In this document: piece by piece, positions 1 to 64,000 of the stretch | How positions within the stretch are numbered: position 1 is the stretch's first letter | How the letters are laid out: every line of letters begins with the position of its first letter | Origin: Litchfieldia alkalitelluris | GTDB lineage: Bacteria > Bacillota > Bacilli > Bacillales > Bacillaceae_L | Direction of reading: 5' to 3' | NCBI RefSeq assembly: GCF_002019645.1 | Contig: NZ_KV917374.1 | Location: forward strand, 4,796,369 to 4,860,368 | Length of the DNA: 64,000 nucleotides | Translations under genes and position numbers: made by a program | The notes under the pieces: model-generated | What the model was told of the DNA's origin: nothing | The model's database searches: none | What the model saw: only the letters and a program-made list of their open reading frames with translations

Positions 1-716
1 GTAATTACTCCCATGTTGTTATGGCAACTGGAGATGGATCTTATGCAAAAGAAACTAAAAATTTCAGAGAAGATTTAACGGTTTCCATAAAAGGCGCAAC
101 AATTGAAGGGAGCTTTGATCGATATTCTGTCATGGCATGGATTGATTATGATCTTGCTCCATACGGATACTGTTTTCTAATTCCATATTCAAAAACGGAA
201 GCAAATATTTCTATAGCGGTTCCTGATTTGGAAGGAAATTACGCTTTAGATATGACTAAATTATGGGATTCATTTTATCAAATGGTACGTTCTCAACTCA
301 AACAAGCGATACCTATAACCGACCAGTTTCATATCACTAAGTACCCTATCGGTATTTGTAACTCAGCTCGAGTAGGAAATACCTTTTATACAGGGAACTG
401 TTTTGGAACGATGATGCCATTTATGGGTTTTGGACAGTACGCTGCTATTTTAAGCGGTATTTATACTGCTTATGACTTATGCGGCTTAGGAAGTTATGAA
501 GAACTTATGAAACCATTTCGCGCTAGTTATGAAGATTCACTTGTATTAAGAAGAGCTATGGAACAACTATCAAACGAAGGGCTAGATCGAATCATTCGGT
601 CACTTCAAGGATACTGGGGTCACAAGCTGTTCCATACTAAAAGAATAAATCCATTAAAAGTAGCTAGTTATTTACTACGCCCATATATACATATGAAAGG
701 AGCGGCATCAAAATGA
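1..716 (+). CDS. FAD-dependent oxidoreductase, geranylgeranyl reductase-like (5' truncated by window)
   Basis: The reading frame is already open at base 3 and reads through VVMATGDGS, so the ATG at 21 is probably internal and the gene begins outside the window. The visible ~235 residues look like the C-terminal two thirds of a flavoprotein of the geranylgeranyl reductase/FixC group: a substrate-domain stretch (ATIEGSF...YCFLIPYSKTEANISIAV) followed by the second FAD contact, GNTFYTGNCFGTMMPFMGFGQ, which matches the usual GDAAG...P..GEGI-like block only in position and is degenerate. Substrate unknown. The stop overlaps the next start by 4 bases (ATGA), implying translational coupling. The family call is moderately sure; the exact role is not. 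Confidence 0.6.
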   Translation, partial: NYSHVVMATGDGSYAKETKNFREDLTVSIKGATIEGSFDRYSVMAWIDYDLAPYGYCFLIPYSKTEANISIAVPDLEGNYALDMTKLWDSFYQMVRSQLKQAIPITDQFHITKYPIGICNSARVGNTFYTGNCFGTMMPFMGFGQYAAILSGIYTAYDLCGLGSYEELMKPFRASYEDSLVLRRAMEQLSNEGLDRIIRSLQGYWGHKLFHTKRINPLKVASYLLRPYIHMKGAASK

Positions 717-1708
717 ACAATCATCATACGGTATCTTTAACTACATCTGAACTTGGTTATCTTTGGACTGGTCTTTCTATTAATGATATGTCTAAGTGGT
801 ATTTAACAGCTTTTTTTCAATTTACACAAGATCAAGAAATTAAAGATTTATATTCATTTGCATTAAAAATCACAAATGAACTTATTTCTAAAAGAAATGA
901 GATTCTTACCAATGAGGGTTATCCGGTACCTGTAGGATTTTCCGAAAAGGAGATAAAAGAATGTTCCTCCCCTCTATTTTCTAACCGGTTTTTGCTGAAA
1001 TACCTACATACAGGGGCATGTTTAGGATTAGAATTCCACTCCAAGTCTTTTGCTTTATCCACTAGAGAGGATGTCCGTCAATATAATATTGATTGCTTAA
1101 CATCATCTATAAAGCTAAATGATAAAGTCGTTGACCTTCTTTTAAACAAAGGAATATATTGGCGGACACCCTCATTGCCAACTCCGCATGTTCCTGAATA
1201 CATACAAAAATCAAGTTATCTTAATAGCTTGTTGGGAGATACTAGACCCTTAAATAGCATGGAACTTGCTAACTTATACCAAATAATTGATCTCCTAATT
1301 ATTATGGAAGCACTTTTTATTGGATTTGAGCAAATATCTGAATTGGAAGAAACTAGAGAACTGTTTCGAGAAGGAACGACATCCATTAGAAATCAATATG
1401 AAACATTGGCTGACATATTAAAGGAAAATGAATTACCAATTCCTCCTAGTTATTCAGCAGAGGTTCTCGAATCAAAAGAAAAGATATTTTCCGAACAAAT
1501 CATGGTTTCACATTTAGCAGGCTTATATGGGTCACTAATATCTCAATATGGATTTTCGATTGGTTCAGTAATGAGACATGATTTAGTTAAAGTATATACA
1601 CAGCATATAGTTAAGGCTGGTGTTATGTCGGAGAGAATTACTCGATTCCTTATAAAACAACAATGGATTGAAAAAGTGCCTGGAGCCATACTCCGTGATA
1701 ATTTATGA
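713..1708 (+). CDS. DUF3231 family protein
   Basis: 331 aa, cytoplasmic, no signal peptide. It shows the two-repeat helical layout of Bacillus DUF3231 proteins: an N-terminal block beginning LTTSELGYLWTGLSINDMSKW and a second block from about residue 180 (LNSMELANLYQIIDLLIIMEALF), each followed by long amphipathic helices. Proteins of this family are common in spore formers and have no established biochemical function. The start overlaps the upstream FAD-protein stop by 4 bases, and an AAAGGAG ribosome binding site lies inside the upstream gene, so the two are co-translated. A terminator follows at 1811. Confidence 0.75.
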   Translation: MNNHHTVSLTTSELGYLWTGLSINDMSKWYLTAFFQFTQDQEIKDLYSFALKITNELISKRNEILTNEGYPVPVGFSEKEIKECSSPLFSNRFLLKYLHTGACLGLEFHSKSFALSTREDVRQYNIDCLTSSIKLNDKVVDLLLNKGIYWRTPSLPTPHVPEYIQKSSYLNSLLGDTRPLNSMELANLYQIIDLLIIMEALFIGFEQISELEETRELFREGTTSIRNQYETLADILKENELPIPPSYSAEVLESKEKIFSEQIMVSHLAGLYGSLISQYGFSIGSVMRHDLVKVYTQHIVKAGVMSERITRFLIKQQWIEKVPGAILRDNL

Positions 1709-1810
1709 TATTCAGGAATGAAACCAATAGTTTATTCGCTAAAATAAGGTGCATCTAAAAAACGGTGATCCGAATACCCTATAAATTCTTTTCTAGCAAA
1801 ACCTCTAAAA

Positions 1811-1837
1811 GACCAGCTTCATTAGCTGGTCATCTTT
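1811..1837 (+). terminator. Rho-independent terminator after DUF3231 gene
   Basis: Perfect 7-bp stem GACCAGC/GCTGGTC (1811-1817 with 1825-1831), 7-nt loop, then a short T-rich run. The rest of 1709-2170 contains no gene I can support; it is AT-rich and presumably carries the promoter of the MoxR operon. Confidence 0.6.
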
Positions 1838-2179
1838 GATCATGCATATTTCTTACAAGAAATTCTTCATCGCATGGAAATACATCTGCTTTTTGCTTTA
1901 GGATATAATAACGGAACTTTCATCTGAAGTGTTTTTATACACAGACATTAGGTTAATAAAGGTTCTATTATAATTTTCTGTGATATACTCCTTAAAACTA
2001 AGATAAAATATGTGCCCCCAAAAACTATTCACTTTTATTATAAAAAACAAAGAAGTTGAAACTATTAATAAAGGGCTGATTTCTTTATAATTAAACTATA
2101 GTTATTATGAAACTATCAGAAACTAAATTTTCCACCGTGGATCTAATGAATAGTTATCAGATCAAGGAGGATGAATCCG

Positions 2180-3130
2180 ATGGAAACAGATTATCCAAAT
2201 GTTTTAAATAATCTCGAAGCAACTATTAATCGTTGTATACTAGGTAAAAAAAATGAAGTTAAGTTAATTATCACTGCACTATTGGCAGACGGACATGTTT
2301 TAATTGAAGGTGTTCCTGGAATTGGTAAGACCATGCTTATTAAGGCATTAGTTAAAACCATTCAAAGCGAGTTTAGAAGAGTACAATGTAACCCTGACCT
2401 TTTACCAACCGATATCACAGGTTTCTCTATTTATCACCCAAAGAATGAGCAATTTATATATAATCCTGGACCTGTGATGACCAATTTTTTATTAGTTGAT
2501 GAAATCAACCGTGCCTCAACAAAAACACAATCAGCACTACTAGAAGCAATGGAAGAAAAACAAGTGACCGTTGATGGAAAAATTCATCCCCTACCTCGGC
2601 CTTTCTTTGTGATGGCGACACAAAATCCCATTGAGTTTGAAGGTACATATCTTTTACCAGAAGCGCAGCTGGACCGATTTATGATGAAGTTCAATCTCCA
2701 TTACCCAGCTAAGCAAACGGAAAAAGAGTTAATATTATCACAAACGATAAAAAATCCTTTGGAAGACATTACGGAAATTACGGACATGACATACATCCAA
2801 AAGATACAAGAGTTTGTGCAGACTATATATATAGCTGAGAGTGTTGTTGATTATATACTAGAAATCGTAGAAAGAACTAGAAATCATCCTTCCATTTTTT
2901 TAGGGGTAAGTCCACGCGGAACGCTAGCATTTTTGCGTGCGGTGAAAGCACTTGCTTTTCTCAATAAACGTCATTTTGTAACTCCTGACGATGTTAAATT
3001 TTTGATACCATATGTTTTTCATCACCGGATTATCCTTAGTCCAGATGCCCAAATGAGTGATGTTCAAGTCGAAAGCTTAATGCAATCCATTGTAAACGGT
3101 GTCAATGTTCCGGTAAGAGTGGAGAACTGA
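2180..3130 (+). CDS. MoxR family AAA+ ATPase
   Basis: 316 aa. Walker A is GVPGIGKT and Walker B is LLVDEINR, followed by the sensor-1 block FVMATQNPIEFEGTYLLPEAQLDRF typical of MoxR (AAA_3), and a C-terminal lid domain with GVSPRGTLAFLRAVKALAFL. MoxR ATPases are chaperone-like and pair with DUF58/VWA partners. The ATG at 2180 is preferred over the one at 2171 because AAGGAGG (2164-2170) directly abuts the latter but sits 9 nt from 2180. It is first of a three-gene operon with a DUF58 protein and a transmembrane transglutaminase, a widespread Bacillus arrangement. Confidence 0.9.
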   Translation: METDYPNVLNNLEATINRCILGKKNEVKLIITALLADGHVLIEGVPGIGKTMLIKALVKTIQSEFRRVQCNPDLLPTDITGFSIYHPKNEQFIYNPGPVMTNFLLVDEINRASTKTQSALLEAMEEKQVTVDGKIHPLPRPFFVMATQNPIEFEGTYLLPEAQLDRFMMKFNLHYPAKQTEKELILSQTIKNPLEDITEITDMTYIQKIQEFVQTIYIAESVVDYILEIVERTRNHPSIFLGVSPRGTLAFLRAVKALAFLNKRHFVTPDDVKFLIPYVFHHRIILSPDAQMSDVQVESLMQSIVNGVNVPVRVEN

Positions 3131-3134
3131 TTAT

Positions 3135-4388
3135 ATGCTTAAAGCGATAAAGCAATGGATGCCTAGAGATCAACGAGGGCTGTTATGGGGAGTTATGTTT
3201 GTTTGGTTAACTAGCCTTTTATTCCTCTTGTTTACCGGTGGTGAATTAGGGGTTCTCTTATTTTTTATTACAACGGTAATTACTACATATCTTTTATTAC
3301 TTGGTAAGTGGAGCGGAATAAAAGATATAAAAGGAGAACGTGCTTCAACCAATCCTGGTCAAAGATTAGAAACAGGTGATTCCTTTCATGTTGAAACATC
3401 ATTTGAAATTCCTGGATTTTGGCCAATTTCTTATGTATTGATAAAAGATGAAATCACTCACCATCAGTTTGGCAAACAAATCTATCAATCTTCCTTTGTT
3501 CCTACTACTTATAGAACTGGAAAGGTTTCATACACTATTTCTAATTTAAAACGTGGAGCATATGACTTTGGGGCAACCGAATGCTCTATAACAGACCTAT
3601 TAAATTTATTTCAACATAAAGCTACCATTCTTTTACCGGTAACATTTAAGGTTTATCCCAAATCCATACGCATAAAGGAATGGTCATTCGTATCTGCCTT
3701 ACGAAGTGGGGTTCGTGATTCTTCTATGTCTAGAAATCAAAAGGAGACAACCGAAATAGATGGAGTTAGAGAATATACCAATGGTGACAGATTGTCTAGG
3801 ATTCACTGGAATGCTTCCGCTAAAACTGGAGAATTAAAATCAAAGGAATTTATTAGAGAATCCGTTCCAAAAATACTTATCGTAATCGATCAATACCATC
3901 ATTCCTATCACGATGAGGAGCAATTTGAATTAGCAGTTTCAACAGCTGCTTCTATTATTCGCTACAGTAGTAAACAACAGATTCCCATAGGTCTGTTTTC
4001 TCCTGGAAAAAAAGTGAACTACTATGAAGTGCAACAAGGCATGACTTATAGTCATCGTCTAGAAGAGCATCTACTTTATGTGAAAAGAGATGGCGAGAAC
4101 AATATACCAAAAGCACTCCTTCATCGACATTTGACACGTTTACAAGGGAGTCTAATTGTTGTTATAACTCCTGAGAAAAGTAATCTATTATTTCATCGTT
4201 TAGTTGGAATGAAAAAAATGAACCTACATCCCTGTCACATTTGTATAGCTCCTCAAAAGGACTCAGAGGTAGAAAAATGGAAACGTCGATTAGACACAGA
4301 ACAAATCCATTGCTATATGGTCGATTCTTTAAAGGAGTTACCAGTCGTGTTAGGAGGGAAAACAGTTGAGAAAAACAGATTATCTTGA
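3135..4388 (+). CDS. DUF58 domain-containing membrane protein
   Basis: 417 aa. Two hydrophobic helices near the N-terminus (about residues 15-55) anchor a cytoplasmic portion with the DUF58 signature region around residue 210-225, REYTNGDRLSRIHWNASAKT, followed by a VWA-like fold (ILIVIDQ). DUF58 proteins are the standard partner of MoxR ATPases; their client is generally unknown. It starts 4 nt after the MoxR stop and its end overlaps the next gene by 23 nt, so the three form one operon. Function beyond the family level is not visible. Confidence 0.85.
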   Translation: MLKAIKQWMPRDQRGLLWGVMFVWLTSLLFLLFTGGELGVLLFFITTVITTYLLLLGKWSGIKDIKGERASTNPGQRLETGDSFHVETSFEIPGFWPISYVLIKDEITHHQFGKQIYQSSFVPTTYRTGKVSYTISNLKRGAYDFGATECSITDLLNLFQHKATILLPVTFKVYPKSIRIKEWSFVSALRSGVRDSSMSRNQKETTEIDGVREYTNGDRLSRIHWNASAKTGELKSKEFIRESVPKILIVIDQYHHSYHDEEQFELAVSTAASIIRYSSKQQIPIGLFSPGKKVNYYEVQQGMTYSHRLEEHLLYVKRDGENNIPKALLHRHLTRLQGSLIVVITPEKSNLLFHRLVGMKKMNLHPCHICIAPQKDSEVEKWKRRLDTEQIHCYMVDSLKELPVVLGGKTVEKNRLS

Positions 4389-6564
4389 GCGTTTTGCCAT
4401 TTTATTGACCGGTGTTTTCCTGTATCCCTTTCTACCATTGCTGACTGATTATACGTTACCATTTACCTTTCAACTGATGATCTGTGTGCTGATTTTTACT
4501 TGTTTCATAGAAAGCTTTTTCCCTTTTCATAAATTACTCGGCTGGTTTATCGAGTTTGGTGCTAGTTGCCTTGTCACATTGTATTATCTAGACTGGATAG
4601 TCAGCCTACCGTATCTCAGTATTGTGATGGGGACTTGGTTCATCTATATATTCATGATTCACTGGTTTAAAACTAAATGGCGAGTACTCGTACTCATTCT
4701 TGTGTCAGTAATTAGCTTATCAATCATAGACACATTTACCTACCATGAGTTATGGGTCGAAATTATTATATTAATAAGTGCAGGTCTTTTATTATTACTC
4801 GTCATTCATCTTAAGGATCTTAGGGAGAAGAGTCCAGATGGCTGGGAGCACTTAACCGATTATCCGGGTACAGTTATTTCCCCTATTGTTATTTTTTTTA
4901 CTGTCTTGTTTTTTTTCATGATTTTTGCGCCTGATGTTCGTCCATTGCTGAAGGATCCTTATACTGCGTGGAAAGATTTCACTGGGGGAGAAAAGGCAAT
5001 ATCTTCATATGCAGATATTAGTGACCTTGAGGACAACGAAGATTCAGGGCAAGGGGAAATCTTATCTGGATATAGTCGTGACGATAGTCACTTAGGTGGT
5101 ACTTTTAATTATGATTACTCGGCTGTTATGTCTGTAGAAACCTCCTATCCAACCTATTATCGAGGAGAAGTGCGTTATTTCTATAATGGTTCTGGCTGGG
5201 AGCACGAAGATACTAACTATCATCTAGACAGTTATGTTGTACTTCCAGACGAAGCGAGTCAATCTCTGCCTTTTACTAATGAATCACCAGTTGATCGTTC
5301 CTTGTTAGAAACAAGAGAGGTTTCACAGATTATTACCGTTTCAACTAATAAGGCGTATAGAAGTCATGTTTTATTTGGCTCATCTCAAATCGACACAATT
5401 GAAATTGTCGAAGAGATCGAACTAAATAGGGAGCTTGGTAATAATCGTTATAATACATTGCTCGAGGAAAAAGGTCCACTCCTCTGGTTACCCAATGTAT
5501 CTGAATTACATTATTGGGATAGTGCTGGGATGTTCCCAAAAATATATCAGGTCACCTCACAAGTCCCTTTAATTGATGAGGATGGATTAAGAGCTTCAAC
5601 ATCCATTGACCCCGAAGATGAGTACTGGGACAAATACCTACACTTACCCAACGAATTGCCAATGAGAGTTTCAGAGCTTGCTAAAGAGATAGTTGATGAA
5701 AAAACAACTACCTATGATCAGGTGAAGGCCATAGAATCGTATTTAAAGGAGACTTACACCTATACGACCAAGCCGAACCTATCCTTAGGAAAGAGTGACG
5801 ATTTTGTTGATCAATTTTTATTTGAAGTGCAGGAAGGCTACTGTGATTATTTTTCCACTGCAATGGTCGTGTTAACAAGAACACTTGATATCCCAGCTCG
5901 CTGGGTCAAAGGATATACTCAGGGTACAAAACAAATGAATGAGATGGAACAATATTATTTTACCACTGAGCAAGATTCATTAGGTCCAGGAGTTTACAAT
6001 GTTCTAAACGCAAATGCTCATTCTTGGGTCGAGGTTTACTTTCCTGGGTATGGCTGGATTCCTTTCGAACCAACTGCCACGTTCTCTGCTCCGACCTACA
6101 CGGTAGCTGCAGAAATAGGCTCTGAATTAAATGAAACAATGAGCGAACAGACACATGCACTCGAAGAAAGATCCTTGCCATTAGTCAAAATTCTACTAAC
6201 TGTCATTATTGTTGTAGCTTTCTTGGGTATTATACTCCTATTATGGAACCGAAAGTTAAGCTTTTTGTGGCATGTTTGGAAACACCGAGGTGTAAAGTCT
6301 AGTAATCTGAGGATTGTATTAGAAATAGAGCGTCTACTTCATTATGGACCACGCCTAGGATATAAGTATTTTATGCATGAAACGTTACATGAAACATTCT
6401 CTCGTTGGATTATACAAAATAGGTCGTTGGAAAAACATTTAACCGAGTTAGTCCTTCTCTTTGAAAAAGCAAAGTATAGTAAGGAACAAATGACAGATGG
6501 AGAATTAAAACTAATTAAGGAAAAGGTACACCTTTTAAAGAAGCTTATGAAGACTAGGGGTTAA
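4366..6564 (+). CDS. Transmembrane transglutaminase-like protein (TgpA/DUF3488 type)
   Basis: 732 aa starting at TTG, chosen because TAGGAGGG at 4350-4357 is 8 nt upstream. The N-terminus has five to six membrane helices (to about residue 190), then an extracellular region with a transglutaminase core: the catalytic Cys in EVQEGYCDYFSTAMVVLTR, the His in NANAHSWVEVYFPGYGW and the following acidic region FEPTATF. A further helix lies near residue 610 and a cytoplasmic DUF4129-like tail follows. Such proteins are thought to cross-link or cleave at the cell surface, assisted by MoxR/DUF58. All catalytic positions look intact. Confidence 0.88.
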   Translation: MRKTDYLERFAILLTGVFLYPFLPLLTDYTLPFTFQLMICVLIFTCFIESFFPFHKLLGWFIEFGASCLVTLYYLDWIVSLPYLSIVMGTWFIYIFMIHWFKTKWRVLVLILVSVISLSIIDTFTYHELWVEIIILISAGLLLLLVIHLKDLREKSPDGWEHLTDYPGTVISPIVIFFTVLFFFMIFAPDVRPLLKDPYTAWKDFTGGEKAISSYADISDLEDNEDSGQGEILSGYSRDDSHLGGTFNYDYSAVMSVETSYPTYYRGEVRYFYNGSGWEHEDTNYHLDSYVVLPDEASQSLPFTNESPVDRSLLETREVSQIITVSTNKAYRSHVLFGSSQIDTIEIVEEIELNRELGNNRYNTLLEEKGPLLWLPNVSELHYWDSAGMFPKIYQVTSQVPLIDEDGLRASTSIDPEDEYWDKYLHLPNELPMRVSELAKEIVDEKTTTYDQVKAIESYLKETYTYTTKPNLSLGKSDDFVDQFLFEVQEGYCDYFSTAMVVLTRTLDIPARWVKGYTQGTKQMNEMEQYYFTTEQDSLGPGVYNVLNANAHSWVEVYFPGYGWIPFEPTATFSAPTYTVAAEIGSELNETMSEQTHALEERSLPLVKILLTVIIVVAFLGIILLLWNRKLSFLWHVWKHRGVKSSNLRIVLEIERLLHYGPRLGYKYFMHETLHETFSRWIIQNRSLEKHLTELVLLFEKAKYSKEQMTDGELKLIKEKVHLLKKLMKTRG

Positions 6565-6687
6565 TGTAGTATGAGATAGGCAACGTTCTATTTGTCTACC
6601 TTGAAAATAATTTAGATATTGGAGTCCATGCGCTGCGATCCACTTGCTTTCCGCGGGGTGGTCCGCGAGCCTCCTCGTCGCCAGGGG

Positions 6688-6727
6688 CTCCTGTGGGGTC
6701 TCACGAGACCGCTAGATCCCACAGGAG
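6688..6727. repeat. Hairpin core of type A repeat, copy 1
   Basis: CTCCTGTGGG (6688-6697) pairs perfectly with CCCACAGGAG (6718-6727); inside it GGTCTC and GAGACC form a smaller hairpin. Copy 2 keeps the same fold with ACTCCTGCGGG and CCCGCAGGAGT (7095-7135), with a compensatory T-A to C-G change, which suggests that the folded structure is conserved. Confidence 0.8.
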
Positions 6728-6828
6728 TCGAGTGGCTCTTCGCTCATTCCACACTAAGGGGTAACCATTTTCATTCACCATGGTACGAAATACTTATTTA
6801 GCATAGGTGTCTACCCTGAAAATAGAAA

Positions 6829-6948
6829 TGCGGAAGGCGCTCGTTCATCGGCGACAGGCATAAGACGAGCCGGCTAGAAGGTTGCTTTTTAACCTTCTTG
6901 CCGGATTGACTTAGACCTGAGAGCCGATAGCGCCTGAAGCTAGACACT
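6829..6948. repeat. Type B palindromic repeat
   Basis: Bounded by GCGGAAGGCGCTCG and its inverse AGCGCCT..., with an internal strong hairpin CGGCTAGAAGGTT (6871-6883) / AACCTTCTTGCCG (6891-6903). It is inserted between two type P palindromes. No coding potential is seen. Confidence 0.7.
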
Positions 6949-7601
6949 AAGCTAAGTATAATTTTTCATACTCCATGGTGCTAATTTTAATTAGCATAGA
7001 TGTCTACCCTGAAAATACATAGGTAGTGGAGTTCCATGAGCTGCAATCCACTTGCTTTCCGCGGGGCGGTCCGTGAGCCTCCTCGTCGCCAGGGACTCCT
7101 GCGGGTCTCACGTGACCGCTATATCCCGCAGGAGTCAAGTGGCTCTCCGCTCATTCCACACTAGGTGAAAAGCACTATTTTCATACTCCAGGGTGCAAAT
7201 ACTCATTTGCATGAAGGTCTACCCTGAAAATAACCTGGGTAGTGGAGTTCCATGCGCTGCGATCCACACTAGGTGAATGCACTATTTTCATACTCCATGG
7301 TGCAAATACTCATTCGCATGGATGTCTACCCTGAAAATAACTTAGTTGGCGGAGTTTCATGAGCTGCAATCCACTCAGGATACCGCGAGGCGTGCGGTGA
7401 GCTTAATCAGAGCAAGCTCTTGGGGGATCATGATATGCATAGAGTCATATTTATTTTGATTTATATAACTTTTTTCTTTTTACCCCTTTCATGGTATTTT
7501 CATAGATGTTACAATGGCACATGTGAAATATGTACATAGAAACTTCATTTCACGAATTAGTCTAAATTCCTAAATCTTCACGCAAAGAAAGGGTGTTTTC
7601 A

Positions 7602-7730
7602 ATGCATTATGGAAGCAAAGGCTGGTATGTTGAAAAGCTTAAAGAAGCTGGCGTACGCACCTATGAAGGACGTAAAGTTGAGAAGTACAAAAAGCACGTT
7701 CTTGCAAGTCTATTAGAAAAAACTAAATAA
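7602..7730 (+). CDS. DUF2639 family small protein (YflJ-like)
   Basis: 42 aa, beginning MHYGSKGWYVEKLKEAGV and continuing with a GRKVEKYK segment and a short C-terminal helix. This matches the size and conserved GSKGWYV...L...G motif of the DUF2639 family found in Bacillus; the function is unknown. An AAAGGG ribosome binding site lies about 9 nt upstream, and a terminator follows directly. Intact, basic, no signal sequence. Confidence 0.85.
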   Translation: MHYGSKGWYVEKLKEAGVRTYEGRKVEKYKKHVLASLLEKTK

Positions 7731-7738
7731 CCTGACGG

Positions 7739-7775
7739 TCGCAGCTCATCTTTCAGAGCTGCGATTATTTATTTT
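7739..7775 (+). terminator. Terminator of DUF2639 gene
   Basis: Perfect 9-bp stem TCGCAGCTC/GAGCTGCGA with an 8-nt loop, then TTATTTATTTT. Confidence 0.9.
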
Positions 7776-7961
7776 AAGGCTATATACACCAAACACAATA
7801 AATAGATAAACCACCAAAAATCTAAAAGGAAATACAGCTATGAAATATCAACTAATCAAGAGGGGAACATTCCTCAATAAATATAGGGCCTGCTCTTATT
7901 TTTTGAGTATGATAAGATTAGTATGCCAATATAATATTTTTAATTTAGGCTGTGATACACG

Positions 7962-8896
7962 ATAAACTTATTTGAAAAACTATATATTTTAATTATTTTT
8001 TCAGCAGTAATTATTGGTATAGGTATAGGACAAATAGAATTAGTAAACATCCATGCGGAAAGCTTTGTTGTTCCTTTATTAACTGTGATGCTTTATATCA
8101 CTTTCTTACAAATTCCAATGGAAGAAATAAAAAAATCTTTTAAAAAACATCAAGTTTACATATACTTCAGTCATTATAAATTTTGTCTGGACACCCTTCC
8201 TTGCATGGCTGCTAGCAATGGGATTTTCAGGTGATCATTGGATTTTTCATGCTTATGGTTACACCATGTACTGAATACTTAATCTTTACAGGTATAGCAA
8301 AAGGAAATGTTGCGTTATCAACGGCAATCTTACCTTTAAACTTAATCTTACAAGTCATTTTGCTACCTATATATCTTCTTATTTTTGGAGAAAAAACAGG
8401 GGTTATAGAGCTTTCATATCTAGTGGAAAGTATCTTAATAGTTTTATTCATACCATTAGTCTTTGCTTTTCTAACAAAAATGTTCCTGAGAAACAAGCAA
8501 CAATTAGGAGAAAAACTTATATCAAACCTCAGCGTGTTGCAGATCATTTTTCTAAGCCTTCCAATCATTGCGTTGTTTGCTTCACAAGGACAATTACTAT
8601 TTAATCGCTTAGATTTAATGTGGCAGATTACCTTACCGATACTTTTATTTTTTATCGTGTATTTCTTCGTTAGTCAAAAAGTTGGACAGTTTATGGGGTT
8701 ACCGAACTCTGACATAACAAGTTTAAGCTTAACTACCTTAGCAAGAAATTCACCAATCGCTTTAGCAATAGCTATGACCGCATTTCCAGACCAACCTTTA
8801 ATAGCATTAACATTAGTTATAGGACCATTATTGGAATTGCCTATTCTCACATTAATTACACAGCTATTATTATTTTTCAAAAATAGAAGGACATAA
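7962..8896 (+). pseudogene. Arsenite/bile-acid:sodium symporter-type transporter, frameshifted
   Basis: Three reading frames together give one polytopic membrane protein of the ACR3/bile acid:sodium symporter group (~310 aa). Frame 1 (7962 to ~8159) reads NLFEKLYILIIFSAVIIG...FLQIPMEEIKKSFKKH; frame 2 (~8158-8230) reads TSVIINFVWTPFLAWLLAMGF; frame 3 (~8230-8896) reads IIGFFMLMVTPCTEY and the remaining helices. So there are two single-base-type frameshifts, and the expected first codon is ATA rather than ATG. No functional full-length product is expected unless these are sequencing errors. The 221-aa frame-3 segment alone lacks the first three helices. Confidence 0.8.
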
Positions 8897-9026
8897 AAAA
8901 CGTAAAAGCACACATCAATTTATGTAAGTAGTTCAGATAATGTGGAGAAAACTAAAATTAACAATTGAATTCACATTCAAAAAGTGTTTTCAATTAGCAT
9001 CATAATTAGCAATATATTTAACACAT

Positions 9027-9055
9027 AAAAACGCTTGGATAACTCCAAGCGTTTT
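9027..9055. terminator. Bidirectional terminator
   Basis: AAAACGCTTGGA (9027-9039 region) pairs with TCCAAGCGTTTT around a TAAC loop, with A-run on the left and T-run on the right. It serves the convergent transporter pseudogene and lipoprotein gene. Confidence 0.85.
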
Positions 9056-9092
9056 TAACATATAGTGGTTTAATTTTTATTAACGAACGGTG

Positions 9093-9482
9093 TTATCCTT
9101 CAACGATTGCAAGGTATTTCAAGAATTCTCCATTGATTTCAACAAGTAAAATATCTCCTCTTTCTTTTGCTGAAAAAATCTTTGCACCAACAGGAAGTTT
9201 ATTCGACATTTCATTATTAAAATCTGTATTAGCATCATTTCTTGTTTTTATTTCACCGATTTGAACATTTTTTGTTAAAGATAATTCTTCTACCCAATCA
9301 ATATTAGTCTTGTAGATAACTCCATCAAACTGAAAAATATCAGCATCAGGGTCCAATGTTAAGACTTCTTCGGCATCAATACTGTCAATTGTTACTTCGG
9401 TTGTACCTCCGTTATTAGAGCATCCTGTAATCATAAATAAGACCAATGTAATTAAAACAAAGAACATTCTTTGTACTTTCAT
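9093..9482 (-). CDS. Putative small lipoprotein
   Basis: 129 aa from the start MKVQRMFFVL; this ATG is chosen over the one at 9503 because AAGGGGG lies just upstream of it. There is a signal peptide with a lipobox-like MITGC (Cys near residue 21), then a short acidic exported domain with no family I recognise (…DPDADIFQFDGVIYKTNIDW…, …GDILLVEINGEFLKYLAIVEG). Likely a membrane-anchored extracytoplasmic protein. Convergent with the upstream pseudogene; it ends at the shared terminator. Confidence 0.65.
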   Translation of the reverse strand: MKVQRMFFVLITLVLFMITGCSNNGGTTEVTIDSIDAEEVLTLDPDADIFQFDGVIYKTNIDWVEELSLTKNVQIGEIKTRNDANTDFNNEMSNKLPVGAKIFSAKERGDILLVEINGEFLKYLAIVEG

Positions 9483-9620
9483 ATTAAATCCCCCTTTATC
9501 CAATTAGACGAGCGTTTATGAAAAAAGTTCCAATTTAATTCCTTGGTAAACTGATAGTTTCAACATCTATATTTTAACATTAACGTAAATTTACAATTTA
9601 CCTTCCGAGAAATATGGAAA

Positions 9621-11573
9621 CTATCTTAGATAAATTATATCTTTTAGGTCAAAAACTTTGGCAGTAATACCTAAACGTTGTGCAGGAGTAAGTTCTTTGC
9701 CATCGGCAGATTTATAAGTCTCACAAAAGTTGTAGAATGTTCTTAGAATGGTCAATGCGTATTGTGCATACTTAGGATTGAAATTGGCATAGATATAACT
9801 CTTTCCATCGCCCCTTGCAGTCATCAAAGGTCTTTCAAGGATAGACAACCTTCTGCGAATTTGCTGGATAAAACTATTTGTGGCGTTATCATTCACATTC
9901 ATTATCAGTTTCGCTATTTCTTTTGGTTCAAGTGAAGATAAATCAGTTGTACAATCCACTTTATGAAATCCTTTATCTCTTGATGCCAATGGGTGTGTTA
10001 TAGGATTTTTCGCCCAATCGTTATAAGAGTGAGTTGGTGTTTGGATTTCATTATGAAACTGATGCGTTTCTAATAGCTCTTTTAAATATGAATAGGCTAA
10101 TTTACGCAAGTTTTTCGTTTCGTATCCTCTGTGAAATCCCCAATCCAACAAATCGGATTTTGCATCTTCAAACTCTTCTAAACATTGTTTTCTGCTTTTG
10201 TTCTTATCAAGCAAACAGAGGAAGTGGTGTGCATCCGACATTCTTACTTCTTTCGAAAACACTCTAAAAAAGGCGGTCATTATAGAAGCATCATTATCGC
10301 TAATCATTCTCCATTCACCAGCTTGTACCATTTGTTTAATCAGCCAAAAGTGTGCCATTGTCGTATAGGTAGGATTAACGTGTAGTCCATCGACATACTG
10401 CATTCTTTTTTTGAATTCGTTAAATTCAATTCGATATTCGTGTGGTGTTTGGGTATCACTTTCCGTTGGTTCTTGTGGGTAATAAGAAAAGTCCAAGCGA
10501 TTATTCTTCTTGCTGAAATCGTTCAAATGGTCTTCTTTATAAACCGCAGTATCGAGTTTCAAGTCTTCTACTGTCATTTCCCAATCATAAGCAACATCTG
10601 ACCGAAAGACATATCGTGACACTGTATCAGATGATACAACTACATAGGTTTGCACCTGACTGTCTTCTAAGCCAAAATACTTTTGACCTCCTTGACCTTT
10701 CTTGCGAACATTATTTAGGTTATAGTGCATCTTGTCGGTATTTAACCACATTTCTTTAAATGTCTTATTAGTCAAAGGAGTTGTCTCATATTTTTCTAAG
10801 AATTCCAAGCAGCAACGGTATAGCCATTCTAATTTATGATAATAAGTGCCAACTCCGATTTCTAAAATATCACAAGTACGACTGATAGGCATTTTGTTTA
10901 AAAGTAATTTCGCAAACATCGGAAGAATATCATTCTTCTTTTGACGATAGGTGGTGGATTGACGTTTGTTTGGTAGAATACTTGTCTTTTTCTTACATAC
11001 CTTGCATTGCCATCGTTGAGCATTATTCAATGTCTTTCCTTGTTTATAAAACTCGCTTGGCGTATCAAAAGGTGTTAGATGTCCAACAACACAACTATCC
11101 TTATGGAAGTTATATTCTGGCTCAACATCCTTAGTCTGATTGATACGAACAAGTCTTGAAATTTCTTCGGCAACTGACCAATTAGAAACAGTCATAGGAC
11201 TACAATTTAAAGTCATACCTGTTGTTGGGTTAATAGGGTCAGGATTGCATCGCAATTTCTTTTGACTGTTCTTACCGCCACCCTCTAATTTATAGCGAGA
11301 AGGTTTCCCTTTGACACTATCAAATTTGACTTGTTCTTGACCGCACCATTTACAGAAAGGGTTTGTGCAAAAATTGTATTGTATTTTATGTGTATTTCCA
11401 TTCCAATTGAATTCGATAGGGAGAAACAGCATATGATTATAGCGAAAGGCAAATTTCTTATCTGATAGGAGTTTATATTGTTCCTTTCTATCATTCAATT
11501 CTTCTTCATTAACAGGATTATGAACAACAACGATGCCATCTTCTTTTGTAGCCAATCGTTGTATTTTAGCCAA
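9621..11573 (-). CDS. Putative large DDE-type transposase with N-terminal zinc fingers
   Basis: 650 aa, TTG start supported by GGAGG 9 nt upstream. The N-terminus has Cys pairs suggestive of zinc binding (CTNPFCKWCG near residue 70; CKVCKKKTS near residue 195), then a helix-turn-helix-like segment (ISRTCDILEIGVGTYYHKLEWL). Candidate acidic catalytic residues are in LNTDKMHY (~280) and MISDNDAS (~435). The layout resembles IS1-like proteins with InsA-type fingers joined to a DDE domain but is much larger, and I cannot assign an IS family. It overlaps a small upstream gene by 8 nt. No clear terminal inverted repeats were found, so mobility is inferred. Confidence 0.55.
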   Translation of the reverse strand: MAKIQRLATKEDGIVVVHNPVNEEELNDRKEQYKLLSDKKFAFRYNHMLFLPIEFNWNGNTHKIQYNFCTNPFCKWCGQEQVKFDSVKGKPSRYKLEGGGKNSQKKLRCNPDPINPTTGMTLNCSPMTVSNWSVAEEISRLVRINQTKDVEPEYNFHKDSCVVGHLTPFDTPSEFYKQGKTLNNAQRWQCKVCKKKTSILPNKRQSTTYRQKKNDILPMFAKLLLNKMPISRTCDILEIGVGTYYHKLEWLYRCCLEFLEKYETTPLTNKTFKEMWLNTDKMHYNLNNVRKKGQGGQKYFGLEDSQVQTYVVVSSDTVSRYVFRSDVAYDWEMTVEDLKLDTAVYKEDHLNDFSKKNNRLDFSYYPQEPTESDTQTPHEYRIEFNEFKKRMQYVDGLHVNPTYTTMAHFWLIKQMVQAGEWRMISDNDASIMTAFFRVFSKEVRMSDAHHFLCLLDKNKSRKQCLEEFEDAKSDLLDWGFHRGYETKNLRKLAYSYLKELLETHQFHNEIQTPTHSYNDWAKNPITHPLASRDKGFHKVDCTTDLSSLEPKEIAKLIMNVNDNATNSFIQQIRRRLSILERPLMTARGDGKSYIYANFNPKYAQYALTILRTFYNFCETYKSADGKELTPAQRLGITAKVFDLKDIIYLR

Positions 11574-11817
11574 GTTTTTGTCCCTCCATTACATCCTCTA
11601 ACCCCATTTTCTTCATCATTCTTTTATTATTCCGTATGCCATCAACCCATCTAAGAAACTCTTCGTCTTTGAGAAGGTTTTTTAAGAACATATCAACTAC
11701 TTCGCTCTCACTATATTCACAGTATTCCGCATAGTTTTTCACTATTTCTCGGACTTGTTCAGAGATAAGCCAATCTACTTTATCAGCATTATTATTCTTT
11801 GGTTTAATGAATTGCAC
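11566..11817 (-). CDS. Small helical protein coupled to the putative transposase
   Basis: 83 aa from GTG at 11817, chosen because AAAAGGAG lies 8-9 nt upstream (a longer frame to 11868 begins in hydrophobic non-conserved sequence). The segment VDWLISEQVREIVKNYAEY followed by SESEVVDMFLKNLL resembles a ribbon-helix-helix or short DNA-binding module, but this is structural guesswork. Its stop overlaps the next start (ACTTGGCTAA), so the pair is translationally coupled. It probably acts as the accessory or regulatory protein of the element. Confidence 0.55.
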   Translation of the reverse strand: MQFIKPKNNNADKVDWLISEQVREIVKNYAEYCEYSESEVVDMFLKNLLKDEEFLRWVDGIRNNKRMMKKMGLEDVMEGQKLG

Positions 11818-11991
11818 GATATTTTCACTCCTTTTAAAAGGTAGTAGAATTAGCATAATAATTAACACCTATTTTAACATCCTAATTTCTGCATTGACAA
11901 CAATTATTGTCACCCTGTTATTTAGTATGCTATTTCCTATGCTATTTTATACCTGTTTTGAGTAAAAACATTGATATATCAACAAATATAA

Positions 11992-12023
11992 AAGACCAAA
12001 TCGCTATGCGATTTGGTCTTGAA
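11992..12023. terminator. Strong hairpin terminator upstream of transposase unit
   Basis: AAGACCAAATCGC (11992-12004) pairs with GCGATTTGGTCTT (12008-12020) around TAT. Flanking A and T runs are modest. It could insulate the transposase unit from neighbouring transcription. The adjacent 11890-11985 contains direct repeats of TATGCTATTT. Confidence 0.7.
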
Positions 12024-12138
12024 TTTGTTATGTTATTTCCATTGTTTCTCCACAAAAACTGAACTACTTACAATTTATGATGTGTGCTTTTACATTTCAC
12101 ATATAAAGCTTAATCATTTTTCCAACTATTTTCTAACA

Positions 12139-12165
12139 CAAAGGGGAAACAGCCCCTTTGTTTTA
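12139..12165 (+). terminator. Terminator-like hairpin in gene-poor stretch
   Basis: CAAAGGGG (12139-12146) pairs with CCCCTTTG (12153-12160), loop AAACAG, followed by TTTT. Region 12021-12327 otherwise holds no gene I can support. Confidence 0.65.
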
Positions 12166-12327
12166 AAAGAATTTTTGGATGAATACGATAACTCCTACAA
12201 GGAGCTAGACCAATACCCCAGGTCATATAGTTGGAACAAATGACCGTGATTTTTTGTTATTAATTCCTCAGCTAATTTGTTCATAGTTCTCATTGTCTTT
12301 ATCCAATAGGATCAACCTACCTTATTA

Positions 12328-12720
12328 CTATTTTACAACTTCTCCTTGCCACGCTTGAATACCACCATTAACACTCACAACATTAGAATAACCATAATCT
12401 TTTAAGATGTTTGCAGCTTGAAGACTACGTTTCCCACTTCTGCAAAACAAAACGATTTCGGCATCTTTAGATAGACTTTTATAATCTGTCTTCAATGTGC
12501 TAAGAGGGATATTTTTCATCTCTTTAATATGACCTGCTTCAAATTCATGCGGTTCACGTACATCTACAAAGATTGTGTTACTGGAACTTTCGTCCTCTAA
12601 TTTTTGTGCTAATTCAGTAGTAGAAATGGTTTTAATACTTTTATTTTCAAATTGGGTATAACCAAAATATAATATAAGAAATACAATTGGTAGATAGATT
12701 ACTATAGTTTTAATCCTCAA
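12328..12720 (-). CDS. Membrane-anchored single-domain rhodanese
   Basis: 130 aa. An N-terminal hydrophobic helix (residues 5-22) is followed by one rhodanese domain: FVDVREPHEFEAGHIKEMKNIPL, the active loop CRSGKRS (catalytic Cys near residue 93) and the closing VNGGIQAWQG. Such proteins transfer sulfane sulfur or act as redox/sulfur carriers; the anchor places this one at the outer face of the membrane. The start appears to be TTG with a weak AGGGG upstream and is uncertain. Just upstream are remnants of a second rhodanese and of a TusA-like protein, pointing to a former sulfur-transfer locus. Confidence 0.8.
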   Translation of the reverse strand: MRIKTIVIYLPIVFLILYFGYTQFENKSIKTISTTELAQKLEDESSSNTIFVDVREPHEFEAGHIKEMKNIPLSTLKTDYKSLSKDAEIVLFCRSGKRSLQAANILKDYGYSNVVSVNGGIQAWQGEVVK

Positions 12721-12835
12721 AGAAACCCCTACTTTCGAATAATTTCTATTACCCCTCGGATTCGTTCCGAAGGCAATTTCAATTATAGTGTACGGACAAT
12801 AATTTGCCTAGCACCGAACATTCTCCTTGTTTAAA

Positions 12836-12985
12836 TCAATATTTGTTTCTAATCCAAAATTTAATTACTTTTTCACCTTGATCAATCTTCAACAAGGTGT
12901 GACCTGCATTCTTCGACCATGCGGGAAGATTAGCTAGTGCTCCTTTATCAGTTGCGTGAACCTCTAAAACTTGAAGCAAATCAAT
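12836..12985 (-). pseudogene. TusA-like sulfur carrier, C-terminal remnant
   Basis: The minus strand reads LLQVLEVHATDKGALANLP, then AWSKNAGHTLLKIDQGEK and VIKFWIRNKY before a stop. This is the C-terminal half of the TusA/SirA fold (the D.G...D.P.W....G..LL pattern). The N-terminal part with the catalytic CPxP motif is missing, so this is a remnant, not a gene. Confidence 0.75.
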
Positions 12986-13002
12986 ACTTTTTTAAAATTT
13001 TT

Positions 13003-13062
13003 TTATATAACATCATAACCATTATTTTTAAGAATACGAGTTGCTAAATAACTTCTTATGTT
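13003..13062 (-). pseudogene. Rhodanese C-terminal fragment
   Basis: Minus-strand reading IRSYLATRILKNNGYDVI then stop matches the helix after the rhodanese active loop (SGxRSyxAaRiLkqnGf), as seen in CoA-disulfide-reductase-type rhodanese domains. Together with the adjacent TusA remnant it suggests one lost multi-domain sulfur-transfer gene. Confidence 0.6.
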
Positions 13063-13150
13063 ATAAAAAAAAATGAAATAAGTGCAACTATTGTTGAGTA
13101 ATATTTTTAGTTTTAATAAAGTAACACCATCACTTCTTCTCTGGAATAAT

Positions 13151-14260
13151 CTACTTATGCATTTGTTTAGTAGAATCTCGAATAATTAGTTCTGGTTCAA
13201 TGACAATGGATTCTCCTATATCTCTCGCTTTTTTGTGTGAGCCGGCTACTTCTTTAATTATATCTAAAATCATCTTTGCAGCTTTCTCACCCATTTTACT
13301 CTTTGGATGTTGAATGGTTGTCAGTTTGACTTCCGTAACACTGGCCATAAAAGAATCGTCAAATCCTACAATTGAAATATCATCAGGAACTTGAAGTTTT
13401 TTTTCTCGAATCACATCAAGAAGTCTAATGGCTAGTTCATCATTATAACAAACAATTGCAGTTGGTAGGTCACCGTCAATGTTAAACTTCTCACGTAGAA
13501 TTTCAACTGGCTTCGTTGATTTCTCTTCTGAATTATAGGTTACAATATTATGAGGATCAATCGTTACCCCATATTCTCGGTGTGCTTTAAGAAACCCCTT
13601 CATACGTTTATTACCCTGTATATCATCCGTTTTAAAAAAACCAATAATATTGGTGTGCCCAAGTTCAATGAGATGCTCTGTTTGAAGATACCCACCCTTT
13701 TCATCATCCATCGTAATGCTAAGTGGATCTAGTTCATCATAAAATGCATTGATCATCAAATAAGGGATATTTTGTCTCTCCAAATTTAAATAATCAATAA
13801 TATTTATATTAAATAGAGCACTTTTTGTTGGTTCAATTATTATGCCATCAGAGCTTAATAAAATCTTTTTTAAAGCCCTTTGCTCACTATCGTGACTATT
13901 ATTCGTGCTAAACAAACTTACATGATAACCATGCTGACTTAAATAGGATTCTGCTCCTCTGATGATAGAAGGAAAAATATAGTCTGAAATGGATGTTGTA
14001 ATAATGGCTATATTCTTTTGATTACTTACATTCGTACTTTCTTCTTTAGTTCGATCTACACAAAACGTACCTGCACCCTGCTCTCTATATAACCACCCTT
14101 GTGTTACTAGTTCACCGATGGCAATGCGAACTGTGTGTCGGCTCACTCCAAATTGTTTCATCAATTCACTTTCAGTATATATTTTTTGATGAGGTTGAAA
14201 TGTACCATCAAGTATTTTACACATAATCGCCTGTTTGACGGTGTTGTATTTAGTTCCGAT
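13151..14260 (-). CDS. araR: AraR-like GntR/LacI hybrid repressor with non-canonical start
   Basis: Winged helix of GntR type at the N-terminus (SELMKQFGVSRHTVRIAIGELV, with the wing YREQGAGTF) joined to a LacI/PBP1-type sugar-binding domain (IAIITTSISDYIFPSIIRGAE...VGFDDSFMASV...TTIQHPKSKMG). This is the AraR architecture. The first ATG (14224) would cut off helix 1; the conserved N-terminus GTKYNTVKQAI reads further upstream to a TGA at 14267-14269. At the expected start (AGGGGGG then 9 nt) the codon is ATC at 14258-14260. Either an unusual start is used or the repressor is damaged. No arabinose genes are nearby. Confidence 0.7.
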   Translation of the reverse strand: MGTKYNTVKQAIMCKILDGTFQPHQKIYTESELMKQFGVSRHTVRIAIGELVTQGWLYREQGAGTFCVDRTKEESTNVSNQKNIAIITTSISDYIFPSIIRGAESYLSQHGYHVSLFSTNNSHDSEQRALKKILLSSDGIIIEPTKSALFNINIIDYLNLERQNIPYLMINAFYDELDPLSITMDDEKGGYLQTEHLIELGHTNIIGFFKTDDIQGNKRMKGFLKAHREYGVTIDPHNIVTYNSEEKSTKPVEILREKFNIDGDLPTAIVCYNDELAIRLLDVIREKKLQVPDDISIVGFDDSFMASVTEVKLTTIQHPKSKMGEKAAKMILDIIKEVAGSHKKARDIGESIVIEPELIIRDSTKQMHK

Positions 14261-14293
14261 ATCTATTCACCCCCCTAACATCTTGAAGCGCTA

Positions 14294-14324
14294 GATATAC
14301 ATAGTCTTATAAACTATGTATATC
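14294..14324. promoter_or_regulatory. Perfect 11-bp inverted repeat between ABC exporter and AraR-like gene
   Basis: GATATACATAG (14294-14304) and CTATGTATATC (14314-14324), 9-nt spacer. It lies 10 nt past the exporter stop and ~20 nt before the araR ribosome binding site. There is no T-run, so it looks more like an operator (possibly autoregulatory) than a terminator. Confidence 0.5.
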
Positions 14325-14333
14325 TTAAAAATA

Positions 14334-16154
14334 TTAACCCGGTTGGCTTACCGTCTCAAATTGGCTATTATACAAGTCAGCATAGAAGCCTCCTTGCTTA
14401 AGTAATTCGTGATGATTCCCATGTTCAATAATATCTCCATGGTTCATGACCAAAATCAAATCGGCATCCTTAATTGTTGATAGTCGATGCGCAATAATGA
14501 AACTTGTGCGATCTTTCATAAGTCGATTCATGGCTTTTTGGATATTCAATTCTGTTCGCGTATCAACACTACTGGTTGCCTCGTCTAAAATTAAGATTTT
14601 TGGATTTGAGATAATGGCTCTTGCGATTGTCAAAAGCTGCTTTTGTCCATGTGATATATTTGTTGCATCTTGTTTTAGCACTGTATCATAGCCTTCAGGA
14701 AGTTTCCGGATAAAATCGTCTGCATAGGCTGCATAAGCAGCTGCCTTTATTTCCTTGTCTGTTGCCCCTTTTTTCCCATAGGCAATATTTTCAGCAATCG
14801 TTCCACTGAACAACCATGTGTCTTGAAGGACCATCGCAAACAAACTTCGCGCTTGCTCACGTGACAGTTCCTGGAGATCTACTCCATCAATCAAAATACG
14901 ACCACCATTTAAACCATAAAAACGCATAAGTAAATTGATTAATGTGGTTTTCCCCGCACCGGTTGGACCAACGATGGCCACTGTTTGCCCTTCTTTAATC
15001 TCTAGATTGATATCCTTCATTAAAAGGGAATTGTCATCATAGCCAAAACTCACATGATCAAATGTTACTTGTGCTTTTAGTTTTTCCAAATCTACTTCTG
15101 CATCTTTTTCTTTTGATTGTTCTTCTTCATCTAATATGTGAAAAACACGTTCTGCAGAAGCAAGGGCATTTTGAATCATAGTTGCAATTCCTGCTACCTG
15201 CATCATCGGTTGCGTGATTTGCTTAGAGTATTGTAGAAAGGCTTGCACATTTCCAATTAACAAATTTCCGTTAAGGACAAATATGCCTCCAACAATACTG
15301 ACTAACACAAATCCTAAGTTTCCGATAAAGTTCATCATCGGATTCATAATACCTGAGATAAATTGAGCTTTTTGGTTAACTTTAGATAAATGATTATTCA
15401 TTTCATCAAAACGTTCAATTGATTTTTCTTCATATCCAAATGCCTTCACCACTTGATGACCTGAGAACATTTCTTCCACATGACCGTTTACATCTCCGAG
15501 ACTGTCTTGCTGTTGTTTGAAAAATTTCTGAGACTTAGAAAAAACAATTCGGATGACCAGGAAGCTTAGTGGTACCGTAAGAGCAATAATAACAGTAAGC
15601 ATTGGACTTATGACAAGCATCATCACGATAATACCCACAACTGTAATGAGCGATGTAATAATTTGCGTTAATGCCTGCTGAAAAGAGTTATTGATGTTAT
15701 CAATATCATTAACAGCTCTACTTAGTAGATCACCATATGAATGCTTATCAAAATATTTGATTGGTAATCTTGTGAATTTTTCAGTTACTTCTCTTCGAAG
15801 GGTCGCTACCGCACGTTGAGATACCCCTGCCATTAAGTACATCTGTAGAAATGAAAATAATGAAGAAAGCACATATAAAACGATTAATAGAACAACGAGC
15901 TCTCCGAGGAAACCAAAATCTATCGGACTTTTTCGTGTCACACTATCAAATATTGAAGTTGTTGCATCCCCTAATACTTTAGGGCTATAAACTGTAAATA
16001 AAGTTGAAATAACACTAAAAATAAACACGAAAAATAAAGTTTTCCGCTCCGGTTTTAAATAACTTGCCAAACGGCGTAGTGTACCTTTTAAATCCTTTGG
16101 TTTTTCCACTATTTTTGTATGTTTGGAGGAAGCAGACATTTTTCCTTTACTCAT
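14334..16154 (-). CDS. ABC exporter half-transporter, YfiC-like
   Basis: 606 aa: six-helix ABC membrane domain (about residues 35-330) then an ATPase domain with Walker A GPTGAGKTT, Q-loop VLQDTWLF, a signature region reading ISHGQKQLL (LSGGQ degenerate: SHGQK) and Walker B ILILDEATSS. Length and the degenerate signature fit the YfiC-type subunit of Bacillus heterodimeric multidrug exporters. The start overlaps the partner gene by 4 bases (ATGA), giving coupled synthesis of the two subunits. Probable export of a drug-like or lipidic substrate; the substrate is not deducible. Confidence 0.88.
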   Translation of the reverse strand: MSKGKMSASSKHTKIVEKPKDLKGTLRRLASYLKPERKTLFFVFIFSVISTLFTVYSPKVLGDATTSIFDSVTRKSPIDFGFLGELVVLLIVLYVLSSLFSFLQMYLMAGVSQRAVATLRREVTEKFTRLPIKYFDKHSYGDLLSRAVNDIDNINNSFQQALTQIITSLITVVGIIVMMLVISPMLTVIIALTVPLSFLVIRIVFSKSQKFFKQQQDSLGDVNGHVEEMFSGHQVVKAFGYEEKSIERFDEMNNHLSKVNQKAQFISGIMNPMMNFIGNLGFVLVSIVGGIFVLNGNLLIGNVQAFLQYSKQITQPMMQVAGIATMIQNALASAERVFHILDEEEQSKEKDAEVDLEKLKAQVTFDHVSFGYDDNSLLMKDINLEIKEGQTVAIVGPTGAGKTTLINLLMRFYGLNGGRILIDGVDLQELSREQARSLFAMVLQDTWLFSGTIAENIAYGKKGATDKEIKAAAYAAYADDFIRKLPEGYDTVLKQDATNISHGQKQLLTIARAIISNPKILILDEATSSVDTRTELNIQKAMNRLMKDRTSFIIAHRLSTIKDADLILVMNHGDIIEHGNHHELLKQGGFYADLYNSQFETVSQPG

Positions 16155-17875
16155 GATACTTCTCCCTCCATTTGTTGCGAAATAAGAATTTCCTGATAAA
16201 CTTGATTCGTTTTTGAGAGATACTCATGTGTCCCTTTTCCAACCATTTTCCCTTCATCTAACACGATAATTTCATCAGCATCCATTATCGAGCTAATTCG
16301 TTGTCCAACAATGATTATCGTAGCATTCAGTTTTTCTTTCAACATACGTCTTAATTTCGCATCTGTTTTATAATCCAAAGCAGAGAAACTATCATCAAAG
16401 ATAAAAATCTCAGGATTTCGAACAATTGCACGAGCAATTGATAGACGTTGCTTCTGACCGCCTGATAAATTAGAACCCGCTTGATGAATCATCGTTTGAA
16501 TCCCATCTTCTTTTTCCTTTACAAAGTCTATGGCCTGTGCAATCTCAAGAGCTTCGTTAATTTCTTCTTCGGTCGCTTCCTTTTTTCCAAAACGTATATT
16601 TTCTGCGATTGTTCCGGTAAATAAAGAAGCTTTCTGCGGTACATATCCAATTTTCTCACGTAATTGTTTCTGTGACATGTCTTGAACATCGATACCACCG
16701 ATCAAAATCCTACCCTCTTCCGGGTCATAAAAACGTGGTATAAGCTGAATGAGTGTTGTTTTTCCAGAACCGGTACTTCCTATAATTGCTGTTGTTTGTC
16801 CTGATATTACTTCAAAGGAGATATTTTGGATTGCCGGTTTTTCTGCTCCTTTATACCGGTATGTGACATTTTCAAATTGAACGAGTCCTTCCTGTACATC
16901 CAACACATTCGGTTCTGTCGGGTCCTTAATAATGGCATCCATTTGTAAAATCTCATTAATCCGCTTTGCAGATGCCTGTGCCCTAGGAATCATCATAAAG
17001 GCAATCGATAACAAAATAAATGCCATAAAAATCATTAAAGCATATTGTAAAAATGCCATCATATTCCCTACTTGCATAACTCCTTTATTAATTTGAATAG
17101 CTCCAAACCAGACTATTGCGATATTAGAAAAGCTAATGATGATTGACATTAATGGAAATAATAATGCCAACGTTTTGTTTACCTTTATTGCAGTATCTCG
17201 GAAATCTTCGTTCGCAATATTAAAACGCTTCTTTTCAAAGTTCACCTGGTTAAATGCTCGAATGACTCGTATCCCAGTTAGGCCTTCACGGATAACTAGA
17301 TTTAATCGATCTGTCTTCTTTTGTAACAAGCCAAAAAGAGGGGTTGCTTTTTTGATTAGTAAAACGACTGCCAAGACGAGTATTGGAAGGGCCACCAGAA
17401 AGATTATGCTTAAGGTAGGTTCCATTATGACGGCTAGGATAATCCCCCCAACAAGCATTAATGGCGCTCTCGTTGCCATACCAAGTATTAAGCTTATAGC
17501 ATCTTGCACTTGTTTGATATCATTCGTTGTTCTTGTAATAAGAGAGGCGGTACCAATCTTATCTAGTTCTTCCATTGAGAATCCTTCCACCTTCACAAAC
17601 AATTCACGGCGGATATCTCTTGCAAAACAAACAGCCACTTTAGAAGTCAAGTATATACTCCCAATCGTCACACATATCGCTGTTAAGCTAAGCACTATCA
17701 TCCAAACACCAGTCTTAATGATATAAGGGATATCTGAATTTACAACTCCAATATCAACAATATTTGCCATGAGAGTAGGAATAAATAACTCAAACAAGAT
17801 ACCAACTAATGTCAGTCCAGTGATTCCTAAGATTGACCATTTGTAAGGTTTAATAAATTTCAGTATGAATTTCAT
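16151..17875 (-). CDS. ABC exporter half-transporter, YfiB-like
   Basis: 574 aa from MKFILKFIKPYKW; the ATG at 17875 is preferred over a TTG at 17899 because AAAAGAGTGG precedes it suitably. Membrane domain (residues ~10-310) then ATPase with Walker A GSTGSGKTT, signature LSGGQKQRL (canonical) and Walker B IFIFDDSFSALD, where the usual catalytic Glu after Walker B is Asp (DDSFS). One canonical and one degenerate nucleotide site across the pair is typical of asymmetric heterodimeric exporters. First gene of the two-gene operon; a conserved upstream motif lies at 18021. Confidence 0.88.
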   Translation of the reverse strand: MKFILKFIKPYKWSILGITGLTLVGILFELFIPTLMANIVDIGVVNSDIPYIIKTGVWMIVLSLTAICVTIGSIYLTSKVAVCFARDIRRELFVKVEGFSMEELDKIGTASLITRTTNDIKQVQDAISLILGMATRAPLMLVGGIILAVIMEPTLSIIFLVALPILVLAVVLLIKKATPLFGLLQKKTDRLNLVIREGLTGIRVIRAFNQVNFEKKRFNIANEDFRDTAIKVNKTLALLFPLMSIIISFSNIAIVWFGAIQINKGVMQVGNMMAFLQYALMIFMAFILLSIAFMMIPRAQASAKRINEILQMDAIIKDPTEPNVLDVQEGLVQFENVTYRYKGAEKPAIQNISFEVISGQTTAIIGSTGSGKTTLIQLIPRFYDPEEGRILIGGIDVQDMSQKQLREKIGYVPQKASLFTGTIAENIRFGKKEATEEEINEALEIAQAIDFVKEKEDGIQTMIHQAGSNLSGGQKQRLSIARAIVRNPEIFIFDDSFSALDYKTDAKLRRMLKEKLNATIIIVGQRISSIMDADEIIVLDEGKMVGKGTHEYLSKTNQVYQEILISQQMEGEVS

Positions 17876-18020
17876 TGAAAACCACTCTTTTCTTATCAAA
17901 CTTCTTAATTATGGACATTTTCTGTCCTTCTTTTTTTCTGTGCTTTTACTTAACAAAAATTATTTACACTGTACGTAAGCCGATATTTCATTTCTATATT
18001 AACCCTATTCAAATGATAAA

Positions 18021-18047
18021 TATGGTAATTTCGTACTTTTTTTTGTA
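18021..18047 (+). promoter_or_regulatory. Shared 27-bp motif, copy upstream of ABC exporter operon
   Basis: TATGGTAATTTCGTAC then a T-run and GTA. Near-identical sequences occur at 18997, 40474 and 52266. It lies 146 bp upstream of the exporter start and points away from it, the same geometry as the histidine kinase copy at 40474. Confidence 0.6.
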
Positions 18048-18117
18048 ATTTCCTTTTGGTGAATAAATTTAAAACTTCCTCTTCCTTAAGCATACATGGA
18101 AAAGGCAGCATAGCGTT

Positions 18118-18913
18118 TTATAGAGTTATATTATTAAATTCTTCCGCCTTCATTACTTCCCCTACTGTTATCCCCTGTTCATTGAAAGAGTCTATTCTTA
18201 CATATACAGGCTGAGCTTTTATTAAGGCACTTATTGTTACCTCATTACTGCCTAAAACCATATAACTATGGTACAGTTTATCTGGTGCAAAGCCCCAAAG
18301 ACATTGTAACCAACTGCAGCTATGTCTTCCCACTCCACTGAAAAATCGAGTTCACTTTGGCGTTCTAATTTAACAGCTGCTGCTTGTTTAGGTAGTTCCC
18401 CCTCACCTTTACCAAACACTCTTAGACCAGAAATACATGCATTCTGATTATAAGGGAGTTCCTTCACCGTACACCGAATATAACGTACTTTAAGTCCATC
18501 CTCTCTTACAATTAGGTCGTGCGATAAATCGGTATCAGCATCCTCTTTATTTTCAATATTTATTCCCGTCTAGTGAACCTTCTAGTAACCATCTTGTAAC
18601 ATGTTGACGTTCATCTATATACCTTAGCATCGTTCCCTCACCCTGAAGGTTCGCTCCCTCTGGCAAAGATAGATTCATCTGATCATCTGCAAAATTAAGT
18701 TGAAATGCATGAACATTACAGATTTGCTGAAGATCCACTTCAAGCCATTCTCCACACTTATTTGAGGCTGCTTTCCACCAGGTTTGAACATTTTCATCAG
18801 TCGCCTTAAAAGCATCTTTTCCCTCAATAAATGATGAAGAAGTCATTATTCCCTTCAACTTGATGTGACGCAGTTTTAGCACTAATAATAAACTCACTTT
18901 TAAATTTTTTCAT
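18118..18913 (-). pseudogene. Chimeric remnant: GH1 N-terminus joined to GH43/discoidin C-terminus
   Basis: 18842-18913 (minus) reads MKKFKSEFIISAKTASHQVE then GNND, a diverged copy of the GH1 start at 52159 (MKKFPNGFMIGAATAAHQVE). It is followed at once by F5/8-type C (discoidin) sequence: NVQTWWKAASNKCGEWLEVD, NVHAFQLNFADDQ, RWLLEGSLDGNKY. Further frames continue with a GH43-type tail: ELPYNQNACISGLRVFG, VGYNV, WGFAPDKLYHSYMVLG, PVYVRIDSFNEQGITVGEV. At least two frameshifts (near 18305 and 18560) separate the pieces. It cannot encode an enzyme. Confidence 0.8.
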
Positions 18914-18996
18914 TGTCACACTTTCCCTTTCAGACTCGTTATGTAAGAGGAAAAAAAATGCTTTTATATTAATCCTCTCACTCTATCAAAAATTAT

Positions 18997-19022
18997 TATG
19001 GTAATTATGTATTTTTTTTGTA
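18997..19022 (+). promoter_or_regulatory. Shared motif, copy upstream of AraC gene 1
   Basis: TATGGTAATTATGTA, T-run, GTA; ends 50 nt before the AraC start at 19073. The AraC gene at 52339 has its copy at almost the same distance (46 nt). Confidence 0.65.
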
Positions 19023-19072
19023 AAATAAGTAATAGTTATTATTAGAATTATTATGAAGAAAGGAGTAAGCTG

Positions 19073-20311
19073 ATGAACTTTCATGTTGAAACCACTAAAG
19101 AAATATGTGACCTTGTATCAGAAACATTTGATTTATCGGTTATATTCATAGATCCAAATTGGAAAATAGTTCATGAAAGCTTAACCAATCGGGCTTTAAA
19201 TCCTCTTTATGTAAATAATAAACAAAGGTTTTTTAATCCATTACAATTTAACGCTACTAACCAATTTGATTATCCCGTCATTACGAAATCCGCATTTTCG
19301 GAAAAGTTTATCATATGTAGTATTTATACTAATAGATCCTTTGAAGGAACTGTGCTAGTTGGACCGTCTCTACCCAATCCAATATCAGATAAAGTTATAA
19401 GTGGATTAGTGCATGATTCACGATCATTTTTTTCTCGTAAAGAAGTCTTCGACTATTATAAATCAATTCCGATTATTGAAACGAAAAAGCTAATAAGCAT
19501 TAGTACAATAATATTTCAGATGTTTAACCATATATTTCTTTCTCCAAAGACAGTTGAAGAAAAAAATAAAATACAATTGGATCTGAGTGACAAAATAGAT
19601 AAAAATGAATTAGCCATTTCTGAAAATTTACAATCGAATCGGTTTCATGATCGAATTTTTGAAAAGACAATGTTAGAGATTGTGAAAGAAGGTAGAGTCG
19701 ATGAAATAAAAAATCTTCCACAAAAGGAAGAAGAAGAATCCAGTATTTTGTCCAAGTCAAGTTATCTTCGTTCATTTAAAAATCATATAATAACTCTCAT
19801 TACCCTAGCATCTAGAGCTTCAATCGAAGGGGGAGTACATGATGAAATTGCATTTGGTCTGCATGACCGATTTATCCTACAGGTAGAAGAATTAGATCGC
19901 CTAGATGAGATTAGACTATTAGCAAAGGAAATCCTTTATACTTTCGCTGAAAAAGTTAGAGAAGCGCAAAATGATCGTTATTCGAAAACAATTACCATTT
20001 GTAGAGATTACATTTACAGGCACCTTTACGAGGACATCACTCATGATGATATAGCAAATGAGGTTAAGCTTAGCCCTAAATATCTGTCTGCCCTCTTTAA
20101 AAAAGAAGTCGGGATAACTGTCAGTGAATATATTCAACTAACAAAAATAAATGAGGCTAAGAAACTATTAGCTAATAGTAAAACACCTATTTCTGAAATT
20201 TGCACATTGCTAAGCTTTAACGACCAAAGCTATTTTACGAAGGTTTTCAAAAAAGTGGCTGGAGTTACCCCGAAGCTTTACCGGGAAAAGCATCATCTAC
20301 TTGATTCGTAA
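19073..20311 (+). CDS. AraC family regulator, paralogue 1
   Basis: 412 aa with GAAAGGAG 9 nt before the ATG. The C-terminal ~100 residues form the AraC double helix-turn-helix (TICRDYIYRHLYEDITHDDIA..., KYLSALFKKEVGITVSEYIQ, PISEICTLLSFNDQSYFTKVFKK). The N-terminal ~280 residues are a conserved sensor region (LSVIFIDPNWKIVHESL..., VITKSAFSEKFIICSI, VLVGPSLPNP) shared with the proteins at 52339 and 61813 and not assignable by eye. It stands divergent to a GH1 remnant, whereas the 52339 paralogue stands divergent to an intact GH1. It therefore probably once controlled a glycosidase next door. Confidence 0.85.
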   Translation: MNFHVETTKEICDLVSETFDLSVIFIDPNWKIVHESLTNRALNPLYVNNKQRFFNPLQFNATNQFDYPVITKSAFSEKFIICSIYTNRSFEGTVLVGPSLPNPISDKVISGLVHDSRSFFSRKEVFDYYKSIPIIETKKLISISTIIFQMFNHIFLSPKTVEEKNKIQLDLSDKIDKNELAISENLQSNRFHDRIFEKTMLEIVKEGRVDEIKNLPQKEEEESSILSKSSYLRSFKNHIITLITLASRASIEGGVHDEIAFGLHDRFILQVEELDRLDEIRLLAKEILYTFAEKVREAQNDRYSKTITICRDYIYRHLYEDITHDDIANEVKLSPKYLSALFKKEVGITVSEYIQLTKINEAKKLLANSKTPISEICTLLSFNDQSYFTKVFKKVAGVTPKLYREKHHLLDS

Positions 20312-20328
20312 GCTTAATTATTAGGTAT

Positions 20329-20371
20329 AAAAGGCCTTTGATACAACGCATCAAAGGCCTTTTACTTTTTT
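20329..20371 (+). terminator. Terminator after AraC gene 1
   Basis: AAAAGGCCTTTGAT (20329-20342) pairs with ATCAAAGGCCTTTT (20350-20363), followed by a T-run. Confidence 0.9.
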
Positions 20372-20588
20372 TAACAATTACACGAACACGTCCAATGTTT
20401 TGAACCTGGGTGAAAATATCATTAACATCACCTCGACGATTTAATTAGGCACGCAATACCGGAAAATATGTGCCTGAACGAGTAAAAGTATGATCTGCTT
20501 TTACAAAGGCAACATGATCATCAAAGGTGTTGATACATTCGCTTGACTAAACGCTTCGGTTTCGCCCTCAAAATTCCATTCTACCTTA
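20364..20588 (-). pseudogene. C-terminal remnant of a secreted PKD-like-domain protein
   Basis: Minus-strand frames read VEWNFEGETEAFSQANV, TFDDHVAFVKADHT, FTRSGTYFPVLRA and RRGDVNDIFTQVQNIGRVRV. These are the strands of a PKD-like β-sandwich (E.DFEG, HTF..PGTYFPVLR) as found at the end of some secreted hydrolases. A frameshift and a stop after PVLRA break it, and nothing of the catalytic part is present. It runs into the AraC terminator. Confidence 0.6.
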
Positions 20589-20695
20589 ATTAATCACCGG
20601 CATTCTAAACGCTCCTGTAGATAAGGTAGAATACTACTTTATAAAAAGGCACATCAACCAAGTCAATGTACCCATAAGTGATCAATTTATTTAAA

Positions 20696-21454
20696 TTAAA
20701 AAGCTGTCCAACCAGCATCACCAGTAATAACTGTACCATTCACAAAACTTGATTCATCAGAAGCAAGGAAAAGAGCAATATTTGCAATTTCTTCTGGTTT
20801 ACCTACGCGTGGATTGATCCCAAGTCCTGGTCGTATGCGTCCCATCCCGAAATGATTTACATTTGTCAATGTAGCATTAATGTTCGTTTCAACACCACCT
20901 GGTGCAATCGCATTACAGCGAATTCCATTGTTTGCATACATATAACCTGTATTTTTAGTGAATCCAACCACTGCATGTTTAGAAGCTGTATAGGCAGCCC
21001 CTGCTCTTGCCCCTTGAATTCCTCCAGCAGAGGCTATGTTAATGATGACTCCACTTTCTTTCTCTAAAAAGATTGATAATGCTTTTCGTGTAGATCGCAT
21101 AACACTTGTTGTATTAATTGCAAATACCTTTTCCCATAGTTCATCTTCCATATCTCCAGCAGGTACAAAATTATCCATGATACCAGCATTATTTACTAAA
21201 ATATCTAGTGTTCCATATGTATTTACAGCTGCATCAATTAATTGTTGAATATCGTCTTCTTTCGCTACATTTGCCATTACAGCAAATGCTTCTCCACCTT
21301 TAGAAACAATTTCATCTACGGTTAATTCAGCTGCTTCCATATTAATATCAGAAACTACCACCTTTGCCCCTTCTTTTGCATACGTAATTGCTATCGCTTT
21401 ACCCATTCCAGAAGCTGCCCCTGTTACTACTGCTACCTTATTTTTAAGTCTCAT
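20696..21454 (-). CDS. Short-chain dehydrogenase/reductase
   Basis: 252 aa, classical SDR. The cofactor loop is TGAASGMGKAIA (residues ~12-23), NNAG at ~88, catalytic Ser in INIASAGG, and Tyr/Lys in YTASK (about residues 155-159). The Asp after β2 (VVVSDIN) suggests NAD(H) preference. It ends GTVITGDAGWTAF. Cytoplasmic oxidation/reduction of an alcohol/ketone; substrate unknown. Divergent from a TetR regulator across a 203-bp gap, the standard sign of local control. A remnant of a very similar C-terminus occurs at 40669. Confidence 0.88.
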   Translation of the reverse strand: MRLKNKVAVVTGAASGMGKAIAITYAKEGAKVVVSDINMEAAELTVDEIVSKGGEAFAVMANVAKEDDIQQLIDAAVNTYGTLDILVNNAGIMDNFVPAGDMEDELWEKVFAINTTSVMRSTRKALSIFLEKESGVIINIASAGGIQGARAGAAYTASKHAVVGFTKNTGYMYANNGIRCNAIAPGGVETNINATLTNVNHFGMGRIRPGLGINPRVGKPEEIANIALFLASDESSFVNGTVITGDAGWTAF

Positions 21455-21657
21455 TTTTTTCCCCCTCCACTATCATTTGAAGACGCTATCAGTTTTCAGT
21501 TCTTTCAAACAGATGTTGATTATTTTCAACCTATGTATAGTATAATTAATTACATTATGCTCGTTCAATAAGCAAAAACAGTTCAAAATGTTCATTAGTA
21601 AACAATAAAACTAGCATTTGTTTTATAAGTGAAATTATTGCACATTGGAGGCACTCT

Positions 21658-22245
21658 ATGTCTAATAAAAATATTCATACAGATCGAAGAATCCTCAAAT
21701 CCAAGAAAGCTCTAAAAGAAGCGATTATTCTATTAATGCACGAAAAAGATTTTAAGGAAATTACCGTTAAAGATATGGTAGAGGCTGCTAATTTAAACCG
21801 AGGTACTTTCTACAAACATTATCAATACAAAGAGGATGTTCTTGAAGATATTATCGATGAAGTATTAACAGACTTAATTCAGTCATATCGTGAACCATAT
21901 AAAGATCTAGATACATTTGATGTTAACAAGTTAACCACTAATTCAATTAAAATCTTTGAACATGTACATAAATACTCCGAATTTTATAAGCTGATTGTAA
22001 GTTCAAGTGTATTAACCTCTTTTCAGCACAAAATCACTCATGTTCTAAAAAAACTGGCCATTCAAGAACTCCCTGGGCGCTTTCCTCATCCAACTATTAA
22101 TAGGGAATTAATCGCAAGTTATCACTCCTATGCAATGTTAGGTCTGATTTTAGAACTCATAAATGATGGCTTTAAATATAGTTCTAGCTATATGGCTGAA
22201 CAATTACTCGCCATTGTTAAAGGAAACGCAAGTATATCTAAATAA
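21658..22245 (+). CDS. TetR family regulator
   Basis: 195 aa. N-terminal TetR helix-turn-helix: RRILKSKKALKEAIILLM, ITVKDMVEAANLNRGTFYKHYQ (recognition helix LNRGTFYKHY, residues ~47-56), then a C-terminal ligand domain of the TetR_C type (YKLIVSS...YHSYAMLGLILELINDGF). GGAGG about 7 nt upstream of the ATG. Probably represses the divergent SDR; the shared spacer contains AGTTCAAAATGTTCA near 21582, a possible half-palindromic operator. Confidence 0.85.
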   Translation: MSNKNIHTDRRILKSKKALKEAIILLMHEKDFKEITVKDMVEAANLNRGTFYKHYQYKEDVLEDIIDEVLTDLIQSYREPYKDLDTFDVNKLTTNSIKIFEHVHKYSEFYKLIVSSSVLTSFQHKITHVLKKLAIQELPGRFPHPTINRELIASYHSYAMLGLILELINDGFKYSSSYMAEQLLAIVKGNASISK

Positions 22246-22366
22246 AATAAAAAAAGACCACGTTTGTGATCTTTAACAGTAATTGAGCCTTTTTTCTATT
22301 TAATAGCAGGAATAATATTCGCTTTATTTCTGCTTTATCTTGATATAGTATTTGTTACCTAAATTC

Positions 22367-24799
22367 TTAACCAACGACTTCTGACTTGGGATTGCGACTT
22401 TTTAGCAGCTTCCTTCTTTCCCTTAGGAAATGGCTAAAACCCTTAAAAAAGTGACCATTTGCAATCATTAATATCCCATCCACCATAGGCATATTCACCA
22501 CGCCACCAGTCATTCTTGCAATGCCTCTGAAAGGTAGATGATAAATAGACATCATGATAAGGTTAGCAGCGTCCCGCCTACCCACCTTTCTCAAGTACCA
22601 ATGCGCAAAGACAATTAAATAATAGCCAATTCTAGCTAATCCACCCTTTGCATACTGACATTGTGCAATAATATCGTTGTAACCTAATGGCTTTGAACGA
22701 TCCCATGTAGAAACCGGTACTTTTCGTCCTAGAAGCGTTTCAAATTCTTCTTCACTTATTTTATTCGTTTTGCCCGTGTAATACGTAGGAAGCTTTTCTT
22801 TCTCATAAGGAATCGGTGCCCCCGTACCTTCTTTATAAAGGGTACCTAATAACCTAATATCTGCACTCGATGAACCAATCATAATGCTATATTCTGCTGC
22901 TTCGATTTCCCACTGATTAGTTTGAACATTAAAGTAGCGAAATGTCTTTTCATCAAAAGGGATTGTGACCATTTTAGACTCTCCTGCATTGATAAAGATT
23001 TTTTCAAACCCTTTTAATTCCTTTTTTGGCCTAAAAATATCTTTAGAATGACACCCAATATATAATTGAACAATCTCCATCCCAGCAGTATCGCCAGTAT
23101 TTGTTACTCTAAATGAAACGCTATTTTTGTTAATTTGAAGATCAGAATACTCAAATGTTGTATAACTAAGTCCATACCCAAATGGGAAAAGAACATTTAC
23201 ATCTGCTGTATCATAGTATCGGTACCCAATAAATAATCCCTCTCGATATTCAACACTTGCTTCATTACCTGGAAAATGGTGAAATGATGGTGAATCCTCA
23301 TAACGAAGTGGATAAGTTTCTGCAAGTTTACCTGATGGATTCACATCACCTGACATAACCCTAAGAATAGCCCTCGCTCCTGCTTGTCCACCTAAATAAC
23401 CATGTAACAAGCCTCGCACTTTACTAATCCAAGGCATTTCAACTGCAGAGCCACAAGATAGAATCACAATAATATTCTGATTCACTTCATGTAAAGCGTC
23501 TAATAATTCTATTTGGTTCTCGGGGATTTTCATACTATGCCTGTCTAGTCCTTCTGCCTCCGTAGCCTCATCTAGACCTAGATATAATAGAATAACATCC
23601 GCTTTTTTTGCTAGTTCACAAGCTTCATCAATTTTTTTCTGATTTTTCTTTCCATATCGTTCAAAACCAGGTTCAAATCCGATGCTAACTATACCTGATT
23701 CTTCAAAACAATCCATGGTATGATCTAAAATGGTCGGATTTACTATGGATGAACCAGCGCCCTGATAACGAGCATCTTTTGCAAAATCTCCGATTACTGC
23801 AACCTTTTTTCCAAATTTAAGAGGTAAAATGTTTCCTTCATTTTTAAGTAGTACAATAGATTCTTCCGCAACTTTCTGTGATACACGGTGATGTCTTTCT
23901 ACATCAAATTCAACATGAGGACGTCGAAAAGGCTTCTCTGTTGTAAAAATAAGATCAAGTAATCGATCTACACACTCATCTAAAACCTCTTCATTGATTC
24001 TTCCAGATTTAATTGCTTCTACAATTTCCTGATCAGTTTCTCCTCCTGTTGTCGGCATCTCTAACTCATTACCAGCGAGTAGGCCTGCTAGACGATCATT
24101 AGTTCCTCCCCAATCAGTAATCACTACTCCTTTATAACCCCATTCACCGCGGAGAATCTCGTTCATCAAATGTTGGTTTTCGTTAGTGTAGGTCCCATTT
24201 AGCCTATTATAGGAAGACATTATTGATTTGGTCTTACCTTCCTTAACAGCAATTTCAAAAGCAGTAAGATAGATTTCCCGAAGCGTTCTTTCATCAACAA
24301 TTGTATCAATGGACATCCGTCTTTCCTCTTGGTTGTTAGCAGCAAAATGCTTTACACAAGCCGCTACTCCATATGACTGGATACCTCTTATATAACTTGC
24401 AGCCATCTTACCAGCAAGATATGGATCTTCACTAAAATACTCAAAATTTCTACCACATAAAGGGTTTCTCTTCATATTAACGCCAGGCCCTAGCAGAACA
24501 TTAACCTTTTGTGCAATGGCTTCTTCTCCAAGATACTCTCCAACTTTTTCACCCAGCTCAGTGTTCCAACTATTTGCAACAGTTGCGGCTGTTGGATAGC
24601 AAGTGGCTGGTCTCCCAGCATTTAGGCCCAGTTTGTCTGCAGCAACTGCTTGTTTTCTAATTCCATGCGGTCCATCAGCAAGAAATATACTATTAATACC
24701 AAGACGTTCGATATCCTGAGTTTGCCAAAAATCTTTTCCTGACATTAAAGATGCTTTCTCTTCTAACGTCATTTCTGCAATTAACTCTTTGTATTTCAT
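22367..24799 (-). CDS. GH3 β-glucosidase-like enzyme (paralogue A)
   Basis: 810 aa from [20 protein letters not shown], chosen because AGAGGAAT precedes this ATG (an upstream frame to 24889 is not family-like). TIM-barrel domain first: [12 protein letters not shown] and nucleophile Asp in VVITDWGG (residue ~229). Then the α/β sandwich with acid/base region EATEAEGLDR (Glu ~416), the FnIII-like domain, and a ~140-aa tail (LGRKVPVSTWDRSKPLGYND..., NMPMVDGILMIANGHFFKG). No signal peptide, so cytoplasmic. It closely resembles the GH3 at 32264. The IS1182 element sits directly upstream, and a cre-like site is at 24957. Confidence 0.92.
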   Translation of the reverse strand: MKYKELIAEMTLEEKASLMSGKDFWQTQDIERLGINSIFLADGPHGIRKQAVAADKLGLNAGRPATCYPTAATVANSWNTELGEKVGEYLGEEAIAQKVNVLLGPGVNMKRNPLCGRNFEYFSEDPYLAGKMAASYIRGIQSYGVAACVKHFAANNQEERRMSIDTIVDERTLREIYLTAFEIAVKEGKTKSIMSSYNRLNGTYTNENQHLMNEILRGEWGYKGVVITDWGGTNDRLAGLLAGNELEMPTTGGETDQEIVEAIKSGRINEEVLDECVDRLLDLIFTTEKPFRRPHVEFDVERHHRVSQKVAEESIVLLKNEGNILPLKFGKKVAVIGDFAKDARYQGAGSSIVNPTILDHTMDCFEESGIVSIGFEPGFERYGKKNQKKIDEACELAKKADVILLYLGLDEATEAEGLDRHSMKIPENQIELLDALHEVNQNIIVILSCGSAVEMPWISKVRGLLHGYLGGQAGARAILRVMSGDVNPSGKLAETYPLRYEDSPSFHHFPGNEASVEYREGLFIGYRYYDTADVNVLFPFGYGLSYTTFEYSDLQINKNSVSFRVTNTGDTAGMEIVQLYIGCHSKDIFRPKKELKGFEKIFINAGESKMVTIPFDEKTFRYFNVQTNQWEIEAAEYSIMIGSSSADIRLLGTLYKEGTGAPIPYEKEKLPTYYTGKTNKISEEEFETLLGRKVPVSTWDRSKPLGYNDIIAQCQYAKGGLARIGYYLIVFAHWYLRKVGRRDAANLIMMSIYHLPFRGIARMTGGVVNMPMVDGILMIANGHFFKGFSHFLRERRKLLKSRNPKSEVVG

Positions 24800-24956
24800 C
24801 TCTATTCCTCTTTTGTATTTCTGGCAATCCCCAAACAGAGGTACCGCAAATACCTTTTTTTTAATATTGTGTTTTTCTAGATAAATCACACTATAAAATA
24901 TTCTACTATAGAATCTATAGATTTTCTAATACTTCTTACTATGTTATATTATGAAA

Positions 24957-24970
24957 TACAAACGCTTTCA
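24957..24970 (-). promoter_or_regulatory. cre-like site upstream of GH3 A
   Basis: Minus strand TGAAAGCGTTTGTA matches 12 of 14 positions of TGWAANCGNTNWCA, the CcpA operator. It lies ~160 bp before the GH3 start. Confidence 0.45.
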
Positions 24971-25104
24971 GAACATATGAAGGTCTTTACTCTTCATATT
25001 AAATTGAGACTGGGACAAATAGTCTCTATAAAGTGAAAAAAAGTGAAATCGCGTCGTCGATTTAACTTTTTTCACTTTATTTTAGACGTTTATTATGCAA
25101 GAGC

Positions 25105-26673
25105 TTACGCTCTTGCCAAATATTTTCGTATATTCACTGCCATTAAAGCAAGACCTGTTTCGTTATCGACTTTTGATTTCCCACGAACCGAAAATCGTGT
25201 GAAACCTAAATTAGCCTTCAAGAATCCAAAAACTGGCTCCACGTCTGTTTTTCGTTGACGGTAAATCGTTGCCGTTTCTTCTTCTGAAAGCTTCGTTTTC
25301 ACATATTCTTTTTGTTGTTCCCATTGCTCATTGATCATGAGCTTACGATTTGTACCTTCTTCCGCTTTCGTACATAACGATCTTACCGGACAGCCTGTAC
25401 AGTCTTCGCATTCATACATTTTGAATTGGCGTTGGAATCCTGTTTTATCCGTACGTTTTGAATGGTACCGGAACGTTACCTTTTGTTCATTCGGACAAGT
25501 AAACGAATCACTTTCTTCATCGTATGCCCAGTTACTTGTTTTGAACGGGTCTTTTTGGTGTTTTTTCTTTTGTTCGTTTAAGTAGTGATTATACGTTATG
25601 AGTGGTATGCGTTTGCGTTTTGTCAGAATATCATCGTAATTTTGTTCGCTTCCATAACCGGCATCTGCAACAATATATTTAGGTAACGAAAAGAACTCCT
25701 TTTCAATTCGATCAAGGAATGGGATTAGTGTTTTGGTATCCGTTGGGTTTGGAAATACATCGTAAGCCAGTGTGAATTGTCCTTCTGTTGCAATTTGAAC
25801 AGTGTAGCCAGCCTTTAGTTGTCCATTTTGCATATAGTCATCCTTCATTCGCATGAAGGTTGCTTCGCGGTCTGTTTTCGAGTAGCTATTGCGTGTGCCC
25901 AGTATATCAAAATCCTTTTCATACTTCTGTTTACGCGTGATCCAATCGTATATTTGTTTTACCATTTGTTTTGGTGACTTTCGTTCACTTCTTAGCTGTT
26001 TACGCTCCATTACATCGTCAGATGTTTCAATCTTTTGTGTATATCCATCAACAACTTCATCTAATTTTTCAGCGATTTGAGTTAACTCCTCAATGGACAG
26101 CTGCTCGTCATTTTCTTTTTGTATTTCAGGAATGATCTCATTTTCAAGCAGTTCATTATAAAACTGATTCGACTTTTCTACGAGACTTGAATGAAACTTT
26201 TCAATGGCCTTTTTCCATACAAACGTGAATTTATTGGCATTGGCTTCGATTTTGGTGCCATCAATAAAAATCGCTTCTTGATCAATGAGTTTCTCCTGTA
26301 CTAATTGGCATCGAAACTGCACGAAACACTGACGTATTAATTCCTTCATTTCGGAATTGACACGGAAACGGTTTATTGTGCGATAACATGGCGTATAACC
26401 TTGTGCAAGCCACATCATACGGATACTATCGCCCAAAAGTCCTGCTATTTTTCGACCAGAGAAAGTTGATTGCGTATAACCACATAAAATAATTTTCAGC
26501 ATCATACGTGGGTGATAAGGTGGACAACCGGTATGACGAGTAAATGAATCGAAGGCTTTTTGCGGTATACTTTCGACTAAATGGTGGATAGGAAAGGCAA
26601 TATCATTATCTTGTAATTTCATTTCTAAATCTAAAGGCAAAACCATTTGATTCATGTTATAATTTTTAAACAT
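25105..26673 (-). CDS. IS1182 family transposase
   Basis: 522 aa. N-terminal DUF772-like block (HPRMMLKIILCGYTQSTFSGRKIAGLL), first catalytic Asp in IFIDGTKIEANANK, second in YIVADAGYGSEQNYD, a Cys-rich patch (CEDCTGCPVRSLC) and the C-terminal Glu region DVEPVFGFLKANLGFTRF. Complete and uninterrupted, so the element may still be active. Confidence 0.93.
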   Translation of the reverse strand: MFKNYNMNQMVLPLDLEMKLQDNDIAFPIHHLVESIPQKAFDSFTRHTGCPPYHPRMMLKIILCGYTQSTFSGRKIAGLLGDSIRMMWLAQGYTPCYRTINRFRVNSEMKELIRQCFVQFRCQLVQEKLIDQEAIFIDGTKIEANANKFTFVWKKAIEKFHSSLVEKSNQFYNELLENEIIPEIQKENDEQLSIEELTQIAEKLDEVVDGYTQKIETSDDVMERKQLRSERKSPKQMVKQIYDWITRKQKYEKDFDILGTRNSYSKTDREATFMRMKDDYMQNGQLKAGYTVQIATEGQFTLAYDVFPNPTDTKTLIPFLDRIEKEFFSLPKYIVADAGYGSEQNYDDILTKRKRIPLITYNHYLNEQKKKHQKDPFKTSNWAYDEESDSFTCPNEQKVTFRYHSKRTDKTGFQRQFKMYECEDCTGCPVRSLCTKAEEGTNRKLMINEQWEQQKEYVKTKLSEEETATIYRQRKTDVEPVFGFLKANLGFTRFSVRGKSKVDNETGLALMAVNIRKYLARA

Positions 26674-26755
26674 AAGGATCCTTCTTTCAGATAGAATTTG
26701 GTGTGGTAACTTTATTTTATCAGAAGTGGTCCTTATTTTTTACTCCAAAATAATC

Positions 26756-26797
26756 AAAGCCGATGAAATTTTACTCTCGTAAAATTTCATCGGCTTT
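26756..26797. terminator. Hairpin in right end of IS1182 element
   Basis: AAAGCCGATGAAATTTTAC pairs with GTAAAATTTCATCGGCTTT, flanked by T-runs. It would stop transcription entering the element. Confidence 0.75.
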
Positions 26798-26878
26798 TTC
26801 ATTTCAGAGATGGGTTTTGTCCCAGCCTCAAACTTTTTTTAAAAAACAAGCCTAGCAAATTTTAGATAAATGGATTTA

Positions 26879-29629
26879 TTATTCTTTACCATCCATTTTC
26901 CAAGTACGTGAAACAGCGTAAAGTGTATTCTTACTCGCTCTTTGTAAGTTCTTAATAGTGTTAATTTGTGTAGCAGGGTCGTTTGCTGCGTCTAACCAAA
27001 TTTTACTGTTGTTTGCTCCCCCCATCCATATTGCCATAACATCTAGAGAAACGTCTCCACCTTCATAAAGCATTTGCATAGGGTTCATATGTTTATACAT
27101 ATGAGCATCAGTTACTACTAAACCTTTAAAGCCCCATTCATTTCTAAGAACTTGATTTAGTAGACCTTCATGTCCACCTGCCCATTTTAAACCAACGTAG
27201 TTGAACGAAGACATCACACCAAGACTGCCGCCTTCTTTAACAGCAATTTCAAACGGCTTAAGATAGATTTCTCGAATTGCCTGTTCATTAGACCAAGTAA
27301 AGAGTGTTGAGCGAACTCCATGTTCACGTTCATTTAAAGCAAAGTGTTTAATATAAGTGATTACACCCTTTTCAGTAGCTCCCTTTACCACTTGTGCGGC
27401 AATTTTACCAGAAAGCACGCCATCTTCACTATAATACTCGAAGTTTCTACCATTAAATGGTGTTCTATGAATATTCATTGCAGGAGCAAACCATCCACTA
27501 TATCCAAATGCTTGTGCTTCTGTTCCAACACTTGTTCCCATTAAAAACCCTGCATCAGGATTCCATGTAGAAGCAGTTACACCAGGAGATGGATACGTAA
27601 CACCTACTCCTTCAGTTCCCATAATAGGACCAGAGTATACGTTTGAAGCTATAGCCATCGTACCATCAGGTTGTAATGTTCTTGGTACTCCAAGTCTTTC
27701 AATCTCAAGCAGTTGATATGCACCTGTACCACTGACGTTAGTCAATTCTTCAAGTGTTAGTTGTGAAACAAATTCATCCCACTTTGGATCATTATAATCA
27801 ACATTCACCATATCTGAAAGCATAATTGGTTTTTCTAGTTCTTGTCCATATTTAGGCATATCGTCTGCAGTAAGACCTAAGTCTTTATCAGTTGGTACTT
27901 CATAAGTTATTGCATCAAGAGTTTCCTGTGTTGCGATATAGTCAGATTCTTGAGGTCCTGTAAATGCTCGACTATTTTGATTCCACTCTCTTGTTAAATA
28001 ATCATCAATATGATGTGCATCCTCAAATTGGTTAGTAGCAACTTGAAGATCTGTAGATCTACCTTCGTTATCAGCGTTATATACGATATTGTTGTCTAAA
28101 GTATATGTTTCTGAGTCAAGTTTTGTATGAGCATCATCCATAAGCATAACCTCATAGTCACCAGCTTCAAGAACATACGCCTTGTTTTCTTTATAATCGT
28201 AAGATGCCATGTCCTCTACATTAAATGTAAGAGAGTAAATTTCCGTTTCATTAGGCTGAATTTCGTTTGTCTTTTTAAATTCTACAAGGTTAACTGTTGA
28301 TTTTTCAATTGCACCCGTATATGGAGGATTATAATAAATCTGGATAGCATCCTTACCTGGCACATCTCCCGTGTTCTTAACAGCTACACGGACAGTAACC
28401 TCATCATTTTCTACATTCATTTCCACTATTTCCTTCTCAAAAGAAGTATAGCTTAGGCCATGACCAAAAGGAAATACAACTTCATCTTCATAATTGTAGC
28501 TTTCATCAGTAGCATGACGAGTTTCATAGAATTTATAACCTACATAAATTCCTTCATGCATCTGAGTAAAGTACCCTATATCTTCTTCTTTTTGTGTTAA
28601 AGGATTGACCGCTTTAGGTGCATTTGTATAGTGATTGAAGCCTTCTGCAAAGGTACCATCCTCTTCAAGTTTCATATAGTTTTGGGCTGCTGGCATACTT
28701 GTTACATCCGAAACCCATGTATCTACTAAGTGACCTGATGGATTTACCTTACCATTTAAAATTCTGGCTAAAGACTTTGTACCAGACTCCCCGGGGAATC
28801 CGATCCAGATAACACTTTTAATTGAAGGATATTCGTCTAAAAATCCTAGTTCCATTACATTAGTTGAATTAATGACTAAAACAACATTTTCAAAGTTCGA
28901 ACTAACAACATCAACCATATCTTTTTCTTCTGTTGTAAGTTGAAGGTCGTTCGGACTTAACTCTTGCATTTCTCCACCACCACGGCCAACTACAACCATC
29001 GCTGTGTCAGAGAAATCTTTTGCATGTTCAATAATCGTTTTTCCATCATTATATAATGATGTATCTTCATATGCGCTTTTAGGTACTTCAGGAAGGATAA
29101 GGTTTGTAGCTTCCCCTAAAATTTCAGAATCACTTCGATTTTTAGGTGCCGCTGTTTCTTCTATTGTAACCTTACCTTTTTTATAGAAATTATAATGAAG
29201 GTATAATAGGTCTTGATTTAATTCAAAGTTCCCATCACTACCTTGAAGAGCATCTTCAAGTTTAATTGCATTTGTAACATCAGTTGCTGTTGAACCACCT
29301 GAGTTAAATAAAGTTACGACAGATCTTGTTCCAAAAACGTTAATTTTCGCTTTTTCTTCTTCAGAAGTTGCGATTGGGAGGAAGTTGTCGTTGTTCTGCA
29401 TTAATACAAATCCCTCATCAGTAATCTTCTCTATTGTCTCTACAGCTGAAGAGTACGAAAGTTTTTGTTCTTCCGTATCACCCTTGAATTTTGCAATAAG
29501 CCAATAACCTGAAGACGTTATCACAAATCCGTATACAAGCACTCCTGCCACTAAAAGAAATAGTGCACTCAAGGAGATAAGTATATTTCTTTTTTTCTTA
29601 CTCATCTTTGTTTTTTCTGAATTCCCCAT
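26879..29629 (-). CDS. Membrane-anchored, circularly permuted GH3 enzyme
   Basis: 916 aa. One N-terminal helix (residues ~14-35, ILISLSALFLLVAGVLVYGF) with positive cytoplasmic flank and no signal-peptidase site, so the enzyme faces outward while anchored. Domain order is reversed for GH3: the α/β-sandwich region comes first (GFVLMQNNDNFLPI; GHGLSYTSFEKE begins the FnIII part). The TIM barrel comes last (GRNFEYYSEDG, KHFALNEREHG, nucleophile Asp ~841 in GLVVTDAHM). All usual GH3 motifs are present. Probably trims oligosaccharides at the cell surface. Start at 29629 follows AAAGAGGAAA. A weak cre-like site is at 29681. Confidence 0.88.
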   Translation of the reverse strand: MGNSEKTKMSKKKRNILISLSALFLLVAGVLVYGFVITSSGYWLIAKFKGDTEEQKLSYSSAVETIEKITDEGFVLMQNNDNFLPIATSEEEKAKINVFGTRSVVTLFNSGGSTATDVTNAIKLEDALQGSDGNFELNQDLLYLHYNFYKKGKVTIEETAAPKNRSDSEILGEATNLILPEVPKSAYEDTSLYNDGKTIIEHAKDFSDTAMVVVGRGGGEMQELSPNDLQLTTEEKDMVDVVSSNFENVVLVINSTNVMELGFLDEYPSIKSVIWIGFPGESGTKSLARILNGKVNPSGHLVDTWVSDVTSMPAAQNYMKLEEDGTFAEGFNHYTNAPKAVNPLTQKEEDIGYFTQMHEGIYVGYKFYETRHATDESYNYEDEVVFPFGHGLSYTSFEKEIVEMNVENDEVTVRVAVKNTGDVPGKDAIQIYYNPPYTGAIEKSTVNLVEFKKTNEIQPNETEIYSLTFNVEDMASYDYKENKAYVLEAGDYEVMLMDDAHTKLDSETYTLDNNIVYNADNEGRSTDLQVATNQFEDAHHIDDYLTREWNQNSRAFTGPQESDYIATQETLDAITYEVPTDKDLGLTADDMPKYGQELEKPIMLSDMVNVDYNDPKWDEFVSQLTLEELTNVSGTGAYQLLEIERLGVPRTLQPDGTMAIASNVYSGPIMGTEGVGVTYPSPGVTASTWNPDAGFLMGTSVGTEAQAFGYSGWFAPAMNIHRTPFNGRNFEYYSEDGVLSGKIAAQVVKGATEKGVITYIKHFALNEREHGVRSTLFTWSNEQAIREIYLKPFEIAVKEGGSLGVMSSFNYVGLKWAGGHEGLLNQVLRNEWGFKGLVVTDAHMYKHMNPMQMLYEGGDVSLDVMAIWMGGANNSKIWLDAANDPATQINTIKNLQRASKNTLYAVSRTWKMDGKE

Positions 29630-29680
29630 ATGATTTCCTCTTTCCTTTTTTCTCTATTGTTTTTCCAAATCTAAAGTTTA

Positions 29681-29694
29681 TGGTTTCGCTTTCA
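29681..29694 (-). promoter_or_regulatory. Weak cre-like site upstream of permuted GH3
   Basis: Minus strand TGAAAGCGAAACCA, 12 of 14 matches to the CcpA consensus, 52 bp before the start codon. Confidence 0.35.
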
Positions 29695-29838
29695 ATTACA
29701 ACTAAATTTTTTTAAGTGCCACTGTATTCCCTTTCAAAAATCCTGTACTACACGTCCTTCCTTTTGATTGTTTTTATCAAATCAGGTATTTGTTTTTTTA
29801 TCTTACATATTAAATCTACCGCATTTCGACAATAACAT

Positions 29839-29880
29839 CTATCAACCATAAGTTAGGGGGCGTAAACTTTTTGTTTATAG
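29839..29880. promoter_or_regulatory. G-centred palindrome, copy 1
   Basis: CTATCAACCATAAGTTA, GGGGG, then TAAACTTTTTGTTTATAG: an imperfect inverted repeat like the perfect one at 34888. Lies ~210 bp upstream of the permuted GH3. The remainder of 29630-30050 shows no gene. Confidence 0.5.
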
Positions 29881-30050
29881 CCTAAGAAGCTGAATATATA
29901 AAAGGCTAGTCCATTATAGGGAATGGCCAACTAAACCTATGTTCTTTCAGGTCGTATTGCAAAATAGTTCTCTTAATGAGTTAGTACTATCTCTCATTCA
30001 GTTTCTTTAAATCTTCCTTTAATTAACATAATATCTCGCGAAAGCATGAG

Positions 30051-30440
30051 TTAGATCTCACGCCATTGAAATGCCCCATTTTTAAGTCCGTGTATCAACA
30101 CTTCAGCTGTTCCCATATTAGTCGCTAATGGTATGTTATATACATCACATAAGCGGAGTAAGGCGATAATATCTGGTTCATGAGGCTGTGCAGTAAGTGG
30201 ATCTCTAAAGAAAATAACTAAATCCATTTCATTATCAGCAATCAAGGCTCCAATTTGCTGGTCTCCACCTAGAGGACCAGATTTAAAGCGGTGAATCGAT
30301 AGACCAGTAGAGTCCATAATTCTTTGACCTGTCGTGCCAGTGGCATATAGTTGATGATTGGACAATATCGGTTGATATGCTTTTGAAAAAGTAATTAAGT
30401 CCTGCTTTTTGTTATCATGTGCAATTAATGCGATCTTCAT
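30051..30440 (-). CDS. mgsA: Methylglyoxal synthase
   Basis: 129 aa, full family length. Converts dihydroxyacetone phosphate to methylglyoxal and phosphate. Conserved elements: [14 protein letters not shown] at the N-terminus, the phosphate loop ATGTTG, the [14 protein letters not shown] motif (catalytic Asp ~62 in GGD), and [14 protein letters not shown] with the catalytic His-Glu-Pro. It provides relief when sugar phosphates accumulate, which fits a locus devoted to glycoside breakdown. Downstream of, but separated by a terminator from, the GH3-GtrA-GT2 operon. Usually located near dapB in Bacillus, so its place here is atypical. Confidence 0.95.
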
Positions 30441-30510
30441 CTTAGAAACTCCCTTATATATATTTCTTTAAACATTTTTGGAATATTCAATTAAATACTT
30501 CGAAAAAAGA

Positions 30511-30540
30511 AGGTGCTTAAATCTCTTCATTTAGGCACCT
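30511..30540 (-). terminator. Terminator of GH3-GtrA-GT2 operon
   Basis: 12-bp stem AGGTGCTTAAAT/ATTTAGGCACCT (one mismatch), followed on the minus strand by TCTTTTTTC. Confidence 0.8.
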
Positions 30541-30610
30541 ATTGATATAGAGAAACTTATAGACTAATTTTTTTAAAAAGTAAAACCCTATGTTGGTATG
30601 TTGGTAAAGA

Positions 30611-31627
30611 TTAATTAAACCCTACTAATTTTTGTGTTATCTTATATGCACCAACAGAAACACTTCGCCCTGCACGTCCTGGTAAATTTATTAACCTTCC
30701 CATCATACCGTATCTGAGATCGTGGTATAACTCTAGATCTCTATTTTTAATATAGTTCCATAGCTCTTTTTTCTTTATAAGGTTTTCAGCAGTTCCAGAC
30801 CGTATCAGCAGAATAGCCGAAACGACTGTGACAATTTCCAAATGTCTAAGCATATAGTTACGAAGCTTTGGGCTTGTGATTGAATCTAAGTCTATATGAT
30901 CAATCATCATTTTGTTGACTTTAATCTGCTGGTCTATTCTTTTGATCATGATACTCTCTTGAACAGACTGATCTTCCCTACCTATAAAGTATCTATAAAA
31001 GTCAACGTTGATATAGATTATTTTCTTAACATGTTTAAATGGTGTATATACGTATAGATTATCAACATAAAAAGTATGTTTCGGAAGTTCGAGTCCACAC
31101 TCCCAGAGTAACTGAGTTCTATATATCACTGAATGCATTAAGAGATACTGTCCTCTGCGGAATTGCTTTATGTCATCCCAGGTAAAAATAGTCCCTTCAG
31201 GAAGCACATTATCGTATTTCATTACCTTTTTATAGGTTGAACCTTCTTTTTCATAAACGAAATTACTAATAATCATATCAACCGATTTTGATTCTACTAC
31301 TAATTCTTTTAATGTATTTAAGATTTTCAAATATGCTCTTATATCAACCCAATCATCGCTGTCGACTACCTTAAAGTAAAGTCCTGTAGCTTGACGGATC
31401 CCTGCATTCACTGCTTCTCCGTGCCCTCCATTTTCTTGGTGAATTGCCCTTACGATAGCCGGATATTTAGTTGCATACTCGTCTGCAATTTCCGCAGTCT
31501 TATCAACGGAGCCATCATTCACTATCAGTAACTCAACATCTTCCCCTCCTGGTAGTAGAGATTCAATGCAGTATCTCATATAATCCTGTGAATTATAACA
31601 AGGTATAACTACTGATAATAATTTCAT
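30611..31627 (-). CDS. Family 2 glycosyltransferase
   Basis: 338 aa. GT-A fold: VVIPCYNSQDYMRYCIESLL at the N-terminus, LLIVNDGSVDKTAEIA, NGGHGEAVNAGI, and the metal-binding DxD-type motif VVDSDDW near residue 92. No clear membrane helix, though the tail is basic. With the GtrA-like protein just upstream (12-nt gap) it resembles the GtrA/GtrB pairing in which a GT2 charges undecaprenyl phosphate and GtrA moves the product across the membrane; here the GT lacks GtrB's C-terminal helices, so this is inference. Last gene of a three-gene operon led by a GH3. Confidence 0.85.
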   Translation of the reverse strand: MKLLSVVIPCYNSQDYMRYCIESLLPGGEDVELLIVNDGSVDKTAEIADEYATKYPAIVRAIHQENGGHGEAVNAGIRQATGLYFKVVDSDDWVDIRAYLKILNTLKELVVESKSVDMIISNFVYEKEGSTYKKVMKYDNVLPEGTIFTWDDIKQFRRGQYLLMHSVIYRTQLLWECGLELPKHTFYVDNLYVYTPFKHVKKIIYINVDFYRYFIGREDQSVQESIMIKRIDQQIKVNKMMIDHIDLDSITSPKLRNYMLRHLEIVTVVSAILLIRSGTAENLIKKKELWNYIKNRDLELYHDLRYGMMGRLINLPGRAGRSVSVGAYKITQKLVGFN

Positions 31628-31638
31628 AGCACACTTCC

Positions 31639-32271
31639 TTACTTTTCCTGATTTAGTGGTACTTGTTTGAAGATAATTTTAAATATTGGGAAGAATACCC
31701 AGAACGAAATAGCACTGTTGATTATCATTGTAATAATATCTGCGGCTGTTTCTCCTAATGAACCCATTTCCCACGTGTTTATTAACAGGTTATAGATTGG
31801 CGCTTTATAAAAACCTTGTGCAGCAGCTGCACCAATTGTGATTACGATATAGGCAATAAAATACCAAAATGCAGCCTTCCAAATATTGCTGTTAGATTTA
31901 AATGTAATACTTCTTTGAGCAAAGAAGTTAAGAACCTGTGCAATCAGAATGGATAATTGAACCGCAAGGAAATACGCAAGTCCACCTCCACCACCCGAAG
32001 TAAGTCCACCTGCTGCATAATCAAACACATAGTAGGGTGTTCCATCAAAGTTTTGTCCTAAATGCAAAACCTGGAAGCTAGTGCTTACCAATGTTGTCTG
32101 TGCAAAAATACTCTTAAAAACTGGCATTAATATAACCTGTAATACTGTAATCCCATTACTTAGCATAAAAAACACTAGAAATTGTGCTGTATTCGGATGT
32201 TTTTCTTTGTATCTCCCCCAGAAGCCCCTTGGTCCTGCAGTCATTTTATTTTTATGATTAGCATTATCCAT
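31639..32271 (-). CDS. GtrA-like polytopic membrane protein
   Basis: 210 aa with four predicted membrane helices (around residues 28-48, 95-118, 130-155, 180-205). The motif ILIAQVLNFFAQRSITFK after helix 2 matches the GtrA family hallmark (N-[FY]-x(3)-R-x-[FW]-[TI]-F). An insertion rich in Gly (GGLTSGGGGGLAYF) sits before helix 2. GtrA proteins are thought to flip lipid-linked sugars. The start overlaps the upstream GH3 stop by 8 nt, so translation is coupled to that glycosidase. Confidence 0.75.
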   Translation of the reverse strand: MDNANHKNKMTAGPRGFWGRYKEKHPNTAQFLVFFMLSNGITVLQVILMPVFKSIFAQTTLVSTSFQVLHLGQNFDGTPYYVFDYAAGGLTSGGGGGLAYFLAVQLSILIAQVLNFFAQRSITFKSNSNIWKAAFWYFIAYIVITIGAAAAQGFYKAPIYNLLINTWEMGSLGETAADIITMIINSAISFWVFFPIFKIIFKQVPLNQEK

Positions 32272-34729
32272 TCTTCTGCTCCTTCATCGCCTGTGCTTGT
32301 GTTATATTTTGGGCTTTAACACCCTTCAACATTTTACTTCTTTCCTTTAGTACATGTCGGAGACCTTTAAAGAAGTGGCCGTTAACCATCATCAAGATAC
32401 CATCAAGCATTGGCATATTGATAACACCACCTGTCATCCTTGCGACACCCCTAAATGGCATATTATATATCGACATCATGATAATATTTGCCGTGGTTCT
32501 TTTCCCTATTTTCTTAAGGAACCAATAAGCAAATTTAATCGAATAAAACGTAAATCTAGCAAACGTTCCTTTTGCATACTGACACTGAGAAATCGTGTCA
32601 TTATAACCAAGTGGCTTAGAACGATCCCATTTAGAAACAGGTACTTTACGACCTAAAAGTTGTTCAAATTCATTTTGATCAATTGTGTTTGCTTTAGAGG
32701 CACTGTAATATGATGGTAGCTTCGCCTTATCATATGGAAGTGGTGCACCTGTTCCCTCAACAAACAGTGTATCTTCTAATTTGATATCCGCACTTGATGC
32801 TCCAATCATTAAGTTGTATTGGGCTTCTTCAATCTCCCATTGATTGGTCTTTACATTAAAATAACGGAACGTCTTATCATCAAAAGGTATGCTGACTGTT
32901 TTTGTTTCACCAGCTCCAATTAACACTTTAGCAAATCCTTTTAATTCTTTACTTGGTCTGAAAATATCATCTGATTTACAACCAACATATAGCTGAGCTA
33001 CTTCCATTCCAGCGACATCCCCAGTATTTGTAATACTAAAAGTTACAGCATCCTTACTTACTTGAAGGTTTGAATATTCAAAGGTTGTATAACTGAGTCC
33101 AAATCCAAATGGGAAGAGGACATTAACTTTAGCTGTGTCATAGTAGCGATAGCCAATATATACACCTTCTCTATACTCCACGCTAACTTCTTTACCGGGA
33201 AATTGGTGATAAGCAGGTGTATCCTCATAACGTATCGGATAGGTTTCTGATAGTTTACCAGAAGGATTTACAGCTCCTGTTAAGACTCTTAGGATCGCTT
33301 GTGCTCCAGCCTGACCACTTAGATATCCATGAACTAAGCCTTTTACTTTAGTAATCCAAGGCATTTCAACTGCAGCACCACATGAAAGAACTACCACAAT
33401 ATTCTGGTTAACTTCGTACAAAGCATTTAATAAATCGAGCTGATTTTCAGGTATTTTCATATTTTGTCGATCTAGACCTTCTGCTTCAGTTGCTTCATCT
33501 AATCCGATATATAATAGAACAACTTCCGCTTTTTTCGCTAAGGCACATGCTCTACTTATTTTGCCCTGACTTCTCTTACCATATCGCTCAAATCCTGGCT
33601 CAAACCCAATATTCACTAAACCTGAATCTTTCAGGCACTGTAATGTATTGTCCAGTTTTGTGGGGTTAACAATTGATGATCCTGCGCCTTGGTAACGCGC
33701 TTGTTGTGCAAATTCTCCAATTGTAGCTACCGTTACACCTTTTTTAAGTGGTAATATATTTCCTTCATTCTTAAGAAGGACAATGGATTCTTCGGCAACC
33801 TCTTGTGCTACTTGATGGTGTTCTTCAACATTAAATTCTTGTTTATAACCGTTTTTGTATACATCCTCTGTTGTAAATATTAAATCTAACAACCTGTCTA
33901 CACATTCATCAAGAACTTCTTCTTTTATTTTCCCACTCTTAATGGCAGCAATAATTTCCTTATTTGTTTCACCGGCAGTTGTTGGCATCTCTAACTCATT
34001 ACCAGCTAAGAGTCCTGCTACACGATCGTTGCTTCCACCCCAATCTGTCACAACAACTCCTTCATAATTCCATTCATTTCGTAAAATATCACGCATAATA
34101 TGCATATTTTCATTCGTGTATTCACCATTCAACATATTGTAGGCAGACATCACTGTTTTTGTTTTGCCTTCTTTAATGGCAATCTCAAAAGCAGTTAGAT
34201 AAATTTCTCTAAGTGTTCTCTCATCCACTATCGTATCAATAGACATCCGTCTTTCTTCTTGATTATTAGCCGCAAAATGCTTTACGCACGCCGAAATTCC
34301 ATGTGATTGGATCCCTCTAATATAAGCGGCTGCCATTTTCCCTGCATGATAGGGATCTTCACTAAAATACTCAAAGTTTCTCCCACATAAAGGATCTCGC
34401 TTCATGTTAATACCAGGTCCTAGTAAAACATTTACTTTCTGTGCAACAGCTTCTTCACCAAGGTATTCTCCGATTTTTTTACCTAATTCCAGATTCCAGC
34501 TGTTTGCTACAGTAGCTGCCGTTGGGAAGCATGTAGCTGGAACACTAGCGTTAAGACCAAGATGATCTGCTGCTTCAGCTTGTTTTCTAATCCCATGTGG
34601 TCCATCTGCAAGAAAGATACTATTTATCCCTAAACGCTCAATATCTTGAGTTTGCCAGAAATCTTTCCCCGACATCAAAGACGCTTTCTCTTCTAAAGTC
34701 ATATTTTTTATTATTTCAATATATTTCAT
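32264..34729 (-). CDS. GH3 β-glucosidase-like enzyme (paralogue B)
   Basis: 821 aa starting [20 protein letters not shown] (RBS AAAGAGG upstream). Very close to the GH3 at 22367 over its full length, including the C-terminal tail with NMPMLDGILMMVNGHFFKG. Nucleophile Asp in GVVVTDWGGSND, acid/base Glu in EATEAEGLDRQNM. No signal peptide: cytoplasmic. It leads an operon with the GtrA-like and GT2 genes, unusual company for a hydrolase. The two paralogues are separated by a permuted GH3 and IS1182, consistent with an old segmental duplication. Confidence 0.92.
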   Translation of the reverse strand: MKYIEIIKNMTLEEKASLMSGKDFWQTQDIERLGINSIFLADGPHGIRKQAEAADHLGLNASVPATCFPTAATVANSWNLELGKKIGEYLGEEAVAQKVNVLLGPGINMKRDPLCGRNFEYFSEDPYHAGKMAAAYIRGIQSHGISACVKHFAANNQEERRMSIDTIVDERTLREIYLTAFEIAIKEGKTKTVMSAYNMLNGEYTNENMHIMRDILRNEWNYEGVVVTDWGGSNDRVAGLLAGNELEMPTTAGETNKEIIAAIKSGKIKEEVLDECVDRLLDLIFTTEDVYKNGYKQEFNVEEHHQVAQEVAEESIVLLKNEGNILPLKKGVTVATIGEFAQQARYQGAGSSIVNPTKLDNTLQCLKDSGLVNIGFEPGFERYGKRSQGKISRACALAKKAEVVLLYIGLDEATEAEGLDRQNMKIPENQLDLLNALYEVNQNIVVVLSCGAAVEMPWITKVKGLVHGYLSGQAGAQAILRVLTGAVNPSGKLSETYPIRYEDTPAYHQFPGKEVSVEYREGVYIGYRYYDTAKVNVLFPFGFGLSYTTFEYSNLQVSKDAVTFSITNTGDVAGMEVAQLYVGCKSDDIFRPSKELKGFAKVLIGAGETKTVSIPFDDKTFRYFNVKTNQWEIEEAQYNLMIGASSADIKLEDTLFVEGTGAPLPYDKAKLPSYYSASKANTIDQNEFEQLLGRKVPVSKWDRSKPLGYNDTISQCQYAKGTFARFTFYSIKFAYWFLKKIGKRTTANIIMMSIYNMPFRGVARMTGGVINMPMLDGILMMVNGHFFKGLRHVLKERSKMLKGVKAQNITQAQAMKEQKNG

Positions 34730-34887
34730 TTTTTTATTACCTCTTTTTTAATCGGTATATAATGAGTAGAACCGATACATATTTTGTTGTTTATTCCTTA
34801 AAATAAAATGCTTTCATTTTTATTTTTGGCTATTTGATAAGGTTTTCATGATCTATTTAAACTTAACGTATTTATTCGCAAATGACT

Positions 34888-34925
34888 ATCAACCAAAAGT
34901 TTAATGGGGGTAACTTTTGGTTGAT
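34888..34925. promoter_or_regulatory. Perfect G-centred palindrome upstream of GH3 B
   Basis: ATCAACCAAAAGTT (34888-34901) and AACTTTTGGTTGAT (34912-34925) flank TAATGGGGGT. 14-bp perfect arms; a variant lies at 29839 upstream of another GH3. No T-run follows. Likely a protein-binding operator. Confidence 0.6.
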
Positions 34926-34936
34926 TACATAAAAAA

Positions 34937-34976
34937 ATGTCGATTTGATAGCGCTTTTGGCATATCAAATCGACAT
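34937..34976 (-). terminator. Terminator overlapping the LysR stop codon
   Basis: ATGTCGATTTGATA/TATCAAATCGACAT, perfect 14-bp stem; on the minus strand it is followed by a run of seven T. The right arm overlaps the last codons of the LysR gene. Confidence 0.85.
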
Positions 34977-35846
34977 CAACTTTTCTTTTATATAACTCTT
35001 AAATAACCCTAAAGCCTTAGACTGAATACCACCTTTTCTAAAAACAAGGTAAACATTTTGTGGTATTTTTTCCTTTAAACGTAAAACTTTTAAATGCTCA
35101 TTCTGAAATTCTTTTTCAACGAAATCGACTGAGATACCTACAACTCCACTCATTTCACATAATCTATGTGCAGACATTATATTACTATATTCGTGAACAA
35201 CATTAGCTGTAAATCCAACTTCCAAACATTTGACCAAAAAACTATGTTCTTTCCCTTTTTCGACAGACCTTATTACGATTGATTCGTTTTCGATCTCTGA
35301 TACTGAAATCTCATCTTTAGCCGCTAATGGATGTTTGTTAGCAACGACAACAACCACTTCTCCATGTGCGATTAGTTCATATTCACAGTTGTCTAATTCA
35401 TTATTACCTGTAACGATCCCTACATCTACTTCTTCTTGGACTAGCTTACCTACAGGATGCTCATCCGGGAGCTCTCTAAGCTTAAGTTGTATATCAGAAT
35501 TAAATTCAGTAAACTTAAATAAATAATCAACAGGAAAGATGGATGTTGTAGAATCTGTAACCACAACACTTAGGACACCCTTCCTCCCACTTAATATTCT
35601 AATTTCTTTTTTTATATCTTCCATGAGATAGATGATGTGTCTTGCTCTGGCGTGTAACAACTCGCCAGCTTCTGTTGCCTCCATACCACGTGGACCTCTA
35701 TAGAATAACTCTGTCTCTAACTCCAGTTCTAGTTGTTTTATGGTTTTACTAATTCCTTGTGGAGTGATATATAAGTCCTTCGCCGCAGCTGTGACACTTT
35801 TTTTCTCATATACTTTTATGAAATAATCCAAAGCTTCTGTATTCAT
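34965..35846 (-). CDS. LysR family regulator
   Basis: 293 aa. N-terminal LysR winged helix (EALDYFIKVYEKKSVTAAAK, TPQGISKTIKQLELELETEL), then the periplasmic-binding-like effector domain with GVLSVVVTDSTTSIFP and a V.VGIVTG motif. RBS AAAGGAAC upstream. An inverted repeat TTCGTT/AACGAA at 35857-35872 directly upstream is a candidate autoregulatory site. No divergent target survives: the neighbouring region holds only a decayed UDP-galactopyranose mutase. Region 35847-36178 contains no other gene. Confidence 0.88.
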   Translation of the reverse strand: MNTEALDYFIKVYEKKSVTAAAKDLYITPQGISKTIKQLELELETELFYRGPRGMEATEAGELLHARARHIIYLMEDIKKEIRILSGRKGVLSVVVTDSTTSIFPVDYLFKFTEFNSDIQLKLRELPDEHPVGKLVQEEVDVGIVTGNNELDNCEYELIAHGEVVVVVANKHPLAAKDEISVSEIENESIVIRSVEKGKEHSFLVKCLEVGFTANVVHEYSNIMSAHRLCEMSGVVGISVDFVEKEFQNEHLKVLRLKEKIPQNVYLVFRKGGIQSKALGLFKSYIKEKLMSI

Positions 35847-36178
35847 TTTTGTTCCTTTCGTTTGTTAACGAACCAAATAATATTGTTAGTATAGCATATT
35901 TTATTTTATAGCATTCTTATTTTGCAACTAGTTCCTAAATGTTTTCTCGCAAATTAGATACTTGTTTTCCATAAAGTTTTGAACGTTCCAAATGGATATT
36001 TGAAGTACTACTATGGTTTTTATTAGAGTAATCGAGTTACTAAAACACTTTTAATATGGAAAAATAATGACGAATATGTTAAATCATTTATAGTTCTTTA
36101 ATATTAATGATTATTTTCGAGGAGAATTTCCAGAGATTACAAAAAAACAGTTCATAACGGACAGTCAAGGAGACTAAC

Positions 36179-36655
36179 ATGTACATGTACGATTATTAAT
36201 AGTTGGTATTAGTTTGCCCGGATCAGTTTTTGCTTATAAAGCCAAGAAAAGAGGAAAACCTTGTTTAGTTATTGATAAACGAGAACATGTAGGCGGTAAT
36301 GTATTTACGAAAAAAATATGGCGTTTTAGATTATCGAAACTTACAATTCGAAACAAATGTTTTAAAACCGGCAACTATCAAGGAAATGTTGTTAATTACA
36401 CCGATAGAGAAACACCTTATACAAGAATCATTGAACAAAAACATCTAAGGAATATCCAACTGAATGGAAACATGATGAAGAACCTTATTATCCGATCAAT
36501 GATGACAAGAATGGTGTAACCTATAGAAAATATAAAATGTTAGTTGAGCAAGAAAAAAACGTCATTTTTGGTGGACGATTGGCTACTTACAAGTATTATG
36601 AATGCATCAAGTGATTGGGGCAGCTCTTGTTGCTGTTGATAATGAATTCAAGGAT
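36179..36655 (+). pseudogene. glf: UDP-galactopyranose mutase remnant
   Basis: Pieces in different frames match UDP-galactopyranose mutase in order: LIVGISLPGSVFAYKAKKRG, LVIDKREHVGGNVFTKKI (FAD-binding), then after a large internal deletion YGVLDYR, YQGNVVNYTDRETPYTRIIE, SKEYPTEWKHDEEPYYPIND, VIFGGRLATYKYYE, and AALVAVDNEF. The N-terminal, middle and C-terminal parts are recognisable but deleted and frameshifted. The enzyme made UDP-galactofuranose for cell-surface glycans. A terminator follows at 36705. Confidence 0.85.
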
Positions 36656-36704
36656 TAGCAATACTGACATCTACTTTTCTATATGGAAATTAAATAAGGA
36701 CAAG

Positions 36705-36746
36705 TAAAAGCTTAAAACTAGCACCGTAGCTGGTTTTAAGCTTTTA
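36705..36746 (+). terminator. Terminator after glf remnant
   Basis: TAAAAGCTTAAAACTAGC (36705-36722) pairs with GCTGGTTTTAAGCTTTTA (36729-36746) with one G-T type pair. Confidence 0.75.
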
Positions 36747-36847
36747 GATAAATTTGATTTACAACTAAATCTGAACTGAAGTACATCCCCTCTTCCGCAT
36801 ATTGTTCCTGGTTTCCCCATCAAATTATTTAAGGGGAATTAAAATTA

Positions 36848-37010
36848 TTAACTCAGTTCATTTACCGACTCAAACTGACTACATACACTTCTGCATAAAA
36901 GCCTCCTTACTCAAATAGCTCTTGGTAGGTTCCTTGCTAAATTATATCGCCATTGTTCATTACTAGTATCAAATGAGCATAGACGATGTGTGATGATAAA
37001 ACTAGTTCGG
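36848..37010 (-). pseudogene. C-terminal fragment of an ABC exporter
   Basis: The minus strand reads TSFIITHRL ... SQFESVNELS with several frame breaks. DNA and peptide line up with the 3' end of the exporter gene at 14334 (TSFIIAHRL ... SQFETVSQPG). Only the last ~50 codons of a paralogue remain. Confidence 0.75.
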
Positions 37011-37111
37011 TAATCCACCCTCTAGCATCAGCGATGCTCGCATATCTATACCATGTACAATCTAGTGCAAACACTTAGATTTTGGACAGACTCTCTTAAT
37101 GAACTACTTAT

Positions 37112-38713
37112 CTACTTTATTTGATCTCGATATTTCTGAGGAGTGCAGCCATAATGCTTCTTAAAAACCTTAATAAAGTGAGATTGAGAAAAGAAACCAA
37201 GCTCATTTCCCACATCTGCAATTTTAAGTTTAGTATTACGCAGAAGAAAATCAGCACGCTTCATCCTTAATTGATAAATATAATCACCTATTGTTTCACT
37301 TGTGACATTTTTGTAAACCTTTGACAAATAAACTGGATGTAAATTAACTTTTTCGGCAATTGTCTGAAGTGACATATCCTCCGATAAATTTTCTTGAATA
37401 TACGCTCTCACTACAGCAATCATTCGCTCTTGTGAATCATCAATAATATTTGATTTCTGGCTTCTTATATTATTTATCCATTTTTCTGCCCAGTTAAATA
37501 CACGTTGCTTCGTAATAAGGCTTCTTTTTCCTATCAAAAGATCAAACTCTTCCCCTAATTGATCTTCAATCGTTTTATCCCCTTCTTTGCATAAGGTAGA
37601 GAATGAAAAAGATAAGTAAAGTAAAACCCTAAATAAATAATCATGTGTAGGTTCACTTTTCTGTTCATTCATTGTTAAAACATGTGAAATCCTGGCTATC
37701 GCCCCATCCCAATTTCCTTCTGCCAGTAGAGATGTAATTGTCGGTGCTTCATGGAGATTTATTGTATTTGCATTCTTTGATTGCTTCGGCATATCCTTTA
37801 CTATGATAAAATCGCTCTTATTTTCCCCTACATTATGCTTGATTGTTTCGATTGATGTTTGATAGATCTTTCTTAAATCATAAGGAAAAATACCAATGTT
37901 GCTTAAACATATGGTAATCGAGCCTCTCAGAAAGGTCTGGATATAATTTTGCAGTTTTTCAGCATAAGAATTGACCAATTTAAAGTCTTCTCGATGATCA
38001 CTTTGGATTAAAAACACTAAATAACCTTGATCGGTTATACTGTTCCATAATTCAAACCGCTCCTGAAAAATCTCTTCAGAAATGTTATTAACGGCAAATT
38101 CAATCAATGACATAGACTTAAGATCATAGCCTTCAAATCCATCATCTAGTCGAATAACGATCATCGCAAATAAATCATCTAATTTAAATGAATTAAACAC
38201 TGCTAGTTTTTTTTCTAAATGGTTAAGATCAACTACATCATTCTTCAACAAATCATTTAGTAGCTGATTTTTCAATATTGGCATATTTTCATCTAATGTA
38301 TGCTTAATACGTTGATATGAAATAGTCTCCTTTATCTCGGTTTCAATTTTTCGAATGATATCCAACACCGTTTTTATCAACAACTTAATATCAACTGGTT
38401 TAAGTAAATAATCGACCGTTTGTTGCCTTATTGCCTTCTGAGCATATTGAAAATCATCATACCCTGATAAAATAATTGTTTTGATGTTTGGGGAAAAAGT
38501 TTTAATTTTTTCATTTAATTCAAAACCATTCATTTCAGGCATCTGAATATCCGTTATCATGATATCAATGACTTGTTTGTCTGAAATTTTCAAAGCTTCA
38601 TGTGCAGAATAAGCTTTATGCACCTCTTTTATACCATATTCTTTCCATGGAATAGTAAGGGCAAGACTATCAACAACAGAGGTTTCATCATCAACAATCA
38701 GTAATTGGCACAT
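37112..38713 (-). CDS. YesN-like response regulator with AraC output domain
   Basis: 533 aa from MCQLLIVDDETS; this ATG has AAGGAGG 8 nt upstream. Receiver domain with acidic pair DDE (residues 8-10), phospho-acceptor Asp in IDIMITDIQMPEMNG (~55), Thr/Ser IILSGYDDF and Lys LLKPVD. A long linker follows, then a C-terminal AraC double HTH (NLSEDMSLQTIAEKVNLHPVYLSKVYKN, KIADVGNELGFFSQSHFIKVFKK). Partner of the sensor kinase just upstream, whose 3' end overlaps it by 23 nt. Likely target: the LplBC/SBP transport genes that lie upstream with phased repeat operators. Confidence 0.92.
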   Translation of the reverse strand: MCQLLIVDDETSVVDSLALTIPWKEYGIKEVHKAYSAHEALKISDKQVIDIMITDIQMPEMNGFELNEKIKTFSPNIKTIILSGYDDFQYAQKAIRQQTVDYLLKPVDIKLLIKTVLDIIRKIETEIKETISYQRIKHTLDENMPILKNQLLNDLLKNDVVDLNHLEKKLAVFNSFKLDDLFAMIVIRLDDGFEGYDLKSMSLIEFAVNNISEEIFQERFELWNSITDQGYLVFLIQSDHREDFKLVNSYAEKLQNYIQTFLRGSITICLSNIGIFPYDLRKIYQTSIETIKHNVGENKSDFIIVKDMPKQSKNANTINLHEAPTITSLLAEGNWDGAIARISHVLTMNEQKSEPTHDYLFRVLLYLSFSFSTLCKEGDKTIEDQLGEEFDLLIGKRSLITKQRVFNWAEKWINNIRSQKSNIIDDSQERMIAVVRAYIQENLSEDMSLQTIAEKVNLHPVYLSKVYKNVTSETIGDYIYQLRMKRADFLLRNTKLKIADVGNELGFFSQSHFIKVFKKHYGCTPQKYRDQIK

Positions 38714-40394
38714 AAGGTAAACCTCCTTCAAGATTGTGATTTGGCCAAAATAAGGTTATACATAAACCACCCAAGGTACTATTGGTTATCTCAATCCCAG
38801 CTGGATTTTCATAATGAATCGCCATACGTTGATTAATATTCCATAATGCACAGCCAATTTTATCGTCTAATGGTACATTAATCCGTTCATACAGTTTCTG
38901 AATTTCCTCTTTAGACATGCCATTTCCGTTGTCTTCGACAATAATACGATACAGCTTGTCCTCCTTGATTCCAGTAATTCGAATAAATCCTGCACCATGC
39001 TTCTTTTCAATTCCATGAATGACACTATTCTCTACCAAAGGCTGAATGAGAAGCTTAGGTATCAACAAAGATCTCATTGAATCAGGAATGTTAATTTCAA
39101 ACTTGAGACGCTCCATCCTAAGTTGCTGAATATTAAGATAATTCTTCACGACATCGATTTCTTTTTCAAGTGCTGTCATGGGTGTATCCAGCCGAGTTGA
39201 GTAACGAAAATAGGATGCTAAATTATGTGTCATTGCCTCCACGGCATCATCATTTCCTAGGCGATTCATATTGTTAATAAAAAACAAGCAGTTATATAAA
39301 AAATGGGGATTAATTTGAGCCTGTAGCTTTTTAATCATCGCTTCTCTTGATATGACCTTTTCTTTGTAAACCCTCTCGACTAAATTTTCAATTTCTTCAA
39401 CCATTTCATTAAAGTTTTTATAAAGAATATCAAACTCATTATTACTTTTATTATTTATCCTGTAAGAGTAATCTCCACTCCTAATACTTCTTACTCCTTT
39501 TAGCATGATAATTATAGGGAGCTGCACTTTTCGATAGAGATAGATTAAAGTAATAATACTACCAATAAAAAGGATCATACATGTCACATAAAAGATTTTC
39601 TTTGTTTGAGTAATTGGTTGAAGTACGACATCCAATGGTAAATAGTCTACTAAGTACCAGTCCAAAGACTTAGAGCGAATAAAATTAACCATGTATTGTG
39701 TTCCGTCTATTGTGATGATTTCTGTTCCTTCGTCACGATTTTTTAAAGAATGGGAAAGCGTTAACATTACTTCTTGTAAAATTTCTTTATCAGAACCTTC
39801 ATACATGATGACTGAATTGGCAATATTTAAAAAAAAGGGATTATTATTTTCAATTTTAGCGTCATTGACGATTTGTTGTAGGTTGTTCTTTGGGAATGTT
39901 ATGCGAATAGTAAATGTGTCATTTTGCCGAAATGTTTCAAACCTTTCATTGGTTGAATTATATGTCCACATTAGGGGACTATTCTGCCTTTCAGGAGGTG
40001 GTTTCATATCATTCGTTCCAATCCATTTATCAATTAAATGTGAATAAACAGAAATTTGGTTATTCCATCCTTGGGAAAATCTATGCATATCGATCATATT
40101 CTCGACTTCTAATCTTAATTTAACTTGTTCATAATTATCCAAGATATCGATGGATGAGAGTAACTTAATAGTTGACTTTACTTCCATTGAGATGGCTAGT
40201 ATACTTAATTGATCTACACTATAATCAACATGGTTAACGAGTTGTCGTAATCGATTAAGATTATTTTCTTGAATATCATTTTGGACAGTTTTTAAACTTG
40301 TATTAATGATATTTGTGTACATGATGATGACAATTGTAGTTGATAGTAAAATTAATAGAAGGACTGTGTAGAAAGTTCGATAATGTTTTAGCAT
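38691..40394 (-). CDS. YesM-like sensor histidine kinase
   Basis: 567 aa from MLKHYRTFYTVLLLILL, with AAAGGAG 7 nt upstream. Two membrane helices (residues ~8-28 and ~280-300) enclose an extracytoplasmic sensor region; a HAMP segment follows (LKGVRSIRSGDYSYRI). The His-kinase region has the phospho-acceptor in INPHFLYNCLF, the N box PLVENSVIHG and the G box EDNGNGMS. This is the LytS/YesM class that usually senses oligosaccharides in Bacillus. Its upstream region carries a copy of the shared 27-bp motif (40474). Confidence 0.92.
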   Translation of the reverse strand: MLKHYRTFYTVLLLILLSTTIVIIMYTNIINTSLKTVQNDIQENNLNRLRQLVNHVDYSVDQLSILAISMEVKSTIKLLSSIDILDNYEQVKLRLEVENMIDMHRFSQGWNNQISVYSHLIDKWIGTNDMKPPPERQNSPLMWTYNSTNERFETFRQNDTFTIRITFPKNNLQQIVNDAKIENNNPFFLNIANSVIMYEGSDKEILQEVMLTLSHSLKNRDEGTEIITIDGTQYMVNFIRSKSLDWYLVDYLPLDVVLQPITQTKKIFYVTCMILFIGSIITLIYLYRKVQLPIIIMLKGVRSIRSGDYSYRINNKSNNEFDILYKNFNEMVEEIENLVERVYKEKVISREAMIKKLQAQINPHFLYNCLFFINNMNRLGNDDAVEAMTHNLASYFRYSTRLDTPMTALEKEIDVVKNYLNIQQLRMERLKFEINIPDSMRSLLIPKLLIQPLVENSVIHGIEKKHGAGFIRITGIKEDKLYRIIVEDNGNGMSKEEIQKLYERINVPLDDKIGCALWNINQRMAIHYENPAGIEITNSTLGGLCITLFWPNHNLEGGLPYVPITDC

Positions 40395-40473
40395 GAAGTA
40401 CTCCTTTCCCATCAGAAACAGGCCCATTTTGATGATTTGTCTATCTTAATTATATCACTCTTCTAATCTTCAA

Positions 40474-40500
40474 TATAGTAATTTGGTACTCTTTTTTGTC
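40474..40500 (+). promoter_or_regulatory. Shared motif, copy upstream of histidine kinase
   Basis: TATAGTAATTTGGTAC, CTTTTTTG, TC: 80 bp before the kinase start and pointing away from it. Confidence 0.55.
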
Positions 40501-40668
40501 GGATAGGTATAATAATACTAATATTGGTCCCTTGAAAATAGCCCGACAAATCCTTTGTCGGGCTATCATGATTCATAAAATTGTCATATTCTCCATGAAT
40601 TCTCATGACAGTTCATAATAATACTGTAATAAATTAACAATTTTCATAATCAAAATATCAAAAAATTC

Positions 40669-40768
40669 AAAAGTGTTCCAGCCTGCATCTCCAGTAACAG
40701 CTTCGTCTTTCCTTTAAAAATTGATACAAGCCTTTAAAGAAATAACCATTCACAACCATTAAAAATAG
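40669..40768 (-). pseudogene. Fused tails of an SDR and a GH3 gene
   Basis: On the minus strand 40700-40768 reads MVVNGYFFKGLYQFLKERRS, the tail of the cytoplasmic GH3 paralogues (compare NGHFFKGLRHVLKER). It runs straight into 40669-40701, AVTGDAGWNTF in a different frame, which is the SDR C-terminus (compare VITGDAGWTAF). Two unrelated 3' ends are joined with nothing between them. Confidence 0.7.
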
Positions 40769-40841
40769 GATGAAAAGTTGTTGGTTTATAGCTGCTATAT
40801 CTTACGATTTGCTCTTTACGTTAATTGCTTAACCTAATGGA

Positions 40842-40876
40842 AAAAATCGGCCTTAGGTTACATGAAGCCGATTTTT
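40842..40876 (-). terminator. Terminator of SBP copy 2
   Basis: AAAAATCGGC (40842-40851) / GCCGATTTTT (40867-40876), A- and T-flanked. The equivalent after SBP copy 1 is at 42816. Confidence 0.85.
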
Positions 40877-40888
40877 CCTCATCGATAT

Positions 40889-42604
40889 TTATTTTACAGA
40901 ATCATACCATTCATTCACTTCTTTGGTGACATCTTCTCCACCACTTGAATACCAATTCTCTACAAATTCGTCAAATGCCTCGATTGGTTTTTTACCATAA
41001 ATAATGTCTGTGTACGTTTCAATTTCAGATCTGTTTAGCATTTCCCATCTTCGTTCCATTGTTTTTGTTGGAGGACCAGTGAAATAATTAGGAATACCAA
41101 CAGAATCTTGTTCTGTAGCTATTATAGTTGCTTGATTTTCTATCATCTTCAGTGGATTCTTTCCGTCTAAATCTACATTTATAAACGCATTTGAACCTAA
41201 AGCTGCCAAATCCTCATTGGAGAGTTCTTCTCCCTTAGCAGCTTTTATCATAGCATCTAACAGCTTGGATTTATAAACAGGTGGGCTTCCTGTTAGCATA
41301 TACTTCTGCGATTGTATTGGATTTTCAATAGAAGTTGGCTTTCCATCTTTAAATGCATAATCGTAGCCATCCTGAAAGTCTTTAAACATGTAAGGATCTT
41401 CGCTCTCGTATATAGAATATAGCGTATTTCGATAATGGAAAAATGCTTGTAATTTTTCTTCGGAAATATCTTTATTGAAGAAAACCCCACCTAGAGTATC
41501 TTTACCAAGTACGTGAATATCGTTCCCGGTTTCTCCTGCTGGCAACGGATACGGCATATACCTTGCATCTGGCTTCGTCTGTAATAGCATGCCAATTGGA
41601 TAATTGATTGTCCATTGTGGACCTGCAAGCATCCCAACGTTTCCAGTAGTAACTTCTTTTACAACCGTGTTAAAGTTGCTAAGTGCGATCTCATTGATAT
41701 ATCCTTTTGCTTTCCAATCTCTCAGTGTAACTAAGGCATCTTTAACTTCTGGTTGAACAGAACCGTAAACAAGCTTACCATCTTCCCCTGGATACCATAT
41801 TTGCGGTATTGCTCCGAACCTACCAAAGAACCAGGAAGTTTCCGGCGGAACCTGCCCCATACCATACCATGGGTCACCAGCAAGTGCAAGTGGAGTCGTA
41901 TCTTTCTTACCATTACCATCTGGATCCTGACTAGCAAATGCTTCCATCACAATTTCTAGTTCTTTCATATTTGTAGGAGCCTGTAGTCCCAGTTTGTCTA
42001 ACCAATCTTGTCGAATCCATAAAACTGGTTGGCCACCTTTATTTTCAGATAGATTCGGAATTGCAAACTTTTTACCATCGGCCATGAACTGATACCAAGC
42101 CTCAGGAGATTCTGCTAGTGCTGCTTTATACGTATCTGAAGCATATTTATCAAACGCTTCGTCTACACTCATTACTAAACCGGATTCAATCAACATTGTA
42201 CTCAATTGGTGGTCATTAACCCAAAAGAAATCCGGTAATTCTTGCTTACCTGCAACTGCAAGCTTCAATTTCTCAGAAAAGCTTCCATCAGCTAGCGATG
42301 CTTGCCATTGTGACTCAATATTAATACCAAGTTTTTCTTCAACCCAACGTGTGTGGGCATTATTTGTAAGAGACTCCCCTTCTCGATATCCAGTACCTGA
42401 TATCTCAGCACTAATGGTTGTAAGAGTAATAGCTGGCTCAATTTTACCATTGACAATATTCAATGTAACTCCTTTATCCTCACTACTGTCACTCGTTCCA
42501 GGATCTTCACTTGTTGTAACATCCTTTTTACTGCATGCTCCTAAAATTCCGATAAGTAAAACAAGGGTAAAAACTAGAATTAAAAATCTCCATTTCATCT
42601 TCAA
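40889..42604 (-). CDS. Extracellular sugar-binding lipoprotein, copy 2
   Basis: 571 aa. Signal peptide with lipobox LGAC (Cys ~24), then a long solute-binding domain of the LplA/family-1 type (ITLTTISAEISGTGYREGES near the mature start; VLWIRQDWLDKLGLQAPTNMKEL; an EF-like loop DPDGNGKKD). It delivers oligosaccharide to the LplBC-like permeases. By eye about 15 residues differ from the copy at 42863, so the duplication is recent. The start is TTG where copy 1 has ATG. A 13/14 cre match and two 21-bp-phased repeats lie just upstream. Confidence 0.92.
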   Translation of the reverse strand: MKMKWRFLILVFTLVLLIGILGACSKKDVTTSEDPGTSDSSEDKGVTLNIVNGKIEPAITLTTISAEISGTGYREGESLTNNAHTRWVEEKLGINIESQWQASLADGSFSEKLKLAVAGKQELPDFFWVNDHQLSTMLIESGLVMSVDEAFDKYASDTYKAALAESPEAWYQFMADGKKFAIPNLSENKGGQPVLWIRQDWLDKLGLQAPTNMKELEIVMEAFASQDPDGNGKKDTTPLALAGDPWYGMGQVPPETSWFFGRFGAIPQIWYPGEDGKLVYGSVQPEVKDALVTLRDWKAKGYINEIALSNFNTVVKEVTTGNVGMLAGPQWTINYPIGMLLQTKPDARYMPYPLPAGETGNDIHVLGKDTLGGVFFNKDISEEKLQAFFHYRNTLYSIYESEDPYMFKDFQDGYDYAFKDGKPTSIENPIQSQKYMLTGSPPVYKSKLLDAMIKAAKGEELSNEDLAALGSNAFINVDLDGKNPLKMIENQATIIATEQDSVGIPNYFTGPPTKTMERRWEMLNRSEIETYTDIIYGKKPIEAFDEFVENWYSSGGEDVTKEVNEWYDSVK

Positions 42605-42647
42605 AGCTTATTCATCCCCCTATTAATTTATTCTTACATAATTATTA

Positions 42648-42661
42648 TAAAAGCGCTTACA
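42648..42661 (-). promoter_or_regulatory. cre-like site upstream of SBP copy 2
   Basis: Minus strand TGTAAGCGCTTTTA, 13 of 14 positions of the CcpA consensus; 44 bp before the start codon. Confidence 0.65.
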
Positions 42662-42675
42662 TACTTTTTATATAA

Positions 42676-42716
42676 CGGTTTCTTAACTTAATATAGCGAT
42701 TTCTTAACTTAATATA
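42676..42716 (-). promoter_or_regulatory. Tandem 21-bp-phased repeats upstream of SBP copy 2
   Basis: Two 20-bp copies, CGGTTTCTTAACTTAATATA (42676-42695) and CGATTTCTTAACTTAATATA (42697-42716), offset exactly 21 bp, i.e. two helical turns on the same face. Same core (TTCTTAACT) and phasing occur at 46574-46624 and, weaker, at 44649-44678. Confidence 0.7.
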
Positions 42717-42722
42717 TTAGCC

Positions 42723-42812
42723 ATATCTTAATTATTCTCTTTTACATCACCGATGACAATTCCTCTTATAAATCTTCTAATAACGCAGCATTGATAGTGC
42801 TGCAAATACCTA
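42723..42812 (-). pseudogene. 3' remnant of the LplC-like permease gene
   Basis: This stretch aligns with the 3' end of the permease gene at 44677 (shared ACATCACCGATGACAATTCC-like block and TAGTGCTGCAAATAC) but has an internal deletion. It shows that the duplicated unit included the end of the permease gene plus the SBP gene. Confidence 0.8.
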
Positions 42813-42815
42813 ATA

Positions 42816-42850
42816 AAAACTCGGATCCAGGTTTACTAGATCCGAGTTTT
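42816..42850 (-). terminator. Terminator of SBP copy 1
   Basis: AAAACTCGGATC (42816-42827) / GATCCGAGTTTT (42839-42850), 11-nt loop. Confidence 0.85.
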
Positions 42851-42862
42851 CCGCATCAATAT

Positions 42863-44578
42863 TTATTTTACAGAATCATACCATTCATTCACTTCTTTGG
42901 TGGCATCTTCTCCACCACTTGAATACCAATTCTCTACAAATTCGTCAAATGCCTCGATTGGTTTTTTACCATAAATAATGTCTGTGTACGTTTCAATTTC
43001 AGATCTGTTTAGCATTTCCCATCTTCGTTCCATTGTTTTTGTTGGAGGACCAGTGAAATAATTAGGAATACCAACAGAATCTTGTTCTGTAGCTATTATA
43101 GTTGCTTGATTTTCTATCATCTTCAGTGGATTCTTTCCGTCTAAATCTACATTTATAAACGCATTTGAGGCTAAAGCTGCCAAATCCACATTGGAGAGTT
43201 CTTCTCCCTTAGCAGCTTTTATCATAGCATCTAACAGCTTGGAGTTATATACAGGTGGGCTTCCTGTTAGCATATACTTCTGCGATTGTATTGGATTTTC
43301 AATAGAAGTTGGCTTTCCATCTTTAAATGCATAATCGTAGCCATCCTGAAAGTCTTTAAACATGTATGGATCTTCGCTCTCGTATATTGAATACAGCGTA
43401 TTTTGATAATGGAAAAATGCTTGTAATTTTTCTTCGGAAATATCTTTATTGAAGAAAACCCCACCTAGAGTATCTTTACCAAGTACGTGAATATCGTTCC
43501 CGGTTTCGCCTGTTGGTAACGGATACGGCATATACCTTGCATCTGGGTTCGTCTGTAATAGCATGCCAATTGGATACTTGATTGTCCATTGTGGACCTGC
43601 AAGCATACCAACGTTTCCAGTAGTAACTTCTTTTACAACCGTGTTAAAGTTGCTAAGTGCGATCTCATTGATATATCCTTTTGCTTTCCAATCTCTCAGT
43701 GTAACTAAGGCATCTTTAATTTCTGGTTGAACAGAACCGTAAACAAGTTTACCATCTTCCCCTGGATACCATATTTGCGGTATTGCTCCGAACCTACCAA
43801 AGAACCAAGAAGTTTCAGGCGGAACTTGCCCCATACCATACCATGGATCACCAGCAAGTGCAAGTGGAGTCGTATCTTTCTTACCATTACCATCTAGATC
43901 CTGACTAGCAAATGCTTCCATCACAATTTCTAGTTCTTTCATATTTGTAGGAGCCTGTAGTCCCAGTTTGTCTAACCAATCTTGTCGAATCCATAAAACT
44001 GGTTGGCCACCTTTATTTTCAGATAGATTCGGAATTGCAAACTTTTTACCATCGGCCATGAACTGATACCAAGCCTCAGGAGATTCTGCTAGTGCTGCTT
44101 TATACGTATCTGAAGCATATTTATCAAACGCTTCGTCTACACTCATTACTAAACCGGATTCAATCAACATTGTACTCAATTGGTGGTCATTAACCCAAAA
44201 GAAATCCGGTAATTCTTGCTTACCTGCAACTGCAAGCTTCAATTTCTCAGAAAAGCTTCCATCAGCTAGCGATGCTTGCCATTGTGACTCAATATTAATA
44301 CCAAGTTTTTCTTCAACCCAACGTGTGTGGGCATTATTTGTGAGAGACTCCCCTTCTCGATATCCAGTACCTGATATCTCTGCACTAATGGTTGTAAGAG
44401 TAATAGCTGGCTCAATTTTACCATCGACAATATTCAATGTAACTCCTTTATCCTCACTACTGTCACTCGTTCCAGGATCTTCACTTGTTGTAGCATCCTT
44501 TTTACTGCATGCTCCTAAAATTCCGATAAGTAGAACAAGGGTAAAAATCAGGATTAAAAATTTCCCTTTCATCTTCAT
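42863..44578 (-). CDS. Extracellular sugar-binding lipoprotein, copy 1
   Basis: 571 aa lipoprotein (lipobox LGAC) nearly identical to copy 2. ATG start with AGGGGG about 10 nt upstream. Sits directly after the intact LplC-like permease, 98 bp away, and therefore is the parental position of the tandem pair. Differences from copy 2 are scattered (for example DLDG for DPDG, HYQN for HYRN, PPVYNS for PPVYKS) and include two in a lobe near residues 430-455 that could affect ligand specificity. Confidence 0.92.
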   Translation of the reverse strand: MKMKGKFLILIFTLVLLIGILGACSKKDATTSEDPGTSDSSEDKGVTLNIVDGKIEPAITLTTISAEISGTGYREGESLTNNAHTRWVEEKLGINIESQWQASLADGSFSEKLKLAVAGKQELPDFFWVNDHQLSTMLIESGLVMSVDEAFDKYASDTYKAALAESPEAWYQFMADGKKFAIPNLSENKGGQPVLWIRQDWLDKLGLQAPTNMKELEIVMEAFASQDLDGNGKKDTTPLALAGDPWYGMGQVPPETSWFFGRFGAIPQIWYPGEDGKLVYGSVQPEIKDALVTLRDWKAKGYINEIALSNFNTVVKEVTTGNVGMLAGPQWTIKYPIGMLLQTNPDARYMPYPLPTGETGNDIHVLGKDTLGGVFFNKDISEEKLQAFFHYQNTLYSIYESEDPYMFKDFQDGYDYAFKDGKPTSIENPIQSQKYMLTGSPPVYNSKLLDAMIKAAKGEELSNVDLAALASNAFINVDLDGKNPLKMIENQATIIATEQDSVGIPNYFTGPPTKTMERRWEMLNRSEIETYTDIIYGKKPIEAFDEFVENWYSSGGEDATKEVNEWYDSVK

Positions 44579-44615
44579 AGCATATTAACCCCCTAATTTT
44601 TTTCATCTTCATTAT

Positions 44616-44629
44616 AAAAAACGCTTACA
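44616..44629 (-). promoter_or_regulatory. cre-like site upstream of SBP copy 1
   Basis: Minus strand TGTAAGCGTTTTTT, 12 of 14 matches to the CcpA consensus; same relative position as the site before copy 2. Confidence 0.5.
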
Positions 44630-44648
44630 TGTATTTTATATAACGATT

Positions 44649-44678
44649 TTTTTAACCTAACATATCTATATCTTAATT
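44649..44678 (-). promoter_or_regulatory. Phased repeat pair upstream of SBP copy 1
   Basis: TTTTTAACC (44649) and ATCTTAATT (44670), 21 bp apart; degenerate versions of the TTCTTAACT pair at 42680/42701. The second overlaps the end of the permease gene. Confidence 0.45.
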
Positions 44679-45552
44679 ATTCTTTTACACCACCGATGAC
44701 AATTCCTCGTGTAAAAAACTTCTGCAACACCGGAAATAAAGCTAAGATCGGTAGTGCTGCAAATACGACTTGTGCTGAACTAATAGAACGGAAATTTAAC
44801 TTTTGCAATTCTTCTGGATCGGAAGTTGAAAAATCTGGTAATGTAATTGCTGACTTAATAAATGTACTCAATGGCACATTGTCAGCTTTCATATAAATTT
44901 GCCCTGCGAAAAATTCATTCCATTCAAAAACGACCATGAATAACCCAACTGTCGCAACAACTGGCACAGATAAAGGTAAATAGATTTTATAAAATACTTG
45001 AAAGTGATTCGCTCCATCCAGAAAAGCAGATTCTTCTAATGATTTAGGTAACGTGCTAAAGAAATTCATGATCAGTATAATATAAAAAACATTTGTTAAG
45101 CCTGGCAAAACAATTGCCCAAATGGAATTGTATAAACCCATATTAGTAATTAATAGGTAGGTTGGGATTAAACCACCATTAAAAAGAAGGGCGAATATGA
45201 AAAAGATGATAAAAAACTTATGCCCCGCAATTCCATCTCGACCTCCTCCTTTTGACAATACATAACCTGCCATACAGGTCACAAATAGACCAATGCTTAC
45301 TCCTAGACATACTCTCTTTATACTAACCCAAAACGACTTTAATAACTGAGGATCCTCAAATGCTCTTTGATATGCAGCAGTTGTAAATTCGACCGGCCAA
45401 AAATATACTTGATTTGACAGAACAGCTGGACTAGAACTGAAGGAGAGTGCAACAACATGCAATAATGGAAGAACACAAATAGCTCCTAAAAACAGCATAA
45501 GTACAATGTTGAAGTAGTCAAATAGTCCATATGACCTTAACTTTGTTTTCAT
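44677..45552 (-). CDS. Carbohydrate ABC permease, LplC/YtcP type
   Basis: 291 aa, six membrane helices, BPD_transp_1 fold with the EAA-loop ESAFLDGANHFQVFYKIYLPL (about residues 180-200) that docks the ATPase. Ends RGIVIGGVKE, the usual end of this subgroup. 11 nt downstream of the other permease gene. No ATPase gene is in the cluster; in Bacillus a shared MsmX-type ATPase normally serves these permeases. Confidence 0.92.
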   Translation of the reverse strand: MKTKLRSYGLFDYFNIVLMLFLGAICVLPLLHVVALSFSSSPAVLSNQVYFWPVEFTTAAYQRAFEDPQLLKSFWVSIKRVCLGVSIGLFVTCMAGYVLSKGGGRDGIAGHKFFIIFFIFALLFNGGLIPTYLLITNMGLYNSIWAIVLPGLTNVFYIILIMNFFSTLPKSLEESAFLDGANHFQVFYKIYLPLSVPVVATVGLFMVVFEWNEFFAGQIYMKADNVPLSTFIKSAITLPDFSTSDPEELQKLNFRSISSAQVVFAALPILALFPVLQKFFTRGIVIGGVKE

Positions 45553-45563
45553 AGAAATCCTCC

Positions 45564-46520
45564 TTATCTTGCTTTACGTCCTGATAGTTTAGTAAAGACT
45601 GTAAAAGCTGTGATAATCATAATTGTACCTACAATGGATTTAAAGAACCCAACTGCGGCAGCAAATCCATAATTTAAATCAATTAAACCAACGCGATACA
45701 CAAATGTATCAATTATATCACCTTTTTCATACACTAATGGACTGTAAAGGTTGAAAATTTGATCAAAGTCTCCACTCATCATAAAAGCAAGGTTAATCGT
45801 GGTCACAAGCATGATGACAGGAATCAATTCAGGTATAGTAACATACCACATTTTCTTCCATCTTCCAGCACCATCCATTTCAGCAGCTTCATAAAGCGCT
45901 GGATTAATTCCAGCCATCGATGCCAGATAAAGAATGGAGCCGTAACCAAACCCCTTCCAAACATCGGTCGCTACAACAGTTGCGACGAACCAACTATTTT
46001 CTCCCAAAAAGAAGATAGATTCAAAGCCAAGACGCTCGATAAATTGATTGACAATACCCGTTCCTGGGGTAAGCATTTCTTTAAATATCCCTCCAAGTAC
46101 AACCCACGACAAAAAGTGCGGAAGAAAAACCATGGTTTGAACTGGGTAGCGAATCCATTTCACTCTTAGTTCATTGATGAGAAGAGCAAAGCTAATCGTT
46201 ACCAGTGTACTAAAGAAGAGCTTCATGAAGGCAAATCGCAATGTATTCCATATGACTTCTCGGCTTTGGGGATACTCAAAAAGATACTTAAAGTTTTCAA
46301 GCCCAATCCATTCGGACCCTCTAATTCCTAAATATGGCTTGTAATCTTGAAATGCCATGACAAGCCCGAACATTGGTCCATAGCTAAAAGTACCAATTAT
46401 TATGACAGCAGGAAGAAGCATTAAATATAAATGCCAACTATCTTTTCTTCGTTTCACTTTCATTTTCTTTTGAAAAATACCAGTTTCCTGTTTGTTTTTT
46501 CCTAAACTAGTTTCCATCAT
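45564..46520 (-). CDS. Carbohydrate ABC permease, LplB/YteP type
   Basis: 318 aa. A basic N-terminal extension (KKMKVKRRKDSWHLY) then six membrane helices; EAA-loop YEAAEMDGAGRWKKMWYVTIPEL near residues 205-225. First gene of the LplB-LplC-SBP transport operon, read from a promoter region that contains three 21-bp-phased motifs and a 13/14 cre match. Imports an oligosaccharide or glycoside for the cytoplasmic GH3/GH1 enzymes. Confidence 0.92.
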   Translation of the reverse strand: MMETSLGKNKQETGIFQKKMKVKRRKDSWHLYLMLLPAVIIIGTFSYGPMFGLVMAFQDYKPYLGIRGSEWIGLENFKYLFEYPQSREVIWNTLRFAFMKLFFSTLVTISFALLINELRVKWIRYPVQTMVFLPHFLSWVVLGGIFKEMLTPGTGIVNQFIERLGFESIFFLGENSWFVATVVATDVWKGFGYGSILYLASMAGINPALYEAAEMDGAGRWKKMWYVTIPELIPVIMLVTTINLAFMMSGDFDQIFNLYSPLVYEKGDIIDTFVYRVGLIDLNYGFAAAVGFFKSIVGTIMIITAFTVFTKLSGRKAR

Positions 46521-46573
46521 AAGCCTCCTTTAATATGTTATAAATTATTATATTCTTATTATATTACCTTGGC

Positions 46574-46624
46574 TTCTAACTTCGATATAATGCAATCTTA
46601 AGGTGTGATAGCGCTTTCTTAACT
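46574..46624 (-). promoter_or_regulatory. Three 21-bp-phased motifs upstream of permease operon
   Basis: TTCTAACTT (46574), ATCTTAAGG (46595) and TTCTTAACT (46616), each exactly 21 bp apart. They share the core of the tandem repeats before the SBP genes. The last one abuts the cre-like site. Confidence 0.55.
46606..46619 (-). promoter_or_regulatory. cre-like site upstream of permease operon
   Basis: Minus strand AGAAAGCGCTATCA, 13 of 14 positions of the CcpA consensus. Confidence 0.65.
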
Positions 46625-46767
46625 TTTGTTTATTTATCTATCTTGTAAAACACATTCTCAAAATTCTTTAATCATGAAAAAAAACCGTCAAATACACAGA
46701 CAGTTTTTTTTAATCATCTATTAATATCTTAATTGGCTCTACTTAATTATTGATTTAACTAGCTTTT

Positions 46768-47493
46768 TCACAGGTTTTTCAAAAAATTATTAGGAGTTAC
46801 TTTATAAAATTTTTTAAAGACTTTACTAAAATAAGCATAGTTCCTATAGCCCAATAATTCAGCAATCTCATTAAATTTATAAAAATTACTTTCCATCATT
46901 TGAATACCATATTCTAATTTTACTTTATGAATATAATCCGTTATGGTCTTTCCTGTTTCCATTTTAAACTTTTTAGAAAGGTAACTACGATTCACGTTTA
47001 TGGCATTTGAAACATCTTTTGAATAAAGAAATTGAAATTTGTTGTTATGGATATATTCTATTGCCTTTTTAACCATGGAAGAATACTGTCTCATGGAATA
47101 ATGTTTCATTGCCATGACCAATTCCTTAACGAATTGAAAGTAGTAACGCTCTAATTCGCCTGAGCTGGTACATTGAGCAATCCTTGTGTAGTATTTTCTT
47201 TTGGTAATCTCCGCTACATCCTTTGGCATCCCCTGTTTAATTGCTGTTTCAATAAAAGAAGTTAGGATTGAAGCTATATACAACTTTTGAATATCAACTT
47301 CTTCCTCAAAAATGACTTTTAGATCTTTTACTAGCTCAGCCTCGTTCCTAACCTGATGGAACATTTCTAAATCGCCGGTAACAATGGCATTTTCTAATAA
47401 CTGTCTGAGTCTTGTGCTTTTTTCAGAATAATTAGTTTCATATTCTGATTGTATCGAAAGCTCCTTGTTCATTGAACGGTATTCCTTATTCAT
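46768..47493 (-). CDS. AraC family regulator (short form)
   Basis: 241 aa. An N-terminal helical region without a cupin (…STRLRQLLENAIVTGDLEMF…) and a C-terminal double HTH: AIEYIHNNKFQFLYSKDVSN, VNRSYLSKKFKMETGKTITD, KFNEIAELLGYRNYAYFSKV. Divergent from the xylosidase-type GH3 at 47657 across 163 bp that contain a 20-bp-phased AACAATCGT pair, so it likely activates that gene. Also next to the permease operon. The ribosome binding site is weak. Confidence 0.85.
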   Translation of the reverse strand: MNKEYRSMNKELSIQSEYETNYSEKSTRLRQLLENAIVTGDLEMFHQVRNEAELVKDLKVIFEEEVDIQKLYIASILTSFIETAIKQGMPKDVAEITKRKYYTRIAQCTSSGELERYYFQFVKELVMAMKHYSMRQYSSMVKKAIEYIHNNKFQFLYSKDVSNAINVNRSYLSKKFKMETGKTITDYIHKVKLEYGIQMMESNFYKFNEIAELLGYRNYAYFSKVFKKFYKVTPNNFLKNL

Positions 47494-47554
47494 ACAGATC
47501 CCTGCCCATAATGTTCATATTATAAAAATTTTAACATATCCGTGGAACATAAGT

Positions 47555-47583
47555 AACAATCGTGACGAAAAAACAACAATCGT
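47555..47583. promoter_or_regulatory. Phased direct repeat between AraC and GH3
   Basis: AACAATCGT at 47555-47563 and again at 47575-47583, offset 20 bp, the spacing typical of AraC-type activator sites. Confidence 0.55.
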
Positions 47584-47656
47584 ATAAACTTCTATTTTAA
47601 TTCTTGATTATTATTTTTTTAGAGTAATAAATTTTCACTAATAAGGGGGATATACC

Positions 47657-50140
47657 ATGATTTACAAAGATGCTAGTAAAACTGTGTCCGAAAGGGTTGA
47701 AGATCTCCTTCAACGGATGACGCTGAAAGAAAAAGTTGGTCAGTTATTTGGAATGGTGAATTACGGGCAAGTGGTTCCTGTCCAGAATGCAAAGGAACAT
47801 TTTTCACATGGTGCCGGCACATTAAGCTTTTTGAATAGCTCTCAAACAGGAAACACGAAAAAAGATATGGAAACCTTAAAGGAACTCCAACGATTTTTTG
47901 TTGAAGAGACTCGATTAGGGATACCGGTTCTTATTCATAACGAAGGTATTGCCGGTGCTCAAATACCAGGTGCAACCACATTCCCACAATCTCTAAATGT
48001 CGCTTCCACATGGGAACCTGAGTTGGCAATGAAAATGGGAGCAGTTGTAAGAAAGCAATTGATGGCATTTGGAATTAGAGCGGTACACTCCCCTCTTTTT
48101 GATTTAGGACGCGACCCAAGATGGGGAAGAATCGGAGAAACGTACGGAGAAGACCCTTATCTTGTTGCTCAAATGGGAACATCCTTTGTGAAGGGTGTTC
48201 AGGGAGATCATCAAGTGATGGCGACTGCGAAACATTTTGTCGGGTATGGCAATACCGAAGGGGGCCGTAACGGAGGAGAACAGCAAATAGCTGAACGAAA
48301 ATTACTTGATACATATTGCTTCCCTTTTGAAGCGGCAATACATGAGGGGCAAGTGAATGGAGTAATGAACAGCTATGGTATTTTGAATGAACAAGCTGTC
48401 TCTACATCAAAGTGGCTACTTACCGATCTCTTACGTGAAAAACTTGGCTTTAGAGGACTTGTGGTAGCTGATTATGGCAGTGTAAGTCACGCAAATGCCC
48501 GGTACCGTGTCGCAAAGACCCAGAAAGAAACGGCAATCATGGCACTCAAGGCTGGAATGGATGTGGAACAACCGAGTAACACCTGTTATCGTTTTTTAGA
48601 AGAAGCCGTCGAGTCAGGAGAACTGGAAATAGACTACATCGATCGATCCGTAAGAAGAGTGCTTGAGACAAAGTTTAGATTAGGTTTATTTGAAAGCCCT
48701 TATAGTGAAGGGGATTTTTATAAAGAAATTAGTTATCCTGGATATCAAGAGCTTTCTCAAGAGATTGCTGAGAAATCAATTGTCCTGGTTAAGAATGAAG
48801 AAAACATTCTTCCTTTAATACAGAAACTAAAAATAGCAGTGATTGGTCCTTCTTCTGATAACAAAATAAACTTCTTTGGAGGATATTCATCTGTAGCTAC
48901 AGCGGAAACAACCACTAGTGATTTCGATCGATCCGAGGATGAGAATTTTATAAAAATAGCCTATGATGTCGTAATTAGCGAGCATAAGGAGATGCTGAAA
49001 TCTAGGGGTATCGAATTTGATATAAAGCCTTCGTCTGAACAAAAAGCACAAATTATAGAAATGCTTAAGAAAAATAGATCAAAATCGAATAAAGACTATC
49101 AATCTATGGAGGAATTCCTTGAACGATTTTATCCGAATTGTAGTACTGTTAAGGAACTATTGGAACGAGAATTCGGAGAAGAAAATGTGTTTCATGCGAA
49201 AGGTTGTCATATAACTCAACCAATCGAAGGAGGCATTAAAGAAGTAAAACATGCCGTTGAACAAGCGGACATTGTTATTGCTGTTCTAGGCGGAAGAGAA
49301 AGTATGAGAGCATCAGACGCTACCTCTGGAGAAAATAAAGATAATATCAACATTTATCTTGAGAAACCACAAATGGAAATGATGGAAGAAGTGTTCAAAC
49401 TCAACAAACCAGTGATTTCTGTTATCGTGGACGGCAGACCTTTAGCAACACCTTTCATCAGTGAACATAGTAAAACGGTGCTATATGCATGGTTGCCAGC
49501 ACAAACTGGTGCGCATGCCATTGTCAACATTTTAACCGGAAAAAGAAACCCGAGTGGAAAATTACCAGTTACAGTTGTTAAAGATACAGGGCAGATTCCT
49601 ATATATAATAGTCGGTTACCATTTTACGTGGATCTAAATGAATGGGCAGAATATATTGATAATGACAAGAACACACCATTATATCCTTTTGGATATGGCC
49701 TAAGTTATACAACCTTCGAGTATAGCAATCTAAAGCTAAACAAAGAGGTGTCAACAACCGGAGAATTAATAGTGACCTTCACAATCAAAAATATTGGTTC
49801 ATGTCCAGGTGATGAGATTGCTCAACTCTATATAAGAGACTGCTTTAGTAGTATCGCACGACCTACTAAACAATTAGTTGGATTTAAACGAGTAAACTTG
49901 GATGTGAATGAGGAAAAGGAAGTGACGTTCATTGTTGACATGGCACACCTTGCTTTCCATAATATTGACATGAAACAGGTTGTAGAACCGGGGGAGGTGG
50001 AACTTTATGTAGGAGCTTCATCAGAAGATATACGACTCCAAGATTCGTTTGACATTATTGGAGAAGAAAGAACGGTCGATCGGAAGGTATTTTCATCAAA
50101 AGTAACTGTTACCTCTCTTAATAAATTTTCAACGCTATAA
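47657..50140 (+). CDS. GH3 β-xylosidase/β-glucosidase-type enzyme
   Basis: 827 aa, different subgroup from the other GH3 proteins here. TIM barrel with HNEGIAGAQIPGATTFPQSL, KHFVGYGNTEGGRN and nucleophile Asp (~272) in GLVVADYGSV. The α/β domain follows (KSIVLVKNEENILPL), with an unusually long insertion (about residues 415-530, YSSVATAETTTSDFDRSEDEN to HAKGCHITQ), then the FnIII domain from [15 protein letters not shown]. No signal peptide: cytoplasmic. RBS AAGGGGG upstream. Probably removes xylose or glucose from imported oligosaccharides. Confidence 0.92.
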   Translation: MIYKDASKTVSERVEDLLQRMTLKEKVGQLFGMVNYGQVVPVQNAKEHFSHGAGTLSFLNSSQTGNTKKDMETLKELQRFFVEETRLGIPVLIHNEGIAGAQIPGATTFPQSLNVASTWEPELAMKMGAVVRKQLMAFGIRAVHSPLFDLGRDPRWGRIGETYGEDPYLVAQMGTSFVKGVQGDHQVMATAKHFVGYGNTEGGRNGGEQQIAERKLLDTYCFPFEAAIHEGQVNGVMNSYGILNEQAVSTSKWLLTDLLREKLGFRGLVVADYGSVSHANARYRVAKTQKETAIMALKAGMDVEQPSNTCYRFLEEAVESGELEIDYIDRSVRRVLETKFRLGLFESPYSEGDFYKEISYPGYQELSQEIAEKSIVLVKNEENILPLIQKLKIAVIGPSSDNKINFFGGYSSVATAETTTSDFDRSEDENFIKIAYDVVISEHKEMLKSRGIEFDIKPSSEQKAQIIEMLKKNRSKSNKDYQSMEEFLERFYPNCSTVKELLEREFGEENVFHAKGCHITQPIEGGIKEVKHAVEQADIVIAVLGGRESMRASDATSGENKDNINIYLEKPQMEMMEEVFKLNKPVISVIVDGRPLATPFISEHSKTVLYAWLPAQTGAHAIVNILTGKRNPSGKLPVTVVKDTGQIPIYNSRLPFYVDLNEWAEYIDNDKNTPLYPFGYGLSYTTFEYSNLKLNKEVSTTGELIVTFTIKNIGSCPGDEIAQLYIRDCFSSIARPTKQLVGFKRVNLDVNEEKEVTFIVDMAHLAFHNIDMKQVVEPGEVELYVGASSEDIRLQDSFDIIGEERTVDRKVFSSKVTVTSLNKFSTL

Positions 50141-50148
50141 AATTCGGA

Positions 50149-50187
50149 AATAATCCTACTGTCTTCAACAGTAGGATTATTTTTTTG
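50149..50187 (+). terminator. Terminator of GH3 at 47657
   Basis: TAATCCTACTGT / ACAGTAGGATTA, loop CTTCA, followed by seven T. Confidence 0.93.
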
Positions 50188-50326
50188 TTAATAACTTTTA
50201 ATGAAAATTTCGCTCATCAATTTTGGCCATGGTCAATAATCTCCCGACATTTTGGCTGCTTCTAAAAGGTAACTATTATTCAAGGTTTTATTTATATTAT
50301 GCTAGTACCTCTACTTCTAGTTCATT

Positions 50327-50547
50327 TTATTGCTTCACAGGTATTTCAAAAGAAAGGCTTTGAAGTCCTTCCATGCTGACTGTTATAACAAGAAGTACCT
50401 GCCTCATAACCCGCGCGGACGATAACAAGTAGTCTACCTTTGTAGGATGTGAATTCTCCTGTCTAGTTCTCCGTAGTTTGCGGTCTACCTCTACCAAAGG
50501 CTATAAGGGTTGCTCCACCATTTCACTTTGGCAGTAGCTTTAATCTC
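50327..50547 (-). pseudogene. GH2 β-galactosidase C-terminal remnant
   Basis: Minus-strand frames read KATAK, NGGATLIAFGRGRPQTTEN, EFTSYKGRLLVIVRAGYEAG and VSMEGLQSLSFEIPVKQ then stop. This is the last immunoglobulin-like domain of GH2 β-galactosidases (GSGNP.T.E.F....Y.GRALAV.R...G). Several frameshifts; the catalytic domain is gone. Adjoins a sulfatase fragment. Confidence 0.7.
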
Positions 50548-50691
50548 TGCTGTTGGAACCAATCTTCCTTCTTCAATTCAAAACGTTTATTGTTTGATTT
50601 GACAGCAAAAGTTACCGGGAATCTTCTCCCGTTCTTCGGCAGTAAGTCTAACTTGGCAGGAATATCGGCACCATGTAACATATCTTCTTGG

Positions 50692-50846
50692 TCAAACTCC
50701 GTATGGTGGGTGTAGCAAATCAAGCGCTAAGTACACAAAAATCTGCTCTTCTCCATACTTTTCTTCCCCGAGAAATTCAATGGCATTCTCAAATTTCTTC
50801 ACGTCTATATCACCCATACCCTTCAATATATCTTTATAATGGGAGT
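50692..50846 (-). pseudogene. Sulfatase internal fragment
   Basis: Minus strand reads SHYKDILKGMGDIDVKKFE, NAIEFLGEEKYGEEQIF and VYLALDLLHPPYGV then stop. The F..YL.L...HPPY.V pattern is characteristic of formylglycine-dependent sulfatases downstream of the active site. The active-site C-x-P-S-R segment is absent. It begins 8 bp past the GH1 stop. The stretch between this and the GH2 remnant (50548-50691) is open in one frame but unrecognised. Confidence 0.65.
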
Positions 50847-50854
50847 AGGTATCT

Positions 50855-52159
50855 TTACATAATTTCCCTAAAAGAATGTAATCCAGATTTTTTAATATTT
50901 CCTAAAAACGACAAACTTTCCTTTGGATATCTCGTTTGAGTTGAGCGATCAACGGCAATCAAGCCGAAGGTTTGTGCATACCCTAATTGCCATTCAAAAT
51001 TATCGAGTAAAGACCAGTGTGTATATCCAATGATGTGAATTCCTTCGTCTAGACATTGAAGCACACCTGTTAGTGCTCGTTCGATAAATTCAACACGATC
51101 TTCGTCACTGTCCGTTGATATGCCATTTTCTGTCACAATGATCGGTTTGTCCCAGTGCTTCGAAACAAATCGAAGAACATTTCCTAAAGCTTCTGGATAG
51201 TATTCATACCCCATTTTCGTGAGTCTCGCATTTTCATCTTTTAGAACTTCGCCATCTGGTCCATGAATTTTCCGAGAATAATTTTGAACCCCTAAGAAAT
51301 CATCTTCTTGTAGATATGGTAGATAGGAAAGCAAGTCTTCATGCTGTTCTTTTTCTACGAATTTTTCTCCCCCAGGCAATGCTTGATGGTCGTAAAGGGA
51401 GAATGTGATTCCAACCTTGATCGTTGGGTTTAGAGCTTTGATGACGCTTCGAGCCTTTTGATGACATTCCATAATAATGCGTTCACCATTTTCCGTTTTA
51501 GGGGCAAGAAATGTGTGTACATTTCTTGGGTCAATTCCAAAAGTCTCTCCTAACGAACGATAATAGAGCTCCATCCTCGCTTTCATAGTATCCATATTAA
51601 GTCCTACTTGCACATCTCCATCAGAACTTTTCGTATTCGAAGCAGACATTTTTATCATAATTTTTGTAATTTGTTTGCCCATATTTGCTTCATTTATCGT
51701 ACAGATGTAGGGAATAAGATGACCTAGTTCAGAAACTACATAGTGAGCGTACTTTCCAAAGTATTCAATTGTCGTTTCACTTTCCCATCCACCTTCGGAA
51801 ATCAACCATTTTGGTGATGAAAAATGATGCAAAGTCACGATTGGTGTTACATTTTTTAGATGACAGAACTCTAACACCTCTCTGTAATGTTGGATTTCAG
51901 CTTCATTAAAATGGCCTTTTGTTGGCTCAATTCTTGCCCATTCGATTGAAAATCGATAGGTGTCACAGCCTGCATCTACTAACAATTGAATATCTTCTTT
52001 GTATCGATGATAGTGATCCACAGCATCTAACGATGGTTCTTTGTACGTCGAATTTGGCACTTGCTCCATTGCCCAAAAATCACTATTCACATTATTTCCT
52101 TCTACTTGGTGTGCTGCTGTTGCAGCACCAATCATAAATCCATTTGGAAATTTTTTCAT
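50855..52159 (-). CDS. GH1 β-glucosidase-like enzyme
   Basis: 434 aa from MKKFPNGFMIGAATAAHQVE, with AAAGGGGAA upstream. TIM-barrel GH1: substrate residues in HQVEG and FSIEWARIEP, HHFSSP, the acid/base Glu in TINEAN (NEA instead of the usual NEP), and the nucleophile Glu in IIVTENG (~355). Ends with a W..LDNFEW glycone-binding loop (HWSLLDNFEWQLGY). No signal peptide. Cleaves imported β-glycosides; free or phosphorylated substrate is not clear. Divergent from an AraC paralogue that probably regulates it. Confidence 0.9.
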   Translation of the reverse strand: MKKFPNGFMIGAATAAHQVEGNNVNSDFWAMEQVPNSTYKEPSLDAVDHYHRYKEDIQLLVDAGCDTYRFSIEWARIEPTKGHFNEAEIQHYREVLEFCHLKNVTPIVTLHHFSSPKWLISEGGWESETTIEYFGKYAHYVVSELGHLIPYICTINEANMGKQITKIMIKMSASNTKSSDGDVQVGLNMDTMKARMELYYRSLGETFGIDPRNVHTFLAPKTENGERIIMECHQKARSVIKALNPTIKVGITFSLYDHQALPGGEKFVEKEQHEDLLSYLPYLQEDDFLGVQNYSRKIHGPDGEVLKDENARLTKMGYEYYPEALGNVLRFVSKHWDKPIIVTENGISTDSDEDRVEFIERALTGVLQCLDEGIHIIGYTHWSLLDNFEWQLGYAQTFGLIAVDRSTQTRYPKESLSFLGNIKKSGLHSFREIM

Positions 52160-52197
52160 TTTAACTTCCCCTTTCTGCAATCATAACCTTCATTAAT

Positions 52198-52211
52198 ATA
52201 AAGCGGTTACA
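52198..52211 (-). promoter_or_regulatory. cre-like site upstream of GH1
   Basis: Minus strand TGTAACCGCTTTAT, 12 of 14 matches to the CcpA consensus, 38 bp before the GH1 start. Confidence 0.45.
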
Positions 52212-52265
52212 CAACAAATTTTTTCATTGATAGCAAATATATCGTAGCATTCATATTCAGAAAAC

Positions 52266-52292
52266 TATGGTATTTCGGTACTATTTTTTGTA
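52266..52292 (+). promoter_or_regulatory. Shared motif, copy upstream of AraC gene 2
   Basis: TATGGTATTTCGGTAC, TATTTTTTGTA; ends 46 nt before the AraC start. Confidence 0.65.
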
Positions 52293-52338
52293 TTATTTAG
52301 ATAGGAAGATCATTTTGTAACGATGGAGAGGAGTACGT

Positions 52339-53583
52339 ATGAGCAACTATATCGACAAAATTGCAAGTAAGTGTAACCTCATTGCAGAATCTTTTCATTT
52401 ACCTGTTCTTTTCATCACTCCCACTGGAGGGGTGATCTATGAGAACATTAAAGATCAGATGTTAAACCCTTTATATGAAAATCGAAAAGAAAAATTGTTT
52501 AATCCTCTACATTTTAAACCTGATATAGAATTTCATTTCCCAGTCATTAAAAAATCAGCATTCTCTGAAAGATACATTTTAATAAGTGTGAGGAACGGAG
52601 AAGTCTTTGAAGGTACCGTCGTAATCGGGCCTTCTCTTTCCTATCCATTATCAGAAGATATTATTAATGGCATCATCAATGACGCACGAGCCTTTTTTTA
52701 TCGTGAAAATGTGATCCAATATTATCAGTCTTTACCGATCATCGCACCAGATAGACTCGTGCATATGAGTGTTATGATATTTCACTTGTTTAATAACATT
52801 CTACTTTCTCCCAGCGAGATACTAAGTGAGAATTCCATGCAAACCACGACGAGCGAAAAAGTCGAAAAGGTGAACTTATCCGTTTCTCAAAATCTACAGG
52901 AACATGCTTTTCATCATGATCGGCTTTTTGAGAAGAGAATTTTATATATCATTAGAGAAGGAAGAGTGGAAGACTTAAGTACACTTGCCATCACAAGAGA
53001 AGAAGAGAGTACGAGTCTTTTATCGAAGTCTAGTTATCTACGTTCCCTTAAAAACCACATTATTACTCTCATCACATTAGTGTCCAGAGCATCTATGGAT
53101 GGCGGACTACATGAGGAAATTGCCTTTTCCTTGCATGATAGCTTTATTCAGCATCTAGAGGAATTACAACGATTAGATGATGTTAGAAGTTTAGCGAGAG
53201 ACGTGCTGTACACCTATGCTGAAAAAGTAAAACAAGTTAAAGATGAACGGTATTCAATCACCATTACAAAATGTAAGGATTATATTTTTAAGCATATTTA
53301 TGAAGAAATTAGTCATAATGATGTTGCGAGAGTAGCCGATCTAAGCCAAAAATATTTGTCCGTCTTATTTAAAAAGGAAGTCGGAATATCGATAAGCGAG
53401 TATATTCAACAAACCAAAATCGAGGAAGCAAAAAAACTAATTGGCTATACTAAAACGCCCATCTCCGAAGTATGTTCACTATTAAACTATAATGACCAAA
53501 GCTATTTTACGAAGGTCTTTAAAAAAGTGGTTGGTATTACACCAAAGCAATTTCGCGAAAGACACCACCTTATGAATAAATAA
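52339..53583 (+). CDS. AraC family regulator, paralogue 2
   Basis: 414 aa, RBS GAGAGGAG 8 nt upstream. Closely related over its length to the protein at 19073: LPVLFITPTGGVIYENI, VIKKSAFSERYILISV, VVIGPSLSYP in the sensor part; LLSKSSYLRSLKNHIITLIT in the middle; KYLSVLFKKEVGISISEYIQ and NYNDQSYFTKVFKKVVGITPKQF in the HTH. Divergent from an intact GH1, which is its most likely target. Confidence 0.88.
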   Translation: MSNYIDKIASKCNLIAESFHLPVLFITPTGGVIYENIKDQMLNPLYENRKEKLFNPLHFKPDIEFHFPVIKKSAFSERYILISVRNGEVFEGTVVIGPSLSYPLSEDIINGIINDARAFFYRENVIQYYQSLPIIAPDRLVHMSVMIFHLFNNILLSPSEILSENSMQTTTSEKVEKVNLSVSQNLQEHAFHHDRLFEKRILYIIREGRVEDLSTLAITREEESTSLLSKSSYLRSLKNHIITLITLVSRASMDGGLHEEIAFSLHDSFIQHLEELQRLDDVRSLARDVLYTYAEKVKQVKDERYSITITKCKDYIFKHIYEEISHNDVARVADLSQKYLSVLFKKEVGISISEYIQQTKIEEAKKLIGYTKTPISEVCSLLNYNDQSYFTKVFKKVVGITPKQFRERHHLMNK

Positions 53584-53615
53584 CCCTACACTTTTATGTA
53601 TGTAGGGTTATTTTA
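53581..53615 (+). terminator. Terminator after AraC gene 2
   Basis: TAACCCTACA / TGTAGGGTTA with a 10-nt loop, then TTTTA. The remaining 53616-54027 contains no gene I can support; a minus-strand stretch near 53700-53790 reads RGFNTVIVEGGGLHLKQL and may be a fragment of a carbohydrate-binding domain. Confidence 0.8.
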
Positions 53616-54027
53616 GTGTAGGATTTGTTAGTTATTACTTAGTGTTCTATGAAAGTCAATGTCTAGTAATTTATTTGTTCATGGAATAGTTCCTTTTTTC
53701 GTCGACGACTAACGAACCTCAATTTCAATTGTTTGAGATGTAACCCTCCACCTTCAACAATAACAGTATTAAATCCCCTCTCAGTAGGACGAAAACAGCA
53801 AATGCTTTTCCATCTTAAAACGATAGTTTGAAAGAGTCTGTCCTAATTTATTTGGTAAATTATTCGTACCCACAAATAACGACTCTTTTTTGTATCTAAC
53901 AAGCGATCATAGTGTATTTTAATATATTTATATTTCAATATTTTTGGGCGACCCAAATTCAAAAACGACTGAACTTTCGATAAAGCCTGTATATTAAAAT
54001 ACAGTTTAATTATCATTTCTAGATGGC

Positions 54028-54987
54028 TCATCTAAAACTCTTCACTACACGAAACCCACAGTTACTTGTAGAACTATCAGGTGTATTTGAACTTCTTGCA
54101 GCAACTCGGTATCTATTGCAGTAAGAGTGGTGACAGAGGAATGATCCTCCACGCATGGAGCGGTTTCCTGTTGGTTTCGTAAAGGCTGGATTTTCAGTAC
54201 TAGTTTCTCTGTGATACCGTGGAGTAAACCAATCACTACACCATTCCCACACATTACCCGACATATTGTATAAACCATATCCATTAGGCTCATAGCTGTC
54301 CACTGGTGCAGTACCAATATATCCGTCACCTGCATTATTTATTGTAGGAAACGTTCCTTGCCATATATTGCAGCGATGCTTCCCGTCTGGCTCAAGTACG
54401 TCCCCCCACGGGTACGTTTTTTGGACTATTCCTCCCCTTGCAGCATACTCCCATTCAGCTTCTGTTGGCAACCTGGTTCCAGACCACTTACAATAGGCTT
54501 CAGCATCATGCCATGATACATGTGTCACTGGGTGATTCATTCGATCATTTATAGTAGAATCGTGTCCTTCTGGCTTTTTCCAATATGCACCTTGTACAGC
54601 TAGCCACCATGGAAGCCCTGGCATTTCGTGTGCTTTCGCTTTCACTTCACTTGAGGCTAATAAATGAAAAACATAAGACCAACCGAATTGTTCTGCTTCC
54701 GTTACATAGCCTGTCTCGTCTACAAAGAGTTTAAAGTCTTTATTTGTTACAGTGTATGGAGATATATAAAAGTCATGTAGTTTTACCTTACGGACAGGGC
54801 CTTCTCCATCACTTGGAAATCCCTCATTCGTTTCGGTTCCCATTAGGAACTCACCGCCTTTTATATGAACAAAATCAGATGAGTTAGCGGCATTAGTTGC
54901 TCCCTCTATTCTTTGGGTTATATGTTTAGCTAGTTCTTCTGCTTTATTTCGGCTTGCAGCACAGCAGGATTTTTGCGCTTGTTCCAT
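54028..54987 (-). CDS. Formylglycine-generating enzyme (sulfatase-modifying factor)
   Basis: 319 aa. Oxygen-dependent enzyme that turns the active-site Cys of type I sulfatases into formylglycine. N-terminal KSCCAASRN, then FVHIKGGEFLMGT, THVSWHDAEAYCKWSGTRLP, TEAEWEYAARGG, GNVWEWCSDWF. The paired catalytic cysteines lie in SFLCHHSYCNRYRVAAR (Cys ~285 and ~290, spaced 5 as in the human enzyme). This separates it from non-catalytic family members. RBS GGAGG 10 nt upstream. Last gene of the CHR-CHR-ROK-FGE operon. No intact sulfatase is in the window. Confidence 0.92.
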   Translation of the reverse strand: MEQAQKSCCAASRNKAEELAKHITQRIEGATNAANSSDFVHIKGGEFLMGTETNEGFPSDGEGPVRKVKLHDFYISPYTVTNKDFKLFVDETGYVTEAEQFGWSYVFHLLASSEVKAKAHEMPGLPWWLAVQGAYWKKPEGHDSTINDRMNHPVTHVSWHDAEAYCKWSGTRLPTEAEWEYAARGGIVQKTYPWGDVLEPDGKHRCNIWQGTFPTINNAGDGYIGTAPVDSYEPNGYGLYNMSGNVWEWCSDWFTPRYHRETSTENPAFTKPTGNRSMRGGSFLCHHSYCNRYRVAARSSNTPDSSTSNCGFRVVKSFR

Positions 54988-55013
54988 TTTTATATAACCT
55001 CCATATTAGAAAT

Positions 55014-56219
55014 TTATAAATCCGATAGCTGTTTGATTACTATAGAAGCTGCACCTATAGCTACTGCATCTTCACCTAATTTACTTTTTTCAAAAATCAC
55101 CTTATATGTTGGGACATAGAAAGTTTTATTCAATGCAACCCGGATGGCTTGATCGTAGAATAGTTGGTTGCCTGAAATAAGTGGTCCACCCAAAATAACC
55201 TTTTGGGGGTGTAGGATATTAAGTAAATTTGCAAGTCCTATACCAAAGTATGATGCGGCTTGATTGAAGACTTCTATAGCTAAGGGGTCGTTTTCTTTTA
55301 ATGCTTGTTCAAGCATATAATACTTAATATCATCAATATGTTTAGTGTACTGATTTAAAAGAGAAGTTCTGCCAATTTTCAAAGCATTTTTTACTGCTTG
55401 TTCCAAAGCATAAGTAGAAACATAAGTCTCCAAACTACCATAGTTCCCCTCAGAATGCCAAGGAGGGAGGCCATCACTTTGAATAATCATTTGTCCTACG
55501 GAACCTTCCATATCAACTGCACCATAAACAAGCTGTCCACCTGTAATCATCGCTGATCGAATACCCACCCCCACATGGAGGTAAAGCAAATGCTCAATGA
55601 TATCATTTGAATCAGACCAAAACTCTCCCAGGAGCGCTGCATTTGTACCATTGTCAAGTATTGTATAAAAGCCTAATCTTTCTTGGTAAATTCTACAAAT
55701 ATCAATGTTTTTCCATGTAGGAGAAGGAAAGTTTTGTGGATCTAGAATCCTTCCATTAATACGATCAAGTGGACCAACCGCACCAATCCCCATTCCTAAT
55801 ATGTTATCTTCATTTATATGATGCCGGTCATACATCTGTTTTATAACTTCCACGACCTCCTGAAGTAAACGTTCAGGAGTCATCGTAACATCCATCTTCC
55901 AAATATAATCGTCCAATTTATTTAAATGTAAGTCACATAATACAAGTCTTGAATTCGTCCGAGAGATATCCAACCCAAATACATAAGCAAAGGAAGGATT
56001 TGTCCGAAACAAAATGGGGCGCCTTCCCCCAGTTGATTCTCCTAGCCCAACCTCAACGATTAACCCCTGTTCTGTCAATTCATCTAGAATTCTAGTAAGA
56101 GTGCTACCTGTCAATCGGCTGATGTTCTTTATGTCTGTCTTAGATATGGTTCCACGGCGGCGAATCACCTCATAAACTTCCTTTGCGTTTCGTCCACTTA
56201 TAATATTACTCGGTATCAT
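55014..56219 (-). CDS. ROK family transcriptional regulator (NagC/XylR type)
   Basis: 401 aa. N-terminal winged helix (VYEVIRRRGTISKTDIKNIS, GSTLTRILDELTEQGLI) followed by a ROK sugar-kinase-like domain (VFGLDISRTNSRLVLCDL, GMGIGAVGPLDRINGRIL). The catalytic DxD region reads ILDNGTNAALLGE, with Gly where ROK kinases have Asp. The zinc-binding CxCGxxGC is replaced by PPWHSEGNYGSLE, so it should be non-catalytic and possibly zinc-free. A sugar-responsive repressor of its own operon is the likely role. 26 nt from FGE, 21 nt from the CHR gene. Confidence 0.88.
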   Translation of the reverse strand: MIPSNIISGRNAKEVYEVIRRRGTISKTDIKNISRLTGSTLTRILDELTEQGLIVEVGLGESTGGRRPILFRTNPSFAYVFGLDISRTNSRLVLCDLHLNKLDDYIWKMDVTMTPERLLQEVVEVIKQMYDRHHINEDNILGMGIGAVGPLDRINGRILDPQNFPSPTWKNIDICRIYQERLGFYTILDNGTNAALLGEFWSDSNDIIEHLLYLHVGVGIRSAMITGGQLVYGAVDMEGSVGQMIIQSDGLPPWHSEGNYGSLETYVSTYALEQAVKNALKIGRTSLLNQYTKHIDDIKYYMLEQALKENDPLAIEVFNQAASYFGIGLANLLNILHPQKVILGGPLISGNQLFYDQAIRVALNKTFYVPTYKVIFEKSKLGEDAVAIGAASIVIKQLSDL

Positions 56220-56240
56220 GTTACACTTCCTATCGATCTA

Positions 56241-56780
56241 TTATCCGTAGAGGGCTACCCCCACTAATCCTGATAATAGTATGACATAAACCGGGTGAAT
56301 CCGAAAGCGAATTAAAGCTAATAAAGATAACCCGAAAATTACTAACAAGCTCAAAGTATGCCAAGAAAATGAAGAAACTAACCCATTATTCTTAGCAAAT
56401 AAAATAGCAGCGTACACAATAAGGCCTGTAATGATGGAGCGAAGTCCATAAAACGCTGATTTAACTACGAGACTTTTCTGAATTCTATAAAAGATAGCAC
56501 CTATCGTAATTATAATCATTAATGAAGGCAAAATCATTCCAAGTGCAGACATAAATGCACCGGCCATACCCATTTGTTCATATCCAATGAAAATTGCACT
56601 ATTCGTAGCAATTGGACCGGGTGACATTCCCGCTACTGCAATAACATCTGTAAAGGATTGCACAGTCATCCAACCGTGTTTCTCTACAACTTCTTGTTGT
56701 ATAAGTGGAATCATAGCATAGCCACCACCGAATGAAACAAAACCAATCATAAAAAATGTACTAAACAAATCCCAAAGCAT
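56241..56780 (-). CDS. CHR (chromate transporter) family half-size subunit 2
   Basis: 179 aa with about six membrane helices; signature FFMIGFVSFGGGYAMIPLIQ at the N-terminus and GMSPGPIATNSAIFIGY in the middle. Half-size CHR proteins work as pairs (B. subtilis YwrA/YwrB are an example); family substrates are oxyanions such as chromate, with sulfate as a natural analogue. AGGGGG 9 nt upstream of the ATG. Co-transcribed with its partner 18 bp upstream. Confidence 0.88.
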   Translation of the reverse strand: MLWDLFSTFFMIGFVSFGGGYAMIPLIQQEVVEKHGWMTVQSFTDVIAVAGMSPGPIATNSAIFIGYEQMGMAGAFMSALGMILPSLMIIITIGAIFYRIQKSLVVKSAFYGLRSIITGLIVYAAILFAKNNGLVSSFSWHTLSLLVIFGLSLLALIRFRIHPVYVILLSGLVGVALYG

Positions 56781-56798
56781 ATTAGGAGTCCCCCTTTC

Positions 56799-57425
56799 CT
56801 AAATCCCTGCACCAAGGTAATAGTCTGGTTTTACCGTTTCTTCTTTTTCTAATTTAATGCTAATTCCTAATTTCTTCTTTAGACTTATGATACCTATCCC
56901 AATGATTCCACCACTTATAATAATTAGAACAGGGTGAATGTGTATAAAAAACAATACCGCAACCGTGATTGCTATTAGTGCAACTGTTGTTTTATCAACT
57001 ATAGCTGTTTTACCAATTTTTATTGCAGCATATGTAATTAATGCTACAATTGTAGCTCTAATAGAAACAAAGGCGGCCTCCACTTTTGGATTATCTTGTA
57101 CCTGTAAGAAAAACAAACTTAACATGACAACAATAAAAAAAGTCGGAAGTAACACACCAGTCATTGCCACGATCGCACCCGCAACACCTGCTAGTCTATA
57201 CCCAATAAAGGTTGCCGAATTAATGGCAATTGCACCAGGTACAGATTCTGCAACAGCAAAAATATCAGTCACATCTTCAGTCTTAACCCAACGACGCTTC
57301 TCTACTACTTCCCTCTCAATAAGTGGAATCATAGCATAGCCACCACCAAAAGTAACGGGTCCAATTTTAAAAAATGTTATAAAAATTTGCACTAGAAGCT
57401 TTATATCAAACGCTTTGACTTTCAT
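56799..57425 (-). CDS. CHR (chromate transporter) family half-size subunit 1
   Basis: 208 aa, six helices plus a short hydrophilic tail. Same signature as its partner: FFKIGPVTFGGGYAMIPLIE and ESVPGAIAINSATFIGY. RBS GGGAG 8 nt upstream. First gene of the operon. Being co-expressed with a sulfatase-maturing enzyme suggests a sulfate-related job rather than chromate resistance, but that is inference. Confidence 0.88.
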   Translation of the reverse strand: MKVKAFDIKLLVQIFITFFKIGPVTFGGGYAMIPLIEREVVEKRRWVKTEDVTDIFAVAESVPGAIAINSATFIGYRLAGVAGAIVAMTGVLLPTFFIVVMLSLFFLQVQDNPKVEAAFVSIRATIVALITYAAIKIGKTAIVDKTTVALIAITVAVLFFIHIHPVLIIISGGIIGIGIISLKKKLGISIKLEKEETVKPDYYLGAGI

Positions 57426-57661
57426 GTAGATTACTCCCTTCCTTATTGGATCCTATAGCTATCATATCACACTTAATTCCATTTCGGTTTAAAGATTCTA
57501 AAAAAATAATGGATTTTCTTAAATTAAAACTTGTATATTATGATTGTTTTAATCATATTGGATAAAAGTTGTTTTTCTTTTTTAAAATTATATTTTAGTG
57601 ATTTCATTAAATGAAAAACAAAAATCATATAACAATGAAAAACATCGTATCACCTGTAGGT

Positions 57662-58956
57662 TCAAAATAGTTTCCACGATGTTTTGGAGTAGTTCATATT
57701 AACTTGTTTTAATGGTTCACAACATTTTTTGAACTTCTTACCACTTCCACATAAACACGTATCATTTCTACTAGGTAACTTTTGACCTGCATTAATATAG
57801 TTCTCAATCCTCCTTGCCTTCACATTTCTTGCAACGATTCGCATTCGTTCGTCGGCATATTGATAGATTTGCTTAAAGCTTTGACAAAAGTAGTCTGATT
57901 GAGAATTATTACTCTGATACCAATTTCTATTTCTCGGACAACCACCATTACATAAATTTAAATACTCACAATTCTTACATTTATTAGGTAAATTTGTCTT
58001 TTTACTTAAAAACTCATCATATATTGGATGAGAGTTATAATCGATTGTAAAGAAGAACTGTAGATATTTCCTAAAAAGTGATCTTCATGAATATAAAAAT
58101 CGCAAGGGTAGGCATCACCATTTTGTTCAAATACTATTGACTTTGGACATGTTTTTCGGTGAGTACATAGCTGAGCCTCTTCATGAAGATACACCGCTAA
58201 CATATTATCAAAAAAGCGAATAGAGGTTTCGGGGTAACCGTTTTGATACCAAAAATCGAATACTTCACATAAGAAGTTACCATATTCCTTTGGAGTGATT
58301 AGGAATCTTCCAGGTTTATTTATGTCTTGAGAATTAAAATCCATACAAGGAATGAATTGAACAAAGTTAACCTTCTCTTTATGATAAAATTCCATTAATT
58401 CCTGAGCTTTGTTTATATTGTTCTCATGTAATACAGTAAGAATGTTAAAGTCTACATTTTCAGCTTTTAAATATCCTATTCCGTTCATGATTGATTTAAA
58501 GCTACCCGCTCCAGACCCAGTTAACCTTCTAGCATCATTAATAGATTCAGGACCATCTAAACTTACTCCTACGAGAAAGTTATACTTTTCAAAAAATTTT
58601 GCCCATTTTTGATTTATTAGTGTTCCGTTTGTTTGGATAGCATTGCTAATGATTGTATTTTGAGGCGCATACTTTGCTTGGAGAAAAACAACTTTCTCAA
58701 AAAAGTCCAATCCTGCCAATAAGGGTTCTCCTCCTTGCCATGCAAAAGAAGTGTATCCATTTGACATTTCCATATATTCTTTTATAAATTTTTCTAATAC
58801 CTCATCAGATATTACTTCTATTTTTTCTGGTCGTCCATTACAGCGACTATAATAGCAATAATCACATGCTAGATTACAAGCCTCCGAAACAGTTTTCCAC
58901 ATTACAGCTAATGGGCTTGTAATGTTGGTCTCACAATAGTTATTCAATTTTATCAC
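57662..58956 (-). pseudogene. Anaerobic sulfatase maturase (radical SAM), frameshifted
   Basis: 58006-58956 encodes 316 residues of an anSME/AtsB-type protein: radical-SAM cluster CNLACDYC (Cys ~27, 31, 34), FAWQGGEPLLAG, VGVSLDGPESINDARR, and the first SPASM cysteines (CTHRKTC, DAYPCDF). A single-base frameshift near 58040-58050 ends it at a false stop. In the next frame the protein continues: NSHPIYDEF, CKNCEYLNLCNGGCPRNR (second SPASM cluster), and a SEC-C-type zinc motif RNDTCLCGSGKKFKKCC to 57662. Rejoined it would be ~430 aa. Losing the second cluster should inactivate it. Confidence 0.85.
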
Positions 58957-59189
58957 CTCATAGCCTATCTTATTGGAAACAGGTTAAGCCCATATGTGAT
59001 AAATCTCACAATAAAAAAATCAACATCAACCACCCCTTGGATAATTCTGTTTGCCCGTTACAGCTGAGGGTGTAGATTTTGTTTAAGTTTCATGAAGTTT
59101 ATCATTTAATAAAAATAGACCTGTGAATATTACTTTTTTCATGTGAAAAATACCATATTAACCAAAAAATAGTGTATATAATGGTTACA

Positions 59190-59203
59190 AGAAAACGTTT
59201 TCA
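59190..59203 (+). promoter_or_regulatory. cre-like site upstream of GH3 C
   Basis: AGAAAACGTTTTCA, 13 of 14 positions of the CcpA consensus with a perfect GAAAACGTTTTC palindrome; only 25 bp before the start, a repressing position. Confidence 0.7.
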
Positions 59204-59227
59204 TTTTTTTTGAAAGGAGATACTTTT

Positions 59228-61525
59228 ATGAAAAGAGATATTAAACAAATTATTTCTCAAATGACATTAGAAGAAAAAGCTAGTTTATGCTCAGGGTCAT
59301 CTTTTTGGAATACAAAAGAGGTTGAACGATTGGGGATTCCGTCCATCATGGTTACCGATGGACCACATGGATTACGAAAGCAGATAGTAGGAGAAGACCA
59401 TCTTGGATTTTTCAATAGTGTACCAGCAACTTGTTTTCCTTCAGCAGTTGGTGTTGCAAGTTCATGGAACCGCTCTTTAATTGAAAAAGTGGGTGTAGCG
59501 TTAGGTGAAGAGTGTCAAGCAGAAGATGTTGCAGTTCTACTTGGACCTGGTGCAAATATTAAGCGTTCACCACTTTGCGGACGTAACTTCGAGTATTTCT
59601 CAGAAGATCCATTCCTTTCATCTGAAATGGCTGCAAATCATATTAAAGGTGTACAAAGCCAAGGCGTTGGAACTTCATTAAAGCACTTTGCTGCAAACAA
59701 TCAAGAACATCGCAGAATGTCTAGCGATTCAGTAGTAGATGAAAGAACATTGAGAGAGGTTTATTTAGCAAGCTTTGAAAATGCTGTTAAGCAATCACAA
59801 CCGTGGACAGTGATGTGTGCATATAACAAGGTAAATGGTGAGTATGCATCAGAAAACAAAACATTATTAACAGATATTCTTAAAGACGAGTGGGGTTTTG
59901 AAGGCTTTGTTGTTTCTGACTGGGGTGCAGTAAATGAGCGGGCTGAAGGCTTAGAAGCTGGTTTAGAATTAGAAATGCCATCAAATAACGGTATTGGTGA
60001 TAAGAAAATTGTGGAAGCTGTAAAAAATGGCAAGCTTTCAGAAGAAACATTAAATAAAGCGGTTGAAAGATTGTTAAACATCATCTTTAAAGCAGTTGAT
60101 AACAAAAAAGAGAACTTTACGTATGACAAGGATGCACATCATCAATTAGCTCGTGAAGTAGCACGTGAGAGCATGGTTTTATTAAAGAATGACGGTATAC
60201 TTCCACTGAAAAAAGAAGGTACGATTTCAGTTATTGGTGAATTCGCTAAGAAATCAAGATACCAAGGTGGGGGAAGCTCTCATATCAACCCTACAAAGCT
60301 TGAAAACATTTGTGAAGAGATTGAAAAAGCAGCTAGGAATGCTAATGTTCTATACGCTCAAGGGTATGAATTGAAAAGTGATGAAATTAACGAAGAGTTA
60401 ATTGCCGAAGCAAAAGAAGTCGCAATTCAATCAGATGTCGCTGTTCTATTTGTAGGTCTACCTGATCGCTATGAATCTGAAGGGTATGACAGAGAGCATT
60501 TAAGAATTCCTGATAACCATCGTGCTCTTATTGAAGCGGTAGCAGAGGTACAATCAAATGTTGTTGTGGTACTAAGTAATGGATCTCCAGTTGAAATGCC
60601 ATGGATTAGCCATGCAAAAGGTCTTCTAGAAGCATATTTAGGTGGTCAAGCATTAGGTGGTGCGATTGCAGATCTACTATTTGGGGATGCGAATCCAAGC
60701 GGTAAATTAGCTGAGACATTCCCACAAGAGCTTAGTCATAATCCATCTTATCTAAACTTCCCAGGTGAAGGAGATAGGGTTGAATATAAAGAAGGTATTT
60801 TCGTTGGATATCGTTACTATGATACAAAGAACATTGTACCTTTGTTCCCATTTGGTTATGGTTTAAGCTATACAACCTTTGAATATACAAATCTATCAGT
60901 GAATAAAAAAGAACTAAAAGATAACGAGACTGTGGAAGTATCGGTTACAGTAAAAAATGCTGGAGACGTAGCAGGGAAAGAAATCGTTCAGCTTTATGTT
61001 CGTGATGTACAGAGCGAAGTAATTCGACCTGAAAAAGAACTAAAAGGCTTTGAAAAAGTGGAGCTACAGCCAGGTGAAGAGAAAACTGTAACAATCACTT
61101 TAGATAAACGAGCATTTGCATATTACAATGTAGATATTAAAGATTGGCATGTTGAAACAGGTGATTTTGAAATATTAATCGGTAAGTCGTCCAAGGACAT
61201 CGTTCTTAAGGAAACTATTATTGTTCAGTCTACTAAACTGATTAAGAAACCAGTTCATCGGAATACAACGATTGGTACCTTGTTGTCTGACCCAATTCTT
61301 GCGCCTGTCGCTCAGCAACTAATAGCCGGTATGAGAAATGGAAGTACACAATCGAGTGAAGACATGTCAGAAGGCAATAATCCTGAAATGATGGCGGCTA
61401 TGCTAAAATATATGCCTTTAAGATCATTAGTCAATTTTGGTCAAGGTCGTTTCACGGAGGAAACCCTGACGGGAATTATCCAGCAATTAAACGACGCACT
61501 GCAAAAAGAAAATGTGAGTGTCTAG
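59228..61525 (+). CDS. GH3 β-glucosidase-like enzyme (paralogue C)
   Basis: 765 aa from [28 protein letters not shown] at 59213-59220 supports this ATG over a TTG at 59210. Nucleophile Asp ~231 in [22 protein letters not shown], acid/base Glu in [10 protein letters not shown], FnIII from [16 protein letters not shown] shorter, divergent C-terminal tail (about residues 670-765, with [18 protein letters not shown]) replaces the longer one of paralogues A and B. No signal peptide. Followed 288 bp later by AraC paralogue 3 in the same direction. Confidence 0.92.
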
Positions 61526-61615
61526 TAGAAACCTAATCGTGTAGGAAGGTAGATTTGATTAGGTTTTGCCATATGAGATAGATAGAATGATAGTCTAAAA
61601 AAGGAAATTTATGTC

Positions 61616-61645
61616 TACCACAGTCATTTTGACTGTGGTATTTTC
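61616..61645 (+). terminator. Terminator after GH3 C
   Basis: TACCACAGTC / GACTGTGGTA around a short loop, followed by TTTTC. An earlier weaker hairpin (AACCTAATC/GATTAGGTT) lies at 61530-61566. Confidence 0.85.
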
Positions 61646-61812
61646 ATGATTCATAGGAATATCTGTCTTTTTCTTCCTAGTTTTTAAAAGGCTGTTTAAG
61701 GGAGTCAAATGTGTTTTTTGCCCCTAAAAATATGGTATTATTGGTATAAAATCAGTAAAATCCACAGGGTTAATTTTCCCACTTTTCATAATGTTCGGAT
61801 ATGGAGGTTAAA

Positions 61813-63075
61813 ATGAATTTTCCTATACTTGAGGATTTGGAATATATTTGTAACCTAACTTTTAATATGTATAAAATACCTATACATTTATTGGATAAAG
61901 AAGGGAATGTAATATTTGAACCCCCCTTAACAAGTTATTGGCACCCCCTCCCATCTATTAATAAAGAAGGGATATTGGAACAACTATTTTCAGAAAATCA
62001 TACGTTTCAGATACCAATATTTAGTGGCGTTGCTTATTTTGAACACTTCTTTTCTATTAACATACTTTCTAAAGGACAATTTTACGGAAAAGTAATTGTT
62101 GGACCTATCCTTTTTACCAGAGTTCCAGAGGAATCAATGTTCGGGGTCATTAACGATTTGGACTTAAAAGTTAGGAAAGAGGAGATGATTCATTACTATG
62201 ATTCTCTACCCGTTTTAAGCCAATTGGATTTCATTAATATGAGTATGGGCCTCTATTACATGCTCTATCAAGAAAAGTTGGACCTAGTAGATCTACATCA
62301 GAAAAATATACTGGGAGCAAAACCTCGCTTTCACATTGATCACCCAGACGTTTACTTATCAGAACAACGCCAACAAGCAACGACTCGTAGAGATCCATTA
62401 TCTGAAAGGAAAATGTTCCAGTATATAAAGGAAGGGAAAACAGATGAACTCAAGGCGTTGCGAATAAAAATGACTGAAGTAGAAGTAGGGGTGCTTTCAA
62501 AAGGTAGTTATTTGCGGAATATAAAAAATCTAGTCATCTCTGGAATCACACTTGCTTGTAGAGCAGCCATAGATGGAGGTCTAAATCCTGAAATTGCCCT
62601 TAACCTAAGTGATTTATTTATTCAAAAGCTAGAAGAATTAAACAATATTAACGATATAGCGCAATTATCAAACACTGCATTTTTAGAGTTCACAGAACGA
62701 GTTGCAAAAGGAAAAAAACATCAGTATTCTAAACCAATTAATATGTGCCAAAATTATATATTTACTCATCTATACAACGAAGTCACGGTCCCTCACTTGG
62801 CTGATTTAGTAGAAATGAATCCAAATTATCTATCAAATCTTTTTAAAAAAGAAGTGGGGATTTCTATTATAGAGTATATACATCAAGCTAAAGTAGAAGA
62901 AGCGAAAAATTTAATCACTTTTACCGACCACCCTTTGAGCGAAATTTCGGGTCTCTTAAACTTCCATGATCAAAGTTACTTTACAAAAGTATTTAAAAGA
63001 TTTACAGGTGTCACTCCAAACCAATATAAAAAAGGGATTGTTGGTAGCAAGGAAATACAAAATGGAGCGGATTGA
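61813..63075 (+). CDS. AraC family regulator, paralogue 3
   Basis: 420 aa; ATG 61813 chosen because TGGAGGT (61802-61808) lies inside the longer frame. More diverged from the paralogues at 19073 and 52339 but with the same plan: IPIHLLDKEGNVIFEPP, VIVGPILFTRVPEE, VLSKGSYLRNIKNLVISGIT, then NYLSNLFKKEVGISIIEYIH and NFHDQSYFTKVFKRFTGVTP. A related but degenerate upstream motif TATGGTATTATTGGTA starts at 61731. Probably regulates the GH3 just upstream. Confidence 0.87.
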   Translation: MNFPILEDLEYICNLTFNMYKIPIHLLDKEGNVIFEPPLTSYWHPLPSINKEGILEQLFSENHTFQIPIFSGVAYFEHFFSINILSKGQFYGKVIVGPILFTRVPEESMFGVINDLDLKVRKEEMIHYYDSLPVLSQLDFINMSMGLYYMLYQEKLDLVDLHQKNILGAKPRFHIDHPDVYLSEQRQQATTRRDPLSERKMFQYIKEGKTDELKALRIKMTEVEVGVLSKGSYLRNIKNLVISGITLACRAAIDGGLNPEIALNLSDLFIQKLEELNNINDIAQLSNTAFLEFTERVAKGKKHQYSKPINMCQNYIFTHLYNEVTVPHLADLVEMNPNYLSNLFKKEVGISIIEYIHQAKVEEAKNLITFTDHPLSEISGLLNFHDQSYFTKVFKRFTGVTPNQYKKGIVGSKEIQNGAD

Positions 63076-63097
63076 AATTGATCCGCTCCTTTTCTTG
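63064..63097 (+). terminator. Terminator after AraC gene 3
   Basis: GGAGCGGAT (63064-63072) / ATCCGCTCC (63081-63089), then TTTTCTTGATTT. Overlaps the AraC stop region. Confidence 0.85.
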
Positions 63098-63427
63098 ATT
63101 TATTCCAAACTCTCCGAACGATTCTTCACAACTCCTGGAAGCCGGATGATCGTGGCTGAACGGGAGGCATTGTAAATAAGGATTATAAGGGTAATCGTTG
63201 CGAATATATTTAAACGGGTTCGTCCCGAACTGCTCGAACCTTGTCATAAGCTTCTTCATAACGGTCTTGCTGGATTTCTGGTACCTTATACTCACTAATG
63301 TCGGGAAAGATAAAATATCCTTGCACCATTTACTCTATAAACGACCTAAAAGAGGTTTTATCCTTTCAAATATAGCCCTACCGTCGTATTATCCACCATA
63401 TGAAGCAAAGAGAATAGATTTTTATAT
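63098..63427 (-). other. Gene-poor stretch with protein-like remnant
   Basis: 330 bp with no intact gene. The minus strand around 63200-63305 reads DISEYKVPEIQQDRYEEAYD then KVRAVRDEPV before a stop; this looks like real decayed coding sequence but I do not recognise the family. Confidence 0.3.
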
Positions 63428-64000
63428 TCACTCATTCCCAAAGGGAAACTCAACGACTTCAATTTCCACACCTGCTTCTATACATGACCGTCTTAATACT
63501 TCATCAGGCATACTGTCAGTCACAATACGGTGAACATAGGAAAGTGGTGCGAATGAAAAGAGCTCCTTCGCTCCAAATTTTGTATGGTCCATCACGATAT
63601 TTACTTCTGATGCCTTTTTTATCGCAATTTTTTTTATTTCAGCCTCATACATGTTTGAGTTACTAAATCCGTGTAAGTGATTTACACCAGTTGCTCCTAG
63701 AAAAATACGATCGAATGCCATTCCTGAGAGCGTTTCAGCGGTGATTGGGCCTACAAGGGAAGAAGTTGCTTCTAGTAAGGTCCCCCCTGTTATAATGGTT
63801 GGGATATTTTTTCCAATCAGCTCCGTGCCAATATTGATTGCATTAGTTACCACCGTAATATTCAGTTCAGATTTTAAATACCGAGCTACATGATGAGTAG
63901 TTGTTCCTCCATCAAGAAAGATTGATTCTCCCGGCTGTACAAGCTCTACAGCCCTTTTACCAATCAACATTTTTTCTTCAGACATATAACCCGTTCTTTC
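63428..64000 (-). CDS. DeoR family regulator, effector domain (5' cut by window)
   Basis: The frame is open to the right edge (ERTGYM...), so the N-terminal DeoR helix-turn-helix lies outside. The visible ~190 residues are the DeoRC sugar-phosphate-binding domain: IGKRAVELVQPGESIFLDGGTTT, ITVVTNAINI, the GG motif IPTIITGGTLL, and DRIFLGATGV, with YEAEIKKIAIKKASE near the phosphosensing site. Usually a repressor of a sugar catabolic operon, sensing a phosphorylated sugar. Its targets are probably beyond the window. Confidence 0.88.
   Translation of the reverse strand, partial: ERTGYMSEEKMLIGKRAVELVQPGESIFLDGGTTTHHVARYLKSELNITVVTNAINIGTELIGKNIPTIITGGTLLEATSSLVGPITAETLSGMAFDRIFLGATGVNHLHGFSNSNMYEAEIKKIAIKKASEVNIVMDHTKFGAKELFSFAPLSYVHRIVTDSMPDEVLRRSCIEAGVEIEVVEFPFGNE

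Follow-up and report, generated by a model that had tools for sequence, protein, structure and literature searches.

The window analyzed here is a stretch of 64,000 nucleotides from Litchfieldia alkalitelluris. It carries a sulfatase-activation cassette on the minus strand made up of an anaerobic maturase (anSME), two short proteins of the CHR (chromate transporter) family, a ROK-family regulator, and the formylglycine-generating enzyme (FGE). The anSME is found in two pieces (58006..58956 and 57662..58039) and is followed by CHR protein 1 (56799..57425, PF02417 3.3e-51), CHR protein 2 (56241..56780, PF02417 2.4e-48), the ROK regulator (55014..56219, 401 amino acids, PF00480 5.2e-35), and an FGE of the SUMF1 type (54028..54987, 319 amino acids). 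Of 8 Bacillota loci, 4 have the CHR1–CHR2 pair upstream of FGE, and in locus L052 a ROK regulator is also found between the CHR pair and FGE. Also within the window are an AraC-type regulator on the plus strand (52339..53583, 414 amino acids, PF12833 1.7e-20) and a GH1 glycosidase on the minus strand (50855..52180, 441 amino acids, PF00232 1.7e-72). The glycosidase gene and the start of the AraC gene are duplicated at G000:C1:4877709-4879625, with 89% DNA identity over 50854-52772. An Rfam scan of the window gave no matches.

The FGE is the single PF03781 match in the genome, and it is intact. The Pfam profile covers the whole protein (1.7e-84, profile positions 3-255 of 255), the core extends over approximately residues 38-316, and a GGAGG ribosome site stands 5' of the ATG. 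The active-site pair C285/C290, the Cu(I)-holding cysteines of this family, is invariant across 39 aligned FGEs. An intact enzyme with a cysteine pair near residues 285 and 290 had been described in the first-pass annotation of this DNA, and that description holds. The best fold and sequence matches are the copper-bound FGEs from S. coelicolor and Thermomonospora curvata (6muj, 2q17, 6s07); for the S. coelicolor chain 6muj_D the TM scores are 0.87/0.95 (E 1.6e-44).

Two pieces of sulfatase genes are found in the window, both on the minus strand. Relic 1 (50614..50848, tblastn 5e-18) aligns with one of the genome's intact sulfatases at 54% identity across 81 columns (50614-50847, with one stop); at the DNA level the identity is 76% over 164 bp (50685-50848). 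The fragment of about 50 residues recognized in the first-pass annotation is therefore real by pairwise homology, although the 55-residue piece gives no PF00884 match in Pfam and is assigned by tblastn only. Taken literally, the failed profile match named in that annotation as a refutation did occur, but the pairwise relationship is clear. Relic 2 (63123..63326, tblastn 2e-11) is spread over two frames, with 78% DNA identity over 63123-63267; the first-pass annotation had overlooked it. Judged by similarity, the pieces are relics that resemble the two intact Cys-type sulfatase genes, one each, with S1 the nearest copy for relic 1 and S5 for relic 2.

The intact genes lie on the same contig, beyond the window but not directly adjacent to it: S5, with the motif CAPSR, at 4887599-4889329 (27.2 kb past the window end) and S1, with CVPSR, at 4912757-4914403 (52.4 kb past it). 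Both are full frames with the metal-site motif SDHG (PF00884 5.2e-44 for S1 and 5.4e-45 for S5). Its statement that the fragment was the only sulfatase, with the sulfatase otherwise lost, was wrong; a sulfatase-free window does not mean a sulfatase-free genome. There are five PF00884 proteins in the genome, and C-x-P/A-x-R occurs in none beyond these two. Sugar importers and glycosidases are found beside both genes, within the same sugar-degradation region as the window, and the proteins have no obvious membrane or export segment. They probably desulfate imported oligosaccharides inside the cell.

The genome's single FGE has clients in the two intact CxPSR sulfatases, which supports one of the two options raised at the outset. 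The other option, in which FGE is left without clients as a remnant of a vanishing sulfated-glycan locus, is highly improbable. It draws on the two sulfatase relics and the frameshifted anSME in the window, and on the two same-genus genomes searched, where FGE, anSME, and an S1-like sulfatase are all missing. Local decay is accordingly real, but the idea of a client-less relic finds no support at the scale of the genome, which has the two intact sulfatases and an FGE that is full length with its active-site pair and ribosome site preserved.

In this assembly a frameshift interrupts the anaerobic maturase gene. Its 5' piece extends to the frameshift (TIGR03942 6.5e-101) and scores 338 bits, below the curated cut-off of 349; it contains the radical-SAM CxxxCxxC motif as CNLACDYC. 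The 3' piece, with an approximate 5' limit, lies in another frame, matches TIGR03942 positions 298-361 (50.4 bits), carries the remaining SPASM cysteines, and ends in a SEC-C motif (PF02810 1.8e-10). No single open frame holds all of the cluster cysteines, and the family match split over two frames bears out the frameshift reported earlier. The window gene thus shares the radical-SAM and SPASM cysteines of the TIGR03942 family and differs in its broken frame and C-terminal SEC-C. In four relatives, anSME is a single uninterrupted frame of 414-422 amino acids that likewise ends in SEC-C. The frameshift could also be an assembly or sequencing error, with both maturases at work: both pieces retain family matches, all cluster cysteines are present across the two, and the gene shows no other lesion. 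Given that the adjoining sulfatase relics show that decay occurs at this locus, such an error is a serious possibility that falls somewhat short of an even chance.

A full-length FGE is found in 15 of 118 relatives and a close anSME (E <= 1e-50) in four, all of them FGE-bearing (Fisher p = 0.0002, relatedness ignored). The two maturases share a contig in three of these four, at distances of about 0.4, 7, and 18 kb, and their pairing, which had been singled out as notable, is not unusual in the order. An S1-like sulfatase is found in 3 of the 118, always with a full-length FGE (Fisher 0.0017, relatedness ignored); in a search limited to S1-like sulfatases (E <= 1e-30), none was found in 12 of the 15 FGE-bearing relatives. 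A sulfatase homologue lies no more than 10 kb from FGE in all eight Bacillota loci, and the fetched flanks of 28 of 46 human-type FGE loci, some on short contigs, contain none. The whole is very probably best explained as a sulfatase-activation cassette with clients, sulfatase relics, a broken anSME, and a conserved tag on its FGE.

The tag is found at the very start of the protein, which in the window FGE reads MEQAQKSCCAASR. It comprises residues 8-13, CCAASR (54949..54966, minus strand), and precedes a variable linker. C8 and C9 are invariant in a set of 14 FGEs and in the 39-FGE alignment, and a CC is present in the tail of 94 of 99 full-length FGEs with a human-type active site, in a survey that includes the best 80 of at least 584 loci. 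These 80 loci are biased toward the tag because the alignment used to retrieve them included it. Nine duplicates, partial hits, or hits without a recognizable Cys pair were dropped before the tag was counted, and a sample of Bacteroidota FGEs was kept outside the count. Samples drawn with a core-only query are free of this bias (one gave loci from 30 of 43 matches and another from 30 of 50), and they show the CC tag in 37 of 37 human-type FGEs versus 0 of 39 from the other FGE class (C-A-x-x-Y-C), presumably the one named Mycobacterium-type, which shares PF03781 and the Cys pair. Among 13 EgtB-like control proteins (L034-L046), 1 has a CC before the domain. In these alignments, FGEs of this class from several phyla begin with a conserved CC-x-P/A-x-R-like tag.

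The most frequent form of the tag is CC-x-P/A-x-R, followed by a variable linker. Among human-type FGEs at <70% identity, CC is found in 60 of 65, where 4.4 are expected and the maximum in 2000 shuffles is 12, which rules out a chance double cysteine. With CC held fixed, P is found at position 4 of the motif in 40 of 60 sequences (mean 7.2 and maximum 16 after shuffling) and R or K at position 6 in 43 of 60 (mean 7.5 and maximum 19 after shuffling). The codons of the tag cysteines vary synonymously, with TGC or TGT at both positions, so that conservation at the DNA level only is likewise ruled out. The tag is not necessary for every FGE, since FGEs without it exist, including 5 of the 99 with a human-type active site.

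In a quick tree, for which the Streptomyces and other-class rows were randomly subsampled, the human core sits inside the tagged clade with 99% SH-aLRT. The tag needs only 4 changes on this tree, which suggests few independent events. Human FGE (SUMF1) resembles the window FGE in this grouping, in its core fold, and in the active-site pair C-H-x-S-Y-C, and it also has two cysteines in an N-terminal extension before the core (PMC7279497). The comparison of the tag with the human tail covers Cys50/Cys52; the human arrangement is C-x-C, whereas the bacterial cysteines are vicinal. The window FGE is cytosolic and has no signal peptide, unlike the human protein. According to a review, the human extension is unique to higher eukaryotes, Cys50 and Cys52 are needed in cells for sulfatase activation, and ER retention is part of the role of these N-terminal cysteines (PMC7279497). 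The bacterial tag may correspond to that tail. If bacteria, with no ER, bear a homologous tag, ER retention was not its first purpose, and the question of what it does would be approachable in a simple bacterium.

Several roles for the tag can be considered. It could serve to dock a partner or to engage it in redox chemistry, the candidates being nascent sulfatases, chaperones, and thiol carriers. Such a role has been proposed for human FGE with ERp44, which Cys50 and Cys52 are reported to bind (PMC4505483, PMC7279497). This role is unlikely in the tagged bacterial FGEs, which mostly lack a signal peptide in cells that lack an ER, and besides sulfatases no common partner gene recurs next to FGE. 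The tag consensus is also similar to C-x-P-x-R, the sulfatase site on which FGE acts. If the tag were a true self-substrate, FGE would oxidize a cysteine of its own tag to formylglycine, whether accidentally or to provide a switch or a label. In the form C-[ATS]-P-[SG]-R, the consensus coincides with the sulfatase site C-x-P-x-R as given in PMC4659905, and the enrichment of P and R/K goes well beyond the shuffles. However, the spacing is loose, since several Bacteroidota FGEs that have a signal peptide read C-x(3-5)-P-[SAK]-R, the R is frequently missing in Streptomyces FGEs, and both cysteines are equally invariant, whereas a substrate site would not require the first to be. Self-modification is thus quite improbable. 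A strict self-substrate motif was rejected as over-strong, with exact CC-x-P-x-R in only 34 of the 99 human-type FGEs and exact CC-x-P-S-R in 5.

We tentatively favor a reading in which the tag is an ancient, built-in, substrate-like arm of FGE. Its two cysteines would bind Cu(I), the arm would reach the groove that reads C-x-P-x-R, and the metal would be passed to the active-site pair C285/C290, so that FGE acquires its copper even where the cell has little of it free. The literature searched offers no settled account of how FGE obtains copper in cells. AlphaFold2 places the tag at pLDDT <50 without docking in the window FGE and in a second FGE, and so gives docking no support; no copper-chaperone gene recurs near FGE, with one HMA-like motif hit in 46 loci. 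It is a more doubtful proposition that human-class FGEs as a whole have an ancient CC-x-P-x-R arm that imitates substrate, arose before eukaryotes, was kept as Cys50/Cys52 of SUMF1, and brings Cu(I) to the active site in cells.

The human extension is reported to be dispensable in vitro, where copper is required (PMC4505483). If the copper-arm reading is true, the need for the extension only in vivo would reflect the loading of copper, and bacterial FGEs examined in an arm-less form would begin short of the metal. Under-loaded FGE is described as a practical limit in the production of aldehyde-tagged proteins (PMC4505483, PMC4766608); copper loading via the tag could bear on such production and on multiple sulfatase deficiency. 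None of the solved FGE chains aligns to the tag, and close Streptomyces relatives bear it, as CCAPSG in L063 and CCTPST in L197.

The window retains an intact formylglycine-generating enzyme (FGE) gene of the SUMF1 type (54028-54987, minus strand; PF03781, 1.7e-84), its ATG preceded by GGAGG. As the first-pass annotation had described, the enzyme has a cysteine pair near residues 285 and 290; C285 and C290 are unvarying across 39 aligned FGEs, and the top fold match is the copper-bound S. coelicolor FGE. A genome-wide search found no second PF03781 protein. Upstream on the same strand lie a ROK regulator (domain match), two short CHR proteins (56241-57425; PF02417) and the anaerobic sulfatase maturase (anSME). 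The radical-SAM maturase had been read as broken, and its TIGR03942 match is indeed divided between two frames (337 bits in one, 50 in another), where the radical-SAM cysteines precede the break and some of the SPASM cysteines follow it. Intact copies exist, because 4 of 118 relatives have an uninterrupted anSME of 414-422 aa.

The sulfatase itself had been considered lost, with FGE possibly serving sulfatases elsewhere in the genome. The genome search overturns the loss and supports the service. Five proteins carry PF00884 (six match rows, one protein being two pieces), and two of them have C-x-P-S-R: S5 (CAPSR, 576 aa), 27.2 kb beyond the window end, and S1 (CVPSR, 548 aa), 52.4 kb beyond it. 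A cysteine motif of this type is absent from the other three. S1 neighbors an MFS_2 importer, an alpha-L-rhamnosidase and a GH2 enzyme, S5 neighbors GH3, GH39 and another MFS_2, and neither sulfatase sequence has a long hydrophobic run. We infer uptake of sulfated oligosaccharides followed by intracellular desulfation; at a guess, the glycan contains rhamnose and uronate. About 180 bp of the window (1809-1969) is repeated twice, 117-123 kb away (78-79%), with one copy near S1.

The FGE begins MEQAQKSCCAASR, with a double-cysteine tag (CCAASR, residues 8-13) preceding a linker and the core. Across 14 aligned FGEs the region before the core has just three invariant residues, M1, C8 and C9; R13 comes close, and the linker varies freely. 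The tag cysteine codons vary synonymously, and therefore selection acts on the protein. Full-length, non-duplicate FGEs fall into two classes by the residue following the first active-site cysteine. The human-type class, C-H-x-S-Y-C, is shared by the window FGE and human SUMF1, and 94 of its 99 members have CC in the tail, the exceptions being L077 and L082 (Actinomycetota) and L094, L106 and L109 (Bacteroidota); the other class (C-A, C-N, C-S etc.) has it in 2 of 67 full-length members (L098 and L123, both Bacteroidota), the surveyed loci being partly the best 80 of at least 584 for a query including the tag. In core-only samples drawn without the tag, among matches with loci given, CC occurs in 37/37 human-type versus 0/39 other-class FGEs (Fisher 1.5e-22, kinship ignored). 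Tagged named organisms span Bacillota, Actinomycetota, Chloroflexota, Spirochaetota, Acidobacteriota, Pseudomonadota and Verrucomicrobiota. A quick tree built from 93 cores, with Streptomyces and other-class rows a random part, places the human core within a tagged clade of 58 rows (55 tagged, 2 untagged and human; 99% SH-aLRT), and the tag label requires 4 changes versus 28.7 in shuffles.

The core of the sulfatase signature recognized by FGE is C-x-P-x-R, according to the text available of PMC4659905. Among the 94 tagged FGEs, the two positions after CC are mostly A/T/S, then P (63) or A (16), and the next two are S, G or A, then R (61), H (8) or K (3). When CC was fixed and the remaining tail shuffled 5000 times in 60 CC-bearing FGEs (<70% identity set), P stood at its place in 40 versus 7.2 shuffled (maximum 16) and R/K in 43 versus 7.5 (maximum 19). 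The fit is loose: exact CC-x-P-x-R occurs in 34 of 99 human-type FGEs, and the R is often missing in Streptomyces. A C-x(3-5)-P-[SAK]-R-F/Y tail behind a signal sequence, found in 6 of 19 loci of a separate Bacteroidota sample (centre included; tail unseen in 4), is a looser form of the tag. That FGE oxidizes its own tag cysteine seems improbable.

The favored reading, which is not proven, is that the tag would be a substrate-imitating copper-loading arm, its two cysteines carrying Cu(I) and its P-x-R finding the substrate groove. This would explain the likeness to substrate and why the tag would matter in cells and not with added copper. In the accessible text of PMC7279497, the N-terminal extension of human FGE, termed unique to higher eukaryotes, contains cysteines 50 and 52, and when these are altered, sulfatase activation and ERp44 binding are both lost; a bacterial tag serving as a handle for partner binding is conceivable, if doubtful. 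PMC4505483, as far as its text was available, describes the human extension as dispensable in vitro, copper treatment as increasing activity, and S. coelicolor FGE from E. coli as far less active than human FGE before copper addition. Counting against the copper-loading arm, FGEs without the tag exist, no recurrent copper-chaperone gene lies near FGE in 46 human-type loci (one HMA-like match), and AlphaFold2 leaves the tag disordered in both FGEs modeled. No solved FGE chain aligned to the tag. The literature searched, in the portions available and with some key papers outside coverage, yielded no description of a bacterial tag (including PMC8067471, PMC4766608, PMC5915273, PMC13199485 and PMC4659905).

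Full-length FGE occurs in 15 of 118 relatives and a broken one in 1 (L033, with internal stops, which still encodes the tag as CCTPER). All close anSMEs (4/118; E <= 1e-50; Fisher 0.0002) and S1-like sulfatases (3/118; E <= 1e-30; Fisher 0.0017) fall within those 15, kinship ignored in both tests; a search for S1-like sulfatases only, at that threshold, found none in the other 12 FGE-bearing relatives. Three of the four relatives with both maturases have the two genes on a single contig, no more than about 20 kb apart. Among the best 80 of at least 584 loci, all eight from Bacillota have a sulfatase homologue within 10 kb of FGE, four have the CHR pair upstream as in the window, and one has anSME upstream. 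The CHR pair beside sulfatase maturation suggests export of freed sulfate, possibly serving cytoplasmic sulfatases. The two same-genus genomes searched contain no FGE, anSME or S1-like sulfatase, and therefore the cassette was either gained here or lost there.

Two sulfatase relics remain in the window, both on the minus strand. The fragment first placed at 50692-50846 is real and slightly longer (50614-50848), with 54% identity over 81 columns (5e-18; DNA 76%) to one of the genome's intact sulfatases. Failure in a profile search had been named as counting against it, and a Pfam search did return no sulfatase match, the pairwise homology notwithstanding. The second relic (63123-63326) matches the other intact sulfatase (2e-11; DNA 78%). 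In a comparison with called proteins of 150 aa or more from the 164 kb around them, the first relic matches only S1 and the second only S5. A GH1 gene and AraC gene start are present twice, about 30 kb apart (window 50854-52772 and source contig G000:C1:4877709-4879625; 89% identical), the second AraC copy being truncated. The window also carries a tandem duplication of about 2 kb (40832-42809 and 42808-44766; 94% identical) with a 571-aa frame in each copy, and a His/Asp-rich tandem repeat (G000:C1:4893315-4893797; L009) lies within a 400-aa gene beside a lactate-racemase-like cluster.
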